Positions 1 to 64,000 of a stretch of 64,000 nucleotides of DNA are shown piece by piece. The notes beneath the pieces are model-generated. The model was not told the DNA's origin and ran no database searches. It saw nothing but the letters and a program-made list of their open reading frames with translations. The stretch's first letter is position 1. Each line of letters begins with the position of its first letter. The DNA lies in assembly GCF_000426825.1 (NCBI RefSeq), contig NZ_AUGC01000001.1:248001-312000 (forward strand). Reading direction: 5' to 3'. The translations under genes were made by a program, and so were the position numbers. The DNA comes from Thermonema rossianum DSM 10300. Its GTDB lineage: Bacteria > Bacteroidota > Bacteroidia > Cytophagales > Thermonemataceae.

Positions 1-1596
1 AGCAATGCACATCCCCATGTATCAGGCGATGGCAAGATGGCTATTATCCATAACGGTATCATTGAAAACTATGCTACGCTGCGCCAAGAGCTCGAAAATA
101 AAGGACATGTATTTCAATCTGATACCGACACGGAAGTACTGATTCATTTTATAGAAGAAATTAAAAAGCAAGAAAACTGCTCGCTGGAAGAAGCCGTACG
201 TTTGGCTTTGAACAAGGTAGTCGGGGCGTTTGCCATCGTGGTATTGTCGCAAGATGACGAGCGTAAGCTGATAGCGGCACGCCGCAGCAGCCCCATGGTA
301 ATAGGCGTAGGCGATGGCGAATATTTTGTAGCATCCGATGCCGCGCCAATTATTGAGTACACCAATAAAGTAATCTTTTTGAATGACGACGAATATGCCG
401 TCATTACGGATCATAGCTTGGATATCCGCACCCTGCAGGATGTGCCTACCACCCCCTACATCGAACAGCTGGACATTGAGCTGGAAGCCATCGAGAAAGG
501 GGGCTATCCGCATTTTATGCTGAAGGAAATTTTTGAGCAACCGCGCTCTATCTATGACAGCATGCGCGGCCGCTTGGATGCTTCTACCGGACGGCTTACT
601 TTGGGGGGGCTCATTGAATATCAAAACCGCTTGGCCAATGCCGACCGTATCATTATGGTGGCTTGTGGCACTTCATGGCATGCCGGCTTGGTGGCAGAGT
701 ATATTTTTGAAGAGCTGGCACGTATTCCCGTAGAGGTTGAATACGCTTCAGAGTTTCGTTATCGCAACCCCATCATTCGTGAAAATGATATAGTTATTGC
801 TATCTCTCAGTCCGGCGAAACTGCCGACACCATTGCGGCTATTCAGATAGCCAAAGCAAAAGGTGCTCTTATTTTAGGTGTTTGTAATGTGGTGGGCTCT
901 ACCATTGCCCGCATGACCCATGCCGGTGCCTATACCCACGCCGGGCCGGAAATTGGGGTTGCCAGCACCAAAGCCTTTACGGCACAGCTTACTGTCTTGA
1001 CCATGATGGCGCTGTTTACAGCCCATAAAAAGGGAACCATTTCAGAGGCCCGCTTCCGTCAGCTATTGGTGGGCTTGGAAACGCTGCCGAAGAAAGTAGA
1101 AGAAACGCTCGAGCGGGTGCATGAGCCTATTAAACAAATTGCCGCCTTGTTCAAAGATGCCCGCAACTTCCTTTATCTGGGGCGTGGGTGTAATTTCCCC
1201 GTGGCTTTGGAAGGGGCTCTTAAGTTGAAAGAGATTTCCTACATTCATGCCGAAGGGTATCCGGCAGCCGAAATGAAGCATGGGCCCATTGCTTTGATTG
1301 ACAAAGAAATGCCCGTGGTTTTCATTGCCCTGCAAGACAGCTCCTATGAAAAGGTGATTTCCAATATTCAAGAAGTGAAAGCGCGCAATGGACGTGTGAT
1401 TGCTATTGTGAACGAAGGCGATGAGGTGGTAAAAAATATGGCGGAATTTGTGATTGAAATCCCCAAAACCGAAGAGATTTTATCACCTATTCTTTCTGTG
1501 CTTCCTTTGCAGCTGCTGGCATACCATATTGCCGTGTTACGTGGCTGCGATGTGGACCAACCCCGCAACTTGGCTAAATCGGTAACTGTTGAGTAA
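1..1596 (+). CDS. glmS: Glutamine--fructose-6-phosphate aminotransferase, 5'-truncated by window edge
   Basis: This enzyme makes glucosamine-6-phosphate from fructose-6-phosphate and glutamine, the first step towards UDP-GlcNAc for peptidoglycan and lipid A. The frame is open from base 1 (first residues SNAHPHVSGDGKMAIIHNG), so the true start and the catalytic N-terminal Cys lie outside; about 80 residues are missing compared with the usual ~610. The fragment keeps the end of the glutaminase domain (HNGIIENY) and two SIS sugar-isomerase domains (CGTSWHAG, SQSGETADT, then EGALKLKEISYIHAEGYPA). It ends in the family's C-terminal DQPRNLAKSVTVE. ridA follows 2 bases after the stop, so the two are probably co-transcribed. 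The ATG at 37 is an internal Met, not the start. Confidence 0.97.
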   Translation, partial: SNAHPHVSGDGKMAIIHNGIIENYATLRQELENKGHVFQSDTDTEVLIHFIEEIKKQENCSLEEAVRLALNKVVGAFAIVVLSQDDERKLIAARRSSPMVIGVGDGEYFVASDAAPIIEYTNKVIFLNDDEYAVITDHSLDIRTLQDVPTTPYIEQLDIELEAIEKGGYPHFMLKEIFEQPRSIYDSMRGRLDASTGRLTLGGLIEYQNRLANADRIIMVACGTSWHAGLVAEYIFEELARIPVEVEYASEFRYRNPIIRENDIVIAISQSGETADTIAAIQIAKAKGALILGVCNVVGSTIARMTHAGAYTHAGPEIGVASTKAFTAQLTVLTMMALFTAHKKGTISEARFRQLLVGLETLPKKVEETLERVHEPIKQIAALFKDARNFLYLGRGCNFPVALEGALKLKEISYIHAEGYPAAEMKHGPIALIDKEMPVVFIALQDSSYEKVISNIQEVKARNGRVIAIVNEGDEVVKNMAEFVIEIPKTEEILSPILSVLPLQLLAYHIAVLRGCDVDQPRNLAKSVTVE

Positions 1597-1598
1597 AT

Positions 1599-1982
1599 AT
1601 GAAAAAAGCAATAGAAAGCAAACAAGCCCCCGCCCCCATAGGCCCTTACAGTCAAGCTGTATTGGCGGGCAATACACTTTACGTATCCGGGCAGATAGCC
1701 ATAGACCCGGAAACCGGCGACTTACTTACTTCCAACTTGGAAGAAGAAGCCACGCGGGTCATGGAGAATATAAGGGCTATTTTGGCAGCAGCAGGCATGG
1801 ACTTTTCTCATGTGGTGAAGTGCACCATCTTTCTTAATAACATGCAGGATTTTCAGCGTATCAACCAAGTATATGGGCGCTACTTCGAAGGCATGGTGCC
1901 TCCCGCACGCGAAACCGTGGAAGTCAGCTGTCTGCCCAAAAATGTAAATGTGGAAATATCGTGTATTGCAGTGAAGGCTTAG
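1599..1982 (+). CDS. ridA: RidA/YjgF-family enamine/imine deaminase
   Basis: A 127-residue protein of the RidA (YjgF/YER057c/UK114) family. Family members hydrolyse reactive 2-aminoacrylate-type enamines released by PLP enzymes and act as cytoplasmic trimers. The family opening is present (PIGPYSQAVLAGNTLYVSGQ), as are the active-site region with the conserved Arg (PPARETVEV) and the C-terminal segment NVEISCIAVKA. The length is typical. It starts 2 bases after the glmS stop and runs in the same direction, with hisIE 38 bases further on. The family assignment is firm; the exact physiological substrate is not visible from sequence. Confidence 0.95.
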   Translation: MKKAIESKQAPAPIGPYSQAVLAGNTLYVSGQIAIDPETGDLLTSNLEEEATRVMENIRAILAAAGMDFSHVVKCTIFLNNMQDFQRINQVYGRYFEGMVPPARETVEVSCLPKNVNVEISCIAVKA

Positions 1983-2020
1983 TAAAAACGCTTTACTGCT
2001 TTTTTTGAAACCAACCGGCT

Positions 2021-2662
2021 ATGCAAACTGCTCAAATTCTTTTTCAGGCAGAAAACATTCAATTTGACAAATATCCCGACGGCCTGGTGCCGGCAATAGT
2101 GCAAGATGTTCGCACGCGCAAAGTGTTGATGCTCGGCTATATGAGCCGTGAGGCATGGCAAAAGACGATAGAAACTGCCAAAGTCACTTTTTTCAGCCGC
2201 AGCAAACAACGTTTGTGGACTAAAGGCGAGACATCCGGGCATTACTTGCACCTGCGTGAAGCACGCTTAGATTGCGATGCAGATGCCCTGTTGTTGTTGG
2301 TAGAGCCGGCAGGTCCGGTGTGCCATACCGGCGAAGATACTTGCTTCTTCGAAAACAATGTTCCCGGTGGCTTTCTTTTTCTTCATGAGTTGGCGCAGTT
2401 GATTCATGAGCGTAAAGTGGCCCCCAAAGAAGGCGCTTATACAAGCCGTCTGTTTGAAAAGGGCATTCCCAAAATTGCTCAAAAAGTAGGCGAAGAAGCT
2501 GTGGAAACGGTCATCGAGGCAATGAAGCAAGACTTGCCCCGCCTGCATGAAGAAGCGGCCGACCTGATGTATCACTTGTTGGTTTTGCTCGAGGCTTGTG
2601 ACACTTCTTTTGATGCTGTGGCTGAGGTGTTGCGGCAGCGCCATCTGGCTAAGGGTAAGTAA
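2021..2662 (+). CDS. hisIE: Bifunctional phosphoribosyl-AMP cyclohydrolase / phosphoribosyl-ATP pyrophosphatase
   Basis: A 213-residue fusion carrying steps 2 and 3 of histidine biosynthesis. Residues ~1-115 are HisI, with the metal-binding run DCDADALLLLVEPAGPVCHTG and a following Cys (CFF). Residues ~120-213 are HisE (YTSRLFEKGIPKIAQKVGEE, then EAADLMYHLLVLL). Order and length match other Bacteroidota HisIE proteins. No other his gene lies in the window, so this one sits apart from any his operon, next to ridA. The last 14 bases overlap the end of the convergent DUF4159 gene. Confidence 0.96.
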   Translation: MQTAQILFQAENIQFDKYPDGLVPAIVQDVRTRKVLMLGYMSREAWQKTIETAKVTFFSRSKQRLWTKGETSGHYLHLREARLDCDADALLLLVEPAGPVCHTGEDTCFFENNVPGGFLFLHELAQLIHERKVAPKEGAYTSRLFEKGIPKIAQKVGEEAVETVIEAMKQDLPRLHEEAADLMYHLLVLLEACDTSFDAVAEVLRQRHLAKGK

Positions 2663-3317
2663 AAGCATACAACAACAGGTTGGCGCCCATGCGTAATGCC
2701 TGTTGGCGCAGCTCCTCGGGGTCATTGTAAATGCTTTGGTCTTCCCAGCCGTTGCCCAAGTCCGATTCATACGAAAAAAAGCATACGACTCTGCCTTCAT
2801 AAATGAGTGCAAAGCCTTGAGGTGGTTTGCCGTCGTGCTCATGTATTTTGGGCAAGCCTTTGGGAAAGTCGTATTTCATGTGGTAAATAGGATGACTGAA
2901 AGGGAGCTCGACAAAATCGAGCTCGGGGAAGACCTTTTTCATTTCCCGGATGGCATGCTCATACAAGCCGTAGTTGTCGTCTATATGCAGAAAACCGCCG
3001 GCAATTAAGTAATTGCGCAGATTTTGGGCTTCTTGCGCCGTAAAGGACACATGACCATGCCCCGTCATGTACACAAAGGGGTATTGAAAAATATCGGGGC
3101 TGCCCACTTCCACAATGTCTTCTTCGTCAGCCAGTGGCAGTGCTAAATGCTCTTTGCAGAAAGCAATCAGGTTGGGTAAAGCTGTTTTGTTGGCATACCA
3201 ATCACCACCACCGTTGTATTTCAACTTGGCAATACGTATGGTAGGCTCTTGGGCTTGCACTGAAAAAGACGTAAATAACAGCCCTACGGTAAAGCAAAGA
3301 ATACGGCAAAACAGCAT
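2649..3317 (-). CDS. DUF4159-domain exported protein
   Basis: A 222-residue protein with an N-terminal signal peptide (hydrophobic LCFTVGLLFTSFSVQA, cleavage near QAQ-EP). The rest matches the DUF4159 family: paired segments PFVYMTGHGHVSFTAQEA and LRNYLIAGGFLHIDDNYG are typical of this glutamine-amidotransferase-like fold. Family function is unknown; members are often encoded near MoxR/DUF58/VWA genes, which is not the case here. It overlaps hisIE tail to tail by 14 bases. The start was chosen because it gives a complete signal peptide. Periplasmic location is inferred from the signal. Confidence 0.85.
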   Translation of the reverse strand: MLFCRILCFTVGLLFTSFSVQAQEPTIRIAKLKYNGGGDWYANKTALPNLIAFCKEHLALPLADEEDIVEVGSPDIFQYPFVYMTGHGHVSFTAQEAQNLRNYLIAGGFLHIDDNYGLYEHAIREMKKVFPELDFVELPFSHPIYHMKYDFPKGLPKIHEHDGKPPQGFALIYEGRVVCFFSYESDLGNGWEDQSIYNDPEELRQQALRMGANLLLYAFTYP

Positions 3318-3326
3318 CTCTTATTT

Positions 3327-3947
3327 TCAGATGGTCCAATGTTCTTTTAAAGGTACAAAATGAATTCGATGCCGCAAACACGACTCAAACCACTGAAGAG
3401 GCTGCTGAATTTTATCACCGGTGCGGGTATCGCATTTAAAAAAGAGATAGAACAGCTGCAGCGCTTCGCCCAGTGCTTCTGCGAGGGCATGTAGCTCTCT
3501 TTCGGCTGTTTGCCAGTCACTGCTCTGCTTGCCTTTGCGCCAGATATGATAGGCATTGTCGTGCCATTCAATAATGTTGAGCAGCTGTATGTCGTCGGTA
3601 AAACGGGCAGCAAATTGCCTTGCCAGGTAGGCATGATGGCGCTGAGGGGGAATCGTTTGCCCCGTTCTGTATAGTGCTTCGTATTTAAAATTGTCATGTA
3701 TCAAAGCAATGAAACGAAGCTTGTCGTGTGTTTCATCGTTGATGAAAGGGTCGATAAGTGAAATATTGTAAAGCACTTCTTGCACATGATACAACACCAT
3801 GCCTTCGGGGTGTCCGCTGCGGGGGCGCCCAAAATACAAGCCTTTTTGCCACTCGGGCCGATTCATCAAAGCTTCTTCTACTCTGTTGTGTGGGTGGAGC
3901 GTATGTTCACCTAAAAAAGGTAGAAAAAGAACCTGTGAGATGCTCAT
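3327..3947 (-). CDS. HD-like hydrolase-type protein of unknown function
   Basis: A 206-residue soluble protein. The order of a Met/His segment (GMVLYHVQEVLYNI), an HD doublet (FIALIHDNFKYEALYRTG) and a second His-Asp pair (LLNIIEWHDNAYHIW) resembles the metal-binding layout of HD-superfamily phosphohydrolases, but this is a weak, motif-level match. Its start overlaps the stop of rsmE by 4 bases (ATGA), so it is probably translated after rsmE in the same mRNA. No substrate can be inferred. Confidence 0.6.
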   Translation of the reverse strand: MSISQVLFLPFLGEHTLHPHNRVEEALMNRPEWQKGLYFGRPRSGHPEGMVLYHVQEVLYNISLIDPFINDETHDKLRFIALIHDNFKYEALYRTGQTIPPQRHHAYLARQFAARFTDDIQLLNIIEWHDNAYHIWRKGKQSSDWQTAERELHALAEALGEALQLFYLFFKCDTRTGDKIQQPLQWFESCLRHRIHFVPLKEHWTI

Positions 3948-4630
3948 AGTTGTTGGGCGATTTGAATAATGAGACAGGCAGCAATGCCGGCTGTTTCAGT
4001 TCTTAATCTACTTTCCCCCAAAGATACTGCCAAACTATGGTTTTCAAGGGCTTCTTTTATTTCTTCTTTCGAAAAATCGCCTTCAGGACCTATAAACACT
4101 TCATAGCTTTGCCCTTTGCGTATGCTATGCAAGAGCAAGGGGGTATGTTCATCTTGCAGGTGAGCAATGAAGCGTTGGCCCATAGGCGGGCGCCGGACAG
4201 CTTCGGTAAAGTCGATAGGTTCATGAATGACCGGCTTATAAAACTTAAGTGATTGTTTCATGGCTTGAACAGCCAAACGTTCCAGGCGGTCGGTGCGTAC
4301 TTTGCTGCGTTCCGAATAATGACAAAGCAAAGGGGTGATGCTGCTGACACCTATTTCCGTGGCTTTTTCGACCAACCATTCCATGCGGTCGTGGTTTTTG
4401 GTGGGCGCCACCAGCAGATGAATGGTATAAGAAGGCGCCGGCACTTGCTCTTCATGAACGATGCGGTAGCTGCCTTCCCCTTTTTTATCTATGTGAAGCA
4501 GTTCGGCGCGGGCTTTATAGCCTTGGCCGTCGGTCAAGTAAAAAAAATCACCGGGGCGAAGACGCACCGCACGCAGGTGCTGCCACTCGTCCCGGCTGAG
4601 TTGTCCTTCTTCCAAATAAAACAGATGCAT
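3944..4630 (-). CDS. rsmE: 16S rRNA (uracil1498-N3)-methyltransferase
   Basis: A 228-residue RsmE-family SPOUT methyltransferase that methylates U1498 of 16S rRNA. An N-terminal PUA-like domain (residues ~1-70, HLRAVRLRPGDFFYLTDG) precedes the trefoil-knot domain with VEKATEIGVSSITPLLCHYSE, GPEGDFSKEEI and SLGESRLRTETAG, the SAM-binding knot. Length is typical. A promoter with a TTG and TAACTTTG pair lies just upstream (4653-4681). The downstream HD-like gene overlaps by 4 bases. Confidence 0.95.
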   Translation of the reverse strand: MHLFYLEEGQLSRDEWQHLRAVRLRPGDFFYLTDGQGYKARAELLHIDKKGEGSYRIVHEEQVPAPSYTIHLLVAPTKNHDRMEWLVEKATEIGVSSITPLLCHYSERSKVRTDRLERLAVQAMKQSLKFYKPVIHEPIDFTEAVRRPPMGQRFIAHLQDEHTPLLLHSIRKGQSYEVFIGPEGDFSKEEIKEALENHSLAVSLGESRLRTETAGIAACLIIQIAQQL

Positions 4631-4652
4631 AACCGTTGCCCGTTAACAAAGG

Positions 4653-4681
4653 CAAAGTTACAAACTAAAAAAGTGCTTCAA
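4653..4681 (-). promoter_or_regulatory. Bacteroidota-type promoter of rsmE
   Basis: On the minus strand, TAACTTTG (4653-4660) matches the phylum's TAnnTTTG -7 box. A TTG at 4679-4681 lies 18 bases upstream, within the usual 17-23. The leader to the rsmE ATG is about 20 bases. The -33 element falls inside the end of the holin-like gene. Confidence 0.6.
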
Positions 4682-5009
4682 AAAGCCACTCGAGAATGGC
4701 GTGTACTATCGCCAGCAATATGCTGTAAAGAACGGCATTCCAGAAGCCGCCTATCTGAAAGCCATCGAGCAGGGCAGATACCATCAGCAAAATGACGGCA
4801 TTGATAACGATGAGGAACAAGCCTAAGGTGAAGACGGTAACCGGTAAGGTAAGGAAGGTAAGAATAGGCTTGATGGTGACAGAGGCAATAGCCAGTAAAA
4901 TGGCGGCAATAATGGCAGTGCCGTAGCCATCTACCTGCACTTTGGGATAAATTTTAGCTGAAAGCACAATAGCTAAACCGTAAATAAGCAGTTTGCCGAT
5001 TAGTTTCAT
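4665..5009 (-). CDS. Small membrane protein, phage-holin-like family (PF04020 type)
   Basis: A 114-residue protein that is almost entirely hydrophobic, with four predicted membrane segments. It has the family's paired pattern: a segment ending in a Val-Asp-Gly turn (YPKVQVDGYGTAIIAAILLA), then LTLPVTVFTLGLFLIVINAV, then a GFQIGGFWNAVLYS repeat of the first motif. The family name (mycobacteriophage holin-like) is historical; these are common chromosomal genes of unknown role and do not indicate a prophage. A second, more divergent protein of the same shape is encoded at 5103-5507. Confidence 0.85.
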   Translation of the reverse strand: MKLIGKLLIYGLAIVLSAKIYPKVQVDGYGTAIIAAILLAIASVTIKPILTFLTLPVTVFTLGLFLIVINAVILLMVSALLDGFQIGGFWNAVLYSILLAIVHAILEWLFEALF

Positions 5010-5102
5010 GAGCTTGTCGGTTTAAAAGTGAAACATCTTGAATGCTTGTTCATAAATGTATGAAAAAAAACAATATGGTGTTTTAGGTTCATCAAAGCAT
5101 TT

Positions 5103-5507
5103 TTAAAGCTTTAAGAAGGTGCGATGCTTAGGAGGTGCCATCCACTGCATGATCCCTACATAAACGGCAGCAATCAGCGCTGCGGCAATGCCTGCGTACC
5201 ATATTGGCGTAATCCGGAAGCCGGAAAACAGCTTTTGAACAATCCACAGCCATACGAAATGTGCAGCGGCAATCCACAGCCATAGACCGGCAATGGGCAG
5301 GAAGCCGCGGGCACCTTTGATATTGATATACAGCAGTGGCAGGCTGATTGGAAACAGCAGCAGAAACATGAGCGAGCGGGTCGAATGATAGCCTGCCACC
5401 ACGAGCAAAGCCGAGAGTAGGGCAGTAGATAGCGTATCGAACGTAAAGCCCGGAAAGAAAGCCCAGCATATAGCCACCAACAGCAGTTGAATAAGCACCA
5501 TTTTCAT
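5103..5507 (-). CDS. Small four-helix membrane protein, possibly a divergent paralogue of the holin-like gene
   Basis: A 134-residue, strongly hydrophobic protein. I start it at the ATG at 5507 (MKMVLIQLLLVAICW), which begins directly with a membrane segment. The frame stays open further upstream, but that part lies antisense to the Crp gene. Segments FFPGFTFDTLSTALLSALLV and FSGFRITPIWYAGIAAALIA echo the 'GF + small residues' repeats of the neighbouring PF04020-type protein, so common ancestry is plausible but not proven. Divergent from the Crp/Fnr gene with a 33-base gap. Function unknown. Confidence 0.7.
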   Translation of the reverse strand: MKMVLIQLLLVAICWAFFPGFTFDTLSTALLSALLVVAGYHSTRSLMFLLLFPISLPLLYINIKGARGFLPIAGLWLWIAAAHFVWLWIVQKLFSGFRITPIWYAGIAAALIAAVYVGIMQWMAPPKHRTFLKL

Positions 5508-5540
5508 ACTGAATCTTTTTTTTTGAGTTTGACGTTTTAA

Positions 5541-6254
5541 ATGATATACGAAAAAACAAAAGAAACGATGGCAGAAGGAAGCCGCATATGGTATTTTGAA
5601 GAAACCAACCTTTTCAATTTGTTTTGCCCGCATAAGTCCAAGCATCTGGGAGAGCGGCATGTCTTTTTGGAGTATCAAAAAGACGAATTCATTTATTTTG
5701 AAGAGGATCCTTCTGACAAGATTTATTTGATAGCTTCGGGCAGGGTGAAGATTTTTTCCTACAACGAGCAAGGCGAAGAGTTTGTAAAGGCTATTTTGGG
5801 TAAAGGCGAAATCTTTGGCGAGCAGTCTATTTTGGGCGAAGGGCAGCGCACGGACTTCGCACAGGCCATTGAGCCCACGACTATTTGCCGCATGCACCTG
5901 GAAGACCTTCAGGAAATGATGCGCGACAATCAAGCCCTGAGCCTTTATATTCACAAGCTTATCAACTTGCGATTCAAGCGCTTAGAACGCAGACTGGAGC
6001 TGCTTTTGTTCAAAGATGTCAAAACACGCCTGTATGAATTCTTGTGCGACCTTGCACAAGAAGAAGGGGTAGTAAAGGGAAATGAGGTGCATGTCAACAG
6101 CCGTCTGACACACAAAGACATAGCCAAGCTTATCGGCAGTTCAAGGCAAACCGTGACCACCTTGCTCAATGAGCTTCAGGATGAGGGTAAGCTGAAAGCA
6201 GAGCGCCGCCGCTATATATTGCCCTTGGAAGCACTGCGCTCTGCATCAGTCTGA
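5541..6254 (+). CDS. Crp/Fnr-family transcriptional regulator
   Basis: A 237-residue regulator. Residues ~40-155 form a cyclic-nucleotide-binding-type beta barrel (FIYFEEDPSDKIYLIASGRV, GKGEIFGEQSILGEG). Residues ~170-235 form the winged helix with the recognition stretch THKDIAKLIGSSRQTVTTLL. No Fnr-type N-terminal Cys cluster is visible, so oxygen sensing through an Fe-S cluster is unlikely. The ligand is unknown: the barrel lacks a clear RS(A/T) phosphate-binding signature. An alternative ATG at 5568 (MAEGS) would remove nine residues. The 3' end overlaps the convergent S41 protease gene by 9 bases. Confidence 0.93.
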   Translation: MIYEKTKETMAEGSRIWYFEETNLFNLFCPHKSKHLGERHVFLEYQKDEFIYFEEDPSDKIYLIASGRVKIFSYNEQGEEFVKAILGKGEIFGEQSILGEGQRTDFAQAIEPTTICRMHLEDLQEMMRDNQALSLYIHKLINLRFKRLERRLELLLFKDVKTRLYEFLCDLAQEEGVVKGNEVHVNSRLTHKDIAKLIGSSRQTVTTLLNELQDEGKLKAERRRYILPLEALRSASV

Positions 6255-7910
6255 GCGCCCTAAAATGAAACTGTATTTTTGCTCATCGCGCAGTAGCTCG
6301 ATGGCTTTTTGTATTTCGCGGTCGGTATCGAAGGAAGCCAGCGCTTCGGCTTTTTCAAAATACACGTGCTTATAGAGCTCGTCTTCTATTAGCTCCAACA
6401 CACACGTTTTATGTTGGCGAATAAGCTGCCGGTGGTCTGTTTTTAGCTTCTTTTTCAGCCGGCTGAGGTCTTCTGCCACCGAGGCATAGAGGTCGGGGGT
6501 TTCTTTTAGTTGTTGCTCCAGCACCGAAACATACTCTTCATGCGAGGTGGCATAATGAAAATTCTGCTTATCGAGCCATTGAATAAAGTCTTCCAACACT
6601 TCGGGTGGAAGTGTTATTTCTTTTCCGAGTGTATGGCGGGCAGCGTAATCTACGCCATAATTGAAGATATAATAGTTTTGAAGAAGATAGTTGCATATTT
6701 CAGGCAGGCTGTCTGCCGGAACGACGATGTCGGGCTCTAAGCCGGCACCGTCGAAAACCATGCGTCCTGCACGGGTCTTGAAGCTGCGGCGCAGCGAATC
6801 GGGAATGCGGTAAAGGCTGCCGTCTGCGTTGTGCACTGAATAGTCGATGGCTTGAATGCAGCGCCCGCTTGGAATATAGTATTTGGCAATGGTTACTTTG
6901 AGCTGTGCGTTGTAGGAGAGTGGACGGGTCACTTGCACAAGCCCTTTTCCAAAGGTGCGTTGCCCTATCAAAATGGCGCGGTCGTAGTCTTGCAAAGCGC
7001 CGGCTACAATCTCAGAAGCCGAAGCACTGCGGTTGTTGACCAACACCACCAAGGGGCTTTCAAGGTCATAAGGGGCATTGAGGGTGTAGTACTCTTTATT
7101 CCACTCACTGATTTTTCCTTTGGTGGAAACAACGAGCTCATTTTTTGGAACAAACAAATTGACGATGTTGATGGCTTCGCTCAACAAGCCCCCGGGGTTA
7201 TTGCGCAGGTCAATAATGAAAGCTTGGGCGCCGGCTCTCTTGAGGGAGTCCATGGCAGCACGCACTTCTTCGGAGGCGCCCATGGTGAAGTCCGACAGCT
7301 GAATATAGCCTACCTGCTCATTGAGCATGCCAAAATAAGGCACATTGCTGATGTGTATTTCTTCTCTTTTGATAGAAAAGGTTTTTCTTTCGCCGGTAGT
7401 AGGGCGCAGTATTTCTATTTCTACGGGTGTGCCGCTTTGCCCTTTGAGCAAAGTCGATATTTCATCGCTGCTTTTTCCGGCAGTGCTCACGCCGTTGATG
7501 CTTGTAATTTGGTCACCTATTTTAAGGCCGGCTCTTTGCGCCGGAGAGCCTTCATAAGGAAGGACTATCACACACTTGCCTTCTTGGGTGCGTATGGTGG
7601 CACCAATGCCCGCATAGCGCCCTGTGGTCATGGTACGATAGTCTTCAATGCGGTCTTCCGATATGTAGTTGGTGTAAGGGTCCAGGTCGCTCAACATGGC
7701 ATCGATGGCCTTCTGCATGAGGCGGTTGGCGTTTATGTCATCTACATAGTAGGTGTTTAACTCTTTGAATAAGGTGGCAAAAATGTCTAAGTTCTTGGCT
7801 ATCTCGAAAGCGTTGTCTTTTTGTTGAGCTGTGGCAGTGCCGTGCAGAGCCAAAAGCAACGAAAGCAAGCACAACAGGCCTGCATGCATGGTAGAACGCA
7901 TAAAGTTCAT
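6246..7910 (-). CDS. S41-family carboxy-terminal processing peptidase (CtpA/Tsp-like)
   Basis: A 554-residue exported serine protease. The start at 7910 (MNFMRSTMHAGLLCLL) gives a signal peptide ending near TATAQQ. A PDZ domain (residues ~85-170, YAGIGATIRTQEGKCVIVL, GSPAQRAGLKIGDQI) binds substrate C termini. The S41 core carries the catalytic Ser in NNRSASASEIV and the Lys in QRTFGKGLVQ. A ~150-residue C-terminal helical extension follows. The family trims or degrades envelope proteins in the periplasm. rnpA ends 49 bases upstream in the same direction, so read-through from rpmH-rnpA is possible. Confidence 0.94.
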   Translation of the reverse strand: MNFMRSTMHAGLLCLLSLLLALHGTATAQQKDNAFEIAKNLDIFATLFKELNTYYVDDINANRLMQKAIDAMLSDLDPYTNYISEDRIEDYRTMTTGRYAGIGATIRTQEGKCVIVLPYEGSPAQRAGLKIGDQITSINGVSTAGKSSDEISTLLKGQSGTPVEIEILRPTTGERKTFSIKREEIHISNVPYFGMLNEQVGYIQLSDFTMGASEEVRAAMDSLKRAGAQAFIIDLRNNPGGLLSEAINIVNLFVPKNELVVSTKGKISEWNKEYYTLNAPYDLESPLVVLVNNRSASASEIVAGALQDYDRAILIGQRTFGKGLVQVTRPLSYNAQLKVTIAKYYIPSGRCIQAIDYSVHNADGSLYRIPDSLRRSFKTRAGRMVFDGAGLEPDIVVPADSLPEICNYLLQNYYIFNYGVDYAARHTLGKEITLPPEVLEDFIQWLDKQNFHYATSHEEYVSVLEQQLKETPDLYASVAEDLSRLKKKLKTDHRQLIRQHKTCVLELIEDELYKHVYFEKAEALASFDTDREIQKAIELLRDEQKYSFILGRSD

Positions 7911-7959
7911 AGGGCATTTTCTTTTTATCGGGAGCAAGCAAGTGCTCTATCTTTTGAAT

Positions 7960-8361
7960 TTACAGACTCTGTTTGAATCTTGCAAATGCCTTGCAGAGGG
8001 CTTCTTCTATTTGGTGAAAATCCATGAGGGTTTTGCCTACATACACAATGGCCAAGGCACGCCATGGGGGCAGCAAATCATGGAAGAAGTCGTATTTATG
8101 CAAACGATAGGCTTCTTTCATGCGTCGCCGTAGATAGTGGCGGTCGTGGGCACGCCGGAAGCGTTTTTTGGGGACAATAAAAAGCACCTGTGGATAATGA
8201 GGCAGCATGTTGCCTTCATCCACAAGAAAAAAAAACTTAAACGGATAAAAGAAAAAAGAGGAACTATTGCTATCGAATAGTTCCTGAATGATTTTTCGGT
8301 TGGATAGTCGTTCGGACTTGGGTAGTTTTTGGCTTTTGTCAAGCACTGCCCGCTTGCTCAT
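7960..8361 (-). CDS. rnpA: Ribonuclease P protein component
   Basis: A 133-residue basic protein subunit of RNase P, which matures tRNA 5' ends. It has the family opening (QKLPKSERLSNRKIIQELF) and the RNR-type RNA-binding helix (KKRFRRAHDRHYLRRRMKEA). Its ATG shares one base with the rpmH stop codon (TAATG), indicating translational coupling. The rpmH-rnpA order is nearly universal in bacteria. The usual downstream yidD/yidC partners are absent here; an S41 protease gene follows instead. Confidence 0.96.
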   Translation of the reverse strand: MSKRAVLDKSQKLPKSERLSNRKIIQELFDSNSSSFFFYPFKFFFLVDEGNMLPHYPQVLFIVPKKRFRRAHDRHYLRRRMKEAYRLHKYDFFHDLLPPWRALAIVYVGKTLMDFHQIEEALCKAFARFKQSL

Positions 8362-8531
8362 TAAGCGTTTACACGCAGCTTATGACGGTATTCGTCCGAT
8401 ACGGTCAGTTTTTTTCTACCCTTGGCACGACGACGAGCCAACACTTTGCGCCCATTTTTAGTTTTCATACGTGCACGGAACCCGTGTGTGTTGCGGCGCT
8501 TTCTGCGAGATGGTTGATATGTACGCTTCAT
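8361..8531 (-). CDS. rpmH: 50S ribosomal protein L34
   Basis: A 56-residue, very basic protein read from the ATG at 8531. It begins [18 protein letters not shown] and continues [20 protein letters not shown], the universally conserved L34 signature. A ten-residue C-terminal tail ([10 protein letters not shown]) is longer than in E. coli, as in other Bacteroidota. The stop codon overlaps the rnpA start (TAATG). A strong phylum-type promoter lies at 8569-8598. Confidence 0.97.
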
Positions 8532-8562
8532 TGGAATTTATCGTTTTCAATTCTTAGCTTTG
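8531..8562 (+). promoter_or_regulatory. Divergent promoter of the glycosyltransferase-like gene
   Basis: Plus strand: TAGCTTTG (8555-8562) with TTG (8531-8533) 21 bases upstream. The two divergent -7 boxes are only 6 bases apart, so the two promoters compete for space. The -33 TTG touches the rpmH start codon. Confidence 0.55.
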
Positions 8563-8568
8563 AGCCTG

Positions 8569-8598
8569 CAAATTTAAGAGTTTTTTTGTGAATGCCAA
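8569..8598 (-). promoter_or_regulatory. Promoter of rpmH-rnpA
   Basis: Minus strand: TAAATTTG (8569-8576), with TTG at 8596-8598 exactly 19 bases upstream. Both elements match the Bacteroidota -7/-33 consensus. The -33 element lies within the first codons of the divergent glycosyltransferase-like gene. Confidence 0.7.
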
Positions 8599-9506
8599 AC
8601 TTTTGTGAGAAATTGAAAGACAACCCCTTTGACCCTGTTGCGTTAAAAGACCATATGAGCGTTTCTTCCGAACAAACTTCTGACTTGCGTTTTACCTTTA
8701 TCATCCCACCGGGGGAAGGGGATGCCGAGGCGTGTATGCAGAGCATCGTCCGGCAGCAATATCCCCATGTGGAAGTCATTAGCAGCGAAAAGCCCAATTA
8801 CATGGCGCCTTCCTTGAAGGTAAAGGTCATTGGCACTACTGCCCCGGTGCATTACTTGAACCTGGCTCTGGAGCAATCGGTCGGTGAGGTGATTGGTTTT
8901 TTGTCCAAGGGAGCGGAATTGGCGCCTTATAGTCTTTACAAAATATCGAATCAGCTGCAAAAAGGCACCATGCTGTGTGCCATTGGTAAAACCAAGACAG
9001 CAAGGGGGGAGCTGCACCGTACTTATTTTGATGTGAATGACATAACAGACTCCATTGCCCGTGCCTATATGGCAGTGGGTGAGTGTTTTTTTCGAAGAGA
9101 AACGCTTGACTGGGTGGGGTATATCGACGAGCGCCTGCCACTATGGGGGCTGCAGGAGTGGTGGGTGCGCTTGTTGTGTGTAACCGAAGGCAAAGCCATT
9201 GCCAAGCTGACAGATGTGGTGTTGGAAACCAAAGAACCGGACGCAGCAAGTGAGCACCAGCAAGAACAGATAGAGCGCGATACCTTTTTCCATACACTTG
9301 CCAGCATGTTCCGTTACTACGAAGCGGCCTATTTTATCCGTGAATTTGGGCGTGTAGCTCCGGACTTCTCTTTGCCACATTACAGGGACTTAGCACCCGA
9401 TTTTGTAGTAAAAATCTTAAAGAATTTTTGCGCGCAGCTCGCCCGGGAAGCTATGGTCAGAGGGGTACGAAGAAGTTACGTAAAAAAACGATTGGCAGCC
9501 TTGTAG
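8592..9506 (+). CDS. Glycosyltransferase family 2-like protein, degenerate active site
   Basis: A 304-residue protein with a GT-A-like outline: an opening beta strand (LRFTFIIPPGEGDAEACMQS), then SIVRQQYPHVEVISS, a middle strand GEVIGFLSKGAELAPYSLYK and a late GYIDERLPLWGLQEWWVRL. In active GT2 enzymes the middle strand ends in a metal-binding DxD and the late motif contains an ED pair; here these positions read SKGAE and LQE. I therefore see the fold but not the catalytic residues. The ATG at 8655 (MSVSSEQ) is an alternative start that would better fit a GT2 N terminus. A frameshifted epimerase-like gene follows. Confidence 0.6.
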   Translation: MPNFCEKLKDNPFDPVALKDHMSVSSEQTSDLRFTFIIPPGEGDAEACMQSIVRQQYPHVEVISSEKPNYMAPSLKVKVIGTTAPVHYLNLALEQSVGEVIGFLSKGAELAPYSLYKISNQLQKGTMLCAIGKTKTARGELHRTYFDVNDITDSIARAYMAVGECFFRRETLDWVGYIDERLPLWGLQEWWVRLLCVTEGKAIAKLTDVVLETKEPDAASEHQQEQIERDTFFHTLASMFRYYEAAYFIREFGRVAPDFSLPHYRDLAPDFVVKILKNFCAQLAREAMVRGVRRSYVKKRLAAL

Positions 9507-9615
9507 TATTTTTTTAACGAATATTACACAAGCATTTTTAAAGCATAATATTTGCTGTTATAACACTGAATGCCTGTTATTTTTGTTGAGGGCTTTATGT
9601 TATAACAGCAGCTTT

Positions 9616-10439
9616 ATGAAAACATTTCATTCTTCTTTACGTTGTGTGGTTTTGTCCACACAGCGCACCTATGCCGATTTATTGAATGCTTTGGGATGGC
9701 AGGTTTCTTTTATTGCCCTGCAACATGACGAATCTCAATGGGCATGGGGCGACCTTACCCGCGACGGGCTGCTTCGCAAGGCAGACGTAGTGGTGTGGGA
9801 TATTTCTACTATAGCCCTTGAACCGGGTGCCAAAAGTCAAGAACTATATCTTTATTATCGTTCCGTAGGCGAGTATCTCGAAGACTTGCTTAATGAAAAA
9901 GAGGCACGCCCTTCTTCATGGATGCAGCCTTGTATGAGCGTTCGTCTTTGCCGGTGAGTGAAGACAGCCCGGCCGGCGGGCATGCCATTTCGCAAGTCCT
10001 GCTTCAGATAGAGCGCCTGTTTCATAAAGCTTATGTGCCTAAGGTTCGTAAAGTGGCTTTGCGCTTGGGCTTGTTGCTGCATGAGCAGGCCCGTTGGTGG
10101 CGTTGGGTGCCGTCGGCTTGTAAACAGCTGCATGAACGCCCCCCGATGGCTACTTTGCTGCCCCATGATTATTGCAAAGCCATGCAGTTTGTGGTAGAGC
10201 GCACAGACATCAGTGGCATTTTTAATGTAGCAAGTCCTTCTTTGGATACTTGGGATGCCATTCACGCCTATTGGAAACAGCACAGCACCGGCAGCATTGG
10301 TTTTCTTGAGCAGCTGAGCCTATGGTGGCACAAAGAAGAAGTGCTTCGTTTTCGCCGTTGGGCATTTTTATCAATAGACAGAATACGTAAGAAAGGGTGT
10401 GCGTTGTCGGAGGATGATACTTGGGCACAATCGGCCTGA
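9616..10439 (+). pseudogene. NAD-epimerase-like gene (TIGR01777/SDR39U1 type) interrupted by a frameshift
   Basis: Two consecutive frames together resemble the TIGR01777 epimerase family. The first (9616-9957) reads like an N-terminal Rossmann half: strand-helix-strand, ADVVVWDIS, then YYRSVGEYLEDLLNEKEARP. The second (open through 10439) continues with DAALYERSSLPVSEDSPAGG and later HDYCKAMQFVVE and SGIFNVASPS, family-like segments. Translation joins smoothly if one base is restored in the CCC run near 9909-9911. The N-terminal GxxGxxG nucleotide motif is also missing (STQRTYADLL in its place), so the gene seems decayed even before the frameshift. A sequencing error remains possible. Confidence 0.6.
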
Positions 10440-10453
10440 CACCGTCGCCGGCA

Positions 10454-11476
10454 TCAAGACCACACTTTCAGCCCTTCGCTGCAGTTGCGGCAAATGTCAA
10501 TATTTTTCCGGGCGTGTAACAGCTGTTGTCTGAATTGCCGGTAAGGCGGCGATTGCCAAATGGCGGCGATGCTTTGTTGTGGAAATTGTCCCATTTGGTG
10601 CTGTGCATCTTTATCGAAGCAGCAGGGGACCAGGCGCCCGTCCCAAGTCATCACAAAGCCATTCCACATGCGCCAACACTGATTTTTTAAAGAGTTTTTT
10701 ATGGCATATTTTCCATTGGGCAGTTGGCGGTACCGGCTGTAGCGCTCAATGGTAGGAATGAGGGGGGAGCCATCTTCGAAGTCATAGATTTGAGCAGTTT
10801 TTAATACCAGGCGGTCAGCCCCCAGCTCTTTTGCCAGCTGGCGAATGGCCGGTATTTCATGCTCATTGGGTCGTACGACCAAAAACTGTAAAACGACCTC
10901 GGGCGTGAGGCTGCGAAGCTTCTTTTTCCAAGCCACTATTTCCCGTATGCCTTCGAGCACTTTTTGAAGTTGCCCTTCTTTGCGGTAAGCCGCATAGCTT
11001 TGTTGTGTCACACCATCAATAGAGACAATGAGGCGGTCCAAGCCGGATTCCACGGTATGGCGTGCCCGCTCAGCATCCAGAAAATGTCCATTGGTAGAGG
11101 TGATGGTGAAGAGCCCCTTCCGGTGGGCATAATTGACCAACTCAAAGAATTGAGGATGCAAATAAGGCTCGCCCTGGAAATAAAGGGTAAGGTATAAAGC
11201 CTTTGGAGCCACCTCGTCTATCATGCGACGATAAAGCTCGAAGGAGAGCTTGCCGGTAGGGCGGCTGAAGCGGCGCAGACCACTGGGGCATTCGGGGCAG
11301 CGCAAATTGCAGGCCGTGGTGGGCTCTACGGCTATGGCAGCGGGTGCGCCCCATACCAGCGGACGCCGGAGCGCTTTCGACAGATGAAAGCTTAACCACA
11401 GTTGAAAAAAATTCAGCAGCCGCCGGGCGGTAAGTTTGCGCATGCAGTGCACATACCAAGCCAGCCGTTTACGCAT
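10454..11476 (-). CDS. Radical SAM / SPASM domain protein
   Basis: A 340-residue enzyme. The radical SAM cluster motif CNLRCPEC (CxxxCxxC) is near residue 55, followed by YLTLYFQGEPYLHPQFF and LIVSIDGVTQQSY. The C-terminal SPASM region has clustered cysteines (NQCWRMWNGFVMTWDG, VPCCFDKD, DICRNCSEG) able to hold auxiliary Fe-S clusters. Family members modify peptides or act on sugars and small molecules; no precursor peptide gene is visible nearby. Its start overlaps the end of rlmN by 8 bases, so the two are co-transcribed. The substrate cannot be assigned. Confidence 0.87.
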   Translation of the reverse strand: MRKRLAWYVHCMRKLTARRLLNFFQLWLSFHLSKALRRPLVWGAPAAIAVEPTTACNLRCPECPSGLRRFSRPTGKLSFELYRRMIDEVAPKALYLTLYFQGEPYLHPQFFELVNYAHRKGLFTITSTNGHFLDAERARHTVESGLDRLIVSIDGVTQQSYAAYRKEGQLQKVLEGIREIVAWKKKLRSLTPEVVLQFLVVRPNEHEIPAIRQLAKELGADRLVLKTAQIYDFEDGSPLIPTIERYSRYRQLPNGKYAIKNSLKNQCWRMWNGFVMTWDGRLVPCCFDKDAQHQMGQFPQQSIAAIWQSPPYRQFRQQLLHARKNIDICRNCSEGLKVWS

Positions 11477-12527
11477 GTGCTTGTTCGTTCTCTTTGGTTG
11501 CTAACTGGCCGCAGGCTGCATCTATGTCTTTGCCGCGGCTACGCCGTACTTTGACCACTACGCCTTGCGCTTCGAGGAAGTGGGCAAAAGCGTCGAGGCG
11601 TTCGGGTGTGGTATTTTGAAACTGCGCTTTGTCTATGGGGTTGTACTCGATGATGTTGACTTTGGAAGGCACTTTGCGTACTATCTTCAGCAGCTTACGG
11701 GCATCGGCGAGTGAGTCGTTAAAGTCACGGAAGACAATATACTCGAAGGTTACGATTTGTTTGGTTTGATGGTAGTAATACTGCAGGGCTTCGATGAGGG
11801 CTTCCAGGGAGTTCTGCTCGTTGATGGGCATGATTTGGCTTCGCTTGGGGTCGTCTGCGGCATGAAGCGACAGCGCCAGATTGAATTTGCGCTGCTCATC
11901 GCCCAGGCGTTTTATCATTTTGGCAATGCCGGCCGTGGAAACGGTGATGCGCTTGGCAGAGAAGTTCCAGCCATCGGGAGCGCTGATAAGCTCTGTAGAA
12001 CGCATCACTTCGGCATAGTTGAGCAGCGGCTCGCCCATGCCCATATACACGATATTGGTCAGTGGCTTGCCATAATGCTCTATGGCTAAGCGGTTGACTT
12101 CGATGACCTGATCGTATATTTCGGCGGCAGTGAGGTTGCGCTCGCGCTTCATGTAGCCTGTAGCGCAAAATTTGCAGGTAAGAGAGCAACCTACCTGCGA
12201 TGACACGCAAGCCGTCATGCGTGTGTCGGTAGGAATAAGCACACTTTCGATGAGGTGCCCGTCATGTAAGCGGAAAGTGCACTTAATGGTGCCATCGGCA
12301 CTTTTTTGGGCACGGCTTAGCTGTATGGGACGTATGTCGAAGTGTTGGGCGAGGGTTTCGCGTAAGGCTTTGGGCAGGTTGGTCATGTCTTCAAAGCGGC
12401 GGCATTCTTTTTGCCATAACCATTGCCCTATTTGCTTGGCGCGAAAGGCAGGCTGTCCTGCTTCTTTCAGCCATCTTTCCAACTCTTCTTGTTTGATGGT
12501 GCGTATATCTTTCTTACTTGCTTGCAT
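11469..12527 (-). CDS. rlmN: Dual-specificity 23S rRNA A2503 / tRNA A37 C2-methyltransferase
   Basis: A 352-residue radical SAM enzyme that methylates carbon 2 of A2503 in 23S rRNA and A37 in some tRNAs, acting in the cytoplasm. Visible: the accessory N-terminal domain (AGQPAFRAKQIGQWLWQKE), the cluster motif CSLTCKFCATG, GMGEPLLNY, and a C-terminal segment with the conserved methyl-carrying Cys (IDAACGQLA). Length is typical. The promoter box at 12570-12577 is followed by a perfect 12-base palindrome near the expected transcription start. Confidence 0.96.
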   Translation of the reverse strand: MQASKKDIRTIKQEELERWLKEAGQPAFRAKQIGQWLWQKECRRFEDMTNLPKALRETLAQHFDIRPIQLSRAQKSADGTIKCTFRLHDGHLIESVLIPTDTRMTACVSSQVGCSLTCKFCATGYMKRERNLTAAEIYDQVIEVNRLAIEHYGKPLTNIVYMGMGEPLLNYAEVMRSTELISAPDGWNFSAKRITVSTAGIAKMIKRLGDEQRKFNLALSLHAADDPKRSQIMPINEQNSLEALIEALQYYYHQTKQIVTFEYIVFRDFNDSLADARKLLKIVRKVPSKVNIIEYNPIDKAQFQNTTPERLDAFAHFLEAQGVVVKVRRSRGKDIDAACGQLATKENEQAHA

Positions 12528-12556
12528 GCGTCTTCCCTTCTGTAATTCTTATTGTA

Positions 12557-12577
12557 AACCAATTGGTTACAAAAGTA
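12557..12577 (-). promoter_or_regulatory. rlmN -7 box with adjacent palindrome
   Basis: Minus strand TACTTTTG (12570-12577) is a -7 box. One base downstream lies AACCAATTGGTT (12557-12568), a perfect 12-base palindrome covering the expected start of transcription, about 30 bases before the rlmN ATG. The position suits an operator, but the regulator is unknown and the repeat is short. Confidence 0.45.
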
Positions 12578-12585
12578 GTTCTTTT

Positions 12586-13683
12586 TCAAGTAAAGCGTTT
12601 GTCTATCTTTTTGGCTTCTGCCACGAACTCTTTCACACGTTGCTCTTGGTCTTGCCGGCAAATGAGCAGCACACCTTCGTGTTCGGCTACGATGAAGCCT
12701 TCCAGCCCTTGAATCACTACCAGCTGCTCTTTGGGCGTCTTTACAATGCATTTTTGACTGTCATAGGCAAGCACGGTGCCTTGTATGACATTTTGGTTAT
12801 CGTCTTTTGGTGCCAGCTCATAGAGCGATTTCCAGGTGCCTAAATCAGACCATCCGCAGTCAACAGGAATGACATACACGTTGTCGGCTTTTTCCATGAT
12901 GGCATAATCAATGGATATTTTTTTGCAAAGCGGATAAGCCTGATGAATGGCTTCGGCTTCTGTTTCGGTAAAAAACTGCTCTTCTATTTCTTCAAACACT
13001 TCCGCCATTTCGGGCGCGTAGCGCTGAAATGCTTTTTTGATGGTTTCCACATGCCAGATAAAAATGCCGGCATTCCATACAAAGTCACCACTTTCTATGA
13101 ACTTCTTTGCCAGTTCGAGATTGGGCTTTTCGGTAAAGGTTTTGACAGGTAGCAGAGGGTAAGGCTTGAACTTTTGAAAAAGCTTGCTGCCTTGCCGATA
13201 CTGAATATAGCCGTAGCCGGTATCCGGGCGGTTGGGCTTGATGCCCAGGGTAACCAAGATTTCTTTTTTGTGTGCATGCTTGACTGCCGTGCGTATGGCT
13301 TTTCTGAAGCGCTCTACGTCCTGAATGACATGGTCGGCCGGCGTAATGACGGTCACGGCATCCGGGTCTTTTTGTGCTATCTTGTAGCAAGCATAGGCAA
13401 TGCAGGGGGCTGTATTGCGACGGCTGGGCTCTGCCAATATCTGTTCATCGGAAAGAAAGGGCAAGTGTTCCTTGACTTTACCTACATATTTTTTGTGGGT
13501 AACTACATAAATATTTTCCGGTGGGCAGATGCCTTCGAAGCGCTCTACGGTCTCTTGAATCATGCTTTTGCCCCTGCCTAAAATATCATGAAATTGTTTG
13601 GGAGAGTGCTCGCGGCTGATGGGCCAAAAGCGGGAACCTACGCCGCCGGCCATGATGATGGTATAAAAAGAATTATTGCTCAT
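12586..13683 (-). CDS. manC: Mannose-1-phosphate guanylyltransferase
   Basis: A 365-residue nucleotidyltransferase that makes GDP-mannose from mannose-1-phosphate and GTP, feeding polysaccharide or fucose synthesis. The pyrophosphorylase signature is at the N terminus (IMAGGVGSRFWPISREHSPK). The body shows VITPADHVIQD, GYIQYRQG, FTEKPN, FVWNAGIFIW and a VDCGWSDLGTW core. The C-terminal cupin phosphomannose isomerase domain of longer enzymes is absent, as is usual in Bacteroidota. It has its own -7 box TATCTTTG at 13707-13714. Confidence 0.94.
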   Translation of the reverse strand: MSNNSFYTIIMAGGVGSRFWPISREHSPKQFHDILGRGKSMIQETVERFEGICPPENIYVVTHKKYVGKVKEHLPFLSDEQILAEPSRRNTAPCIAYACYKIAQKDPDAVTVITPADHVIQDVERFRKAIRTAVKHAHKKEILVTLGIKPNRPDTGYGYIQYRQGSKLFQKFKPYPLLPVKTFTEKPNLELAKKFIESGDFVWNAGIFIWHVETIKKAFQRYAPEMAEVFEEIEEQFFTETEAEAIHQAYPLCKKISIDYAIMEKADNVYVIPVDCGWSDLGTWKSLYELAPKDDNQNVIQGTVLAYDSQKCIVKTPKEQLVVIQGLEGFIVAEHEGVLLICRQDQEQRVKEFVAEAKKIDKRFT

Positions 13684-13706
13684 AAGTTGGGGTCATTGCT
13701 GGGAAA

Positions 13707-13714
13707 CAAAGATA
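13707..13714 (-). promoter_or_regulatory. -7 box of the mannose-1-phosphate guanylyltransferase gene
   Basis: TATCTTTG on the minus strand, 23 bases upstream of the ATG at 13683. No TTG lies at the usual upstream distance. Confidence 0.4.
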
Positions 13715-13831
13715 CTGACTTCTTTAAAATAAGTGATTTTGGCAAGAGGCTTTCCTTTGGCGGCAAAGTGATTTTTGAAATTTTTCTTTTCTTTGCTTAG
13801 AAGCAATATACTTGAATGAACATAAGCTGCA

Positions 13832-15361
13832 ATGATGATGAGTGTTTCGAATCGAAAAATCCGTAAAATATTGGTTGCCAACCGTGGCGAGATAGCCTTG
13901 CGCATCATGCGCTCGGCAAAAGAAATGGGCATCCGCACGGTGGCCATTTACAGCGAAGCCGACCGCGAAGCTTTGCACGTGCGCTATGCCGATGAGGCGG
14001 TATGCGTGGGCCCGCCGCCATCGTCGGAGTCCTATTTGCGTATTGACCGCATCTTGGAGGCCTGCCGCCAAACCGGTGCCGATGCAGTGCATCCGGGCTA
14101 TGGTTTCTTGTCGGAAAATGCCCGCTTTGCGCGTGCCGTAGAAGAGGCCGGCCTTATTTTCATTGGACCATCGCCCGAAAGCATCGAGCTGATGGGCAGC
14201 AAGCTGGCAGCTAAAGAGGCTGCGCAAAAGCATGGTGTGCCATTGGTGCCCGGTACGGCCGAAGCCCTTACCGACGTAGAGCAGGGCAAACGCATTGCCC
14301 GTGAGATTGGATATCCCGTGCTTATCAAGGCAAGCGCCGGCGGTGGAGGCAAAGGAATGCGTGTGGTGGAAAAAGAGGAGGACTTTGCCGAGCAAATGGA
14401 GCGGGCAGTCAGCGAGGCGGTCTCTGCCTTTGGCGATGGTGCGGTATTCATTGAAAAATACATTGGCTCGCCCAAACACATTGAAATACAGGTTTTAGGT
14501 GATCGCCATGGCAACATGGTGTATTTGTTTGAGCGGGAATGTTCGGTGCAGCGTCGCCATCAGAAGGTGATAGAAGAGGCGCCTTCGGCAGTGGTGGATG
14601 AAGCCATGCGGCGTGCCATGGGAGAGGCCGCCGTGCGTGTTGCCAAAGCCTGTGGTTATTACAATGCCGGCACGGTGGAGTTTATTGTAGATGAGCAGCG
14701 TAATTTTTATTTCCTGGAAATGAACACACGCCTGCAGGTAGAACACCCGGTTACTGAAATGATTACAGGCGTGGATTTGGTGAAAGAGCAAATCAGAATT
14801 GCAGAAGGGTATCCTTTGAGTTTTACACAAGACGAGCTGGCAATCAATGGGCATGCCATTGAGGTGCGCGTGTATGCCGAAGACCCACGCAATAACTTTT
14901 TGCCCAACGTAGGTAAGCTGTTGAGTTATGAGCGCCCGCAGGGCCCCGGCGTGCGTGTAGATGACGCCTTTGAAGCAGGCATGCAAATTCCCATTTATTA
15001 CGACCCCATGATTGCAAAACTGATAGTGCATGCCAAAAACAGAGAGGAAGCCATTGCGCGCATGTTACGCGCCATCAGTGAATATACAATTACGGGCATT
15101 GCCACCACGCTCGACTTTTGCGCCTTTGCTTTGCGGCATCCGTCTTTTGTGGATGGTAGCTTCGATACCAACTTCGTGAAAAAATATTTCACGCCGGAGG
15201 TGCTCAATCCTGCCTTGTCGGAAGAAGAACTGCAAACAGCTGCCGCTTTTGCAACACATCTGTGGGCTGAACAAAAGCAGCAAAGCCAAGTGCCGGCAGG
15301 CAATATATCGCCCAATGGCGGTGTCAAGCGCAGTTGGAAAATAGCCCGGCGGAATGCATAG
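13832..15361 (+). CDS. accC: Biotin carboxylase subunit of an acyl-CoA carboxylase
   Basis: A 509-residue biotin carboxylase that carboxylates the biotin of a carrier protein using ATP and bicarbonate. Visible: N-terminal KILVANRGEIALRIMRSAKE, the ATP-grasp glycine loop KASAGGGGKGMRVV, the catalytic region FERECSVQRRHQKVIEEAPS and FLEMNTRLQVEHPVTEM. It is ~60 residues longer than E. coli AccC. No biotin carrier or carboxyltransferase gene is adjacent, so I cannot tell whether acetyl-CoA or propionyl-CoA is the substrate. Three consecutive ATG codons open the gene. Confidence 0.93.
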   Translation: MMMSVSNRKIRKILVANRGEIALRIMRSAKEMGIRTVAIYSEADREALHVRYADEAVCVGPPPSSESYLRIDRILEACRQTGADAVHPGYGFLSENARFARAVEEAGLIFIGPSPESIELMGSKLAAKEAAQKHGVPLVPGTAEALTDVEQGKRIAREIGYPVLIKASAGGGGKGMRVVEKEEDFAEQMERAVSEAVSAFGDGAVFIEKYIGSPKHIEIQVLGDRHGNMVYLFERECSVQRRHQKVIEEAPSAVVDEAMRRAMGEAAVRVAKACGYYNAGTVEFIVDEQRNFYFLEMNTRLQVEHPVTEMITGVDLVKEQIRIAEGYPLSFTQDELAINGHAIEVRVYAEDPRNNFLPNVGKLLSYERPQGPGVRVDDAFEAGMQIPIYYDPMIAKLIVHAKNREEAIARMLRAISEYTITGIATTLDFCAFALRHPSFVDGSFDTNFVKKYFTPEVLNPALSEEELQTAAAFATHLWAEQKQQSQVPAGNISPNGGVKRSWKIARRNA

Positions 15362-15401
15362 CAAAGAGTTTACACTATTCTTATAACTAACCATTTGAAA
15401 A

Positions 15402-15920
15402 ATGAGTGACCGTTTTTTTGACCCGGAATTAGATGATTGGTTTTTTGAAGCAGACCAGCTGCTGAAAGATAACCGCATAGGCAGTGGGGTGGAGTTGTTG
15501 AATCAAATCGTTGCCCGCGAGCCGGCTTATGGGCGTGCCTATAACCACTTGGCGTGGGTATATGAAGTGAAATACCAAGACCTGGAGAAGGCTTGGGAGC
15601 TGTACAGCTTGGCATTGAAATATGCGCCTGATTACTTGCCCGTGTATTTGAATGCTATTGTGTGCCTGTCGAAACTGGAGCGTTTCGATGAGTTGAAGAG
15701 CTTGCTTGAAAAAGCACGGCAGGTGCCGGGCATTAGCCGCTCGCGCCTGCTGGGAGAGGAAGCCATCATGTATGAAATGCAGCAAGATTATGCCAAGGCA
15801 ATTGAAACGTACAAGCAAGCCATTGCTTTCGCCTTGTCCGATGACGATATAAATTATTACAAGCAGTGCATAGAGCGCTGCCGGCGTAAGATGAACATCT
15901 TAAACGACTATGACCGATGA
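15402..15920 (+). CDS. Tetratricopeptide-repeat protein
   Basis: A 172-residue soluble helical protein with about three TPR units (AYGRAYNHLAWVYEVKYQDL, then LYSLALKYAPDYLPVYLNAI, and MYEMQQDYAKAIETYKQAIA). No signal peptide or membrane segment, so it is cytoplasmic. The repeats suggest a protein-protein scaffold; no specific role can be assigned. Its stop overlaps the start of the following membrane protein by 4 bases (ATGA), a sign of translational coupling and possibly joint function. Confidence 0.8.
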   Translation: MSDRFFDPELDDWFFEADQLLKDNRIGSGVELLNQIVAREPAYGRAYNHLAWVYEVKYQDLEKAWELYSLALKYAPDYLPVYLNAIVCLSKLERFDELKSLLEKARQVPGISRSRLLGEEAIMYEMQQDYAKAIETYKQAIAFALSDDDINYYKQCIERCRRKMNILNDYDR

Positions 15921-16399
15921 AAGCCACACGCTTTCTTTTCTTAGATGCTTTGGCAGTGTTTTTTTTAGGTTATGCGCTCTTGTGGTTGGCTTTCGACGGC
16001 ACTTTGAGCGCATGGAGTTGGGCGATGCTGCTGCTGTTTACGGTGCCGGCGGCTTGGCGCATTTGCCGTGTGCGTGTGTTGATGGCGCGTGAGTTTGTAG
16101 CCGAAACAGCCAAGCAATACAAAAAAGTGCAGTTTTGGGCTTCCGTGCCTATGTATGTGGTGCTTTTGCTGGTGCTGATGTTGTTTAGTGTGTTGTTTTA
16201 TGCTGCTTATTTGGTGAAGCAAGTGGATAGCCAAGCCCTGCAAAACCTGGTGTATGAACTTTTAGACAGGGACGGACTGCTGCGGCGCCTGGTCGATATT
16301 TACGGGCGTAAGCCTACCGCTTGGCTGGTCTCTCTTTTGGCTATTGCAGGAATAGCCCGGTTGGGCGGATGGGCAATTTTTATCAAGCGTTTACAGTGA
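15917..16399 (+). CDS. Small integral membrane protein, function unknown
   Basis: A 160-residue protein with about four hydrophobic segments (ALAVFFLGYALLWLAF, AMLLLFTVPAAWRIC, VPMYVVLLLVLMLFSVLFYA, and a C-terminal WLVSLLAIAGIARLGGW). I recognise no family. Translationally coupled to the upstream TPR gene through a 4-base overlap. Its end overlaps the convergent SGNH gene by 9 bases. Confidence 0.65.
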   Translation: MKATRFLFLDALAVFFLGYALLWLAFDGTLSAWSWAMLLLFTVPAAWRICRVRVLMAREFVAETAKQYKKVQFWASVPMYVVLLLVLMLFSVLFYAAYLVKQVDSQALQNLVYELLDRDGLLRRLVDIYGRKPTAWLVSLLAIAGIARLGGWAIFIKRLQ

Positions 16400-17644
16400 G
16401 CCTTTATGCAGTTTGTATAACTGCATGAGGGCACTGTAAAGCAAATTGGCTTGCAATTCGTAGCCCGGTTGTAGTAGATGCACCAGGTCGGGGTTGGCCA
16501 GGCCCGCTTGTTTCCAGGCATATATGCTGCCTTTGCCCCCCATGACGGCAAACCAGTCCCAAAGCAGCAAGTCTTCTTCCTGTGCCAACTCCTTGAGACG
16601 TTGCACAGCGGTGGCTATGTGAGGGTTGGGGTGCCGGCGCTGAAAGTAGCAATCACCGGGAGTGGTCAACAAAATGCTGCAGCGAGGAACTGCCCGGCGG
16701 ATTTGCCGGATAAGCTCGCGGTATTGTTCTTTAAACCGGCGGTCGTCGAAATACTGCCGGTAAGCATCGTTTGTTCCAAGCGACACAATCACCAGGTCGG
16801 GCTGAAGGGCTGCGATTTGCACTGCGAGTTGCGAGCAGCGCAAATAAGAACTTACCGTGGCGCCGTTTAAGCCGGCCGAATGATAGAGAATACCGGCCGC
16901 ATCGTTTTCGATGACTATGCCCTGCAAGCGGAAGTAACGTTGAGCAAGGCGCAAACGTTGAAAGCCGAGGGTGTAGGGCGCCGGAGCATCTACGACAAAC
17001 TCGGCGTAGCCCCGGCGGTGGATACGCCGGGGCATGTGCCAGCGCATGCCTGCCCATAACAAAGGATAAAAAGTGCTGTCGCTTTGGGTGTCATAATAGA
17101 CCTTGATGCGCCGGCAGCCGGCATAAGCTGAATCAAGTGCAAAGGTGTAGCCGGCCATGGCTTGAAAGGTAAGTGCGTTCATGCCGGCAATGCCACATTG
17201 GCAACTGTCTTTGCTGATGATGCTGCGGCAACCATGCCATGTGCCAAAATAATACTGCCCAGGGATATTAAGCGGGTCCGCACCGGCGCCTGCCAAGCGT
17301 GCAGGGAAGAAATAGCCCCGGCCGGCATTGCCCAACAGCGGATTTTGCTGTAGCTGCTGCCTGAGCCGGTGGGGAAAAAAGTCTGCTTGTATGTGCGAAT
17401 CGCCGAAGTGTAGAATACGAACGGGGCGGTTCCGGTATTGAATCAGGCTGTCGAGTGCTTGAATGAAATGGACATAGGCAGCACTTGTGTCGAAAAGAAT
17501 GATGTTGGCGCTGCTGTCAACAGGCACAGCCATACGCTGGGGCGTTAAGTGCGTCGGTTGCCGGTGCTGGCAGTTCAGCAGCCATGAAACAAAAAGCAAA
17601 CTAAGGGCGAGGCTTTTGTGCCATTTTGTAAAGTTCATATTCAT
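16391..17644 (-). CDS. SGNH/GDSL-family hydrolase, likely lipoprotein
   Basis: A 417-residue exported protein. Signal peptide with a lipobox-like LLNC (Cys25) suggests a lipoprotein. SGNH blocks are complete: GDSH with the nucleophile Ser83 (ILHFGDSHIQAD), block III GTND (VIVSLGTNDAY, ~residue 290) and block V DLVH (Asp386, His389). The family removes or transfers acyl groups, often acetyl, on envelope sugars; here the substrate is unknown. The start overlaps the end of the upstream SGNH gene by 44 bases in another frame, so the pair is co-transcribed. Both C termini share an ALM-x-x-Y/L pattern, so they are probably paralogues. Confidence 0.85.
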   Translation of the reverse strand: MNMNFTKWHKSLALSLLFVSWLLNCQHRQPTHLTPQRMAVPVDSSANIILFDTSAAYVHFIQALDSLIQYRNRPVRILHFGDSHIQADFFPHRLRQQLQQNPLLGNAGRGYFFPARLAGAGADPLNIPGQYYFGTWHGCRSIISKDSCQCGIAGMNALTFQAMAGYTFALDSAYAGCRRIKVYYDTQSDSTFYPLLWAGMRWHMPRRIHRRGYAEFVVDAPAPYTLGFQRLRLAQRYFRLQGIVIENDAAGILYHSAGLNGATVSSYLRCSQLAVQIAALQPDLVIVSLGTNDAYRQYFDDRRFKEQYRELIRQIRRAVPRCSILLTTPGDCYFQRRHPNPHIATAVQRLKELAQEEDLLLWDWFAVMGGKGSIYAWKQAGLANPDLVHLLQPGYELQANLLYSALMQLYKLHKGSL

Positions 17645-19160
17645 ACATCAAAGCTTCATAAAGCATTTCCGATACCAGGCGGGCGCCCCGCAGCGAGAAG
17701 TGCGTATAGTCCTTATTGGCAAGCTTTTCTTCTACCCATGCAGGCATGGAGTGGAGCCCGCCCATGGCTTGAAACAAATCCCAGAAGGCACATCCTGCCC
17801 GGAAGGCCGCCCGGCGTTGGGCATCTCTCAATTTATCAATGTTTTTCAAAGAAACATAATGCGTGCCTTCTTTTTTTGAGCGGTCTGAGGTACTGATAAC
17901 TAAAATGGGAACATCAGGAGCCACTTCACGGAAATACTTCAATTGCTTGTAAAACAATTCTTCATAGAAGCCGTAATCTTCGGCTTCACCTACATTTACG
18001 CCAAACTGAAAAATCAACAAGCGCACGTTGAGTGCGCGGAGTTGTGCGCGTAGGTGGGCGGGCGGTATTTTGGTAAACTCCAGTCCGGAGCTTCCGCGCA
18101 TGGGCACATTGTCCACCACCACACCGGAGCGGCACTCTAAGCTGCTGCCGTACACTTCTAATGCGCCGCTGCCTTCAAACTGAATGCTGATGTTTTGAAA
18201 TTCACTATCTATGTCACAAACCAGCATTTGCAACGAAGGGGCGGCTTGGAAAGACTCTTGGCATGCTACTTGCCCGTTGTGCAGTACCTTCACGCGCAGG
18301 GAGCTTTCGGGACTTCGAAAAAGCACCTTCACTCTTTGCACTTCGCGATCCTTGGCATGGGCTTGTTTGGAACGGTGATATACCGTGCCTATTTGAAAAT
18401 GCATGCTTTGCCCGGGTATATTTTCTGTTTCCCGGGCAATGCCGGATGTGGTATCGGGCAGAGCAGGCGAGTCAAGACTATCGCTCATGTCTTTTTCTGC
18501 ATCAAGAGGTGCCGGGCTTGAAGGAGCGAATGCATACATATTGCCCAACAAACCAAAATATTTAGAGGGCGCTTGTTTGGAGCGCTTGCCGAAGAGTGGA
18601 TACCACTGCCAGCGTTTGTCGTTGGTTTGATAAACCGATATTTTGGCATTCAAATGATTGCTGATGCCTTGTAGCCCGGGACCGCAGCCCCCGAAGCGAC
18701 TTTGTAAGCGATGGCGCAGCTCTGCGGTAATGCGGTCGCCTTCCAGCTGTGAGTCGCCGAAGTGTACAATATGAATGCTCTGCCGGAGCTGCCCGTCTTT
18801 GAGGGCATCCAAGGTGCGAAAGAAAGGATAAAGCAAGGTGTCTTGTCCGGCTGCATACTCGAAACGCCCGGCTTGTGGCGGTGGGGGCGTTTGCTGTGCC
18901 ATGCTGTCTTGGGCTGTTGGCTTCAAAGAGTCGGCCGCCTGTGCTTCAGCTGCTTCGGTCTCTTCCAGGCGCTTGGTGATGGCTTTTATATCGGCATATT
19001 GAGGCTTTTCTTTCAGCACTGTATTGTGCCAGGTGGGGAACCGTATTTCCCAAGCGGCGATGCTTACTTGTTCGGGCATAAAGGTCATCAGCAGGGCAAA
19101 AATGGCGCCGGTAATTAACAACAAAAGAAAAGGGCGAATGGGCTGAATCATCTTTGGCAA
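17601..19160 (-). CDS. SGNH/GDSL-family hydrolase with N-terminal membrane anchor
   Basis: A 519-residue protein with one N-terminal membrane segment (PFLLLLITGAIFALLMTF) and a Pro-rich linker (TPPPPQ near residue 91) before the hydrolase domain. The nucleophile block is HFGDSQLEGD (Ser137) and the C-terminal block DYTHFSLRGARLVSEML keeps the Asp/His pair. Block III reads GVNVGE where active relatives have G-x-N-D; Asn is kept, Asp is not. It is the first gene of the two-gene SGNH unit and diverges from the LysM-bearing SGNH gene at 19294. Probably periplasmic, facing the envelope. Confidence 0.83.
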   Translation of the reverse strand: MPKMIQPIRPFLLLLITGAIFALLMTFMPEQVSIAAWEIRFPTWHNTVLKEKPQYADIKAITKRLEETEAAEAQAADSLKPTAQDSMAQQTPPPPQAGRFEYAAGQDTLLYPFFRTLDALKDGQLRQSIHIVHFGDSQLEGDRITAELRHRLQSRFGGCGPGLQGISNHLNAKISVYQTNDKRWQWYPLFGKRSKQAPSKYFGLLGNMYAFAPSSPAPLDAEKDMSDSLDSPALPDTTSGIARETENIPGQSMHFQIGTVYHRSKQAHAKDREVQRVKVLFRSPESSLRVKVLHNGQVACQESFQAAPSLQMLVCDIDSEFQNISIQFEGSGALEVYGSSLECRSGVVVDNVPMRGSSGLEFTKIPPAHLRAQLRALNVRLLIFQFGVNVGEAEDYGFYEELFYKQLKYFREVAPDVPILVISTSDRSKKEGTHYVSLKNIDKLRDAQRRAAFRAGCAFWDLFQAMGGLHSMPAWVEEKLANKDYTHFSLRGARLVSEMLYEALMYEYELYKMAQKPRP

Positions 19161-19207
19161 GATTAATGCAATTGCTTAATGAGTATGAAATTATTACTTT
19201 CGTTGGA

Positions 19208-19235
19208 CAAAGCTATAAGAATTTACGTACACCAA
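19208..19235 (-). promoter_or_regulatory. Promoter of the two-gene SGNH unit
   Basis: Minus strand TAGCTTTG (19208-19215) with TTG at 19233-19235, 17 bases upstream. The leader to the ATG at 19160 is about 40 bases. I see no equally good box for the divergent LysM gene. Confidence 0.5.
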
Positions 19236-19293
19236 GAAACTTCGTTGAAGAATTCACCGTTGTGCTCATTCACTGAAGAATTGGCTTGAAGAT

Positions 19294-20997
19294 ATGCGTT
19301 TTCGAAAATCATTGATTGTTTTTTTGCTTGCCTTCATGGCTTGGGGCGAAGGACAGCTGCTCATGGCTTATCCTGTTGATTCTTTGGCAACCGAAAGGGA
19401 AGGCAGTCTGCAGAAGTATATTCGCTACACACATACGTATTCTTTCATAGAATATGAAAAGAACCATTGGCAGTGGTTCGACATGCCTGCCATGAGGCAG
19501 TTCTTTGAGCGTTTTTCACAGGCTAAGAGCCGCAAAGTGCGTGTGTTGCATCTTGGTGACTCGCACGTGCACTATGATTTGCAAACGAAGGTTATCCGGG
19601 AGCGCCTGTCTGCCATTTGGGGCAATGGCGGCATAGGCTGGATTGTCCCTTACTCTATTGCCCACACCCATGGCACGGTGGACTACCGTTCGTCACACCG
19701 GGGCATATGGCAATCGGCTTTAATCACCAAATACAAGCCGGCTTTTCCTTTGGGAAGCAGCGGCGTAACTGTTTATACCGAAGATCCGCAGGCTTCCTTT
19801 ACCATCCGTATGAACAAAGGCAGTTATGAGCCGGTGCACCGTAAATTGCGCATCTTTTGCCGCGCCGATAGCAGCAGCTTCGATATATTGGTAAAAACAT
19901 CGCCTACGGCAGAGCCTATTCGCCTGCATGCTGTCCCCGGCAAACCTTATGTTGAGACTATTTTGCCTTCTTTTGATGGATACATAGAGGTGTTGGTCAA
20001 CAAAAGCAGGGAAGAGCAACGCTTCTTTGAGTGTTATGGGCTGTGGCTGGAGTCGGTAGAAGACAAGGGGGTGGTATATAGCTCGGCCGGTGTCAATGGG
20101 GCGGGGGTTGGTTCATGGGCAAAAGAGTCTTTGCTGGCAGAGGAAATGGCTGTGCTTCAGCCCGATTTGGTGGTGCTGGATGTGGGCATCAACGATTTCT
20201 ATCTGAACAACCATTTTGATAAAAACGCCTTGCGGCATCAACTGGTTACTTTGATAGAAAGCATCCGTGCGCAAAATCCCGAAACCGTGATTTTATTGGT
20301 TTCGCCACAAGATGCTTATCGCTACCGCCGGAACATATCGGCATGTAAAGACTATGCGGCATTGCTCAAAGAGCTGGCAAGGGCCTACCATTGTGCTTTC
20401 TACGACTACTATCATATCAGTGGCGGACAATATTCCATGATGCGCTGGCTGCAAACAGGGCTTGCCAAAAGAGACCGTATTCACCTGACCAATAACGGAT
20501 ACACGGTCAAAGGGGAATTGTATGCCAATGCTTTTCTGAACAGCATGGTGATGGCATTGAGTGTAGAGCAGCTGGCTACGCTCGATTGGCAGCATGCAGA
20601 CAGCGCGGAAAAAGAGAAAATGGTGGTGCCGGAAACAGAGAACAAGGCTTTTCAGCAGGTATCGTATAGCCCCGGCGAAAATGCCACAAAACAGGTTTAC
20701 ACCGTACGCAGAGGAGATTCGTTGGGCAAAATTGCACAGCTGTACGGCGTAAGTATTGCCGAGCTTCAGCGCTGGAATGGTTTGCCCGACTACTTTATTT
20801 ATCCCGGGCAAAAATTGGTAGTGTATTCGAACCGCCGGCCACAGACAACAACGCCCGCCCGGCACTATGTGCAGCGGGGCGACACTTTGTGGGGGATTGC
20901 CCGCCGCTATGGTGTGTCGGTAGAGTATCTGAAAAAAATCAACGGATTGAGCAGCGACGCCCTGCGGGCAGGCACTTACCTTAAGCTTCGTCCATAG
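19294..20997 (+). CDS. SGNH-family hydrolase with two C-terminal LysM domains
   Basis: A 567-residue exported protein. The N-terminal hydrophobic stretch (LIVFLLAFMAWGEGQLLMAY) is a signal peptide. SGNH blocks: VLHLGDSHVHYD (Ser90), LDVGINDFYL and DRIHLTNNGY, all intact. Two LysM domains follow at ~468-511 (VYTVRRGDSLGKIAQLYGVS) and ~524-567 (HYVQRGDTLWGIARRYGVSV). LysM binds N-acetylglucosamine polymers, so the enzyme is probably held on peptidoglycan in the periplasm. Together with the two divergent SGNH genes this suggests acyl-group turnover on peptidoglycan or another polysaccharide. The 3' end overlaps the convergent aspartate kinase gene by 17 bases. Confidence 0.9.
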   Translation: MRFRKSLIVFLLAFMAWGEGQLLMAYPVDSLATEREGSLQKYIRYTHTYSFIEYEKNHWQWFDMPAMRQFFERFSQAKSRKVRVLHLGDSHVHYDLQTKVIRERLSAIWGNGGIGWIVPYSIAHTHGTVDYRSSHRGIWQSALITKYKPAFPLGSSGVTVYTEDPQASFTIRMNKGSYEPVHRKLRIFCRADSSSFDILVKTSPTAEPIRLHAVPGKPYVETILPSFDGYIEVLVNKSREEQRFFECYGLWLESVEDKGVVYSSAGVNGAGVGSWAKESLLAEEMAVLQPDLVVLDVGINDFYLNNHFDKNALRHQLVTLIESIRAQNPETVILLVSPQDAYRYRRNISACKDYAALLKELARAYHCAFYDYYHISGGQYSMMRWLQTGLAKRDRIHLTNNGYTVKGELYANAFLNSMVMALSVEQLATLDWQHADSAEKEKMVVPETENKAFQQVSYSPGENATKQVYTVRRGDSLGKIAQLYGVSIAELQRWNGLPDYFIYPGQKLVVYSNRRPQTTTPARHYVQRGDTLWGIARRYGVSVEYLKKINGLSSDALRAGTYLKLRP

Positions 20998-22249
20998 GCA
21001 CCAAAAAACGAATATGTTTCCGTGTAGCCTGTTGCAACAGCACCGGACGATTGCCCCTTACTTTTTCATATAAAGCCGGCTCGTAGTTCAAAATGGTTAT
21101 GAGCAGCAGCTTGGTGTTGTAGGTGATACTGAAGTCATCTTGCAACAGCTGACGCAGCTCTTCCACATATTCGGGGCGGTAATCGAAGCATACAGACAAC
21201 GAAAGCGCCGAATTTTGAATTAAGTTGAGTTTTAAATGCAGGCGGTGGCAGGCATCCAGCACATAGCTGATGCGCTCTTCGGTAATAAAAGCCAAGTCTT
21301 TAACCGAAAAGCTCATCAGGCATTGGTTTTCTTTGCGTATTACACAAGCTTGTTCCAGGGCTGTCTCTTGGGCATCAATACGGGTGCCCGTTTTTTCGGG
21401 CATCATGAAAGAGCGCACCAATAGAGGAATGTTCTTGTTTGCCAGGGGGCGGATGGTGTTGGGGTGAATGACACTGGCACCGTAAAAGGTCATTTCAGCT
21501 GCCTGCCTGTATGATAAATGTTCAAATAAAGAAGCAAAGGCATAGTGTTTTGGGTCGGCATTCAACACACCGGGCACATCTTTCCATATGGTGAGATCTT
21601 CGGCATTGAGTGCCGCTGCAAAGAGGGCAGCCGAATAGTCAGAGCCTTCGCGCCCCAAGGTGGTAGTGCGCCCGCCCGGTGCGCCCCCAATGAATCCTTG
21701 AGTAAGGAGCAATTGGGTTTCCAGCAATGGACGCAGCCCGGTTTGAATGAGGTGTTCGCTCCAGGCCCAATCTACTTGTGCCTTGCGCCAGGTGGTATCT
21801 GTTTTGATGTAATCCCGGGCATCGATCCACCGGTGTTGTATGCCGCTTGCATGCAAAAAATGGCTGATGAGTGTGGTCGATAGCAGCTCGCCGAAAGCTA
21901 CTACCTGGTCGTAGGACTCATGATAATTTTCGGGACGGGTATGGTGCAGCAGTGTGTAGCGAAGCCGGACAAACAAGCGTTCCATGGCTTCAAATGCCGG
22001 ATGCCCTTCGGGGAACAATGCCCGTGCGGTGTTTATGTGGTAATCATAAATTTCCCGGAAACGCTTTTCATAGTCCTTTTTTGCAAAGTAATCGTCCAAT
22101 AAGTTTTCCAGTGCATTGGTGGTTTTGCCCATAGCCGAAACCACCACAAGCAGTTCCCGGCTTGTGCCTTGCGTTTGTAAAATATGTGCCACATTGCGAA
22201 TGGCTTCCGCATCTTTTACGGAAGCACCACCAAATTTGAATACTTTCAT
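20981..22249 (-). CDS. lysC: Aspartate kinase
   Basis: A 422-residue aspartokinase that phosphorylates aspartate at the entry to lysine, threonine and methionine synthesis. It opens with the kinase motif MKVFKFGGASVKDAE and has TTTLGREGSDYSAALFAAAL and the aspartate-binding TFYGASVIHPNT. The C-terminal ~120 residues are ACT-like regulatory sequence (MSFSVKDLAFITEERISYVL). Some substitutions (FGGAS for FGGTS) are seen in other Bacteroidota. It is a stand-alone gene, not fused to homoserine dehydrogenase. It overlaps the convergent LysM-SGNH gene by 17 bases. Confidence 0.93.
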   Translation of the reverse strand: MKVFKFGGASVKDAEAIRNVAHILQTQGTSRELLVVVSAMGKTTNALENLLDDYFAKKDYEKRFREIYDYHINTARALFPEGHPAFEAMERLFVRLRYTLLHHTRPENYHESYDQVVAFGELLSTTLISHFLHASGIQHRWIDARDYIKTDTTWRKAQVDWAWSEHLIQTGLRPLLETQLLLTQGFIGGAPGGRTTTLGREGSDYSAALFAAALNAEDLTIWKDVPGVLNADPKHYAFASLFEHLSYRQAAEMTFYGASVIHPNTIRPLANKNIPLLVRSFMMPEKTGTRIDAQETALEQACVIRKENQCLMSFSVKDLAFITEERISYVLDACHRLHLKLNLIQNSALSLSVCFDYRPEYVEELRQLLQDDFSITYNTKLLLITILNYEPALYEKVRGNRPVLLQQATRKHIRFLVPMDEA

Positions 22250-22315
22250 AAACAGGAAACAGGGTGTTTAAATACCGTTTAAAAATGACCAAAAGAGCAA
22301 AAAACAAAGCGAAAG

Positions 22316-22888
22316 TTACAAAACCGGCGGGGTGGGCTTGTTGCTACCTTTGGGAGGAATCATGAAACCGAACAGGGCACCTGCACCGCCCCCCATAATG
22401 TGTGCAAACTGTGAAATGTTATCGTCGGAAAACGCCTGCACGACCTCCTGCCCTATGTAAAGTATCAATACCAACAGGAAGGTGAGAGGCAGGGTGCCCC
22501 TGCGCACGTTTACGAAAGAGGCCAATACTATCATCATGAACACAATGCCACTGGCACCGATAAGCCCCGTATCGAAAAAGGTGGCATTAAGCACGCCCCC
22601 AAGCAAGGCGGTAATCAGTATCATATACAACAAGCGCTTGGAGCCGTACTTTTCTTCCAAGATGGGACCTATCAACAGCATAAGAGAGAAGTTGCCGAAG
22701 TAGTGTTCCCAGCTGCCATGCCCCAGCATATGGGTAACGAATGCCGGGTATTGGCTCCACGACACATTGAAGACAGGGGGGGCAATGAAATAGTTGATGA
22801 GCCCCGGCATCCAGTCACAAAGCAGGCGGATGCCGGCAGCCATGAAGGTAAAGGTTAAAATAACCGGGGCGTTGTAACTGATGCGCAT
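22316..22888 (-). CDS. Rhomboid-family intramembrane serine protease
   Basis: A 190-residue six-helix membrane protein. The catalytic dyad is visible: GASG with Ser113 and the last-helix His163 in FAHIMGGGAGALFGF. The L1/helix-2 motif HGSWEHYFGNFSLMLLIGP (His/Asn oxyanion region) is also present. Rhomboids cleave transmembrane substrates inside the bilayer. Substrate unknown. The next gene in the same direction, a lipoprotein, ends 6 bases upstream, so they may form an operon. Confidence 0.88.
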   Translation of the reverse strand: MRISYNAPVILTFTFMAAGIRLLCDWMPGLINYFIAPPVFNVSWSQYPAFVTHMLGHGSWEHYFGNFSLMLLIGPILEEKYGSKRLLYMILITALLGGVLNATFFDTGLIGASGIVFMMIVLASFVNVRRGTLPLTFLLVLILYIGQEVVQAFSDDNISQFAHIMGGGAGALFGFMIPPKGSNKPTPPVL

Positions 22889-22894
22889 AGTTTT

Positions 22895-23431
22895 TTATAA
22901 AGGATCAGCGGTTACTTGAAAGGTCATATCGGCACGGAAATCTATTTCATATAAAGGCGCTTCGCGCATGATTACTTCTGCTTCCACTTCAAACTCATCT
23001 TGTTTTACGTAGTTGTCCAAGTTGTCGGGGGTAGGAGTGAGCGTGAGGGTTTTGCCGGCAGAAGTAGAGATTTCGCCGCTCTCAGCCAGCAGCTTTTTCG
23101 GCTGCCCCGAAGCCGATATATAAAGCTTGATGCTTTTAAACATGCTGAAGTTGGCCTGCGAAGGATTGGTGATGGTCAAGGTGAGTTTTTTCAGAATGAT
23201 GTTTTTGACCTTATCCTTGCTGGTGCCGTTGTTTTGAAACTTTTGCGAGGCATTGGTCTGTACGGGGGGCGTAGGCACGTTGAATGGTGTATTGACGCCT
23301 ATGGCAGAAGGCACGGTGAAGCTGCTGCTGTAATCGATGTTAAATGTAAGCAGGTCTTCTATTACTTTTTTGCAGGCAGAAAAATGGAAGGCTATTGCCA
23401 GCATTACAATAATACCAACTATTTTTTTCAT
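22895..23431 (-). CDS. Lipoprotein of unknown function
   Basis: A 178-residue protein with a lipoprotein signal (IVMLAIAFHFSACKK; Cys20 after FSA). The mature part is beta-rich, with a Pro/Thr/Asn-rich stretch (GVNTPFNVPTPPVQTNAS) and repeated small beta segments such as LTLTITNPSQANF, like an immunoglobulin-type or adhesin-type fold. I recognise no family. It precedes the rhomboid gene by 6 bases. Confidence 0.7.
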   Translation of the reverse strand: MKKIVGIIVMLAIAFHFSACKKVIEDLLTFNIDYSSSFTVPSAIGVNTPFNVPTPPVQTNASQKFQNNGTSKDKVKNIILKKLTLTITNPSQANFSMFKSIKLYISASGQPKKLLAESGEISTSAGKTLTLTPTPDNLDNYVKQDEFEVEAEVIMREAPLYEIDFRADMTFQVTADPL

Positions 23432-23456
23432 GGCTGTTGCTTTTTCACTCTTTGAA

Positions 23457-23930
23457 TTACTGTTTATCTATAATGTGAATTTGGCGAGGATGGTAAATGT
23501 GAATTTCCGGGTTGTTTTTATAAATGCGCATTTTTCCGGTAACACACACTTCTTTTCCTTCCAAGGCAGTCCATTTGTATTTTTTGTAAGACTTTGGCAG
23601 CTGTTCGCGCCATACAACCAAGGTCATGTCTTGGTAAGGATATGGGCGCCCCATGTTCAGGAATACAGGACGCCCCGGTGTGTCTTTGGCCGGTATTACC
23701 ACCTGTGCAATGACGCCTTTCACAACCACTTCTTCGCCCACATGCAGTACCGCTTCATGCGAAGAAATGGTATCTGACGGTACGACACGCTGAGCGTGTG
23801 CATCCGGCAAGCAAAGGAAAAGACAAAACAAAAAAGCAGCCAAGCAACTGCCAAGCCTTGTTGTATTCTTATTTTTTAAGCGTTTCTTGAAGCTCCTTGA
23901 TTTCGAAGCTGTAATCTTCCATGATAACAT
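23457..23930 (-). CDS. Exported small OB-fold-like protein, function unknown
   Basis: A 157-residue protein. The only ATG (23930) gives a long basic N region followed by a hydrophobic core (LAAFLFCLFLCLPDAHAQ), i.e. a signal peptide. The mature ~110 residues have a beta-strand pattern (GEEVVVKGVIAQVVIPAKD, GKEVCVTGKMRIYKNNPEIH) resembling periplasmic OB-fold proteins (tRNA_anti-like/BOF type). The start lies 62 bases inside purS in another frame; a shorter version from a non-ATG codon after the purS stop is possible. Function is not known. Confidence 0.6.
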   Translation of the reverse strand: MLSWKITASKSRSFKKRLKNKNTTRLGSCLAAFLFCLFLCLPDAHAQRVVPSDTISSHEAVLHVGEEVVVKGVIAQVVIPAKDTPGRPVFLNMGRPYPYQDMTLVVWREQLPKSYKKYKWTALEGKEVCVTGKMRIYKNNPEIHIYHPRQIHIIDKQ

Positions 23931-24138
23931 TCGCTAATAATTTTTGACAAGCCGTATCGACAATTTCACGCGCTTGCTCGGGGGTTTCCGCTTCAAAAGT
24001 CAATACAATATGCTTGCCTATTCTCACATCTTTCACACCTTCAATGTGTAAATGTTTCAAGCCCAATTTAACGGCTTTTCCTTGTGGGTCAAGCAATTCT
24101 TTTTTGGGCATCACGTTTACTTCTGCTACAAATTTCAT
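23869..24138 (-). CDS. purS: Phosphoribosylformylglycinamidine synthase subunit PurS
   Basis: An 89-residue small subunit of the three-part FGAM synthase (PurS-PurQ-PurL) of purine synthesis, which helps channel ammonia. Family features: MKFVAEVNVMPKKELLDPQG, KLGLKHLHIEGVKDVRIGKH, and a C-terminal VIMEDYSFEIKEL. purQ and purL are not in the window. pssA ends 6 bases upstream, so PurS belongs to the run ribD-pssA-purS. Confidence 0.93.
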   Translation of the reverse strand: MKFVAEVNVMPKKELLDPQGKAVKLGLKHLHIEGVKDVRIGKHIVLTFEAETPEQAREIVDTACQKLLANVIMEDYSFEIKELQETLKK

Positions 24139-24144
24139 ACTAAA

Positions 24145-24828
24145 CTATTGTTTTGGAGAGAAAAATAACCAAGATAAAAGCACATAAAGAACGATAAGGA
24201 GAGGTAGTCCGCTCCATTGCAAGAGCAGGAGGCAAAGGATACTCAAAACTACAAAAATGTATCGAATGCGGTTATCGTGCCAAGATAAATTTTTGAATTT
24301 GAGAGAAAGCAAAGCCCAAGGTGCCAACAGCCAGTAACTGCTTAAAACCACCAGCAGCAGTAAGACAGCGACAGTAGCATGATGCGACGGCGTGAATTGT
24401 CGTAAGAGAAAGGGCAGGCCAATCCAAAAGAGGGTATTGGCGGGGGTGGGCACGCCGATGAAGTGGTTGGTTTGGCGTTCGTCTAAATTGAAGCGTGCCA
24501 GGCGCAGTGCCGAAGCCGCTGCGATAAGAAAAGCCAGCGATGCCCATGCAAAACCGGCATTTTGAAGCATGCGAAAAGCAACAGAGGCAGGCACTACACC
24601 AAACGTTACCATATCGGCCAGTGAGTCCAGCTCTTTGCCGAGCGGCGAACTCACTTTGAGTGCTCGAGCAACGGCACCGTCCAAAAAATCACAGAGGGCA
24701 CCGAGGGCAATCCACCAAGCAGCAGATTCATAAGGGGCGCCCTGGTAAAGAGCTGCTAAGGCCAAGCAGCCAAAAAAGGCATTGCTTAGCGTAAGCATAT
24801 TAGGTATATGAAGGATGATATTGCGCAT
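24145..24828 (-). CDS. pssA: CDP-diacylglycerol--serine O-phosphatidyltransferase
   Basis: A 227-residue membrane enzyme that makes phosphatidylserine, precursor of phosphatidylethanolamine. The CDP-alcohol phosphatidyltransferase motif is complete: DGAVARALKVSSPLGKELDS followed by LAD (DGxxAR-x8-G-x3-D-x3-D). Multiple hydrophobic helices follow. I chose ATG 24828 (MRNIILHIPNMLTLSNAF) over an upstream in-frame start because it begins at the conserved N terminus. It overlaps the end of ribD by 29 bases. Confidence 0.93.
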   Translation of the reverse strand: MRNIILHIPNMLTLSNAFFGCLALAALYQGAPYESAAWWIALGALCDFLDGAVARALKVSSPLGKELDSLADMVTFGVVPASVAFRMLQNAGFAWASLAFLIAAASALRLARFNLDERQTNHFIGVPTPANTLFWIGLPFLLRQFTPSHHATVAVLLLLVVLSSYWLLAPWALLSLKFKNLSWHDNRIRYIFVVLSILCLLLLQWSGLPLLIVLYVLLSWLFFSPKQ

Positions 24829-25903
24829 GGTAAGGGTTTTTAGGGTTTGAATAAAACAAAAGCAGGTCCCCATCTATTTCTTGGCGGTCTAACAGACGTG
24901 CGCCCGGCGGCAGGGTGGGGGCTGCAAGCCCGTGTTGCAGCAAGCAGGGCGCAATAAAAAGACGCAGTTCGTCCCAACAGCCCATCTTTAAAAATGTTTC
25001 CAAGGTCTGTTTGCCCCCTTCCACAAAAATGGATTGAATGCCGCGCCGGTAACACTCCTCGAGCACGAAAGCCAAAAGGGTCGTATGCTCTTGGGCTTCG
25101 GCAGCAGGAATGGCGCAGTGTTCAATATGCCCGGGAAGAGGGCGTGCGGCGCCCTGTTGAGGACCGAAGTAAAGCGTGGGGGCTTGCCGGTCAAACACCT
25201 TAAGAGAGGGCGGCAACTGCCCTTGGCGGTCTATGACTATGCGCAGAGGTTGTTTCCCATGCCAAAGGCGGGCCGTCAATTGTGGATTATCGATAAGCAA
25301 GGTGTTTTTACCTGCCAGAATAGCACTTTCTTCCGTACGCCAGCGGTGCACCAGCTGTTTGCTTCGTTTGCCGGTCATCCATAAAGGCGCAGGGGGCAAA
25401 GGGGCTAAATAGCCGTCACTGCTTTGCGCCCACTTTAAAACGATATACGGGCGCCGTTGAGTCATGAAAGTAAAAAAGCGGCGGTTGAGCCAATAGCCGG
25501 CTTCTTGGCAAACGCCTGTTGTTACTTCTATGCCTGCCGCCCGCAGTATCTCGATGCCTTTGCCTGCCACCAATGGGTTGGGGTCCAAGTTGGCCACCAC
25601 CACACGGCGCACTTGCTTTTCCACCAGCAGGCGGGCGCAAGGGGGCGTTTTCCCGAAATGAGCACATGGCTCTAAGTTGACATATACCGTGCTTTCTCTT
25701 AAGAGTGCTTCGTTGGTCACTTGTCGCAGGGCATTTACTTCGGCATGTGCTTCACCATATCGCTGATGCCATCCTTCGCCAAGGATACGCCCTTGATGAA
25801 CCACTACACTGCCTACCAACGGGTTAGGGGCTACTTGCCCTTTGCCATAAGTAGCCAGTTGCAGGGCACGTTGCATCCATACTCTATCTTCGTGTTGACT
25901 CAT
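24800..25903 (-). CDS. ribD: Bifunctional riboflavin deaminase/reductase
   Basis: A 367-residue enzyme for two steps of riboflavin synthesis: pyrimidine deamination and side-chain reduction. The N-terminal deaminase domain has the zinc ligands HAEVNAL and PCAHFGKTPPC. The C-terminal reductase domain begins near residue 150 (PYIVLKWAQSSDGYLA) and includes a family-like FVEGGKQTLETFLKMGCWDE. Length is normal. It is the upstream gene of ribD-pssA-purS; nuoL ends 15 bases further upstream, so the run may continue from nuoKL. Confidence 0.94.
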   Translation of the reverse strand: MSQHEDRVWMQRALQLATYGKGQVAPNPLVGSVVVHQGRILGEGWHQRYGEAHAEVNALRQVTNEALLRESTVYVNLEPCAHFGKTPPCARLLVEKQVRRVVVANLDPNPLVAGKGIEILRAAGIEVTTGVCQEAGYWLNRRFFTFMTQRRPYIVLKWAQSSDGYLAPLPPAPLWMTGKRSKQLVHRWRTEESAILAGKNTLLIDNPQLTARLWHGKQPLRIVIDRQGQLPPSLKVFDRQAPTLYFGPQQGAARPLPGHIEHCAIPAAEAQEHTTLLAFVLEECYRRGIQSIFVEGGKQTLETFLKMGCWDELRLFIAPCLLQHGLAAPTLPPGARLLDRQEIDGDLLLFYSNPKNPYHAQYHPSYT

Positions 25904-25918
25904 AAGCCAATATCCAAT

Positions 25919-27928
25919 CTATATTGCAACTCCTAAGACAATCAGCGCCAGCGCAACGATGGCTATCCAAGCGTATTCTTGTAAAATACCACTTTGCAGG
26001 CGGCTACCTATGTAGGCAGCCAAGCGTGCCATGCCTACTATGGCTTTTACCATGCCATCGACGATTTGGCGGTCTGTCCAGGCAATCACATGGGCAGCTA
26101 CCACCGTGATTTTGCCTAAACCATTGATGAGCCGGTCAATGCCTTTACTGTCGAATTGGTGGGCTGCCCTGCATAGTTTCAGTCCCCATGCTGTAAGGCG
26201 GTCTTGCAGCCATATACTCTCCGTTTGCTCGTTTGGCTTTGCTACATCCATCAAGTAACGAATGACACGGTCTTGTAAGCAGCAAAAACGGTAGAGCAAA
26301 CGGGCAAGAGGTTGTAAATAAGGCTCGTTGTGTGCCGTTTTTCCTTTAGGGGAAAATCCATAAAGCCATGCGCCCAGAGCAAACATAAACAAAGCGCCTG
26401 CGCTTGTAAGGTAGCCTATAGCGTGCGGCAGGGAAGCTTCAGGGGCTTTCAGGCGTTGCCAAATGGCGCCGGCTTCCAATGACATGGGGTTGGGGCTCCA
26501 CCAAAACCATAAACTCCCAACGGATAACAAGGCAAGTGGAATGATAAAGGTAGCATGGGGCTGAGCCGGAAAGGCGGCCGCTTGTTCAGGTGGTGCCGGT
26601 CGCAACCAAATCAGGCCGGTTTGGCGCCCCATGTAAAAAGCCGTGAGTAAAGCGCCCAAGATGGCACCACTGCCCAAATAATAAGCAACCTGACCAAAGC
26701 GTGCATGGGACGCCCACACGCTCATGATGATGTTTTCTTTGCTCAGGGCGCCAGCAGTCAGTGGAAAGCCGGCAAGGGCGGCAGCCAATATGCCATAGGG
26801 TATTGCCAACCAAAGGGCGCGGCGTGCCCATCCACCGGTTAAAAACATATTCTGTGCATCGAAGTGTAGCCCCTTCTTTTCTTGCCAGTGATGCAGGTAG
26901 TAAATAACCGCCCCTACCGACAAAAACAAGCCGGCTTTAAAAAACGCATGAGTGAGCAGGTGTGCAAAACCACCGGCCGGGTTGTGCAGCGCAATTGCCA
27001 GAATCATATAGCCCAGTTGAGATACCGTAGAGTAGGCAAGCACGCGCTTCATGTCTTTTTGAACACAAGCCAGCAGGGCACTCCATAGTATGGTTATCAG
27101 AGCCAAGCCGGCAATGACGAGCAAGGTGCTGTCAGGGAAAAGGGGGTGCAGGCGAAACAGCAAGTACACGCCGGCCGCCACCATAGTTGCCGCATGTATG
27201 AGCGCCGAAGCGGGGGTAGGTCCTGCCATGGCGTCGGGAAGCCAGAAATGCAGTGGAAACTGCGCCGACTTGCCCATGGTGCCCCCAAACAGACACAATG
27301 CCGCCCACCAAGGCAAAGTTTGTTGCATTTGAAGCAGGTCGGTGCTGCCGGTCAGCAGCAGGCAAGCCCCAATGCCTACCACGAAAGCCGCATCGCCCAG
27401 GCGGTTGGTAACAAAAGCCTGCAAGGCTGCTCTGCGTGCTTCGCTTCTTTCGTGCCAAAAGCCGATGAGCAGGTAAGAACAGAGCCCCACCAGCTCCCAA
27501 CCTACGTAAATGAGCAGCAAATCGCGCACAAGCACGATGCCCAGCATGGCGAACACAAAAAGCGATAAGTAGGCAAAATAGCGGCTCCGGTGGGTTTCTT
27601 CTTGCATATAGCGACAAGAGTAAAGCGCTACGCAGCTCCCCACCAAGCCCACGATAAAGACCATCCAGGCGGTGGGGTAGTCAATATAAATGCCGCTGTT
27701 GACGGAATAGGTTTTGAGCAACTGCCAGTGAACGGGCAGCTCAATGACCGTGCCGGGCACTTGGCCGGTGCTTCGTAAGAGCAACCAGCCTGCCATGCTC
27801 AGGCCGCCATAGAGCACCACCGACACCACGCCATCGACGCGCGCCCGGGCAAAAGGCTGCACCAGCAACAAGATGCCCCATGCCAAAGGCATCAAAAGCA
27901 AAAGCCATAAGCTGTGGATAAGCTCCAT
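25919..27928 (-). CDS. nuoL: NADH-quinone oxidoreductase subunit L
   Basis: A 669-residue membrane subunit (ND5/MrpA type) of respiratory complex I, forming the distal proton-pumping antiporter-like module. Multi-helix core with conserved segments LIYVGWELVGLCSYLLIGFW, MGKSAQFPLHFWLPDAMAGP, TPASALIHAATMVAAGVYLL and HAFFKAGLFLSVGAVIYYLH. The lateral-helix C-terminal part is present. nuoK overlaps by 1 base upstream. No nuoM or nuoN follows; ribD comes next, which is unusual for a complex I cluster. Confidence 0.95.
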   Translation of the reverse strand: MELIHSLWLLLLMPLAWGILLLVQPFARARVDGVVSVVLYGGLSMAGWLLLRSTGQVPGTVIELPVHWQLLKTYSVNSGIYIDYPTAWMVFIVGLVGSCVALYSCRYMQEETHRSRYFAYLSLFVFAMLGIVLVRDLLLIYVGWELVGLCSYLLIGFWHERSEARRAALQAFVTNRLGDAAFVVGIGACLLLTGSTDLLQMQQTLPWWAALCLFGGTMGKSAQFPLHFWLPDAMAGPTPASALIHAATMVAAGVYLLFRLHPLFPDSTLLVIAGLALITILWSALLACVQKDMKRVLAYSTVSQLGYMILAIALHNPAGGFAHLLTHAFFKAGLFLSVGAVIYYLHHWQEKKGLHFDAQNMFLTGGWARRALWLAIPYGILAAALAGFPLTAGALSKENIIMSVWASHARFGQVAYYLGSGAILGALLTAFYMGRQTGLIWLRPAPPEQAAAFPAQPHATFIIPLALLSVGSLWFWWSPNPMSLEAGAIWQRLKAPEASLPHAIGYLTSAGALFMFALGAWLYGFSPKGKTAHNEPYLQPLARLLYRFCCLQDRVIRYLMDVAKPNEQTESIWLQDRLTAWGLKLCRAAHQFDSKGIDRLINGLGKITVVAAHVIAWTDRQIVDGMVKAIVGMARLAAYIGSRLQSGILQEYAWIAIVALALIVLGVAI

Positions 27929-28218
27929 CAGTGCTTGAGTTCGTTCAGTTGATCTATATTCGTGTGTTTGTGTTGTTTGTATAACATCAACAGCAGTGCC
28001 AAGATGATGCAGGCTTCTGCAACGGCAATCACCATAACAAAAAGAGCAAAGAGCTGATTGGTGGGGTCATACAGTTTAGAGAACACCACCATGTTGATAT
28101 TCGCGGCATTGAGCATGAGTTCTATGCCCACCAGCCACATGACTGCCTGCCGCTTGGTGAGCACAATGCCCAAGCCAATACAAAAGAGAATAGCACCAAT
28201 GCCCAGAAAGAACTGCAT
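27928..28218 (-). CDS. nuoK: NADH-quinone oxidoreductase subunit K
   Basis: A 96-residue, three-helix membrane subunit (ND4L) of complex I. Conserved residues are visible: MWLVGIELMLNAANINMVVF with the helix Glu (IELMLN), and a second Glu in VIAVAEACIILALLLMLYK. Stop and nuoL start share one base. Its ATG lies 6 bases after the Smr-gene stop. nuoJ, the usual upstream neighbour, is absent. Confidence 0.94.
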   Translation of the reverse strand: MQFFLGIGAILFCIGLGIVLTKRQAVMWLVGIELMLNAANINMVVFSKLYDPTNQLFALFVMVIAVAEACIILALLLMLYKQHKHTNIDQLNELKH

Positions 28219-28224
28219 GTCCCG

Positions 28225-29256
28225 TTATTTGCTTTTTAACTTAATGAGCGTGGCACCATATCCGAACTTTTCCTTGTGCGCGTCCTGAAAGTACTCTACC
28301 TGTGGATGCCCGCTTGCTCTTTTCTGAATGGCGTCGCGCAACTTGCCGTTGCCTACTCCATGAATAAAGATGATTTCCGTCATGCCGGAAGCAATGGCCG
28401 CATCGAGCTTTCTTTCGAACACATCCAATTGATAGGCGAAGATGGCTTCGGGGCTCATGCCTTTGTGCTCGGGCAGCAGCTTTTCTATGTGTAAATCCAC
28501 TTCATATTCGGGCGTTTCTACCGTCACATGGCTTTGCCCGGCTTGGTCTTGCTTCAAAAGGTTGTGAATAATCTGCTGGGCATCGATGGCACGGCTGACT
28601 TCCCACTCGGTAGCCTTCCATTGAAAATCTTTGTCCAGCTGAAAAACATAGCCTTGTTTATCAAGCACCGGTGCTATTTGCGATGCCTTGAAGAAGGTCG
28701 AAGCCCGGAACTGTAACTTGCGCAGCAAAGGCTGCGGCAAAGGATAGTAGCCTTGGCGGAAGAGCAACACTTGAAAATAGTAGATGCCCCACTTATCGAA
28801 CTGTTCAATGTTTACCTCATCGATACGGGCATATTGCCGTGCTCCCAATACACCGCCTGCCACGCCCATATGATTGCCATTTTGCTCTTTGCTTACGGCA
28901 TAAGGCGTAGTCCAGTCGGTATTGTTGATGAAGTACAGCTGATATAAACGGTCATTGGTGGGAATAAAAGCCAGATACAACCCTTTATAGCTGTAAAGCG
29001 GTGATTCGGTGCCGCCGCTTTGCTGCTTGCTCCCTTCTTGCGAAGCTCTTTTTTCGCTTGCCGGGCGGCTGCTTTTGGCAGGTGCCGGCTTGTCGAAATA
29101 TTCATTTTCTTCGCCTGCAATGAGTACCAGCTCATTGGCTGCCACAGGAATAATGAAACCATCTTCAATTTCTACTTCGGCAATGTTGCCCTGTATTTTC
29201 ACTACGACGCCCTCCATGTTGTCGTGCAGCAGGCGTACGCGGTCTCCTATGTTCAT
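28225..29256 (-). CDS. DUF2027 and Smr-domain protein
   Basis: A 343-residue protein typical of Bacteroidota. An N-terminal DUF2027-type barrel (MNIGDRVRLLHDNMEGVVVK, VEIEDGFIIPVAANELVL) leads, via a charged Ser/Lys/Pro-rich linker, to a middle domain. The C-terminal Smr domain (~265-343) has VDLHIEKLLPEHKGM, the catalytic-type HGVGNGKLRDAIQ and the end YGYGATLIKL-like sequence. Smr domains are usually nickases or RNases; no MutS domain is attached, so MutS2 is excluded. Cytoplasmic. A 5' hairpin is predicted in its leader (29303-29318). Confidence 0.85.
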   Translation of the reverse strand: MNIGDRVRLLHDNMEGVVVKIQGNIAEVEIEDGFIIPVAANELVLIAGEENEYFDKPAPAKSSRPASEKRASQEGSKQQSGGTESPLYSYKGLYLAFIPTNDRLYQLYFINNTDWTTPYAVSKEQNGNHMGVAGGVLGARQYARIDEVNIEQFDKWGIYYFQVLLFRQGYYPLPQPLLRKLQFRASTFFKASQIAPVLDKQGYVFQLDKDFQWKATEWEVSRAIDAQQIIHNLLKQDQAGQSHVTVETPEYEVDLHIEKLLPEHKGMSPEAIFAYQLDVFERKLDAAIASGMTEIIFIHGVGNGKLRDAIQKRASGHPQVEYFQDAHKEKFGYGATLIKLKSK

Positions 29257-29328
29257 GGCAGTTGTTTTAAATTACATTGAAACATTTGAATTGAATTTCA
29301 GCCGGGCAGGAATGCCCGTACTTCAAAG

Positions 29329-29336
29329 CAAAAGTA
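29329..29336 (-). promoter_or_regulatory. -7 box of the Smr gene, with a 5' leader hairpin
   Basis: Minus strand TACTTTTG (29329-29336) would start transcription near 29321. The next bases, 29303-29318, form a 6-base-pair stem with a 4-base loop (CGGGCA/TGCCCG), so the mRNA would begin with a hairpin. No TTG at the usual distance was checked as convincing. Confidence 0.4.
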
Positions 29337-29339
29337 ACA

Positions 29340-29837
29340 TTAATTTCCTAAAGCCTGCAGTAGCTTTTGTATGAAATCCATCTCATATCCCTTTTGTTGG
29401 GCATAACGGATGAGTTTAGCCTTCCGTTTCCGGCCGTCGGTTTCTGTTTTTTCGAGTTGTGCTGCTTTTTGTTGAAGCAGTTTATGCAAACAGCGCTCGT
29501 ACTGCTCCGGCTCTATGCCGTCAAGTGCTTCGGCAATCAGCGTTTCATCGATGCCTTTTTGCCTTAAATGGAAGGCTATTTTTTGTTTGCCCCATTGTTT
29601 TTGCCTGAATTTGCTTTGTGCATAAAGGCATGCGAAACGCCGTTCATCGAGAAAGCCGTCGTCCATAAGCATCTCTATACATTGGCGCCGCTCTTGCTCG
29701 GAAAGGGTGAATTTGTCTTTGAGAAACTGCTCCACTTCGCGCGGGGCGCGCTCTTGATAGGCGCAATAGCGGCAAGCCTTGGCATATACTTCGTCGAAGG
29801 GGATGGCACGTGGAGGACGCCGGCGGTAGTTTCTCAT
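29340..29837 (-). CDS. recX: Regulatory protein RecX
   Basis: A 165-residue, basic helical protein matching RecX, which binds and modulates the RecA filament. The three-helix repeat units are recognisable: DEVYAKACRYCAYQERAPRE, RFACLYAQSKFRQKQWGKQK and YERCLHKLLQQKAAQLEKTE. Length is typical. recA is not in the window, so here recX stands apart from it. The -7 box TAATTTTG lies at 29865-29872. Confidence 0.88.
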   Translation of the reverse strand: MRNYRRRPPRAIPFDEVYAKACRYCAYQERAPREVEQFLKDKFTLSEQERRQCIEMLMDDGFLDERRFACLYAQSKFRQKQWGKQKIAFHLRQKGIDETLIAEALDGIEPEQYERCLHKLLQQKAAQLEKTETDGRKRKAKLIRYAQQKGYEMDFIQKLLQALGN

Positions 29838-29864
29838 CGTAAAAATTGATTATCTTCTTTTTCT

Positions 29865-29872
29865 CAAAATTA
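29865..29872 (-). promoter_or_regulatory. -7 box of recX
   Basis: TAATTTTG on the minus strand, 27 bases upstream of the recX ATG, in the 43-base gap to the divergent aminopeptidase gene. No TTG at a suitable distance was seen. Confidence 0.35.
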
Positions 29873-29880
29873 CGAAGCTT

Positions 29881-30915
29881 GTGAAGAACATAAAGAAATG
29901 GCTGCTGCGTAGTCTGTGGTTGCTTGTGGGGCTGTCAGGCATGGTGTTGCTGTATTATGCCCCTTTATTGCCCTATGGTTGGCGCCAGTTGAAAGGGCAG
30001 CTGCGTATCTTATGGCATACGGTCCCCCTTGAAGAAGTGTGGAAAAGCGACACACTGCCGCCGGTAGTGCGCTATCGTTTGCATCTGATAGGAGAAATCA
30101 AACGCTTTGCAGAAACACAACTGGGGTTGATGCCCACAGACAACTACCGCACTTTTTATGATACGCAGGGCAAAGCGGTGTTGTGGGTGGTAACTGCGGC
30201 ACCGCCCTATGCTTTGGATTACTACTACTGGCACTTTCCTGTGCTGGGCCGGGTTTCGTACAAAGGACACTTTGAGCGCCGCTATGCCGAGCAAGACTCT
30301 GCCCGCTTGGCTGCCGAAGGCTACGAAGTGTCTATTGGCGAAGTAGCTGCGTGGTCCACCTTGGGCATATTGAGTGATCCGGTGTTGTCTTCCATGACGG
30401 CACGCGAAGAAGGCGAATTGGCGGAGCTCATCATTCACGAGCTCACGCATGCAAGCGTTTACTTAGCCGATAGTGTGGAATTCAACGAAAATCTCGCTTC
30501 CTTTGTAGGGCAAGAAGGGGCTAAACGCTTCCTGGCACAGCACTACGGCAAGCACAGTTTTGTTTATCAAAACTATGTGCGCCGTTTGCACGACCGGGCG
30601 CTTTATACCGCTTGCCTTTTACAACAAGCGCAGACTTTGGATAGTCTGTATCGCAGCGAAGGCTTTCGTGCCCTCACCAATGAAGAGAAGCAGAAAACCA
30701 AGACATTGTTTTATGCACAATTGCAAAAGGCATTGCTTGCATTGCCTTTGAGCCCATCCACACTGGAGCGTATGCGGGCGCATCCACCGGTTTTTAACAA
30801 TGTGGAATTATGTGATGTGCTTCGTTATTACAGGTATCAAGATACACTGCAGCAGCTTTTTCGCGAAAAGTTTCACCGGGACATTGCTACTATGATACAA
30901 CATTTTAAAAACTAA
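29881..30915 (+). CDS. Putative zinc aminopeptidase (PF10023-type)
   Basis: A 344-residue protein read from a GTG start. The N terminus has a membrane segment (SLWLLVGLSGMVLLYYAPLL). The zinc-protease motif IIHELTHASVYLADSVEFNE joins an HExxH-like HELTH to a following FNE; the segment GILSDPVLSSMTAREEGELA is typical of the putative aminopeptidase family PF10023. The family lacks a well-defined substrate. It diverges from recX; a membrane-anchored periplasmic enzyme is the simplest reading. Confidence 0.8.
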   Translation: MKNIKKWLLRSLWLLVGLSGMVLLYYAPLLPYGWRQLKGQLRILWHTVPLEEVWKSDTLPPVVRYRLHLIGEIKRFAETQLGLMPTDNYRTFYDTQGKAVLWVVTAAPPYALDYYYWHFPVLGRVSYKGHFERRYAEQDSARLAAEGYEVSIGEVAAWSTLGILSDPVLSSMTAREEGELAELIIHELTHASVYLADSVEFNENLASFVGQEGAKRFLAQHYGKHSFVYQNYVRRLHDRALYTACLLQQAQTLDSLYRSEGFRALTNEEKQKTKTLFYAQLQKALLALPLSPSTLERMRAHPPVFNNVELCDVLRYYRYQDTLQQLFREKFHRDIATMIQHFKN

Positions 30916-30980
30916 AAATTTAGAAATGCCGGCTTGGTACAATCTTTGAAAATGAATAAATTAGAACAAAGTAAAATGCT

Positions 30981-31775
30981 ATGAAAAAGTTAATATCCTT
31001 GGGGCTTTTGTGGGTACTGCTGGCAGCGGCAAGCTGGAAAGAAAGTTACCGTGTAGTACAGCACGACGCCTTTCAAGCCGGAGAAGAAATCGATTATTTG
31101 GTGCACTATATGTTTGTGAATGCCGGTACGGCGCACATTGAAATGAGCAAAAAGTTATATTCTGTCAATGGGCGCCCCTGTTACCGGGTCGATGTGTATG
31201 GTAAGAGCATCGGAGGGCTGGAAATGGTTACTCGAATACGCGACTTTTGGCGCTCTTATATCGATACGGCAGCCATTGCCCCGCATCGCTTTTACCGGAA
31301 CATACAAGAGGGCAACTATAAAAAAGAAGAAACCACGCAGTTTTACCCTTTGAAACGTCTGGCAAAAGTAAAAGATGAAAACGGTGTATCGGTGGTGAAA
31401 ACGCCCCCTTATGTGCAAGACCTGGTGAGCGGTTTTTATTATGTGCGTACACTGGATTTCAGCCAATATCAAAAAGGGGATACTTTGCGCATTCCGGGCA
31501 TCTTGGAAGACGATATCTACGACTTGGCAGTCATTTACTTGGGCACGGAAGAGGTAGAAACCAAATTTGGATGGATAGACTGCCATGTGCTCTCGCCCGT
31601 CATGCCGCCCAATGAGCTCTTCAAAGGTACCCACCCCGTGAAAATGTGGGTTTCGTCAGACAAGAACCAAATCCCTGTGAAAATTGCTGCCGAACTGCTG
31701 ATTGGTGCCGTGGAGGTGGATATTGAGCAGTATAAAAACCTGAAACATCCTATGCCATTCAGGAAAAAACAATAA
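30981..31775 (+). CDS. DUF3108-domain exported protein
   Basis: A 264-residue protein with a signal peptide (MKKLISLGLLWVLLAAASW). Body matches DUF3108: EIDYLVHYMFVNAGTAHIEM, YGKSIGGLEMVTRIRDFWRS, then LPFAQY-like LDFSQYQKGDTLRIPGILED. It probably folds as a beta-rich periplasmic lipid-carrier-like domain as proposed for the family, but the function is unknown. A possible terminator hairpin (31815-31839), which could instead be a cysH operator, follows 39 bases after the stop. Confidence 0.85.
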   Translation: MKKLISLGLLWVLLAAASWKESYRVVQHDAFQAGEEIDYLVHYMFVNAGTAHIEMSKKLYSVNGRPCYRVDVYGKSIGGLEMVTRIRDFWRSYIDTAAIAPHRFYRNIQEGNYKKEETTQFYPLKRLAKVKDENGVSVVKTPPYVQDLVSGFYYVRTLDFSQYQKGDTLRIPGILEDDIYDLAVIYLGTEEVETKFGWIDCHVLSPVMPPNELFKGTHPVKMWVSSDKNQIPVKIAAELLIGAVEVDIEQYKNLKHPMPFRKKQ

Positions 31776-31814
31776 TATGAACATTTTTGTATTTTTTTTG
31801 ATATTTAACTGCTT

Positions 31815-31862
31815 TTAAGGTCTCATAATGAGACCTTAATTTGTTTTATTCTTGTATATTTG
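31815..31862 (+). promoter_or_regulatory. cysH promoter with an 11-bp inverted repeat
   Basis: TTAAGGTCTCA (31815-31825) and TGAGACCTTAA (31829-31839) are perfect inverted repeats separated by 3 bases. TATATTTG (31855-31862) is a perfect -7 box 24 bases before the cysH ATG. The repeat covers the -33 region, so it may be an operator controlling sulfate assimilation. Because a T-rich run follows, it could instead be the terminator of the DUF3108 gene. No TTG stands at the usual -33 distance, which would fit an activator-dependent promoter. Confidence 0.55.
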
Positions 31863-31885
31863 CAGTCTACAAAACCGCACGGGCT

Positions 31886-32584
31886 ATGAATGAATTAATG
31901 AAAAAAGCAGAAGCTTGCCTGCATGAACAAGACATCGTGGCCACCTTACGAGAACTAAGTGAGGCTTTTAAGGAGCGCGTGGCTTTTTCTACCAGCCTGA
32001 GCCTGGAAGACCAAATCATTACGCACTTCATCTTTAGCCACGATCTGCCTATCCGGGTGTTTACACTCGACACGGGGCGTTTGTTTCCTCAAACTTATGA
32101 AACGCTGGAGCGCACCCGCAAAAAGTATGGTAAGACCATAGAAGTGTATTTCCCACCGCAGGAAGAAGTGGAGCGCATGGTCAATGAAAAAGGCATGTTT
32201 AGTTTTTATGAGTCGGTGGAAAACAGAAAAGAGTGCTGCTTTATTCGTAAGGTATTGCCGCTCAACCGGGCGTTGAAGGGCGTAGCTTGCTGGATTACCG
32301 GCATCAGAGCCGAGCATTCGCCGCTGCGCAGCAATATGCGCTTGATAGAATGGGACGAAAGCCGCCAAATGGTAAAATATCAGCCCTTATTGCACTGGAC
32401 AACCCCACAAGTAGAGGCTTTTGTAAAAGAGCACAATATCCCTTACAACCCACTCTTCGACCAAGGATTTTTAAGCATTGGCTGTCAGCCGTGTACGCGT
32501 GCCGTTGCCCCCGGTGAGGACATTCGCGCCGGACGCTGGTGGTGGGAGCAAAGCCACAAAGAGTGCGGCTTACACGCTCGTTAG
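31886..32584 (+). CDS. cysH: Assimilatory APS/PAPS reductase (thioredoxin-dependent)
   Basis: A 232-residue enzyme that reduces activated sulfate to sulfite. I start at ATG 31886 (MNELMKKAEA), 24 bases after the -7 box; the frame extends upstream but into the promoter. Paired cysteines Cys117-Cys118 (RKECCFIRK) and Cys200/Cys203 (GCQPCT) form the [4Fe-4S] set of the APS-type reductases, and Cys227 in KECGLH is the catalytic residue. The PP-loop region LDTGRLFPQTYETLE is present. It heads cysH-cysD-cysN; sulfite reductase is not in the window. Confidence 0.94.
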   Translation: MNELMKKAEACLHEQDIVATLRELSEAFKERVAFSTSLSLEDQIITHFIFSHDLPIRVFTLDTGRLFPQTYETLERTRKKYGKTIEVYFPPQEEVERMVNEKGMFSFYESVENRKECCFIRKVLPLNRALKGVACWITGIRAEHSPLRSNMRLIEWDESRQMVKYQPLLHWTTPQVEAFVKEHNIPYNPLFDQGFLSIGCQPCTRAVAPGEDIRAGRWWWEQSHKECGLHAR

Positions 32585-32619
32585 TCTTATTTTTTTGACC
32601 TTTTTAACTGCTCAATGCC

Positions 32620-33519
32620 ATGAAATACTTCGATTATTTAGACTACCTGGAGGCTGAAGCCATCCACATATTACGCGAAACAGCCGGGCAATTCGAACGC
32701 CCCGCCTTGCTTTTTTCTGGTGGTAAAGACTCTATTACCTTGGTGCATCTTGCTTTAAAGGCTTTTCGTCCGGGCAAATTGCCTTTCCCTTTGGTGCATA
32801 TAGATACCGGCCACAACTTCCCCGAAGCCATTGCTTTTCGCGATGCGCTGGTGGAAAAAATTGGCGCCGACCTGGTGGTGGGCTATGTGCAAGACTCTAT
32901 AGACCAGGGCAAGGTGGTAGAGCCCACAGGCAAATATGCCAGCCGGAATGCTTTGCAAAGTGTGACATTGCTCGATACCATCCAAGCCCACGGTTTTGAT
33001 GCCTGTATAGGCGGGGCACGCCGCGACGAAGAGAAAGCACGTGCCAAAGAGCGCATCTTTTCGCATCGCGATGAGTTTGGGCAGTGGCAGCCCAAAAAGC
33101 AACGTCCCGAATTATGGAATATCTACAACGGCAGCATACGCAAAGGAGAGCACATGCGTGTATTCCCTATCAGCAACTGGACGGAGCTGGATGTATGGCA
33201 TTATATCTTGCGTGAAGGTATAGAGTTGCCTTCCTTGTATTTTGCACACCGGCGCGAGTGCATCTTGCGTGACGGACAGCTTCTGGCAAACTCTGACTTC
33301 ATCTATAAAGATGAACAAGACGTAATTGTAGAAAAGAAAGTACGCTTCCGCACCGTAGGCGATATGACTTGCACGGCTGCCGTTGAGTCAGAGGCAGAAA
33401 CCGTAGAACAGGTGATAGAAGAAATCAAAGCGGCAAAAACCACCGAGCGCGGTACTCGCGTAGATGACCAAGTATCGGAAGCGGCCATGGAAGACCGCAA
33501 AAAACAGGGCTATTTTTAA
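32620..33519 (+). CDS. cysD: Sulfate adenylyltransferase subunit 2
   Basis: A 299-residue PP-loop subunit of ATP sulfurylase, making adenylylsulfate from sulfate and ATP. Visible: LLFSGGKDSITLVHLALKAF (PP-loop), HIDTGHNFPEAIAFRD, GGARRDEEKARAKERIFSHR and the C-terminal end DRKKQGYF. Length is typical. It lies 35 bases after cysH and 29 before cysN, so the three are one transcription unit. Confidence 0.96.
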   Translation: MKYFDYLDYLEAEAIHILRETAGQFERPALLFSGGKDSITLVHLALKAFRPGKLPFPLVHIDTGHNFPEAIAFRDALVEKIGADLVVGYVQDSIDQGKVVEPTGKYASRNALQSVTLLDTIQAHGFDACIGGARRDEEKARAKERIFSHRDEFGQWQPKKQRPELWNIYNGSIRKGEHMRVFPISNWTELDVWHYILREGIELPSLYFAHRRECILRDGQLLANSDFIYKDEQDVIVEKKVRFRTVGDMTCTAAVESEAETVEQVIEEIKAAKTTERGTRVDDQVSEAAMEDRKKQGYF

Positions 33520-33548
33520 TTAAAAACCTTCTGAACCGGATTACAACT

Positions 33549-34805
33549 ATGGATATACTTCGTTTTTTGACAGCCGGCAACGTAGATGACGGAAAAAGTA
33601 CACTCATCGGGCGCATGCTCTACGACAGCCACGCATTGCTCGAAGACCAAATGCAAGCCATCGCCCGTGCCAGTAAAAATAAAGGACTTTCCGGTGATGA
33701 GCTCGACCTGTCTTTAATTACCGACGGGCTACGCGATGAGCGCCAACAAGGAATTACCATCGATGTAGCTTACAAATACTTCAACACACCCAAACGTAAG
33801 TTTATCATTGCCGACACACCGGGACACGTGCAGTACACCCGCAATATGGTAACCGGTGCTTCGAACTGCCAACTGGCAATTATTTTGATAGATGCCCGCC
33901 ATGGCGTGACCGAGCAGACCCGCCGCCATAGCTATATTTCGGCACTGTTGGGCATCCCTCACTTTGTGGTTTGTGTGAACAAAATGGACTTGGTGGACTA
34001 TTCACAAGCGCGTTTTGAAGAAATAGTAGAAGACTACCGGGCAATGGCGCAGTCCATGCCTGTACAAGAGGTGACCTTTATTCCTGTGAGCGCCTTAAAA
34101 GGGGACAATGTAGTGAAGCCATCGGGGCGCATGCCTTGGTATGAAGGCAAGCCTTTGTTGCAGCATCTCGAAGAGGTGCCCGTAACCGATGATATCAACT
34201 ACCGGCTGACCCGCTTTCAGGTGCAATATGTTATTCGTCCCAAAGATGACCGTTTCCATGATTATCGTGGATATGCAGGCAGGATGATGAGCGGCGAGTT
34301 GAAAGCAGGCGATACGGTAATGGTATATCCTGCCGGTATGGTAACGACCGTCACCGGCATAGAGCTGGGCAACCGGCCACTCAACGAAACACAAGCGCCC
34401 ATGTCTGCTACCCTGCTTCTGGCAGACGATATCGATATTTCACGGGGCGATTACATCTTCAAACCGGAGCAAATGCCTGCCATAGTGAATGAAGTAGAAG
34501 CTGACATCTGTTGGCTCGACCAAAAGCCTTTGATGCAAGGTGGAAAATATTGGTTGCAGCACCATAGCAAAAAAATACAATGCAAAGTAGAGCACATCGT
34601 TTATAAAACGGATATTCATAGCTTGCAGCCCATGGAAGGGCAGCCCCTTCTGGCTATGAACGATATTGGACGTGTGCGCTTGCGCCTGGCGGAAGAATTA
34701 TGTATTGATGATTACCGTATCAATCGTGCTACCGGCAGTGCCATACTCATTGATCCGAATACGTACAACACGGTAGCCGCCGTGATGATGCGTGTGGACG
34801 AATGA
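33549..34805 (+). CDS. cysN: Sulfate adenylyltransferase subunit 1 (GTPase)
   Basis: A 418-residue elongation-factor-like GTPase driving CysD. G motifs are visible: G1 in LTAGNVDDGKSTLIGRMLYD, the switch around QGITIDVAYKYFNTPKRKFI, G3 in DTPGHVQYTRN and G4 in CVNKMDLVDYS. The beta-barrel C-terminal domain follows. Length is that of stand-alone CysN; there is no fused CysC kinase, which agrees with the APS-type reductase encoded upstream. Confidence 0.96.
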   Translation: MDILRFLTAGNVDDGKSTLIGRMLYDSHALLEDQMQAIARASKNKGLSGDELDLSLITDGLRDERQQGITIDVAYKYFNTPKRKFIIADTPGHVQYTRNMVTGASNCQLAIILIDARHGVTEQTRRHSYISALLGIPHFVVCVNKMDLVDYSQARFEEIVEDYRAMAQSMPVQEVTFIPVSALKGDNVVKPSGRMPWYEGKPLLQHLEEVPVTDDINYRLTRFQVQYVIRPKDDRFHDYRGYAGRMMSGELKAGDTVMVYPAGMVTTVTGIELGNRPLNETQAPMSATLLLADDIDISRGDYIFKPEQMPAIVNEVEADICWLDQKPLMQGGKYWLQHHSKKIQCKVEHIVYKTDIHSLQPMEGQPLLAMNDIGRVRLRLAEELCIDDYRINRATGSAILIDPNTYNTVAAVMMRVDE

Positions 34806-35132
34806 TTCGACGAACGTTAATCGAGTGAAATTATATTTTTATCGTATAAAAGTATGCATTCGTCGAGAAGTGCTTGCGCGCCCGGAATAATCCTTTTATC
34901 ATTGTAGTAACATTAAATCAGAAATAAGATTTCCGCTTGTCGGATTATATATGTAGTGGTAGCTGAATCTCCCGGATGCCTTTGGCGCTCGGGAGATTGT
35001 TTTTTTATGGCGCTTTTCCTCTTTTCAAGAAAAGACTTGGATTATCAATAGAAAAGTTTAAGGATTGGCACCCTTATTGAGCCCTTTATAAGGATTATTT
35101 AATTCTTGACTAAAGGACTCATGCTTTGTAAA
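34806..35132. other. Non-coding stretch between cysN and the collagen-like lipoprotein gene
   Basis: 327 bases with no plausible gene. The only clear element is the hairpin terminator at 34966-35006, which lies 160 bases after the cysN stop. The stretch from 34806 to 34965 is A+T-rich in part and holds no open frame of note. Confidence 0.6.
34966..35006 (+). terminator. Rho-independent terminator downstream of cysN
   Basis: Stem AATCTCCCG (34966-34974) pairs with CGGGAGATT (34990-34998), nine base pairs, with an inner GCC/GGC pair in the 15-base loop. A run of Ts (TTTTTTT, from 35000) follows. It ends either a long cysN 3' UTR or a separate small transcript. Confidence 0.75.
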
Positions 35133-35777
35133 ATGAAATTGCCAATAATTTTTTTGATAACATTTGGTGTATTATCTGCCTGTAAAGGAGATAAAGGCGA
35201 TCCCGGGCCGCAAGGTGCACAAGGTGAAGCTGCTTATTTTACTTTTAACCCCGGATTGACCGTCATACTGCAAGGGGCGACACTCTCCGATGGCGTGACC
35301 GATTTTGGCGGCGACAGCGGCGATGATACCCTGAGCCTGACGCGTGGGGAAACTCCTTATTTTCGATACGCAAATGGCAGTCTCGATATATGGCTATACG
35401 AATATTTCAATGTAATTTCTTTTGACGGCTCTTTCCTTTATCTGAGTATTTCGTTAGGGAATGTAAGTGACCGCACGACAATAAGTGATGTCCGGATAGA
35501 GGGAGCATTGGAAAAGCAGATAAGTTCTACCGTTCTGCACGAGAAGTATCTGAGTATGGGAGATGCAGAACTATCCAATCAAGATAATATTGTAGTAAAT
35601 GAATGGAATTACGACGCGAACTCCGGCAAGCTAAAATTTAGTATATCCGTGAAAGATGATCCGGCAGACGCCGACCAAGATGGTAATACTTTAAGCAACT
35701 TCAACGTAAGCGCAATGGAAATAAGTGGAGAGGTGCCCGTTGTCACTGTTCTTTCTCGCCGGAATAAAGTCAAGTAA
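35133..35777 (+). CDS. Lipoprotein with a short collagen-like stretch
   Basis: A 214-residue exported protein. The start ATG at 35133 gives a lipoprotein signal ending FGVLSAC. Just after the Cys come Gly-X-Y triplets (KGDKGDPGPQGAQGE), as in short bacterial collagen-like lipoproteins. The remainder is Asp/Ser-rich and beta-patterned (GGDSGDDTLSLTRGETPYF, LSISLGNVSDRTTISDVRI). I recognise no domain family. Surface display or envelope attachment is likely; function unknown. Confidence 0.7.
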   Translation: MKLPIIFLITFGVLSACKGDKGDPGPQGAQGEAAYFTFNPGLTVILQGATLSDGVTDFGGDSGDDTLSLTRGETPYFRYANGSLDIWLYEYFNVISFDGSFLYLSISLGNVSDRTTISDVRIEGALEKQISSTVLHEKYLSMGDAELSNQDNIVVNEWNYDANSGKLKFSISVKDDPADADQDGNTLSNFNVSAMEISGEVPVVTVLSRRNKVK

Positions 35778-35837
35778 GCTGTTTGCTAAACCTTTATGTA
35801 CGCTTGATTTTAATGAATGATATGGTTTTGAGGGTGT

Positions 35838-36611
35838 TTACTTTGTTTCTTCCAACCATACACATAATGATTCAAACTCTTGAGGAGAGAGCTGCTCGGC
35901 GCGCCGGCTCAGGAAATTATGGCTCTTGCCGGCAGGCAAAAAGGCCTTCAAAGCATTTCGCAAGGTTTTGCGGCGTTGGTTGAAGGCTGCTTTCACGATG
36001 GTGAAGTAAAGCTTCTCATCACAGCGTAAGGGCTGCAGTGTGTCCGCTGCCTGCATGCGAATAACAGCCGACTGCACTTTGGGCGGCGGCAGAAACACAT
36101 GGGGAGGCACGGTGAAGCAATATTCTATCTTGTAAAAACGCTGCAGCAACACACTCAAAATGCCGTAAGACTTATTGCCGGGCGGGGCAGCCAAACGCTC
36201 GGCAACTTCTTTTTGAATCATACATACTACTTCGGGAATATGCCGGCGGTGTTGCAGCACTTTGAAAAAGATTTGGGAGGAGATGTTATACGGAAAATTG
36301 CCGGCGATGGCCACGGGCTCTTGTATGAAAGGGCTTAAATCCATCGTAAGGAAATCATCGAAAAGAATGCGCCCTTGGGCATGCAGCCCGGGGTAGTGCT
36401 CTTGCAGGTAGGCAATGGATTCCCGGTCTATGTCGAGCAGATAAACGGTATAGGGCAATTCTAAAAGAAAGCGACTGAGCACGCCCGTACCGGCACCTAT
36501 TTCTATCACCTGCCGGTAGTTGCCATGTCCTGTTAACTGCTTGGCTATTTTGCGGGCAATGTTGTCGTCTTTCAGGAAGTGCTGCCCTAAATGTTTTTTA
36601 GGCTTGACCAT
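35838..36611 (-). CDS. rsmA: 16S rRNA dimethyladenosine transferase
   Basis: A 257-residue KsgA/RsmA methyltransferase that dimethylates A1518 and A1519 of 16S rRNA during 30S maturation. Motifs: KKHLGQHFLKDDNIARKIAK, VIEIGAGTGVLSRFLLE (SAM site) and GNFPYNISSQIFFKVLQH (NxPY catalytic motif). Length is normal. It overlaps the upstream anchored coiled-coil gene by 14 bases. Confidence 0.95.
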   Translation of the reverse strand: MVKPKKHLGQHFLKDDNIARKIAKQLTGHGNYRQVIEIGAGTGVLSRFLLELPYTVYLLDIDRESIAYLQEHYPGLHAQGRILFDDFLTMDLSPFIQEPVAIAGNFPYNISSQIFFKVLQHRRHIPEVVCMIQKEVAERLAAPPGNKSYGILSVLLQRFYKIEYCFTVPPHVFLPPPKVQSAVIRMQAADTLQPLRCDEKLYFTIVKAAFNQRRKTLRNALKAFLPAGKSHNFLSRRAEQLSPQEFESLCVWLEETK

Positions 36612-37239
36612 GCGTTTCTTTGCTTTCGTTTTGAGCGTCGTTCGCTTCTATCAGCCGGGCAAGTTGCAGACACAGGCGGCTGCCTATCATCAACACCTTG
36701 TCGTAGGCTATGGGCTTGGTAGAAGAGAAAAGAACCAGTGTAATGGCTTGTTGATAAATAACCAAGGTGCTGAATAAGTCCCGGAGTGTGGGGTATTGCT
36801 GCATGAGCGGGTTCAGGTAGTCTTTGGCTATGGTTTGAGCAAGTGAGGCATGCCCTACATATGCCCAACCGGCATCCGGAAGCAGCGAGAAGCTTTCTTT
36901 TTCCTTCTCTTTCAAACCATGGTAGTGCGTTTCCGGAATAAGCTGCACGTGCACCCCTTGTGGGTTGCCGGTATGCAAGTTAATGACAAAGAAGTTGAAT
37001 TTATCGCGTAGTGTGCGCTCAATGAGGAGGGCACGCCCTTCCATGCCGGTTTTGAGCAACGGATAAACTTCATTGCTTTGTGTGCGTAGTTGTAGCTCTG
37101 CTTTTTCAAACTGTTTTTTGAGCGCTTCAAACTGCCGGACAAGCCTTTCGTTATAACGGCGGCTTTGACGGCGCGCATACACCCACAAAAAGGTAAAGCC
37201 CGCCACAACCACAAATAAAAGTGCTGACCAAAAATACAT
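36598..37239 (-). CDS. Membrane-anchored protein with coiled coil, function unknown
   Basis: A 213-residue protein. One N-terminal membrane helix (MYFWSALLFVVVAGFTFLW) is followed by a charged helical region likely to form a coiled coil (ERLVRQFEALKKQFEKAELQ, residues ~30-70). The ~130 C-terminal residues look globular. I know no family. A -7 box TAACTTTG lies at 37268-37275. rsmA overlaps its 3' end, so the two are probably co-transcribed. Confidence 0.65.
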   Translation of the reverse strand: MYFWSALLFVVVAGFTFLWVYARRQSRRYNERLVRQFEALKKQFEKAELQLRTQSNEVYPLLKTGMEGRALLIERTLRDKFNFFVINLHTGNPQGVHVQLIPETHYHGLKEKEKESFSLLPDAGWAYVGHASLAQTIAKDYLNPLMQQYPTLRDLFSTLVIYQQAITLVLFSSTKPIAYDKVLMIGSRLCLQLARLIEANDAQNESKETHGQA

Positions 37240-37267
37240 GGCTTTCCGGAATTATTTTATTGTCCCC

Positions 37268-37275
37268 CAAAGTTA
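37268..37275 (-). promoter_or_regulatory. -7 box of the anchored coiled-coil gene and rsmA
   Basis: TAACTTTG on the minus strand, 28 bases upstream of the ATG at 37239. No TTG at the standard distance. Confidence 0.35.
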
Positions 37276-37371
37276 GGGCTTTTGCAAATATATTCCTTTG
37301 TCTTGCTGATAAACATGGTAGCCTTGCATGGAATTTGTGATATATTGACTTTCACCAAATTATTCAAAACC

Positions 37372-37878
37372 ATGAAATTAATAATCAAAAGTCTGTATCT
37401 GACGGGTTTGTTTGTATGTATGGCTACCTTAGCCCAAGCCCAGGTATATACCGGAGGCAATGTAAGTGTTGGCTTCGACAACAACACCACTTATGCCGAT
37501 ATCGCACCTGTTTTAGGGTATCAAATGGGAAAGGCAAGAGTAGGGGTGTCACCTGTGTTCAATTACAGTAAAACCACCAATCAGGATGCGCAATATAGCT
37601 TTGGTGCACGCCTGTTTGGGCAGTACACCGTCTTTCAAGGGTTTTTTCTTCATGCTGAATTCGAAAGCCTGAATGTGGAAGATCGCGCCAATGATGCCGA
37701 CGGGCTGCCGCCTTATGATCGCACATGGGTGGTAGGATTGCCGGTAGGTGCCGGTTACAATCAACAGCTGACCGACCGTATCAATGCCCAATTTATGGTA
37801 TTATGGAATGTGATTGAAAACGAGAATACACCTACTACCAACCCCATCATACGTGGCGGCATCAATTATAGTTTCTAA
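37372..37878 (+). CDS. Small outer-membrane beta-barrel-like protein
   Basis: A 168-residue exported protein. ATG 37372 (MKLIIKSLYLTGLFV) gives a clean signal peptide ending at AQAQ. The mature chain alternates aromatic and glycine residues in beta-strand rhythm (VSVGFDNNTTYADIAPVLGY, GYNQQLTDRINAQFMVLWNV) and ends in an aromatic residue (INYSF), the classic C-terminal signature of outer-membrane beta barrels. I recognise no specific family; it is likely an 8-strand barrel. Confidence 0.7.
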   Translation: MKLIIKSLYLTGLFVCMATLAQAQVYTGGNVSVGFDNNTTYADIAPVLGYQMGKARVGVSPVFNYSKTTNQDAQYSFGARLFGQYTVFQGFFLHAEFESLNVEDRANDADGLPPYDRTWVVGLPVGAGYNQQLTDRINAQFMVLWNVIENENTPTTNPIIRGGINYSF

Positions 37879-37935
37879 TAGGTTGATAATGTGTTGATTG
37901 GCTATTGTGCTTCTATCGACTCTCCATTATATAGC

Positions 37936-38026
37936 CTGTCATTTCGAACGAAGCACAGCGAAGTGAAAAATCTCAAAACCCCTCAATATAAAAAGAGATT
38001 TCTCGCTTACGCTCGAAATGACAAAG
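37936..38026. repeat. Inverted-repeat element, copy 1
   Basis: TGTCATTTCGA (37937-37947) and its exact complement TCGAAATGACA (38013-38023) frame an ~85-base unit. Inside, GAAAAATCTC and GAGATTTCTC form a second inverted pair, so the transcript folds into a long hairpin. A related copy starts at 38154 and a third lies at 56632. Confidence 0.75.
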
Positions 38027-38153
38027 GGGGAAGTTTAAAAGACAAAAGACAACAACTAAAGGAGAGCTATTTCTTCATCATGCCTATAAGCGGTAAAGCT
38101 GCCCTACCAAATGAAACTTATGCACACCTTGTCATCTCGACCCCCACGCAGCC

Positions 38154-38245
38154 TGTCATTTCGAACGGAGCGAAGCGTAGTGAGAAATCTCAAAGCCCCA
38201 ACCATAAGAAGCAAAAAATATTTCTCGCTGCCGCTCAAGATGACA
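38154..38245. repeat. Inverted-repeat element, copy 2
   Basis: Starts TGTCATTTCGA (38154-38164) and ends TCAAGATGACA (38235-38245), one mismatch from a perfect complement. The interior again has GAGAAATCTC and a late TTTCTCGC. The length is that of copy 1. Confidence 0.7.
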
Positions 38246-38301
38246 AAGAGGCGGAGAAGTGATTAAGCTGCTTTAAGGTGTGAAGTCAACTGCAACTGCC
38301 T

Positions 38302-38955
38302 TTATTGTTTGAAAGGCAGTTGCTTTAGTTTTTGGTGAGGGCGTGCGTAGGCGAAGCGCCGCAAAGGGGCAGGTAAATAATAAGCATCCAGCCCCAGAGC
38401 ACTGACACCTTGGACTTCATGCAGTGCAAGAAAACCGTCGTTTTGCAGGAGGTCGTCGTGTTCAAGAATCACTTCCATCACTTCGCCTACTATAAGCCAC
38501 ACATCGTTGCTTGCAATGTGGTGCTTTTCTGCAAAACGGAGCCCTATCTTTACCGGCGCTTCTTTGACATAAGGTGCCGGGAACGACTCGCTGAACCACG
38601 GTCGTAGTCCCGTGGCTTCGAATTCAGACTCATCTTGCGCATATTTGGCGGAACATTGATGGGCTTTGTCCACAAAACCGGCCGTAATCAAGTTGAGTGT
38701 GTAATGTCCCGTGTTGGCTATATTGCTGTAAGTATGCCGTGGCACGGTCAGCGGGCGCATAATAAAGCCTATATGTGGTGGGTTGGCCCCTATGTGTACA
38801 ATTGAGTTGAAGGTGCCCAGGTTGTGTGTGCCTTGTCCGTTGGTGGTACCAATCAGAAAAGCCGGCTTGAAGCCGCTCAATGTGTTCATAAAAGTACGGC
38901 GATAGAGTACATCCATCGCCAATATATCATTTTGAGAAAAATATTTCCGGCTCAT
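38302..38955 (-). CDS. Flavin reductase-like (FMN-binding split barrel) protein
   Basis: A 217-residue protein with the flavin reductase-like split-barrel pattern: LIGTTNGQGTHNLGTFNSIV, NPPHIGFIMRPLTVPRHTYS (FMN contact region), TGHYTLNLI and VSALGLDAYYLPAPLRRFAY. These proteins bind FMN and act in various oxidoreductions; the partner here is unknown. lptE lies 49 bases upstream in the same direction. Confidence 0.82.
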   Translation of the reverse strand: MSRKYFSQNDILAMDVLYRRTFMNTLSGFKPAFLIGTTNGQGTHNLGTFNSIVHIGANPPHIGFIMRPLTVPRHTYSNIANTGHYTLNLITAGFVDKAHQCSAKYAQDESEFEATGLRPWFSESFPAPYVKEAPVKIGLRFAEKHHIASNDVWLIVGEVMEVILEHDDLLQNDGFLALHEVQGVSALGLDAYYLPAPLRRFAYARPHQKLKQLPFKQ

Positions 38956-39004
38956 GTGCTTTGTGTTTTTTGTAAAAAACTACCTTGAGCCGGAAATGTT
39001 TGAC

Positions 39005-39520
39005 TTACCAGTTGGCAACCGTGCGTTGAAAAATGTCAAAAATGATTTTGTCCAAAATCTCTTGCACTTTGCTGCTTTCTACATCGGAAAGGCTGAGCCC
39101 TTGGTCGAAGTCGGCATATTGGGTGATGGTTTCTTCAAAGTTTTCTTCTTCGTTCAAGGTGTTCACAAAGCGGATACGCACCGAGATGGAAAGACGTGTT
39201 TGGGCTGCCTGATCGTTGCCGGTGGGGGCAATGGGGGCTATTGAATAGCCGGTGATTTCACCTTCTACATACAAATCGCCTCCATCGTTGACTACTGCCA
39301 GGCGGCTATTGCGCTGATAATAATCGCGCAATTGAATGGTGAGGTTTTGTGCCAAATCGGCCGGGCCGGCGCCCGCGTTATTAAAAAAGGTAGCAACGGT
39401 GATGCTTTGTGCGTTGGTGCTTACGCCGGAAAAGCTATAATGTCCACAGCCATAAAGACCGGGCAACAACAAAAGACTCAATATGAGTGCTGGATTGATT
39501 TTACAGATTCTCCAAACCAT
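39005..39520 (-). CDS. lptE: LptE-like LPS-assembly lipoprotein
   Basis: A 171-residue lipoprotein, signal ending LLLLPGLYGC. The LptE family in Bacteroidota is recognised by GCGHYSFSGVSTNAQSITVA and the segment LAQNLTIQLRDYYQRNSRLA. It plugs the LptD barrel that inserts lipopolysaccharide in the outer membrane. It overlaps the sigma-54 activator by 20 bases; this gene pair is conserved in the phylum. Confidence 0.88.
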   Translation of the reverse strand: MVWRICKINPALILSLLLLPGLYGCGHYSFSGVSTNAQSITVATFFNNAGAGPADLAQNLTIQLRDYYQRNSRLAVVNDGGDLYVEGEITGYSIAPIAPTGNDQAAQTRLSISVRIRFVNTLNEEENFEETITQYADFDQGLSLSDVESSKVQEILDKIIFDIFQRTVANW

Positions 39521-40790
39521 ACTTTTTTATTTTTCGATAAAGCGTGCGTTCCGAAATGCCTAACTCTTCGGCAGCAGCCCGGCGCCGGTGGTTATGCTTT
39601 TTCAGCGCCTTGATTATCATTTCTTTTTCTTTGTCTTCGAGCGAAAGGCTCTCTTCTGCTTCTATTTCAATGACCGAGTCACTGTCGGGCAGTTCGATGG
39701 TCGGCGGTGTGCTTTCTGTTTCTTTTGAGCTTGAGCGTGTGCCGATCAGGCGCATTTCACGCCGCAACTCTTGGGTGTCAATATCCTGAAACAGCTCTTT
39801 GTGTTCTTCGATGATACGCTCACCTGCTTGGCTGCCCGACAGTTCTATGAGTTGAAAAACCAGCTTTTTCAACTCGGTGATGTCGCGCCGCATGTCAAAG
39901 AGCACCTTGTAAAGAATTTCCCGCTCGTTTAGGTCCTGCGCACCGTTGTTTTGTGATGTATGAAGCGGCATCGGCACCATGCTACGCTCTTCCTTCGGCA
40001 AAAAACGGCTGAGTATTTCAGCATTGATTTTGCGTTGAGGCGTTGTCAGCGATATTTGATAGACGAGGTTACGCAGTTGCCGTATGTTGCCCGGAAAGCG
40101 GTAGGCACGCAGCAGCTCCATGGCGTCTTCGGTGAGCTCTATGGGGGGCACGCGGTAGCGCTCGGCAAAGTCAATGGCAAATTTCTGAAAGAGTAGAAAG
40201 ATATCATTGCCACGCTCGCGCAAAGGCGGCACATAGATAGTCATGGTGCTCAGACGGTAGTAGAGGTCTTCGCGGAATTTGCCTTCCCTTACTGCCTGCT
40301 CAAGGTTTACGTTGGTAGCAGCAATGATACGCACATCTGTTTTTTGTACCTTGGACGAACCGACGCGGATAAACTCGCCGTATTCCAATACGCGCAATAA
40401 ACGGGCTTGGGTGCCCAGAGGCATTTCGCCTATTTCGTCGAGGAAGAGGGTGCCTTTATCGGCTACTTCAAAAAAGCCTTTGCGCGCTTCGGTTGCACCG
40501 GTGAAAGCCCCTTTTTCATGCCCAAACAACTCCGAATCGATGGTGCCTTCCGGAATAGCTCCGCAGTTGATGGCTAAAAAGGTGTTGTGGCGCCGCGGGC
40601 TTAGCTCATGAATGATTTTGGCAAAAGACTCTTTGCCCACACCGCTCTCGCCCAGAATCAGCACACTGAGGTCGGTGGGAGCTACCAATACAGCGCGTTC
40701 AATGGCTTGGTTGAGTAGTGGTGAGTTGCCAATGATACCAAACCGCTGTTTGATGGACTGTATATCAAAATCTTTGTTTCTTCTCAGCAT
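39501..40790 (-). CDS. Sigma-54-dependent AAA+ activator (no receiver domain)
   Basis: A 429-residue activator. The AAA+ domain begins near residue 18: Walker A GESGVGKESF, the sigma-54 contact loop GAFTGATEA, Walker B GTLFLDEIGEM and FPGNIRQLRNL. No receiver or GAF domain precedes it. A C-terminal Fis-type helix-turn-helix (KALKKHNHRRRAAAEELGIS) completes it, after an acidic linker. Control of its activity cannot be seen. It precedes and overlaps lptE; a -7 box TATCTTTG sits at 40833-40840. Confidence 0.94.
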   Translation of the reverse strand: MLRRNKDFDIQSIKQRFGIIGNSPLLNQAIERAVLVAPTDLSVLILGESGVGKESFAKIIHELSPRRHNTFLAINCGAIPEGTIDSELFGHEKGAFTGATEARKGFFEVADKGTLFLDEIGEMPLGTQARLLRVLEYGEFIRVGSSKVQKTDVRIIAATNVNLEQAVREGKFREDLYYRLSTMTIYVPPLRERGNDIFLLFQKFAIDFAERYRVPPIELTEDAMELLRAYRFPGNIRQLRNLVYQISLTTPQRKINAEILSRFLPKEERSMVPMPLHTSQNNGAQDLNEREILYKVLFDMRRDITELKKLVFQLIELSGSQAGERIIEEHKELFQDIDTQELRREMRLIGTRSSSKETESTPPTIELPDSDSVIEIEAEESLSLEDKEKEMIIKALKKHNHRRRAAAEELGISERTLYRKIKKYGLENL

Positions 40791-40832
40791 TCGACCGTCT
40801 TATACTATTTGTGAAAAAATGTCAGCTTTATG

Positions 40833-40840
40833 CAAAGATA
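40833..40840 (-). promoter_or_regulatory. -7 box of the sigma-54 activator-lptE unit
   Basis: TATCTTTG on the minus strand, 42 bases upstream of the ATG at 40790. No convincing -33 TTG. Confidence 0.4.
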
Positions 40841-40982
40841 AGACAAATTGTCTTTTTGTGTAGCTTCATTGCGTGCCGCTATCATGAGGTATAGTTGAAG
40901 CTCTATAGTCTTCTGCCGGGCTTCTTTCGTATATGAAAACATACTAAAAACGCATGTCATATAGTTGAACAAACAAAAACCA

Positions 40983-41837
40983 ATGAGCTTCATCGACGAA
41001 TGGAAGGGAATACATCTGCCGGCGAACCGTTTACGCTTGCTCTTGCGCCATCGTGTAGAAGGCTTGTTTGCCGGTGAGCACCTGTCCGGCCGCTTGCATG
41101 AGGGCATGGAATTCGAGCAGTTCAAGGCTTATCAGCCGGGCGATGATGTAACCAAAATAGATTGGCGGGCTTTTTTGCGCAGCCGGAAGCTGTGGGTCAG
41201 GCAGTCGCCTTTTTTATCAAATACTGTAGTGCATTGCGTCTTGGATGTGTCTGCTTCCATGTTGTATGAAGAAGCCGGACGCTCCAAGTGGGCTTATGCG
41301 CAATTGCTGGCGGCAGCGCTCGGCTATCTTGCTTTGAAGCAGGGCGAAGGGCTGAGGGTATGGGGTAGCATGGAGGCGCAGCTCAAAGGGGGCGTTGCCT
41401 TATACCATCTGCATGCTTTGTTGCATCAATTAAGCCGGATGCGCGCAGGTGAAAAGCTGCCCGACTTAGCGGAAACCAAAGTCCCGGCAACCAAGGGACA
41501 GCACTTGTGGATGTTCTTTACTGATTTATACGATACACCTGCCTCATGGGTAGCTTTGTGGAAGCGGCTGCGTGCTTTGGGGCATGAAGTGCATTGTTGG
41601 CATATTTTGGGTGAGCAGGAAATCAATGCTTCGTGGAAAGGGACATTGGTGTTCAAGGACCTGGAAAGCAAACGGATAAAAAAGGTGCATATCGACAGCT
41701 ACCGGAAGCTGTATTTGGCCAAGATGGAAGCTTTTCTCGAAGAAGCCCGCCAAAGCTGTTTGCAGACAGGCGTGCACTACCACCGCCTTCGTTTACAGGA
41801 GCCTATACATCGTGTCTTGTGGCAGGCATTGGGGTGA
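40983..41837 (+). CDS. DUF58-domain protein
   Basis: A 284-residue protein with the DUF58 motif GRLHEGMEFEQFKAYQPGDD and DWRAFLRSRKLWVRQSP, then a VWA-like part (HCVLDVSASMLYEE). ATG 40983 is the first Met that fits; the TTG at 40965 is an alternative. DUF58 proteins are usually encoded with MoxR AAA+ ATPases and VWA proteins; none is beside it here. Function unknown. A bidirectional terminator follows at 41851-41886. Confidence 0.9.
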   Translation: MSFIDEWKGIHLPANRLRLLLRHRVEGLFAGEHLSGRLHEGMEFEQFKAYQPGDDVTKIDWRAFLRSRKLWVRQSPFLSNTVVHCVLDVSASMLYEEAGRSKWAYAQLLAAALGYLALKQGEGLRVWGSMEAQLKGGVALYHLHALLHQLSRMRAGEKLPDLAETKVPATKGQHLWMFFTDLYDTPASWVALWKRLRALGHEVHCWHILGEQEINASWKGTLVFKDLESKRIKKVHIDSYRKLYLAKMEAFLEEARQSCLQTGVHYHRLRLQEPIHRVLWQALG

Positions 41838-41850
41838 ATTCATCTAATCA

Positions 41851-41886
41851 AAAAGAAAAAAGGCAGTGCATCAACACACTGCCTTT
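41851..41886 (-). terminator. Terminator between the DUF58 gene and hppA
   Basis: AAAGGCAGTG (41859-41868) pairs with CACTGCCTTT (41877-41886), ten base pairs. Read on the minus strand the hairpin is followed by TTTCTTTTT, giving a strong terminator for hppA; on the plus strand the T tract is weak but could still serve the DUF58 gene. Confidence 0.8.
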
Positions 41887-41919
41887 AATAATTATGTGCA
41901 TAAGCAATATGATAAGCCC

Positions 41920-44187
41920 TTATTTTATCTTTTGGCTCACCTGCTCTACTTTGGCTTTCTTTGCTTGCTTTTCAGCTTGTTGTGTAGCTTTGGCGTTGTC
42001 CATGGCAATATAAGGAGCAATTACCAGAGCCACCACTGACATAAGTTTCAACAAGATATTCAACGAAGGACCGGAAGTATCTTTGAAGGGGTCGCCTACG
42101 GTGTCGCCTACTACAGCCGCTTTGTGAGGCTCAGAACCTTTGTAGAAGATTTCTTTTTTGCCGTTTACTTCAATTTCCACACCTTTTTCAAACATTTTCT
42201 TGGCATTGTCCCAGGCACCGCCGGCATTCGATTGGAAGATGGCCATCAATACGCCCGACACGGTAACGCCTGCCAACAAGCCGCCCAGCATTTCGGCACC
42301 ACCAAAGAAACCGACCAGTACGGGGGTGACTACTGCAATGATACCGGGCAGTACCATTTCACGCAAAGCAGCTTTGGTAGAAATTTCCACGCAGCGTCCG
42401 TATTCAGCTTTGCCGTCGGCAGCTTCAAAAGTCTTGCGGTCTGCATCGGACCACTGCTTCATGTCTTTGCCTTCGTTTTTGCGCATTACGTTCAAGGCGG
42501 CTTTCAGCGCAGGAATTTCATTGAACTGACGGCGCACTTCCTGAATCATCGACTGGGCGGCACGTCCTACGGCATCCATAGCCATAGATGAGAAGAGGAA
42601 AGGCAGCATGCCACCAATAAACAAACCGGCCATTACTACGGGCGACGATACGTCGATGGCGCTGATGCCTGCCGTTACTTTGAAGGCACTGAACAGAGCC
42701 AGGGCAGTCAAGGCAGCCGAACCAATGGCAAAACCTTTACCGATGGCAGCCGTGGTGTTTCCTACGGCATCCAGCTTGTCGGTGCGCTCGCGCACTTCTT
42801 TGGGCAGCTCGCTCATTTCGGCAATACCACCGGCGTTGTCCGAAATAGGACCATAAGCATCCACAGCCAGCTGAATGCCGGTGTTGGCAAGCATACCCAC
42901 AGCAGCAATGGCGATGCCATATAACCCGGCAAGCTGATAAGCGCCAATGACAGCAGCCGAGATGATAATCAAGGGCAGGGCAGTAGATTGCATACCCACA
43001 CCCAGACCGGCAATAATGTTGGTGGCTACACCCGAAGCCGATTGCTTCACAATGCGACGTACCGGCGGCGTATCGGTACCGGTATAAAATTCAGTAATCA
43101 AACCGATAAGCAAGCCGGCTACCAAGCCAATAATGGTTGCCCAGAATACCCCCAGAGAAGTGTATGTTTTGTTTTCGAAAGTCCACTCGGCAGGCAGCAA
43201 GAAGTCAATGATGAAATAAGAAGCTGCCAGCATGATGATAGCAGAAATGAACTCACCGGTATTTAAAGCTTTTTGGGGGTTGCCGTCTTCTTTTACACGC
43301 ACCAGATAAGAGCCAATGATAGAAGCGATGATGCCAAAGCCGGCAAGCACCAATGGCAACAACACAGCAGACAAGCCACCGAAGTCGTCAGCCAAGCCGT
43401 GTTGCATGAATGCCACACCCAATACCATGGTACCGATGATGGAGCCAATGTAAGACTCGAAGAGGTCGGCACCCATGCCGGCTACGTCGCCCACGTTGTC
43501 GCCCACGTTGTCAGCAATGGTAGCCGGGTTCAGCGGGTGGTCTTCCGGAATGCCGGCTTCTACTTTACCCACCAAGTCGGCACCTACGTCGGCAGCTTTG
43601 GTATAGATACCACCACCTACACGGGCAAAGAGTGCAATAGAAGAAGCACCAAACGAAAAGCCGGTTAATACGTTGATAACTTTTTGAACAGAAGCCGGAT
43701 CATTGATGCCCCACATTTTAGAATACACCACGAAAAGCACGCCCAAACCGAACAAGCCCAAGCCTACTACGCCCAAGCCCATAACGGTACCACCGGTGAA
43801 GGCTACTTTCAGCGCACGGCTCAAGCTGTTACGGGCGGCATTGGTAGTGCGCACGTTGGCTTGGGTAGCCACACGCATGCCTATGAAACCGGCCAGGGCA
43901 GAGCAGATAGCACCCGTAATGAATGAGAGGGCAATTAAGCTTGAAGAGCTTGCCTCTTTGGCACCACTCAAGCCCAATATGACGGCCACCAGCAAAACAA
44001 ACAGAATCAAAATGCGGTACTCGGCTTTCAAAAAGGCCATGGCACCTTCTGCAATTTTCTTGGCGATGCCTTGCATACGCTCGTCGCCTGGTTCGGCTTT
44101 CTTTACTTCAACGGCTTTTAGCCAGGTGAAGAACAAAGCCACTGCGCCTAAGGCAGGGACTAAGTAAATTAGTAAGTCAATACTCAT
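41920..44187 (-). CDS. hppA: Membrane-bound pyrophosphatase, ion-pumping
   Basis: A 755-residue, ~16-helix membrane pyrophosphatase that couples PPi hydrolysis to ion export. Catalytic region: [20 protein letters not shown] and [20 protein letters not shown], then [15 protein letters not shown]. At the K+-sensitivity position the sequence is [10 protein letters not shown] (Ala rather than Lys), the pattern of the potassium-dependent subfamily, whose members pump Na+, H+ or both. Ion specificity cannot be fixed from this alone. A strong hairpin terminator follows. The promoter box abuts that of the divergent DUF155 gene. Confidence 0.95.
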
Positions 44188-44241
44188 AACGCTTTCGTTT
44201 TTATGTTGTTTTTTAGGTTACTTACTTCATGCAAATGCCTG

Positions 44242-44249
44242 CAAATATA
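44242..44249 (-). promoter_or_regulatory. -7 box of hppA
   Basis: TATATTTG on the minus strand. It abuts, with one base between, a plus-strand TAATTTTG at 44251-44258; two divergent -7 boxes are thus back to back. The hppA leader would be about 50 bases. Confidence 0.5.
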
Positions 44250-44250
44250 G

Positions 44251-44258
44251 TAATTTTG
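44251..44258 (+). promoter_or_regulatory. -7 box of the DUF155 gene
   Basis: TAATTTTG on the plus strand, 83 bases before the ATG at 44342 and one base from the hppA -7 box in the other direction. No TTG at the usual distance. Confidence 0.35.
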
Positions 44259-44341
44259 ACTAAACGAATCCTTGTATTTTTCCAATAACCTTTGGCGAAG
44301 GTTATAAAGAAAAAGACTTTCAAACTTAAAAAAACAAATGT

Positions 44342-45124
44342 ATGGCAAAAGCATTTGCATTTCAGGTAGCCGAGCAAATACACATCAAACAATTGCGGCA
44401 AGGCTTTGCTGCTGCGCCCGAAGTAGCCACCAATGCCGAACTGTTGTATATTCTGCAGGATAAAAAATTTCTGCACGTCTTCGACTACGGTGTGGTTGCC
44501 TTTTATGGTTTCGATGAGGTAGAAATGAGCGACCATATTGCTTTCATAAAAAAGCACGCAGAAGCAGCACTCGAACAGCCTCTTTCGGACTTCATAGAAG
44601 TAGAAGTAAACGATCGTTTGGCTAAGCCGCGCGTCCAAGACGATGTGGTGATGATTCCGGACTTATCGCTCGATTACATTCGTATCATCACCCTGAATTT
44701 GGCGCAGTCTGTAGCACTCGATTTCTATGAAGAGCTGGCACTGCAGCTGCTGAAAGCCAACAAAGCCTATGTGGATGAGTTGGAAGAAAACGGGCGTTTA
44801 AAAATATCGAAGCGCAACCTGCTGCGCTTCATCGGGCGTTGCCGCAATGTAAAAAACAGCATTGTGGATAACCTCTACATTCTCGATGAACCTTTGATTA
44901 CGTGGGAAGACCCCGATTTGAGCCGTTTGAACAGCCGTCTCAAAGAGTCTTTTGATATTTACAACCGCTTTCGCGACATGGACTATAAGCTGCGCATCAT
45001 AGAAGAAAACCTCACGCTCTTTACTGACCTTATCCACCATCGCGAAAGCAGTCGTCTGGAATGGATTATCATTATTTTGATTTTGGTAGAGGTTGTCAAC
45101 CTCTTGTTGGAAAAACTACTCTGA
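44342..45124 (+). CDS. DUF155/RMD1-family protein
   Basis: A 260-residue protein of the DUF155 family (yeast Rmd1, human RMND1). Typical elements: FDYGVVAFYGFDEVEMSDHI, DYIRIITLNLAQSVALDFYE, and a C-terminal membrane-anchor segment (LEWIIIILILVEVVNLLLE). The molecular role of bacterial members is unknown; the C-terminal hydrophobic tail suggests membrane association. It overlaps the convergent PorP-OmpA gene by 9 bases. Confidence 0.9.
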   Translation: MAKAFAFQVAEQIHIKQLRQGFAAAPEVATNAELLYILQDKKFLHVFDYGVVAFYGFDEVEMSDHIAFIKKHAEAALEQPLSDFIEVEVNDRLAKPRVQDDVVMIPDLSLDYIRIITLNLAQSVALDFYEELALQLLKANKAYVDELEENGRLKISKRNLLRFIGRCRNVKNSIVDNLYILDEPLITWEDPDLSRLNSRLKESFDIYNRFRDMDYKLRIIEENLTLFTDLIHHRESSRLEWIIIILILVEVVNLLLEKLL

Positions 45125-46816
45125 ATCCGGCTCTTCGGGCTGATCCTCCTCGGGAAGATCTTCTATGGGAATGTCATCTATGGGCACGTCATCGATAGGC
45201 ACGTCATCGATAGGTACGGCTTCGATATCCGGCTGCTCCTCGGGAAGATCTGCCTCCTCGCCTTCGGCACGGAAGGCTTCCGGACCCGGCATTTCTTTTA
45301 CAAGGCGCAGCTGCACGCGCCGGTTACGTATGCGTCCCGATTCCGTAGCATTGTCGGCCACGGGGTTGAGGTCGCCCCAGCCCCGTAGCAAGAGCCGGTC
45401 GGGGGATATGCCCGCCTTCACGAAGTAGCTCCATACAGCCAACGCGCGTGCTTCCGATACTTTGACATTGGTGCGGCGGTCGCCGGTATTACAGGTATAG
45501 CCGGCAATTTCCAGCTTTAAGTCAGGGTTGGCACTCAGGATAGTGGTCAAGCGATCCAAGAACAAGCGGCTGCCAGGGCTTAGCTCTGTTTCGCCAAAGT
45601 GAAACAAGATACTGCGCAACAATAAATTATATTCGGCTTCTGCCAGCTCTACGTCTTCACGCTTGGCATAAACCAGTTCCGCATCCAGGCGCAAGAAGCG
45701 TGGCGCCAAATCTTTTAAGCTGTCGGGCAGGTTTTGTTCTACCAAGAGGGTATCGGGTTGAGGCACTATGCGCTTGATGGGGCGCTTCTTGTATCCGAAA
45801 TCACGCCGGATGCCTATTTGCACCTCCAAAGCATTTTGCGGCACACTGAGGGCTTCGGCCGAAGGCATATTGAAGTCATAGCTGAAGCTAAAAGCATAAC
45901 GCTGGTGCTCGAGCTGAATACCGGCAGTCACTACGCCATCGGGGTTGTACCATACATTGACGCCCAGGGTGGCTTCACGGTAAAGCAAGGAGTCGGGGTC
46001 CCATTCTTTGTTGAAATGATAAAATACGCCTAGACCTGCATTGAGCTGTGAAGGACCGTTGAAAGCCATAATGTAACGGGCATTCGGATGCAAAGACACC
46101 GAGTATTTTTCAATGGCTTTGAACGAAGCATTGGCAACCAAGGTCATGGGCAGCTTGTCGTCACCGCCAATAAAAGAAGTATTGGGTTGATTGATTTGCA
46201 TAAGTGCCACACCGGCAGAAGCTATGGGGCGGCGTATGCTGTCGTCCCAACGCCATTGAAGTCCCACATCACCGGTAGGAAAAAACACGGCTGCATTTTC
46301 TATGTTTTCGCCATTGGGCAGGGTAGGGTCAAAACCGCCACCGCTCCATTGGCTGCCTGTGGTGAGGCTGTTCAGGTTCAGTGCTCTTTGAAAGAAGCCG
46401 GCTTGCCCTCCAATGCTTATGTAATGATGGCTGCTGTCGGAGAGCTTCCATAGGTAGGAAAAACCTATTTTCAGCCCGGAAGTACGCAGCAATCCATTAG
46501 CACCGGCTTGGTCGCTCAGTACGGTGGCACCTATGCCTGCCCAGCGGTAACCCAAGGTGTCTTCGAAACGCTTATACAGAGGGTAGGTGAGACTCAAGAG
46601 AGGCGTGGCAAAGGTAGTGCCACCACCCACCGATTCGCGCCTATAGAGCAGACTTGCCGACATGACGTCAGAGGTGGCAGGTAAAGCCGGGTTGGTCAAC
46701 AAAGGGGATTGTTGATACTGTGTGAAAAACACATTTTGAGCTTTCAGGGCATGAAAGCTCCCCAGCATGCAAAAAGAAATCAAATACAAACTTAAAAAGC
46801 GTATAGTTGCCGGCAT
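45116..46816 (-). CDS. PorP/SprF-family membrane protein fused to an OmpA domain
   Basis: A 566-residue exported protein. Signal peptide at residues 1-26. Residues ~28-335 match the PorP/SprF family of the type IX secretion and gliding apparatus (QNVFFTQYQQSPLLTNPALP is its signature opening). Residues ~395-505 form an OmpA peptidoglycan-binding domain (LFHFGETELSPGSRLFLDRL, LEIAGYTCNTGDRR, LLLRGWGDLNPVADN, RIRNRRVQL). The last 33 residues (534-566) are a tandem acidic tail, three VPIDD units and then IPIED/LPEED. This fusion would anchor the barrel-like protein to the cell wall. It sits alone here, without other T9SS genes. Confidence 0.85.
   Translation of the reverse strand: MPATIRFLSLYLISFCMLGSFHALKAQNVFFTQYQQSPLLTNPALPATSDVMSASLLYRRESVGGGTTFATPLLSLTYPLYKRFEDTLGYRWAGIGATVLSDQAGANGLLRTSGLKIGFSYLWKLSDSSHHYISIGGQAGFFQRALNLNSLTTGSQWSGGGFDPTLPNGENIENAAVFFPTGDVGLQWRWDDSIRRPIASAGVALMQINQPNTSFIGGDDKLPMTLVANASFKAIEKYSVSLHPNARYIMAFNGPSQLNAGLGVFYHFNKEWDPDSLLYREATLGVNVWYNPDGVVTAGIQLEHQRYAFSFSYDFNMPSAEALSVPQNALEVQIGIRRDFGYKKRPIKRIVPQPDTLLVEQNLPDSLKDLAPRFLRLDAELVYAKREDVELAEAEYNLLLRSILFHFGETELSPGSRLFLDRLTTILSANPDLKLEIAGYTCNTGDRRTNVKVSEARALAVWSYFVKAGISPDRLLLRGWGDLNPVADNATESGRIRNRRVQLRLVKEMPGPEAFRAEGEEADLPEEQPDIEAVPIDDVPIDDVPIDDIPIEDLPEEDQPEEPDSE
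45158..45217 (-). repeat. 15-base tandem repeat encoding VPIDD units
   Basis: About four 15-base units, seen on the plus strand as CGTCATCGATAGGCA-like repeats, code for VPIDD-VPIDD-VPIDD-IPIED in the PorP-OmpA protein. The units are nearly identical at DNA level, so length change by slippage is possible. Confidence 0.7.
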
Positions 46817-46905
46817 AAAAAATGCATTTTTACCTACCCTATCTTACAATGATAGCAAAAATTGTGAAAGCCTTAGGCTTCTTACGAAGAAAATGTTGCA
46901 AATGT

Positions 46906-47628
46906 TTATCTTGAAGGTTGTCCCAATATAAAAATAGCCGGCTTCTTGTGTAAGTCGGGCAGGTTTTGCTTCCAGCTTTTGACAGGCTGCGTAAATATCC
47001 ACTCATCCGGGGAAGTTAAACTTACCCCAATACACAGGTGCAAGTCGGGCTGTACTTGCTTGACCACGGCTTCCAGCAAAGCATTGTTCCGGTAAGGCGT
47101 TTCCATAAATATTTGAGCAGCGCCTTGCCGGGCAGCCTGCTCTATTTCTTTCAGCTTCCGGGCACGTGCGCCCTTGTCTATGGGCAGATAACCATGAAAG
47201 CAAAAAGCCTGTCCATTCAGTCCCGAGCCCATAAGTGTTAAAAAAATGGAAGAAGCGCCTGTCAACGGACGCACGGCTACCCCATGGCGATGGGCCCATG
47301 CCACAATTTGAGCACCGGGGTCGGCTACTGCCGGCAAGCCGGCTTCTGATATCACGCCGAAATCGGTGCCTGCCAGCAGCTTTTTCAGCGGGGCATCCAA
47401 GCTATGAAAGTCGCTTTTTTTATGCCACTCGTAAAACTCCAGAGCGCCAATGTCAACGCCTATTTTCAAAGCACTGATAAAACGGCGGGCAGAACGCACA
47501 TTTTCCACAAAAAAACAACGCACGTGGCGCAGCACTTCAATGACCTGCGGCGTGGTGACTGCCTGCTCGCTGCCGCTTGCCAGTGCCGATGGAATCAAAA
47601 AAAGTGTGCCGGATGTATTGGTGCCCAT
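46906..47628 (-). CDS. RsmI-like SAM-dependent methyltransferase
   Basis: A 240-residue protein of the tetrapyrrole-methylase/RsmI superfamily. Segments: ENVRSARRFISALKIG, the SAM-type AGLPAVADPGAQIVAWAHRH, LTGASSIFLTLMGSGLNGQA, and METPYRNNALLEAVVK. RsmI methylates the 2'-OH of C1402 in 16S rRNA, but Bacteroidota often have this second, shorter protein besides a standard RsmI, so the substrate is unproven. aroK precedes it (gap 22 bases), in the same direction. Confidence 0.83.
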   Translation of the reverse strand: MGTNTSGTLFLIPSALASGSEQAVTTPQVIEVLRHVRCFFVENVRSARRFISALKIGVDIGALEFYEWHKKSDFHSLDAPLKKLLAGTDFGVISEAGLPAVADPGAQIVAWAHRHGVAVRPLTGASSIFLTLMGSGLNGQAFCFHGYLPIDKGARARKLKEIEQAARQGAAQIFMETPYRNNALLEAVVKQVQPDLHLCIGVSLTSPDEWIFTQPVKSWKQNLPDLHKKPAIFILGQPSR

Positions 47629-47650
47629 ATGGTTGCCGGTTTAGTTTTGA

Positions 47651-48160
47651 CTATTGACGAACGGCAGAGCGCAGTGCTGCCGGGAAGGTGTTGGAATCAT
47701 ACTGATGCAAACGAAGGTGTGCCTGTTCGTAAAAAGGGCGGCGCTTTTCATAAAGCTCGATTACAAAGCGCCGGAGACGCTCTTCCGTATCGCACTCCTT
47801 TAAAAGCGGACGTTGCGCCCGCCCATGCCACAGACGCTGTATGATGCTTTCAAGCGGGCAATCCAGGAATACCACCAAGCCATTTTTTTTCATGAATGCC
47901 ATGTTGTCGAAAAAACAGGGCGTACCGCCGCCGGTAGCTATGATACGGTTCGCTCCTTGACTAATCTGATGAAGCACCTGGCGCTCTATTTCCCTGAATT
48001 GCGCTTCGCCCGATGCTTCAAACAGTGCCGGGATGCTCTGCCCGTGCAGTGCTTCAATGAACACGTCCATATCATAGAACTTGTACCCCATGGAGCGTGC
48101 CCATGCCATGCCACAAGTGGTTTTGCCTGCACCGGGCATTCCTATCAAGTAAACGACCAT
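47651..48160 (-). CDS. aroK: Shikimate kinase
   Basis: A 169-residue kinase that phosphorylates shikimate on the way to aromatic amino acids. Start ATG 48160 (MVVYLIGM) opens the P-loop directly (IGMPGAGKTTCG); the longer frame upstream is not needed. Other motifs: FYDMDVFIE (shikimate-binding Asp), FREIERQVL, IIATGGGTPCF and the lid region AQRPLLKEC. It diverges from the M20 hydrolase with a gap of 51 bases. Confidence 0.94.
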   Translation of the reverse strand: MVVYLIGMPGAGKTTCGMAWARSMGYKFYDMDVFIEALHGQSIPALFEASGEAQFREIERQVLHQISQGANRIIATGGGTPCFFDNMAFMKKNGLVVFLDCPLESIIQRLWHGRAQRPLLKECDTEERLRRFVIELYEKRRPFYEQAHLRLHQYDSNTFPAALRSAVRQ

Positions 48161-48211
48161 TTGATTCTCTGCTCTAAGCTTTTTATTTTTCCCAAAAATA
48201 AACAAAAAGCT

Positions 48212-49405
48212 GTGCAATCACTGAAAGACCAAATCAAGCAAAGAGCCGAAGCACTAACCGGTGAGCTGGTAGCCATCCGCCGGCATTTGCATCAACATCC
48301 TGAACTCTCTTTTCAAGAACACGAAACGGCACGTTATGTAGCCGGCCGTCTTAGCGATATAGGCATTCCCTTTGAGGCAGGCATTGCCGGCACGGGCATT
48401 GTGGCGAAGATAGAAGGCAAAAATCCGGAGAAAAAGACCATAGCCCTGCGTGCCGATATGGATGCCCTGCCCATTGAAGAAGCCAATGATGTGCCTTACC
48501 GCTCGCAGAACCCGGGGGTTATGCATGCCTGCGGGCATGATGTGCATACCACTTGCCTGCTGGGCGCCGCCCGTTTGTTGTATGAATGCAGAGACCACTG
48601 GGAGGGTACTGTCAAGCTTCTTTTTCAGCCCGGCGAGGAGCGCATTCCCGGAGGGGCTTCTTTGATGATAAAAGAGGGGGCTTTGGAAAACCCGCGCCCT
48701 TCGGCAGTGATAGGCCAGCACGTCATGCCCTTGATTCCGGTAGGCAAGGTTGGCTTTCGTGAAGGCATGTACATGGCAAGCACCGATGAGTTGTATTTGC
48801 GCGTCATAGGGAAGGGCGGGCACGGTGCCATGCCCGAGCTGTGCATTGACCCCGTAGCCATTGCTGCGCAAATCATCGTGGCCTTGCAGCAAGTCGTCAG
48901 CCGCCGCAGCAGCCCCAAAATGCCTACGGTGCTCACTTTTGGAAAAGTGGTAGCCAATGGAGCTACCAACGTCATTCCCAATGAGGTGTACCTCGAAGGC
49001 ACTTTCCGCACTTTCGATGAACAGTGGCGTGCTCAAGCCCACGACATCATTAGACAAATGGCCACCGGCATAGCCGAAAGCATGGGCGCCCGCTGTGAGG
49101 TGGAAATACGCAAAGGCTACCCTTTCCTTTACAATGCGCCCGAATTGACGCGCAGAGCCAAGCAAGCCGCCATTGAGTATTTGGGTGAAGAAAACGTGGT
49201 AGATTTGGACTTATGGCTGGCAGCCGAGGACTTTGCTTACTACAGCCAAGTAGCCGATGCTTGTTTTTACCGCTTGGGTACACGCAATGAAGCGCGTGGC
49301 ATTGTGTCATCGGTGCACACGCCCACTTTCGATATAGACGAAGCAGCGCTGCCCATAGGGGCCGGCCTGATGGCGTGGCTGGCACTTACCGAACTCCGGC
49401 AATGA
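48212..49405 (+). CDS. M20-family amidohydrolase (N-acyl-amino-acid type)
   Basis: A 397-residue zinc hydrolase. I start at GTG 48212, 51 bases from divergent aroK; the longer frame upstream runs antisense to aroK. Motifs: HLHQHPELSFQEHETARYV, ALRADMDALPIEE and HACGHDVHTTCLLGAARLL (metal ligands). It is related to IAA-amino-acid hydrolase, hippurate hydrolase and aminoacylase types; the exact amide substrate is not visible. No signal peptide, so cytoplasmic. Length is typical for the family. Confidence 0.87.
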   Translation: MQSLKDQIKQRAEALTGELVAIRRHLHQHPELSFQEHETARYVAGRLSDIGIPFEAGIAGTGIVAKIEGKNPEKKTIALRADMDALPIEEANDVPYRSQNPGVMHACGHDVHTTCLLGAARLLYECRDHWEGTVKLLFQPGEERIPGGASLMIKEGALENPRPSAVIGQHVMPLIPVGKVGFREGMYMASTDELYLRVIGKGGHGAMPELCIDPVAIAAQIIVALQQVVSRRSSPKMPTVLTFGKVVANGATNVIPNEVYLEGTFRTFDEQWRAQAHDIIRQMATGIAESMGARCEVEIRKGYPFLYNAPELTRRAKQAAIEYLGEENVVDLDLWLAAEDFAYYSQVADACFYRLGTRNEARGIVSSVHTPTFDIDEAALPIGAGLMAWLALTELRQ

Positions 49406-49407
49406 TT

Positions 49408-50091
49408 CTATAACCGTATTGCCCGGGTCATTTCCCGTTTGCCGGGTGGTCCGGGCAGTGCTTCCACGGCAAAGCCATGGCTTTTTAAGAGGCGTTTAAA
49501 TGCACCTTGAGCACAGTAAGTGACTACTACGCTGCCCGGGTGAGTCAAGGCATGCAGCTTCTGCACGCTTGCCGTGTCCCATAGCTCTGCCTGCGCCGAA
49601 GGTGCAAAGGCATCGTAGTAAATAAGGTCAAAAGTATGCTCACTTTGAAACGCCTGCCATGTGATGTGGTGTTTCATTACCTGCATGCGTGCCCCCCAAG
49701 CGAAAGCGTGTGCCCATGGTTTTTCATGCAGTTCGATGAAAGCGGGATGCCAAGCCCTAAGGGCCGGAGGCAGCGGATAGGCGCGTATGGTTTCAAGAGC
49801 CAGTGGGTAGGCTTCTATGCCTTCATAAGCGAGGCAGTGTGAGGGAAGCCGCTCTTCTAAGATGATGCGGCTCAGCAGGGCATTCAAGCCGGAGCCAAAG
49901 CCCATCTCTAAAATTTTTATCTTGCTTTGGCGTTCTGCAACAAACAAAAGCCCTTGTTCGATGAACACATGCATGGATTCTTGCAGTGCGCCGTGTGTGG
50001 AGTGGTAGGTAGCGCCCAGCAAAGGATGGCGCAGTGTGAACGAACCGTCTTGTGTTTCAAGCAGAGGAGCGTTGATGGGGGCTTCTTGCAT
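49408..50091 (-). CDS. mnmD: tRNA mnm5s2U34 methyltransferase
   Basis: A 227-residue protein of the MnmC N-terminal-domain (DUF752) type that does the final methylation of the wobble uridine modification nm5s2U to mnm5s2U. Features: LRHPLLGATYHSTHGALQES, SAM-binding ILEMGFGSGLNALLSRII, FDLIYYDAFAPSAQAELWD, and the end GPPGKREMTRAI. It is stand-alone, not fused to an oxidoreductase. Ends 3 bases from the M20 gene's stop (convergent). A -7 box lies at 50145-50152. Confidence 0.93.
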   Translation of the reverse strand: MQEAPINAPLLETQDGSFTLRHPLLGATYHSTHGALQESMHVFIEQGLLFVAERQSKIKILEMGFGSGLNALLSRIILEERLPSHCLAYEGIEAYPLALETIRAYPLPPALRAWHPAFIELHEKPWAHAFAWGARMQVMKHHITWQAFQSEHTFDLIYYDAFAPSAQAELWDTASVQKLHALTHPGSVVVTYCAQGAFKRLLKSHGFAVEALPGPPGKREMTRAIRL

Positions 50092-50128
50092 TTTGGGAAA
50101 ACACTTATTTAGAAACTTTTAAAATAAC

Positions 50129-50136
50129 TACTTTTG
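50129..50136 (+). promoter_or_regulatory. -7 box of the ABC-HlyD-TolC operon
   Basis: TACTTTTG on the plus strand, 35 bases before the ABC gene's ATG. The mnmD -7 box in the other direction is at 50145-50152, so transcription from the two promoters would collide or overlap. Confidence 0.45.
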
Positions 50137-50144
50137 TATAAAAT

Positions 50145-50152
50145 CAAAGATA
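50145..50152 (-). promoter_or_regulatory. -7 box of mnmD
   Basis: TATCTTTG on the minus strand, 54 bases upstream of the mnmD ATG at 50091. It faces the plus-strand -7 box at 50129-50136. Confidence 0.45.
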
Positions 50153-50170
50153 CGTCGAAAATAGCAAACT

Positions 50171-52366
50171 ATGCTTTTATCTGAAAGGCTTGTGCGCCGG
50201 GTGGCTTTTCACCTGCGCGAAAAAATGGCTGAATTTCCCGAGTCAGAGCTGGAACGCATTCAAAACGAGCGTACCGAAGGGGACCTGAGCCCCGATGGGT
50301 GGATTCGTGCCATCATCGATCGAGGCGAGGACCTGCACCTTGCCATTGTCGTGCATGGATACAGTAATGATGAGCTCTTGGCTTACTTTTACGAGACAGA
50401 TTCCCCCATTATTTTGTTCCGCTATTTGCCCAATGGTGAGATTGTGCCCGTCATCTTAAAAAAGAAAGGGTCAAAGACTGTTGTAGAAGAGTATTTCGAC
50501 GAAACAAGCGGAGCATGGAAAGAGCGTGAGGTGAAAGACCTGAACGTTTATATACGCTTCGAAGACCCGGTAGATGTGTCGCTCAATGACAAAATCATAG
50601 CTTTGACGGCTTTCCCCATGCCCTATGCTCTTAAGGAGTATGAGGAAAAAAAGGCTTTGACTCCCTTTCAGCGCCTGCTTCTTTTGCTTAAAAGTGAGCG
50701 GCATATTCTACTTTACATTTATGTGTATGCTATCATTTCCGGTCTAATAGCCCTTTCGCTGCCGTTGGGTGTGCAAGCTACTTTCCGGCTGATTTCCAGT
50801 GGAAAAATACTGACTTCGGTGATTGTTGTCATAGCCTTGGTGATTGTGGGCTTGGGGGCATCGGGTGGCTTGCAGCTGATGCAGCTTTGGCTGGTGGAAA
50901 TTCTTCAGCAGCGGGTTTTTGCCAAGGCAGCGTTTGAGTTTGCCTATCGCATCCCCAAAATTTTACCTTCGGTTTTGAAAAAATACTATCCGCCGGAGCT
51001 CATGAACCGCTTTTTCGATGTGGTCATTCTGCAAAAAGAGCTTCCCAAACTGCTGGTTGACTTGTCGGCAGCCGCCTTGCAAGTGGTTTTCGGGCTGTTG
51101 TTGCTTTCGCTTTACCACCCCTTTTTCTTGGGGTTGATATTCTTTACCTTTTTGTTTATTGGCATCTTGCTTTACTATACCTTCGACCGTGGCTTGTACA
51201 CTTCCATCAAGGAGTCAACCTATAAATACAAAATTGCCCATTGGCTGGAAGAGATAGCCCGCACCGTGCGCTCTTTTCGTTTATCTACAAGCAGCCGGCT
51301 GCCCCTCTCTAAGATGGACGAGCTGGTAAACTACTATTTGTATTATCGCAAAGAGCACTTCAAAGTGCTGGTGAATCAATACTTGTTTGTGTTGGTGTTC
51401 AAAATCATCATTGTTGGGGGCTTGTTGATACTGGGGAGCACCCTTGTGGTGGAGCGGCAAATCAGCTTAGGACAGCTGGTTGCTTCCGAAGTGATGATTA
51501 TTTTGGTGGTCAATGCCATTGAAAAGCTGGTGTTGGGCCTGCCCACCGTTTACGATGCGCTGACGGCAGTGGAAAAAATAGCGCAGGTAACCGATTTGCC
51601 CCTGGAAAAGCGCCACGGTGTGCTGGTCGATTTTCATCGTTATCCCGAAGGCTTGGAAATACAAATGGAGGACGTGCGTGCTTCCTACAATTCCAGTAAG
51701 CGTATTTTAAAAGGAATTACCCTCACTGCCTTGCCGGGAGAAGCCATATGCATTGCAGGCCCCGAAGGTGCGGGCAAGCATACACTCATGCGGGTGCTTA
51801 CCGGCTTTGTGGAATACGAAGGCTATATCTCCGTCAATGGCTTTTCACTCAAGGATATTGATGTGGACATGTGGCGCGCAGTAGTGGAAAACAACTTTTC
51901 CGAAGATGAAGTCTTTGCAGGCACCATCCTGGAAAATATTGTCATGGGCAAGCCCAATGTAAAGATGAAAGACGTGTATGAAGCCATAGAAGTTATGGGA
52001 CTGGCCGACGTCATAGGCCGCCTGCCTAAAGGCATTCATACCGAGCTTTTGGCAGATGGGCGCCCGCTCTCTATCAGCGAGCGTCATAAACTCATTTTGG
52101 CACGCTGCATCGTGTCGAAGCCTAAACTGCTGATTATTATAGACCACTTCCAAGAAATGCAAAACTCCGAGAAGAAGCGCATCTTGCAGTGGCTCACCCA
52201 GGAAAGGCACCCATGGACCCTGTTGATGTTGTCGAATGACCCTATTTTCTTGTCTTTGGCAAAACGGGTGATAGTATTGGAAAAAGGACAGGTTGTAGCC
52301 GAAGGAACCTACGAAGAGTTAATGAATGAGCGTCACTTCCGTGCATTTATGACCGAAAACGTATGA
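50171..52366 (+). CDS. ABC transporter protein (type I secretion style) with degenerate ATPase domain
   Basis: A 731-residue protein. Residues ~1-175 are a domain I do not recognise. Residues ~180-480 hold about six membrane helices of the exporter type (ILLYIYVYAIISGLIALSLP, VVFGLLLLSLYHPFFLGLIF, IIVGGLLILGSTLVVERQIS). Residues ~500-731 form the nucleotide-binding domain, but key positions differ: Walker A GPEGAGKH (His537 for Ser/Thr), signature LSISE at 633-637 for LSGGQ, Walker B Asp658 followed by His659 rather than Glu, and Asn689 where the H-loop His is expected. ATP turnover may be absent or unusual. HlyD and TolC-like partners follow in the same operon. Confidence 0.85.
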   Translation: MLLSERLVRRVAFHLREKMAEFPESELERIQNERTEGDLSPDGWIRAIIDRGEDLHLAIVVHGYSNDELLAYFYETDSPIILFRYLPNGEIVPVILKKKGSKTVVEEYFDETSGAWKEREVKDLNVYIRFEDPVDVSLNDKIIALTAFPMPYALKEYEEKKALTPFQRLLLLLKSERHILLYIYVYAIISGLIALSLPLGVQATFRLISSGKILTSVIVVIALVIVGLGASGGLQLMQLWLVEILQQRVFAKAAFEFAYRIPKILPSVLKKYYPPELMNRFFDVVILQKELPKLLVDLSAAALQVVFGLLLLSLYHPFFLGLIFFTFLFIGILLYYTFDRGLYTSIKESTYKYKIAHWLEEIARTVRSFRLSTSSRLPLSKMDELVNYYLYYRKEHFKVLVNQYLFVLVFKIIIVGGLLILGSTLVVERQISLGQLVASEVMIILVVNAIEKLVLGLPTVYDALTAVEKIAQVTDLPLEKRHGVLVDFHRYPEGLEIQMEDVRASYNSSKRILKGITLTALPGEAICIAGPEGAGKHTLMRVLTGFVEYEGYISVNGFSLKDIDVDMWRAVVENNFSEDEVFAGTILENIVMGKPNVKMKDVYEAIEVMGLADVIGRLPKGIHTELLADGRPLSISERHKLILARCIVSKPKLLIIIDHFQEMQNSEKKRILQWLTQERHPWTLLMLSNDPIFLSLAKRVIVLEKGQVVAEGTYEELMNERHFRAFMTENV

Positions 52367-52370
52367 TGTT

Positions 52371-53738
52371 ATGTTGAAGATATCGAAAGAAAGCATTGAA
52401 AATGAATATATTGAACGGCGGGTGTATGCCTTCCGCCTGCTGCAGACCCCGCGATCGGCGCGCAATTTTGCCAAAGTATTGGTGGGGCTGTTTGCTTTTG
52501 GTCTCTTAACCCTTTTCTTACCATGGACGCAGAACATACCCGCCAGCGGAAAGGTAACTGCCTTTTTTCCGAAAGACCGCCCACAAGAAGTGCCGGCAGT
52601 GATTGGGGGGCGTATTCAACAATGGTATGTGCAGGAGGGGCAGTTTGTGAACCGGGGCGATACTTTGCTGCGCATTGGGGAAATCAAGCCGGAGTATTTC
52701 GACCCCGACCTCTTGGAGCGCTTGCGCGAACAAGTGGTAGCCAAAGAAGCGGCCATTGAAGCCACCAAAGCCAATATCGAAGCTTTGAAGCAGCGCTTGC
52801 CCGTATTGCGGCAGGCGGCAAATTTGAGCCTTCAGAAGGCGGAAAACAAAGTGAAGCAGTATCGCCTGAAGGTAAGCAGCGACAGCTCGAACTACCAGGC
52901 ACAACTTGTTAATTTTCAGTTGGCAGAAAACCAATTGCGCCGCTATGATACGCTCTATCAAAAAGGACTTATTTCATTGACCGATTACCAAAAACGCCAA
53001 TTAAAATATCAAGAATCGCAGGCAAAGTTGATAAAAGCCGAAAACGACTACTTAGGCTCGCAACAAGAATATCTGAACGCTTTGATTGAGCTTAGCTCTA
53101 TCCGGGCAGAGTACCGGGAAAAAATATTGAAAGCCGAAGCAGAGCTGCGCAATTACGAATCCTACCTTGCCAATGCTCAGCTGGAATTGGCTGCCTACAG
53201 AAACAAATATGCCAGCACGGTCATACGGAATGAAAATTACTACATTTTAGCTCCGCAGTCCGGTTATGTGGTCAAGGCAATGAGCCAAGGGATTGGCGAA
53301 ATCGTAAAGGAGGGCGAGCCCGTGGTGCAAATCCAACCGGCACGCCCGCAAAAAGCAGTGGAGTTGTATGTGAAAGCCATGGACGTGCCTTTGATTACCC
53401 CCGGGCGTGAGGTGCGTATCGAATTTGCCGGATGGCCTGCTTTCCAATTTTCGGGATGGCCCAGTGTGAGTGTAGGTACCTTTGCCGGCAGGGTGAAGGT
53501 CATCGACTATGTAAGCCAGCCTGATGGTACTTATCGTATCTTGGCTTTGCCCGATGCTACCAACGACCCCGAATGGCCCGAGCAACTGCGCATCGGCTCG
53601 GCTGTGCGGGCATTCATCCTGCTCGATGATGTGCCCGTGTGGTATGAAATCTGGCGACAGCTGAACGGTTTCCCGCCCAGCTTAAAAGAAGCGCCCGATG
53701 AAAAAGGTGATAAAGACAAAGGTGCAAAAAAGAAATAA
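52371..53738 (+). CDS. HlyD-family membrane-fusion protein
   Basis: A 455-residue periplasmic adaptor. One membrane helix near the N terminus (FAKVLVGLFAFGLLTLFLPW), a lipoyl-like half (IGGRIQQWYVQEGQFVNRGD, residues ~75-100), a long coiled-coil hairpin (~110-290), the returning lipoyl half (ILAPQSGYVVKAMSQGIGEI), and a beta-barrel domain. It bridges an inner-membrane transporter and an outer-membrane channel; the ABC gene 4 bases upstream and the TolC-like gene (41-base overlap) complete the set. Substrate unknown. Confidence 0.9.
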   Translation: MLKISKESIENEYIERRVYAFRLLQTPRSARNFAKVLVGLFAFGLLTLFLPWTQNIPASGKVTAFFPKDRPQEVPAVIGGRIQQWYVQEGQFVNRGDTLLRIGEIKPEYFDPDLLERLREQVVAKEAAIEATKANIEALKQRLPVLRQAANLSLQKAENKVKQYRLKVSSDSSNYQAQLVNFQLAENQLRRYDTLYQKGLISLTDYQKRQLKYQESQAKLIKAENDYLGSQQEYLNALIELSSIRAEYREKILKAEAELRNYESYLANAQLELAAYRNKYASTVIRNENYYILAPQSGYVVKAMSQGIGEIVKEGEPVVQIQPARPQKAVELYVKAMDVPLITPGREVRIEFAGWPAFQFSGWPSVSVGTFAGRVKVIDYVSQPDGTYRILALPDATNDPEWPEQLRIGSAVRAFILLDDVPVWYEIWRQLNGFPPSLKEAPDEKGDKDKGAKKK

Positions 53739-55170
53739 GCCGGTGATTCGAAAACAACAATTTCTCTTTTGGATATTAAAGTTTTTGGCAGTTACTGCCT
53801 ATGCGCAAGAAGACACCACCAAACGCCTGAGCTTGCAGGAGGTGTTGCAGTGGGTGGCTGCCTACCACCCTGTGATGAAACAGGCCGACCTCTACTTGGA
53901 GCAGGGGCGCTTTGCCTTGCGCCAGGCACGTGGCAACTTCGATCCCCAACTGAAAGGTACATGGGACGAGAAAAATTTTAAAACCAAACAATACTATCAG
54001 TATATCAATACGTATGTGTCGGTGCCTTTATGGATTGGCGAGCTGAAAGCCGGCTATGAGCGTAACCAAGGTTTGTATATCAACCCGGATCGCACAGTGC
54101 CCGAAGAAGGGCTATGGTATGCCGGCATAAAGGTGCCTTTGGGCTATGGTTTGTTTATCGATGAACGGCGCAATGCCCTGCGCCAAGCACAGCTGATGCA
54201 AGAAATGGCCGCTGCCGAGCGGCTGAAGACCATCAACAAGCTGTATTATCAAGTCGTGAAAGACTACTGGAACTGGTACTTTGCCTACCGCAAAAAGGAG
54301 GCGCTTCAGCGTGCCTATGACTTGGTAAATGCCCGTTATGAGTTTACCCTCGAAAAGGTGAAGATGGGCGAAGAGGCGCCTATCGATTCCCTGGAGGCCG
54401 GCATCAACCGTCAGGACCGCCAGATTATGTTGTTGGAAGCCGAGGCCGAGCTTACACAAGCACGCTTGGCGTTGTCGGCGCACTTGTGGACCGAAGACGG
54501 CACGCCCGTAGAGCTAAATCCGGAAGTGGCACCCGACGAACCCAAGCAGGCTACCGAGCAGCCTTTTCAAGAACGCTATCCACTCGAAACGCTCAAACAG
54601 CAGTTGGAAGCACAACATCCCGAATTGCAAAAGTTACGCTTGAAATACCAAAGCTTAGAGTTTGAGCGCCGTCTGTATGCCGAAAAGATGAAACCCAAGC
54701 TCAACTTAAACTATAATTTTCTTTCGGCACAACCGGTAAAGAGTGGCGAGTGGAACGGCACTTATTTGCAGAACAACTACAAATTTGGCATTGAATTGGC
54801 TTTTCCGCTCTTCATGCGTGAGGCCGGTGGCAAGCGCCAGCAGGTAAAAGTGAAACAGTTGCAAAACGAGCAAGAACAGCTTTATTTAGTGCGCACGCTG
54901 TATAATGATCTGGAGGCCGCTTACCGTACACTCTTGCTTACGGAGCAAAACTTGCGCAATCTTTTAAGCATGGTGCAGAACTACCGCGCTTTGCGTGATG
55001 GAGAGTATGCCAAGTTTATAGCCGGTGAGAGTTACGTTTTTTTGGTAAACAAACGTGAGGAGAAGCTGCTTGATGCAGAAATCAAGCTGGCGAAGACACA
55101 AGCAGCCTACGAAAAGCTCAAGGTAGAAGTGCTTTGGCTGAGTGGATTGCCCCTGTGGAGCTTGCCCTAA
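53698..55170 (+). CDS. TolC-family outer-membrane channel protein
   Basis: A 490-residue protein. It begins within the last 41 bases of the HlyD gene in another frame; an N-terminal basic-then-hydrophobic stretch (FLFWILKFLAVTAYAQ) is a signal peptide. Two helical repeats of the outer-membrane efflux family are visible: LEQGRFALRQARGNFDPQLK and later LQNEQEQLYLVRTLYNDLEA, with strand-forming regions between. It would form the trimeric exit duct for the ABC-HlyD complex. Length is normal. Confidence 0.9.
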   Translation: MKKVIKTKVQKRNKPVIRKQQFLFWILKFLAVTAYAQEDTTKRLSLQEVLQWVAAYHPVMKQADLYLEQGRFALRQARGNFDPQLKGTWDEKNFKTKQYYQYINTYVSVPLWIGELKAGYERNQGLYINPDRTVPEEGLWYAGIKVPLGYGLFIDERRNALRQAQLMQEMAAAERLKTINKLYYQVVKDYWNWYFAYRKKEALQRAYDLVNARYEFTLEKVKMGEEAPIDSLEAGINRQDRQIMLLEAEAELTQARLALSAHLWTEDGTPVELNPEVAPDEPKQATEQPFQERYPLETLKQQLEAQHPELQKLRLKYQSLEFERRLYAEKMKPKLNLNYNFLSAQPVKSGEWNGTYLQNNYKFGIELAFPLFMREAGGKRQQVKVKQLQNEQEQLYLVRTLYNDLEAAYRTLLLTEQNLRNLLSMVQNYRALRDGEYAKFIAGESYVFLVNKREEKLLDAEIKLAKTQAAYEKLKVEVLWLSGLPLWSLP

Positions 55171-55259
55171 GCTTACGTAGCGCCCGGGCTTGTATGGCTG
55201 CATACTAAGCACATGTGCTTATGCGTTATCTTTTTAGCCAAAGAATTCAAATAAAAACT

Positions 55260-56558
55260 ATGCAATTAAGAAAGAAGGTCTTGGGAGCGCTGCTATTTAT
55301 TGTGGGGATAGGCGTTTTCTGTCAGCTTAGTGCGCAATCCTTGCCGCGTCGTCCCTTTATAGGTTTGGATTTACGCTGGAATACCGAGGAAGAGGTGCTT
55401 GAAGTGGCAAGAGTACACGCCGGAAGTGCTGCCGAAAAAGCCGGTATTTTGCCCGGTGACCGTCTATTGCGTCTCGATGACACCCCTTTGAAAAGCTATA
55501 CCCAGCTACTTGAATTGGTAAGGCGTAATTACAAAGTGGGCGACAAGGTTACATTAAGCATCCGGCGTGGCGGGCAGTTGTTAAGCTACCGCCTGCGGCT
55601 GGGGAAGTATCCTACCGAACAAGCCCCCGATTTTGCCATAGACTATCGCGAAATAAAAACCCCGCAAGGACACTTGCGTTGCATCGTTACGCGCCCCCCA
55701 AATAGCCAAGCGGTGCCGGCCGTGCTTTTCATACAAGGCATTGCCTGCCAAAGTATCGATACCCCCTTCGACACGCAGCGCCCCTATACACAACTGCTTT
55801 ATGAACTGACACGCCAAGGCGTGGCCACCATACGCGTAGAAAAATTTGGTATTGGCGACAGCGAAGGCCCCGACTGCATAGAAGTAGATTTTGAAACCGA
55901 ACGCCAAGCTTTTTTGCAAGCCCTGCGGGCAGTCAAGCAATACGACTTCGTGGACAGCACACAGGTTTTTTTGCTGGGGCATAGTGTGGGGGGCATTCTG
56001 GCAGTACAAATAGCCAACCATGAACCGGTCAAAGGCATCATTGTGTATGGAACGGTAGGGCGTCGCTGGACAGACTACCTGCTGGAATCGCGCCGCCGTC
56101 TGTTTATGATGAAAGGCAAGCCTGAAGCCGAAATCGACGATTACCTGAATGGTATCAACCGTTGCAATGTGGAGTACTTCGTGCTGCATCGCCCTAAGAG
56201 CGAAGTGGCCAATGCCAATCCCGCTTATGAGCGTTATTTAAGGCTGTTCGACATACGCAGCGACCAATATTGGTTTCAGCTGCAGGAGGTCAATGTGCCG
56301 GCAGAGTGGAGCCGTTACGATGGCTTTGTGCTTAGCTTGTGGGGCGAGTTCGATGTGGCTTCGCTTGAAGAAGACCACCAAATGATAGCCCATATCGTGA
56401 ATAAACGGCAGCCCGAACGGGCAGTGTATGTGCGTGTGCCCCAAGCCGACCACGGCATGCGCTGGACTACTTCATACCGCGAGGTGGTGGCGCCCTATAA
56501 TCCTGTTATTGGGCATATTGTGAATCAGTGGATACAAGCCGTCTGTCAAGCACCATGA
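55260..56558 (+). CDS. PDZ-domain alpha/beta hydrolase
   Basis: A 432-residue exported protein. ATG 55260 (MQLRKKVLGALLFIVG) gives a signal peptide ending near LSAQS. Residues ~35-120 are a PDZ domain (VARVHAGSAAEKAGILPGDR, TLSIRRGGQLLSYRLRLGKY). Residues ~150-430 are an alpha/beta hydrolase with nucleophile elbow GHSVGG, oxyanion-type FIQGIACQSID and a late His (QADHGMRW). PDZ fused to a serine hydrolase is rare to see; the ligand of PDZ may guide it to a protein C terminus. It lies 89 bases after the TolC-like gene and may belong to that operon; its link to secretion is an inference. Confidence 0.83.
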   Translation: MQLRKKVLGALLFIVGIGVFCQLSAQSLPRRPFIGLDLRWNTEEEVLEVARVHAGSAAEKAGILPGDRLLRLDDTPLKSYTQLLELVRRNYKVGDKVTLSIRRGGQLLSYRLRLGKYPTEQAPDFAIDYREIKTPQGHLRCIVTRPPNSQAVPAVLFIQGIACQSIDTPFDTQRPYTQLLYELTRQGVATIRVEKFGIGDSEGPDCIEVDFETERQAFLQALRAVKQYDFVDSTQVFLLGHSVGGILAVQIANHEPVKGIIVYGTVGRRWTDYLLESRRRLFMMKGKPEAEIDDYLNGINRCNVEYFVLHRPKSEVANANPAYERYLRLFDIRSDQYWFQLQEVNVPAEWSRYDGFVLSLWGEFDVASLEEDHQMIAHIVNKRQPERAVYVRVPQADHGMRWTTSYREVVAPYNPVIGHIVNQWIQAVCQAP

Positions 56559-56631
56559 TTTTAGTGTAGGCAGGCACTGGTATTGTTTTGCCGTTTCGGG
56601 CTTCTTGCCTCGTTAATTCGAGCTTCCCTGC

Positions 56632-56705
56632 TGCCATTTCGAGCGCAAGCGGGAAATCTCTTGCCTTGGTTTGACGAGAAGTCTCACTTCGTTCGACATG
56701 ACAAA
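56632..56705. repeat. Inverted-repeat element, copy 3
   Basis: Starts TGCCATTTCGA (56632-56642) and ends TCGACATGACA (56693-56703); one mismatch per arm relative to the 37937 copy. The inner GGGAAATCTC and AGTCTCACTTCG stretches match copy 1 and 2 in outline. A diverged relative in another intergenic region. Confidence 0.65.
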
Positions 56706-56874
56706 TAGCTTCAGCGGGCTTCTTAACTGCATTTGCACTTCGTTTGAAGGGACAAGCCACGTTGCTTTTGCCCGGCACGGCAGGTTTTGTTTTCAACTTC
56801 AGGGAAGGCAGGGAAGGGGACAGGCGAGCAACTTTATGCCGCCTGCTCTCAGAAGAACCGGTGAGACACGGTAT

Positions 56875-56911
56875 AAAACAACAAAAGCGGTTGTATCCTG
56901 ACAACCGCTTT
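56875..56911 (-). terminator. Terminator of rpmB
   Basis: AAAGCGGTTGT (56884-56894) pairs with ACAACCGCTTT (56901-56911), eleven base pairs with a 6-base loop. Minus-strand transcription then meets TGTTGTTTTA. It lies 29 bases after the rpmB stop. Confidence 0.75.
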
Positions 56912-56939
56912 GCTTAGTTATGAAAACAGAGACTTGCTC

Positions 56940-57200
56940 TTAGAGCGCAATCACGCCTTTTTTCAAGTTAAGAGTGCCTTTCTTTTTGGCTTTGCGCAAG
57001 GCTTCTTCTATGCCAATGCGGTTGATGATGCGCAGGGCGTGGGTAGAAACCTTCATTTCAATCCAACGGTCTTCCGAAGGCAGATAAAAGCGCTTCTTTT
57101 GCAAGTTGGGATAGAAACGGCGCTTTGTTTTATTGTTAGCGTGCGATACGTGGTTTCCCACACGCGGACGCTTCCCGGTTAATTGACAAACCTTTGCCAT
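56940..57200 (-). CDS. rpmB: 50S ribosomal protein L28
   Basis: An 86-residue, basic ribosomal protein. Typical L28 sequence: [20 protein letters not shown], then [21 protein letters not shown] phylum-type promoter is at 57251-57281. In many Bacteroidota rpmB is followed by rpmG and a DUF4295 gene; here a terminator stands 29 bases after the stop and neither gene follows, so rpmB is transcribed alone. Confidence 0.96.
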
Positions 57201-57250
57201 GATAAACTATCTTTTATTAAAACGGTGACACATATACTCATTTAGGACGG

Positions 57251-57281
57251 CAAATATAAGACCTTTTCCGATGCTACGCAA
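57251..57281 (-). promoter_or_regulatory. Promoter of rpmB
   Basis: Minus strand TATATTTG (57251-57258) with TTG (57279-57281) 20 bases upstream. The leader to the ATG at 57200 is ~45 bases. Confidence 0.6.
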
Positions 57282-57324
57282 ATATGCCACGGAAATTCAG
57301 GCAGTTGCTGCCGCTTTCTTTATG

Positions 57325-57350
57325 AAAAAAGGCTCCGTTATGGAGCCTTT
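57325..57350 (-). terminator. Terminator of tRNA-Leu
   Basis: AAAGGCTCC (57328-57336) pairs with GGAGCCTTT (57342-57350), nine base pairs, 5-base loop. On the minus strand it is followed by TTTTTT, 5 bases after the tRNA 3' end. A clean intrinsic terminator. Confidence 0.8.
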
Positions 57351-57355
57351 CAGTG

Positions 57356-57439
57356 TGCCGAAGGCGGGACTCGAACCCGCACGGTGTTGCCACCACACGC
57401 CCCTGAAACGTGCGCGTCTACCAATTCCGCCACTTCGGC
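57356..57439 (-). tRNA. tRNA-Leu (anticodon CAG)
   Basis: Read on the minus strand the 84-base sequence has an acceptor stem GCCGAAG/CTTCGGC, D arm GGCGGAATTGGTAGACGC, anticodon arm CACGT-TTCAGGG-GCGTG with CAG in the loop, a long variable arm (TGGTGGCAACACC) as required for class II tRNA-Leu, and a T arm GCGGGTTCGAGTCCCGC. The discriminator base is A. CCA is not encoded; the base after the A is C then A only by chance. It has its own promoter box and terminator. Confidence 0.96.
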
Positions 57440-57457
57440 GCAGCGTCTTTGCAGACG

Positions 57458-57465
57458 CAAATATA
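57458..57465 (-). promoter_or_regulatory. -7 box of tRNA-Leu
   Basis: TATATTTG on the minus strand, 18 bases upstream of the mature tRNA 5' end, in the 41-base gap to the OmpH-like gene. The -33 region falls inside the end of that gene. Confidence 0.5.
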
Positions 57466-57480
57466 AAAAGCTTTTAAAAA

Positions 57481-58122
57481 TTATTCAGCTTTTTTTTCAG
57501 ATTTTTTTTCTTCGGCGGGCTTATCTGTTTGTTTGCTTTGGTTTTTATACTCTTCGTTGAGTCTTTTCACCACTTCGTCGGTGATGTCCAAAGCAGGATC
57601 ACCATACCATACGGTTACGCCCGGTTTATAGCCGAGAATGAGCTTATAGCCTTTTTCCTTGGCATAGCGCTGCATGAAGTCTTCCAAATTCTTGTTCAGC
57701 TTTTCAGCCATCTTGAACTCTTCTTCCAAGTATTGATTTTCGAGCGTTTGCTTATACTGTGCCAAGTTCTGTTGGCGCTCAATGAGCGACTGCTCGGTGG
57801 CTTTGGCTTGCTGCAGAGTCATGCTGTTGGCTTGCTGCTGGAAGTTGGCAATGTCGCGCTCCAGGCTGCTGACACGACGGTTCAGGTCTTGCTCAAACGA
57901 TTGACGCTTCTTTTCCAACTCTTTTTGGGCGTCTTTGTAGAAATCATATTTGGCAAGCAGGCTGTCAGAGTTGATGTAAACAATGCCTGCCGCTTCGTCT
58001 TTTTCTTGAGTGTTTGTTTCGGTTGCGGTCTGATTGCTTTGCTCGTCGGTCTTTTGTTCGTTGTTTTGGCATGCCCCAAATAAAAATAGGGAAATAGCCA
58101 GAGGTAGTAAATGTTTTTTCAT
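57481..58122 (-). CDS. OmpH/Skp-like chaperone, lipoprotein form
   Basis: A 213-residue protein. ATG 58122 (MKKHLLPLAISLFLF) gives a lipoprotein signal ending FGAC; upstream in-frame sequence is just promoter. The mature part is Skp/OmpH-like: a long charged coiled coil (ELEKKRQSFEQDLNRRVSSL, LAQYKQTLENQYLEEEFKMA) then a short beta part (KGYKLILGYKPGVTVWYGDP). Skp chaperones carry outer-membrane proteins across the periplasm as trimers with soluble subunits; lipidation would tether this one to a membrane. The C terminus is Lys/Glu-rich. Confidence 0.85.
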   Translation of the reverse strand: MKKHLLPLAISLFLFGACQNNEQKTDEQSNQTATETNTQEKDEAAGIVYINSDSLLAKYDFYKDAQKELEKKRQSFEQDLNRRVSSLERDIANFQQQANSMTLQQAKATEQSLIERQQNLAQYKQTLENQYLEEEFKMAEKLNKNLEDFMQRYAKEKGYKLILGYKPGVTVWYGDPALDITDEVVKRLNEEYKNQSKQTDKPAEEKKSEKKAE

Positions 58123-58170
58123 CTTTTTCGAATTTTGAAAAATGGATTCTTTTGTTTCTGACAACAACTG

Positions 58171-58200
58171 CAAATATACGCAAACTTTATTGGCAGGCAA
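58171..58200 (-). promoter_or_regulatory. Promoter of the OmpH-like gene
   Basis: Minus strand TATATTTG (58171-58178) with TTG (58198-58200) exactly 19 bases upstream. The eno promoter begins 15 bases further on in the other direction. Confidence 0.65.
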
Positions 58201-58214
58201 GCCTCGCTATCTTC

Positions 58215-58244
58215 TTGTTGAATGCGGGAATATTTCTATTTTTG
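58215..58244 (+). promoter_or_regulatory. Promoter of eno
   Basis: Plus strand TTG (58215-58217), 19 bases, TATTTTTG (58237-58244). The leader to the eno ATG is ~15 bases, short enough that there is little room for other control sites. Confidence 0.65.
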
Positions 58245-58262
58245 GCAGCAAAAAATTGATGA

Positions 58263-59543
<1,281 letters not shown>

Positions 59544-59605
59544 TGTAAAAGCTACTTTTGCCCAAGCAAAAGCAGCTTTCTTGATGTGTAAGTGCTTTTT
59601 CTTTT

Positions 59606-59640
59606 AAACAGCCTGCGGGTGCCCGCAGGCTGTTTGGTTC
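59606..59640 (+). terminator. Terminator of eno
   Basis: AAACAGCCTGCGGG (59606-59619) pairs with CCCGCAGGCTGTTT (59622-59635); with a 4-base loop the stem is 13 base pairs. Followed by GGTTC TT; only moderately T-rich. It stands right before the convergent ffh stop. A weaker hairpin is at 59550-59575. Confidence 0.65.
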
Positions 59641-61005
59641 TTATCTTCTTTTCTTCTTCTTGTTGCGCTTGAGCATGCGGCTGAGGCGCCCACCGCCGCC
59701 GCTTTCCATCTGGTTCATCTTCTTTATCATTTTTTGCATTTGCTCGAACTGCTTGAGCAAATTATTGACTTCCTGTATGCTGCGCCCGCTACCTTTGGCA
59801 ATCCGTTGTTTACGGCTGGCAGCGGTGCGGTGTGTCAGCAGGAGGGCAGGATTTTCACGCTCTTGCGGGGTCATAGACTGTATGATGGCTTCTATAGGCA
59901 CGAAAGCATCGTCGTCTATGTCGAGGTCTTTGACCATTTTGCCTACGCCCGGCAACATGCCCAGCAAATCTTTGACGTTGCCCATCTTTTTGATTTGCTG
60001 TATTTGAGAGTAGAAATCCTGAAAGTCGAATTGGTTCTGACGCAGCTTTTTGTTGATGCGCTCGGCTTCTTTTTCATCGAAAATCTGCTGGGCACGCTCT
60101 ACCAACGACACCACATCGCCCATGCCCAGGATGCGGCTTGCCATACGGTCCGGGTGGAATACATCCAGGTCATTGACTTTCTCGCCCGTACCTATGAACT
60201 TAATGGGGCGGTCCACGACGGCACGAATCGAGAGGGCAGCCCCACCGCGCGCATCCCCGTCGAGTTTGGTGAGCACCACGCCGTCATATTGAATGCGATC
60301 ATAGAACGCCTTGGCTGTATTGACGGCATCCTGACCGGTCATGGCATCCACCACGAAGAGTGTTTCGGAAGGCTGCAGCGTTTCTTTCAGGCGGCTGATT
60401 TCGTCCATCATCTCTTCATCGACTGCCAAGCGGCCGGCCGTATCGACAATCACCACCTGATATTTGTTTTGCTTGGCATATTCTACGGCATGTTGGGCTA
60501 TCTCTACCGGGTTTTTGTTTTCCGGCTCGCTGTACACCTCAATGCCCAATTGTTCGCCCAGTGTCTTGAGCTGTTCTATGGCAGCCGGGCGGTACACGTC
60601 GCAGGCAACCAACAAAATGCGTTTGTTCTGTTTCTTTAAGTAGTTGGCAAGCTTGGCAGAGAAGGTTGTTTTCCCTGAACCTTGCAAGCCGGCCATCAGC
60701 ACGATGGCAGGGTTGCCATCCAGTTTGATGTCCTGCTTGGTGCCCCCCATGAGCTGTGTCAGCTCGTCATATACGATTTTGACGAGCATCTGACCGGGCT
60801 CTACGGCAATTTGTATTTTTTGCCCTAAGGCTTTCTCTTTGATTTTATCGGTAACTTCCTTGGCTACCTTGTAGTTTACGTCGGCATCCAAAAGGGCGCG
60901 GCGTATCTCTTTAATTGTATTGGCTACGTTTACTTCCGTAATGCGATTGGAGCCCTTGAGCGTGCGTATGGCACCTTCTAACTTCTCACTTAAATTTTCA
61001 AACAT
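59641..61005 (-). CDS. ffh: Signal recognition particle GTPase
   Basis: A 454-residue SRP54/Ffh protein that binds signal sequences and directs ribosomes to the membrane. NG domain: MAGLQGSGKTTFSAKLANYL, VDTAGRLAVDEEMMDEISRL, VLTKLDGDARGGAALSI. Met-rich M domain at residues ~310-454 (SMTPQERENPALLLTHRTAA, KGSGRSIQEVNNLLKQFEQM). A Gly-rich and Lys-rich C-terminal tail (GGGGRLSRMLKRNKKKKRR). Convergent with eno. The SRP RNA gene was not seen. Confidence 0.97.
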   Translation of the reverse strand: MFENLSEKLEGAIRTLKGSNRITEVNVANTIKEIRRALLDADVNYKVAKEVTDKIKEKALGQKIQIAVEPGQMLVKIVYDELTQLMGGTKQDIKLDGNPAIVLMAGLQGSGKTTFSAKLANYLKKQNKRILLVACDVYRPAAIEQLKTLGEQLGIEVYSEPENKNPVEIAQHAVEYAKQNKYQVVIVDTAGRLAVDEEMMDEISRLKETLQPSETLFVVDAMTGQDAVNTAKAFYDRIQYDGVVLTKLDGDARGGAALSIRAVVDRPIKFIGTGEKVNDLDVFHPDRMASRILGMGDVVSLVERAQQIFDEKEAERINKKLRQNQFDFQDFYSQIQQIKKMGNVKDLLGMLPGVGKMVKDLDIDDDAFVPIEAIIQSMTPQERENPALLLTHRTAASRKQRIAKGSGRSIQEVNNLLKQFEQMQKMIKKMNQMESGGGGRLSRMLKRNKKKKRR

Positions 61006-61047
61006 AGAGTTTTCCGGTTTACAAACTATCCTTTGATGGTTCTTTTT

Positions 61048-61857
61048 CTACTTTAATACAATGCCTACCTTTTTAAGTGCCGCTTTAATACCGTTTTTGA
61101 GGCGCTCTTTGATGGGGGTTACCACCTTCTTTACGGTGCTGTCTTCCGGGCGCGCCTTGAAGATGGTGTCGTGATAGGGGGCGGCGTCTTCGCGCTCGGT
61201 GGTGTAGAAGTAGGCATACACCGATTTGCGCGACATGCCCTCGGGCACTTGTATGCGGGAGTAACCGTGATACGAGATTTCGCTGGTTTCAAATATGACG
61301 GCACGGTTAAAAGCCGGCGGTACTTTCTTTACACACTTGGTCACGTCGGCGTTCCACAGCTCCAAATCGCCGCCATAATGAGGTTCCCAATGCCGGTTCA
61401 TGTAAATGAGCAGGTTCAGACGACGGTGTACGTCTTTTTCCGGGTGTATGTTGAAGTCGATATGCACATCCAGAAAACTGCCGTTGTCGCCTTCGTGCAA
61501 GCCTACGCCCAGGTGGTCATTGGTGATGAATACATCTTGAATGCCGGTGACACGGCTGACCCAAGCATAGAACTCCGGCGACATAAGGGCATCGCGCAGG
61601 CGGCTGAAGTCCGGGTGAAAGTCTTCGAAATTGGCGCCTTCGGCTTTGCGTTCATTGATGCCGTCATAATGCTTGCGCAGTACCTTCGTAGGCGGAAAGT
61701 GTTCGTATAGCTTTTCTGCAAAGTCGGTTTGCAGAAAGTTATCTATAACAACATGGCGGTAAGGCCGTGCTGTGTTGAACTCATTTTGGAGTTGTGCAAT
61801 GGTAGCTTCTTCAAACAGACGAGGGTTGAAAAGCGAAATACCGGCTTGTGGATTCAT
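61048..61857 (-). CDS. 2-oxoglutarate/Fe(II)-dependent oxygenase (prolyl hydroxylase-like)
   Basis: A 269-residue enzyme of the 2OG-Fe(II) superfamily, prolyl-4-hydroxylase-like. Iron ligands are visible: HxD in FLDVHIDFNIHPEKDVHRRL and the distal His in SEISYHGYSRIQVP; an Arg (RKSVYAYFYTT region) would bind 2-oxoglutarate. The domain before the fold reads PYRHVVIDNFLQTDFAEKLY. Lys-rich C terminus. Substrate unknown. It has a -7 box TATTTTTG at 61889-61896; ffh follows 42 bases downstream of its stop. Confidence 0.88.
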   Translation of the reverse strand: MNPQAGISLFNPRLFEEATIAQLQNEFNTARPYRHVVIDNFLQTDFAEKLYEHFPPTKVLRKHYDGINERKAEGANFEDFHPDFSRLRDALMSPEFYAWVSRVTGIQDVFITNDHLGVGLHEGDNGSFLDVHIDFNIHPEKDVHRRLNLLIYMNRHWEPHYGGDLELWNADVTKCVKKVPPAFNRAVIFETSEISYHGYSRIQVPEGMSRKSVYAYFYTTEREDAAPYHDTIFKARPEDSTVKKVVTPIKERLKNGIKAALKKVGIVLK

Positions 61858-61888
61858 ATTTATGTCTTATTTTTCAATAGCTTTGGTG

Positions 61889-61896
61889 CAAAAATA
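61889..61896 (-). promoter_or_regulatory. -7 box of the 2OG-oxygenase gene
   Basis: TATTTTTG on the minus strand, 31 bases upstream of the ATG at 61857. No TTG at the usual distance was identified. Confidence 0.45.
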
Positions 61897-61935
61897 CGTT
61901 TTTCTATTAACAGTTGAAATACAAAACACTGAGCC

Positions 61936-62577
61936 ATGAAGCAAAAGCAAAACCGTCTTTTCTTTTTTGGGGTGCTGCTTATTCTGATAGCCATTCTTGC
62001 CTATTCGCTCATAGACCAGCGTAAAGAAGAGGACGTAATGCAAAAGATAGAGAAGTTTCGTCGTGAAAAAGACGAAGCCTTCAAATACCGCGACGACTCG
62101 CCCATAGAAAACAGGGAAGCCTTTTCTCACTTGAATTATTTTCCACCCAATGTGCAGTACCGTATCAAAGCCCGTTGGGTTCCCGTAGATGAAAACGAAG
62201 CCGATTTTTTGGTGCAGATGACCGATAGCACCTTCGACCGCTTGCGCTCGGTAGCCTATGCTTTTTTTGAGTATGAAGGCAAAGAGTATCAGCTTTTATT
62301 ATTTGAAAAAGAAGACAATGCCGGCTATTGGTTTTTGCCTTTTAAAGATGCTTCGAATGGCAAAGAAACCTATGAAGGCGGGCGTTATCTGGACGTGGAA
62401 AAGCCCAAAGGCAACACTTTGATATTGGATTTCAACTTTGCTTACAATCCCTATTGTGCCTATAGTCCCGATTATAGTTGTCCCATTCCTCCGAAGCAGA
62501 ACCATCTGGATTTTGCTATCTTGGCAGGCGAAAAGAAATTCGTAACAGCTGACAGCAGCAGTACTTCAAAGCCCTGA
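61936..62577 (+). CDS. DUF1684-domain protein
   Basis: A 213-residue protein. N-terminal hydrophobic segment ([20 protein letters not shown]) acts as a signal or anchor. The DUF1684 body has [20 protein letters not shown] and a C-terminal signature [20 protein letters not shown] followed by [19 protein letters not shown]. Family function is unknown. It ends 4 bases before nuoC, so they share a transcript. The reason for linkage to complex I is not evident. Confidence 0.88.
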
Positions 62578-62581
62578 GGAT

Positions 62582-63112
62582 ATGTTATTTCGCGATATAG
62601 TTGCTTTGATTCGCCATTTGTTGGGCGATGACTATCTGGAAGAAGTCAACGAAGAGGCAATACAGCCCTACATAAAAGTGGCACCGGTGCGCCTGCCTAC
62701 GGTTGCCCGCCTGCTCTATGAGCACAAAGACCTGTATTTCGATTATTTGGCTTGCATCACGGGCATCGACAACGGACCGGCAGCCGGCAGCATGGAAGTG
62801 CTTTATCATCTTTTTTCCATTCCCTATGAACACGCTTTGGTGGTAAAGGTAGAAGTAGCACGCAACCGCGAGGGCGAGCCACTACCGGAGGTGCCCACGG
62901 TCAGCGATATATGGCGCACAGCCGACTGGCACGAACGTGAAATTTACGACCTGTTGGGCATTCGCTTTACGGGGCATCCCGACTTGCGTCGCATCTTGTT
63001 GCCTGCCGACTGGCAAGGGCATCCGCTGCGCAAAGACTATCAGGCGCAAGAAACTTATCATGGCATTACGGTGAAGGCAGAAAACCCGCCGGAAGACCCA
63101 TTTCAAGCTTGA
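62582..63112 (+). CDS. nuoC: NADH-quinone oxidoreductase subunit C
   Basis: A 176-residue peripheral-arm subunit (30 kDa) of complex I. Signature [20 protein letters not shown] and [20 protein letters not shown] are diagnostic. Not fused to NuoD. Neither nuoB nor nuoD flanks it: the upstream gene is DUF1684 (4-base gap) and the downstream one is an aminopeptidase P. In this genome, therefore, nuoC is separate from nuoKL 34 kb away. Confidence 0.95.
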
Positions 63113-63175
63113 TTTTTTACCGAAGACCATCAAAAATTTGTACTTTGTTCTTTTCAAACCAAATACCTGTCTGTT

Positions 63176-64000
63176 ATGAGATACGAACGCATTGACAACC
63201 GGCTGTTTATAGAGAACCGCCGTCGTTTGGCGGAGCGCCTGCTTCCCAATTCCATAGCTGTTTTCAACTCCAACGATATTATGCCTACCAGTGCCGACGG
63301 CACCATGCCCTTCAAGCAGAATACAGACTTGTTTTATCTGACCGGTGTGGATCAAGAAGAGACCATTTTGTTGTTATATCCGGATGCCAAGGAAGAAAAA
63401 TACCGTGAAATTTTGTTTGTGCGTGAAACCAACGAGCACATAGCCATTTGGGAAGGGCATAAGCTCACCAAAGAAGAGGCTACCGAAGTTTCCGGTATCC
63501 GCACGGTCATGTGGACTTCGGAGTTCGAAAAGGTGTTCAACACCCTGATGGGCGATGCCGAACATTTGTATTTGAATACCAACGAACATCCGCGGGCAGA
63601 AGTAGTAGTGGAAACCCGTGATGCCCGTTTCATTAAATGGTGCAAAGAACGCTATCCATTGCATAGCTATCGCCGCTTGGCGCCTATCATGCGTGACTTG
63701 CGGGCTATTAAATCCGATATTGAAATTGCCCTGATACAGAAGGCTTGCAAAATTACGGAAGCCGGTTTCCGGCGCGTGCTTCAGTTCGTGAAGCCGGGCG
63801 TAAAAGAATATGAAATCGAAGCCGAATATGCGCATGAGTTTCTGCGCCGCGGCTCGCGTGGCTTTGCTTATACGCCCATTATTGCTTCGGGGGCCAATGC
63901 CTGCGTGTTGCATTACATAGACAACGACCAAGTGTGCCAAGATGGCGACCTGTTGTTGATGGACGTGGGGGCAGAGTATGCCAACTATGCCTCCGATATG
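63176..64000 (+). CDS. Aminopeptidase P-family metallopeptidase, 3'-truncated by window edge
   Basis: The first 275 residues of an M24B peptidase (X-Pro aminopeptidase). N-terminal domain: MRYERIDNRLFIENRRRLAE and MPTSADGTMPFKQNTDLFYL are typical. The pita-bread catalytic domain starts near residue 170 (LRAIKSDIEIALIQKACKIT), with YTPIIASGANACVLHYI and the first metal Asp in LLLMDVGAEYANYASD. The remaining metal ligands lie beyond base 64000. The enzyme removes N-terminal residues before proline. Confidence 0.92.
   Translation, partial: MRYERIDNRLFIENRRRLAERLLPNSIAVFNSNDIMPTSADGTMPFKQNTDLFYLTGVDQEETILLLYPDAKEEKYREILFVRETNEHIAIWEGHKLTKEEATEVSGIRTVMWTSEFEKVFNTLMGDAEHLYLNTNEHPRAEVVVETRDARFIKWCKERYPLHSYRRLAPIMRDLRAIKSDIEIALIQKACKITEAGFRRVLQFVKPGVKEYEIEAEYAHEFLRRGSRGFAYTPIIASGANACVLHYIDNDQVCQDGDLLLMDVGAEYANYASDM

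What the first reader, a model, noticed from the sequence alone, without database searches (positions are those of the whole stretch)
50171..52366. Exporter-type ABC protein with a broken nucleotide-binding domain
All the usual NBD signatures are altered: Walker A ends in Lys536-His537 rather than Lys-Ser/Thr, LSGGQ reads LSISE (633-637), the catalytic Glu after Walker B is His659, and the H-loop His is Asn689. The frame is intact and the operon partners (HlyD, TolC) look normal, so this is not simple decay. The protein may work as a non-hydrolysing scaffold, use another energy source, or pair with a second active NBD.
Basis: partly seen in the sequence, partly recalled or inferred. Interest (0 to 1): 0.72.

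Follow-up and report, generated by a model that had tools for sequence, protein, structure and literature searches.

The report
Export pump that lost its motor
A bacterial export machine built like an ATP-driven pump has, across a large family of relatives, a motor without its catalytic parts, and in one branch the motor is missing altogether while the rest of the machine is kept, which suggests that it works in some way not yet described for such machines.

Summary
The 731-aa ABC protein at 50171-52366 keeps the exporter fold but has lost the Walker A Ser/Thr, Q-loop Gln, LSGGQ, Walker B Asp (Ile657), catalytic Glu (Asp658, not His659) and H-loop His. This is not local decay. Of 139 family members with an NBD that were examined, none keeps five scored catalytic residues together, while 13 of 16 in a distant sister group do. 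The NBD is under purifying selection, yet less conserved than the membrane domain. One clade has no NBD at all: 37 loci in 36 genomes encode only the membrane domain (329-374 aa), all beside HlyD and TolC genes. In 21 of those genomes the lost NBD was not found elsewhere. In 18 genomes tested, the family HlyD occurs exactly where the protein does. Best explanation: the inner-membrane part of a tripartite export system that does not hydrolyse ATP. My preferred power source is an ion gradient acting through the membrane domain (conserved basic residue in TM5, acidic ones in TM6), as reported for engineered NBD-less LmrA; this is inferred, not shown. Eight full-text searches, one aimed at LmrA, found no description of this family.

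The parts
50171..52366 (+). ABC-exporter-like protein with catalytically degenerate NBD (731 aa)
50171..50644 (+). N-terminal domain, residues 1-158; no Pfam family above cut-off; weak resemblance to papain-like/C39-type folds
   Evidence: inconclusive
50651..51610 (+). Transmembrane domain, residues 161-480: the most conserved part of the family and the only part kept in the NBD-less clade
51266..51283 (+). Coupling helix 2 (residues 366-371 in the model); its conserved residues and flank are lost in NBD-less relatives
51401..51403 (+). Lys411, always Lys or Arg in the sets examined, inside hydrophobic TM5
51488..51490 (+). Glu440 in TM6, acidic in all but one sister-group protein (Gln)
   Evidence: model confidence is low at 433-440
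51521..51523 (+). Glu451 in TM6, always Glu or Asp in the degenerate and NBD-less sets
51656..52330 (+). Degenerate NBD, residues 496-720, fold retained in the model
51758..51784 (+). Walker A, GPEGAGKHT (His537 for Ser/Thr)
51899..51901 (+). Q-loop position, Ser577 for Gln
52067..52081 (+). Signature motif, LSISE for LSGGQ (633-637)
52127..52147 (+). Walker B, LLIIIDH (653-659): Asp to Ile657, catalytic Glu to Asp658
52235..52237 (+). H-loop, Asn689 for His
52371..53738 (+). HlyD-type periplasmic adaptor (455 aa), 4 bp after the ABC stop
53698..55170 (+). TolC-type outer-membrane factor (490 aa), overlapping the HlyD gene

Best explanation
The protein is the inner-membrane subunit of a tripartite (ABC-like protein, HlyD, TolC) export system of Bacteroidota that no longer hydrolyses ATP. 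Shown by sequence: catalytic residues lost in the relatives examined, NBD kept under purifying selection, NBD absent (apparently deleted once) in a nested clade, HlyD and TolC kept. Inferred: its membrane domain still forms the dimeric gate of a conduit docked to HlyD and TolC; the pseudo-NBD is a structural or nucleotide-sensing part that can be dispensed with. Inferred with less certainty (about 0.4 on its own): export is driven by an ion gradient through the membrane domain, using the basic residue of TM5 and the acidic residues of TM6, as reported for the engineered NBD-less LmrA. The confidence given is for the claim that the system works without ATP hydrolysis by this protein; the scaffold rival below is a sub-case of it.
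For: Catalytic residues: of 139 family members with an NBD (window protein included, copies over 98% identical removed from 133 of them, a gap counted as absent), Walker B Asp 17, catalytic Glu 31, H-loop His 7, Q-loop Gln 4, signature Gly 3; only L269 has both Asp and Glu, and none has Lys, Ser/Thr, Asp, Glu and His together; the sister group has all five in 13 of 16. Constraint reversed: mean pairwise identity is 53% in the membrane domain and 32% in the NBD (133 members), against 21% and 47% for five ordinary exporters of the same genome. NBD dN/dS 0.019-0.103 in the 29 of 31 close pairs that gave a value. NBD-less forms: 37 loci in 36 genomes, 329-374 aa, HlyD 37 of 37 and TolC 37 of 37 adjacent, 28 overlapping the HlyD start by mechanical start choice; 29 of them in the tree form one clade, SH-aLRT 100, nested inside the degenerate family. 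No relocated NBD in 21 NBD-less genomes: among the listed matches (list cut by the tool, best first) at most 31% identity, in frames of 580 aa or more, while two control genomes gave 100% and 55%. Phylogenetic profile: family HlyD in 13 of 13 genomes with the protein, eight of which have the two genes apart, and in 0 of 5 without. Membrane charges: position 440 Glu/Asp 139 of 139, 451 Glu 139 of 139, 411 Lys/Arg 139 of 139; NBD-less 37 of 37 at all three (Asp at 451 in 11); of five ordinary exporters none is acidic at 440 or basic at 411. Precedent: LmrA without its NBD is reported as a secondary-active transporter, with Glu314 in TM6 needed for pH-gradient dependence (PMC2704374, passages).
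Against: No experiment. The TM5/TM6 charges are also present in the sister group that keeps its catalytic residues, so they did not arise with the loss of the motor and may serve HlyD docking or gating. Lys536 is kept in 113 of 139 and Ser/Thr in 97, so many members may still bind ATP. Coupling helix 1 keeps all 8 conserved columns in NBD-less forms, which could mean that something still docks there; 6 of 37 NBD-less loci have an ABC gene 3-6 kb downstream, three of them ordinary exporters. HlyD is not always adjacent (98 of 103, and apart in G028, G043 and G057 too). The model is poor at 433-440, around Glu440. Whether Glu440 or Glu451 corresponds to LmrA Glu314 was not tested.
Confidence: 0.74

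Rival explanations
1. Scaffold or gated passive conduit (a sub-case of 'no ATP hydrolysis'): the membrane domain only anchors and gates the HlyD-TolC duct and no energy is spent at the inner membrane.
For: NBD dispensable; HlyD always found with it in the genomes tested; columns that differ from ordinary exporters, such as Gln288-Lys289, are kept in NBD-less forms.
Against: Conserved charged residues inside TM5 and TM6 are costly for a mere anchor; a TetR-type regulator near many loci (74 of 103) fits an induced efflux pump better.
Confidence: 0.3
2. The protein pairs in trans with an active half-exporter or borrows an NBD encoded elsewhere.
For: Heterodimeric exporters with one impaired site are well known (PMC7756269 passages; PMC12038006 abstract), with Asp at the catalytic position in TmrB (PMC8277102 passage), as in 74 of 133 here; five ordinary exporters exist in the genome; coupling helix 1 is kept in NBD-less forms; three NBD-less loci (L245, L246, L258) have an exporter-type ABC gene 5-6 kb downstream on the same strand, and three (L142, L237, L238) a 282-aa ABC gene 3-5 kb downstream.
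Against: No ABC gene seen near the other 31 of 37 NBD-less loci, and only in 2 of 112 degenerate loci looked at, 3-5 kb away (five exporter queries only, limited flanks); nearest exporter of the window's genome 25% identical and unlinked; no relocated family NBD found; coupling helix 2 with its flank lost 4 of 5 conserved positions in NBD-less forms, against 22 of 114 overall, hypergeometric p 0.005, region looked at before the test.
Confidence: 0.12
3. Decaying gene: the protein is on the way to becoming a pseudogene and has no present function.
For: Stepwise loss of motifs, then of the domain; three copies with split frames were seen (L126, L265, L266).
Against: dN/dS far below 1 in both domains; unbroken frames in the matches listed for the order (list cut by the tool); HlyD tracks it.
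Confidence: 0.03
4. Residual or unconventional ATP hydrolysis: Asp658 acts as a weak catalytic base and the transporter is slow but ATP-driven.
For: Asp or Glu at the catalytic position in 103 of 133 and Walker A Lys in 113 of 139.
Against: Walker B Asp, signature Gly, H-loop His and Q-loop Gln are nearly always lost, one subgroup lost Walker A as well, and a nested clade has no NBD.
Confidence: 0.08

Closest known systems
Type I secretion ABC proteins of the HlyB / LssB / PCAT1 kind with HlyD and TolC
   Same: Exporter fold over residues 160-731 (VIA-align Z about 30); Foldseek rows led by PCAT1, with the HlyB/D complex at rank 6; best NCBIfam model LssB, 166 bits against a cut-off of 693; HlyD and TolC genes adjacent.
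   Different: Catalytic motifs of the NBD lost in the relatives examined; membrane domain more conserved than NBD; an NBD-less clade; no secreted substrate looked for.
Heterodimeric exporters with one degenerate nucleotide site (TM287/288, TmrAB and others)
   Same: Degenerate NBD motifs, often with Asp for the catalytic Glu here (74 of 133), as in TmrB (PMC8277102 passage).
   Different: There one site is intact (PMC12038006 abstract); here no intact partner was found beside it and the NBD can be absent.
LmrA-MD, the engineered NBD-less form of Lactococcus LmrA
   Same: Exporter membrane domain alone, acidic residue in TM6 (PMC2704374 passages).
   Different: LmrA-MD was made in the laboratory from an ATP-driven parent; the NBD-less forms here are natural and stand with HlyD and TolC. 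Ion coupling is untested here.
RND- or MFS-driven tripartite pumps (AcrAB-TolC, EmrAB-TolC; recalled)
   Same: An adaptor and TolC with an inner-membrane part that does not hydrolyse ATP.
   Different: The inner-membrane part here has the ABC exporter fold.

Membership tests
ABC exporter (type IV fold) | Exporter membrane fold plus NBD fold | tested here: met
   Model pLDDT 76 overall, NBD block means 78-93, weak at 433-440; Z about 30 to MsbA, PCAT1, TmrAB; NBD alone 236 residues at 1.6 A to ComA
ABC exporter (type IV fold) | Walker A Lys and Ser/Thr | tested here: not met
   Lys536 kept, Ser/Thr is His537; family Lys 113, Ser/Thr 97 of 139
ABC exporter (type IV fold) | LSGGQ signature, Q-loop Gln | tested here: not met
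   LSISE, Ser577; family Gly636 3, Gln577 4 of 139
ABC exporter (type IV fold) | Walker B Asp, catalytic Glu, H-loop His | tested here: not met
   Ile657, Asp658, Asn689; family 17, 31 and 7 of 139
ABC exporter (type IV fold) | ATP hydrolysis coupled to transport | not testable with these tools
   needs purified protein
Type I secretion system (HlyB-HlyD-TolC) | HlyD-type adaptor gene | tested here: met
   52371-53738; Pfam HlyD_3 above, TIGR01843 below its cut-off; adjacent in 98 of 103 degenerate loci
Type I secretion system (HlyB-HlyD-TolC) | TolC-type outer-membrane gene | tested here: met
   53698-55170; Pfam OEP; 97 of 103 loci
Type I secretion system (HlyB-HlyD-TolC) | ATPase-competent ABC subunit | tested here: not met
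   catalytic residues lost; activity itself not testable
Type I secretion system (HlyB-HlyD-TolC) | C39 or C39-like N-terminal domain | tested here: inconclusive
   1 of 17 N-termini hits Peptidase_C39 at E 0.024; no relevant match in solved structures by profile; fold search E 0.2 or worse, ComA peptidase at rank 18
Type I secretion system (HlyB-HlyD-TolC) | Cognate secreted protein | not tested
   no search for substrates was made
Degenerate-site heterodimeric exporter | Intact partner half encoded beside it | tested here: not met
   none at the window's locus; nearest exporter in the genome 25% identical and unlinked
Secondary-active exporter membrane domain (LmrA-MD-like) | Stable form without NBD | tested here: met
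   37 loci in 36 genomes in a nested clade; the window protein itself keeps its pseudo-NBD
Secondary-active exporter membrane domain (LmrA-MD-like) | Acidic residue in TM6 | tested here: met
   Glu440, Glu451; correspondence to LmrA Glu314 not tested
Secondary-active exporter membrane domain (LmrA-MD-like) | Ion-coupled transport | not testable with these tools
   needs proteoliposomes or whole-cell assay

The most novel reading that the evidence does not exclude
An ABC exporter has evolved, in nature, into a transporter of another energy class: its ATPase was first disabled in a large part of a phylum and then deleted in one clade, leaving a membrane domain that runs a HlyD-TolC export machine on an ion gradient. 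The series from near-intact NBD, through pseudo-NBD, to no NBD survives in living species.
Probability: 0.35. Interest if true: 0.9.

Novelty: new variant of a known kind. Interest (0 to 1): 0.74.

Why it matters
ABC transporters are defined by their ATP motor. A widespread family (membrane-domain relatives in 271 of 341 genomes sampled from one order; the NBD was inspected only in the loci fetched) that has lost the motor's catalytic parts but kept the pump, with intermediate stages extant, gives a natural experiment on a disputed point: whether the membrane domain of an ABC exporter can transport on its own, as reported for LmrA. It also suggests (inference) that genes likely to be annotated as ABC ATPases here are not ATPases, and that many Bacteroidota have a tripartite export system of unknown substrate and energy source.

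Tried and rejected
Local decay or sequencing error: rejected; the frame and the substitutions are shared by the 93%-identical protein of the nearest genome (L039) and the degenerate state is shared by the relatives examined.

NBD lost by frameshift in the NBD-less forms: rejected; the space between the stop and the HlyD start is -41 to +118 bp, so no NBD fits (starts were chosen mechanically).

Relocated NBD: searched with the NBD of a near NBD-bearing relative in 21 NBD-less genomes plus two controls, not found (the match list was cut by the tool, best first). An unrelated NBD in trans is not excluded; 6 of 37 NBD-less loci have an ABC gene 3-6 kb downstream. ABC-like hits right beside four sister-group loci turned out, in the two tested, to be UvrA.

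Ion-coupling residues as an innovation that came with loss of the NBD: not supported; the sister group has them too.

N-terminal domain as a C39-like domain: the alignment suggested it to me, but profile search against solved structures, Pfam and the fold of the domain alone (pLDDT 63) leave it open.

Several independent losses of the NBD: my first guess from the scattered families; the tree gives one clade, so one loss followed by descent and probably some transfer. It is a quick tree with SH-aLRT support only, rooted on the sister group by assumption.

Literature: eight full-text searches (one search was aimed at LmrA) listed no paper on degenerate or NBD-less exporters of this family. Only open-licence PubMed Central papers are held; I saw listings with starts of abstracts, and passages of PMC2704374, PMC8277102, PMC11026475 (nothing useful) and PMC7756269.

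Rows dropped before counts: 32 near-copies over 98% identical (species of one genus remain, so counts are not independent events); 2 frame-broken loci (L265, L266), while a third (L126) stayed in; L229, a 1-kb stretch without the gene fetched by mistake, 9 degenerate and 2 sister loci with too little flank; the tree used 110 rows thinned by identity (29 of 37 NBD-less, 67 degenerate, 14 sister). The 103 loci include some genomes twice. In one search two of the 31 pairs are sister-group pairs and two rows are the same pair of genomes. The NBD-less loci were picked by short open frame, and the match list was cut by the tool, so no overall rate of NBD loss is given.

Full report
What was checked. 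The ORF at 50171-52366 (+) is open and encodes 731 aa, followed after 4 bp by a HlyD-type adaptor (52371-53738) and an overlapping TolC-type gene (53698-55170). The NBD is recognised by Pfam ABC_tran with 58.7 bits. Against five ordinary exporters of the same genome the catalytic motifs are: Walker A GPEGAGKHT, Q-loop Ser577, signature LSISE, Walker B LLIIIDH, H-loop Asn689.

It is a family trait. Relatives were found in 46 of 59 relative genomes, as 73 loci in a scan of genome contigs (four are distant Clostridia NBD matches, the rest are Bacteroidota or binned genomes whose species labels look wrong), and, with a profile of the membrane domain, in 62 of 247 genomes of the phylum (17 of these the sister group below) and 271 of 341 of the order. 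In a set of 139 members with an NBD (window protein included, near-copies removed), the canonical residue is present as follows: Walker A Lys 113, Ser/Thr 97, Q-loop Gln 4, signature Ser 63, signature Gly 3, Walker B Asp 17, catalytic Glu 31, H-loop His 7. Only one (L269) has Walker B Asp and Glu together, and none has Lys, Ser/Thr, Asp, Glu and His together. The decay differs by lineage: Flavobacterium species keep a good Walker A but lost the other motifs, while a Crocinitomicaceae-rich group lost Walker A too.

There is a sister group that still looks like an ATPase. Seventeen loci from other groups of the phylum (L191-L207; 16 after removal of a near-copy) keep Walker A Lys and Ser/Thr and Walker B Asp (16 of 16), Glu (14) and H-loop His (13), though none has the Q-loop Gln and the signature is variable. 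On a tree of membrane-domain columns they form one side of a branch with support 100. The simplest reading is one origin of the degenerate state after the split from this group; the root is an assumption.

The pseudo-NBD is maintained. In the 29 of 31 close pairs that gave a value, NBD dN/dS is 0.019-0.103, against 0.004-0.071 for the membrane domain, and the NBD is the faster of the two in 27 of those 29; the window's own pair is saturated at synonymous sites for the NBD. Constraint is shifted: mean pairwise identity in the family is 53% for the membrane domain and 32% for the NBD (8778 pairs), 49% and 42% in the sister group, and 21% and 47% among the five ordinary exporters, which are paralogues of different families and so only a rough yardstick. 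A model of the protein has a well-predicted NBD (block means 78-93) but weak stretches elsewhere, also at 433-440; it matches MsbA, PCAT1 and TmrAB over residues 160-731 with Z about 30.

A clade without the NBD. Membrane-domain matches in short frames led to 37 loci in 36 genomes whose whole gene is 329-374 aa and ends where the NBD would begin. HlyD follows in 37 of 37, TolC in 37 of 37; in 28 the HlyD frame overlaps the end of the gene, and in the other 9 the gap is 34-118 bp, so no NBD is hidden there. On the tree the 29 such rows used form one clade, support 100, whose nearest rows are two NBD-bearing, degenerate proteins (L056, L270; support 99). The NBD of L270 searched in 21 NBD-less genomes finds, among the listed matches, nothing better than 31% identity, in frames of ordinary exporter size or longer, while the two control genomes give 100% and 55%. 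At least two genomes carry both an NBD-less and a degenerate copy (G315, G375). Six of the 37 loci have some ABC gene 3-6 kb downstream: a 282-aa ABC ATPase in three, an exporter-type gene in three.

The machine stays together. HlyD is adjacent in 98 of 103 degenerate loci, 37 of 37 NBD-less and 14 of 15 sister loci; TolC in 97, 37 and 14. Where the genes are apart, HlyD is elsewhere in the genome: a family HlyD was found in 13 of 13 genomes that have the protein, eight of them with the genes apart (including G028, G043 and G057, which are not among the 103), and in 0 of 5 that lack it. A gene similar to one TetR-type query (PF00440 in the two tested) lies within 700 bp in 74 of 103 degenerate and 15 of 37 NBD-less loci, and in none of 15 sister loci; none was labelled at the window's locus.

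What the membrane domain keeps. In the 139 degenerate and 37 NBD-less proteins, position 440 is always Glu or Asp, 451 always Glu or Asp, 411 always Lys or Arg; in P0001 they lie in hydrophobic segments (TM5, TM6). In the five ordinary exporters none is acidic at 440 or basic at 411. The sister group is acidic at 440 in 15 of 16, at 451 in 15 of 16, and basic at 411 in 16 of 16, so these residues predate the loss of the motor. NBD-less proteins keep the first coupling region (0 of 8 conserved columns lost) but lose 4 of 5 conserved positions of the second coupling helix and its flank, where exporters dock on the NBD (recalled), against 22 of 114 overall (p 0.005; the region was looked at before the test). 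This speaks against an NBD in trans, but not strongly.

How it most likely works. Shown: loss of catalytic residues, purifying selection, absence of the domain in a nested clade, retention of HlyD and TolC. Inferred: a dimeric membrane domain under a HlyD-TolC duct that does not need ATP hydrolysis of its own. For the power source I prefer an ion gradient (about 0.4), because charged residues are conserved inside the membrane and because LmrA lacking its NBD is reported as a secondary-active, proton-coupled transporter that needs Glu314 in TM6 for pH-gradient dependence (PMC2704374, passages). A gated passive duct or scaffold is the main rival (0.3).

Comparison with the known. It resembles type I secretion (HlyB/HlyD/TolC) in fold and operon, but fails the test of an ATPase-competent ABC subunit, so I do not file it as a member. 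It resembles degenerate-site heterodimers in motif loss, but no intact partner was found. It works, on my reading, like LmrA-MD, but is natural and tripartite; ion coupling is not shown. The N-terminal 158 residues may be a C39-like domain; the tests were inconclusive. Eight full-text searches listed no account of the family.

Noticed in passing
L265 (G397), L266 (G413), L126: Copies of the ABC-like gene with the reading frame split in two beside HlyD and TolC: breakage in single genomes, or assembly errors.
   Followed up: partly
L068, L069, L070, L158, L228; genomes G028, G043, G057: In Raineya and some others the ABC-like gene stands alone, with its HlyD elsewhere in the genome.
   Followed up: partly
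L269 (G538): The only degenerate-group member with Walker B Asp and Glu both present; its Walker A, signature and H-loop are altered.
   Followed up: no
L208 (G135, another family of the class): An NBD-less copy clustering with copies from the window's order, which suggests horizontal transfer of the operon.
   Followed up: partly
L245, L246, L258: An ordinary exporter-type ABC gene lies 5-6 kb downstream of the NBD-less operon on the same strand in these three genomes; chance synteny or a partner.
   Followed up: partly
window 55215-56558: PDZ plus alpha/beta-hydrolase protein directly downstream of TolC, also so placed in the nearest genome (L150) but not labelled in the other neighbourhoods printed.
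   Followed up: no
L191-L207: The sister group keeps most catalytic residues yet none of 16 has the Q-loop Gln, and its signature motif is variable: possibly an unusual ATPase in its own right.
   Followed up: no
L073, L121: Contigs of binned genomes labelled Bifidobacterium breve and Polynucleobacter carry this Bacteroidota operon; the labels look wrong.
   Followed up: no
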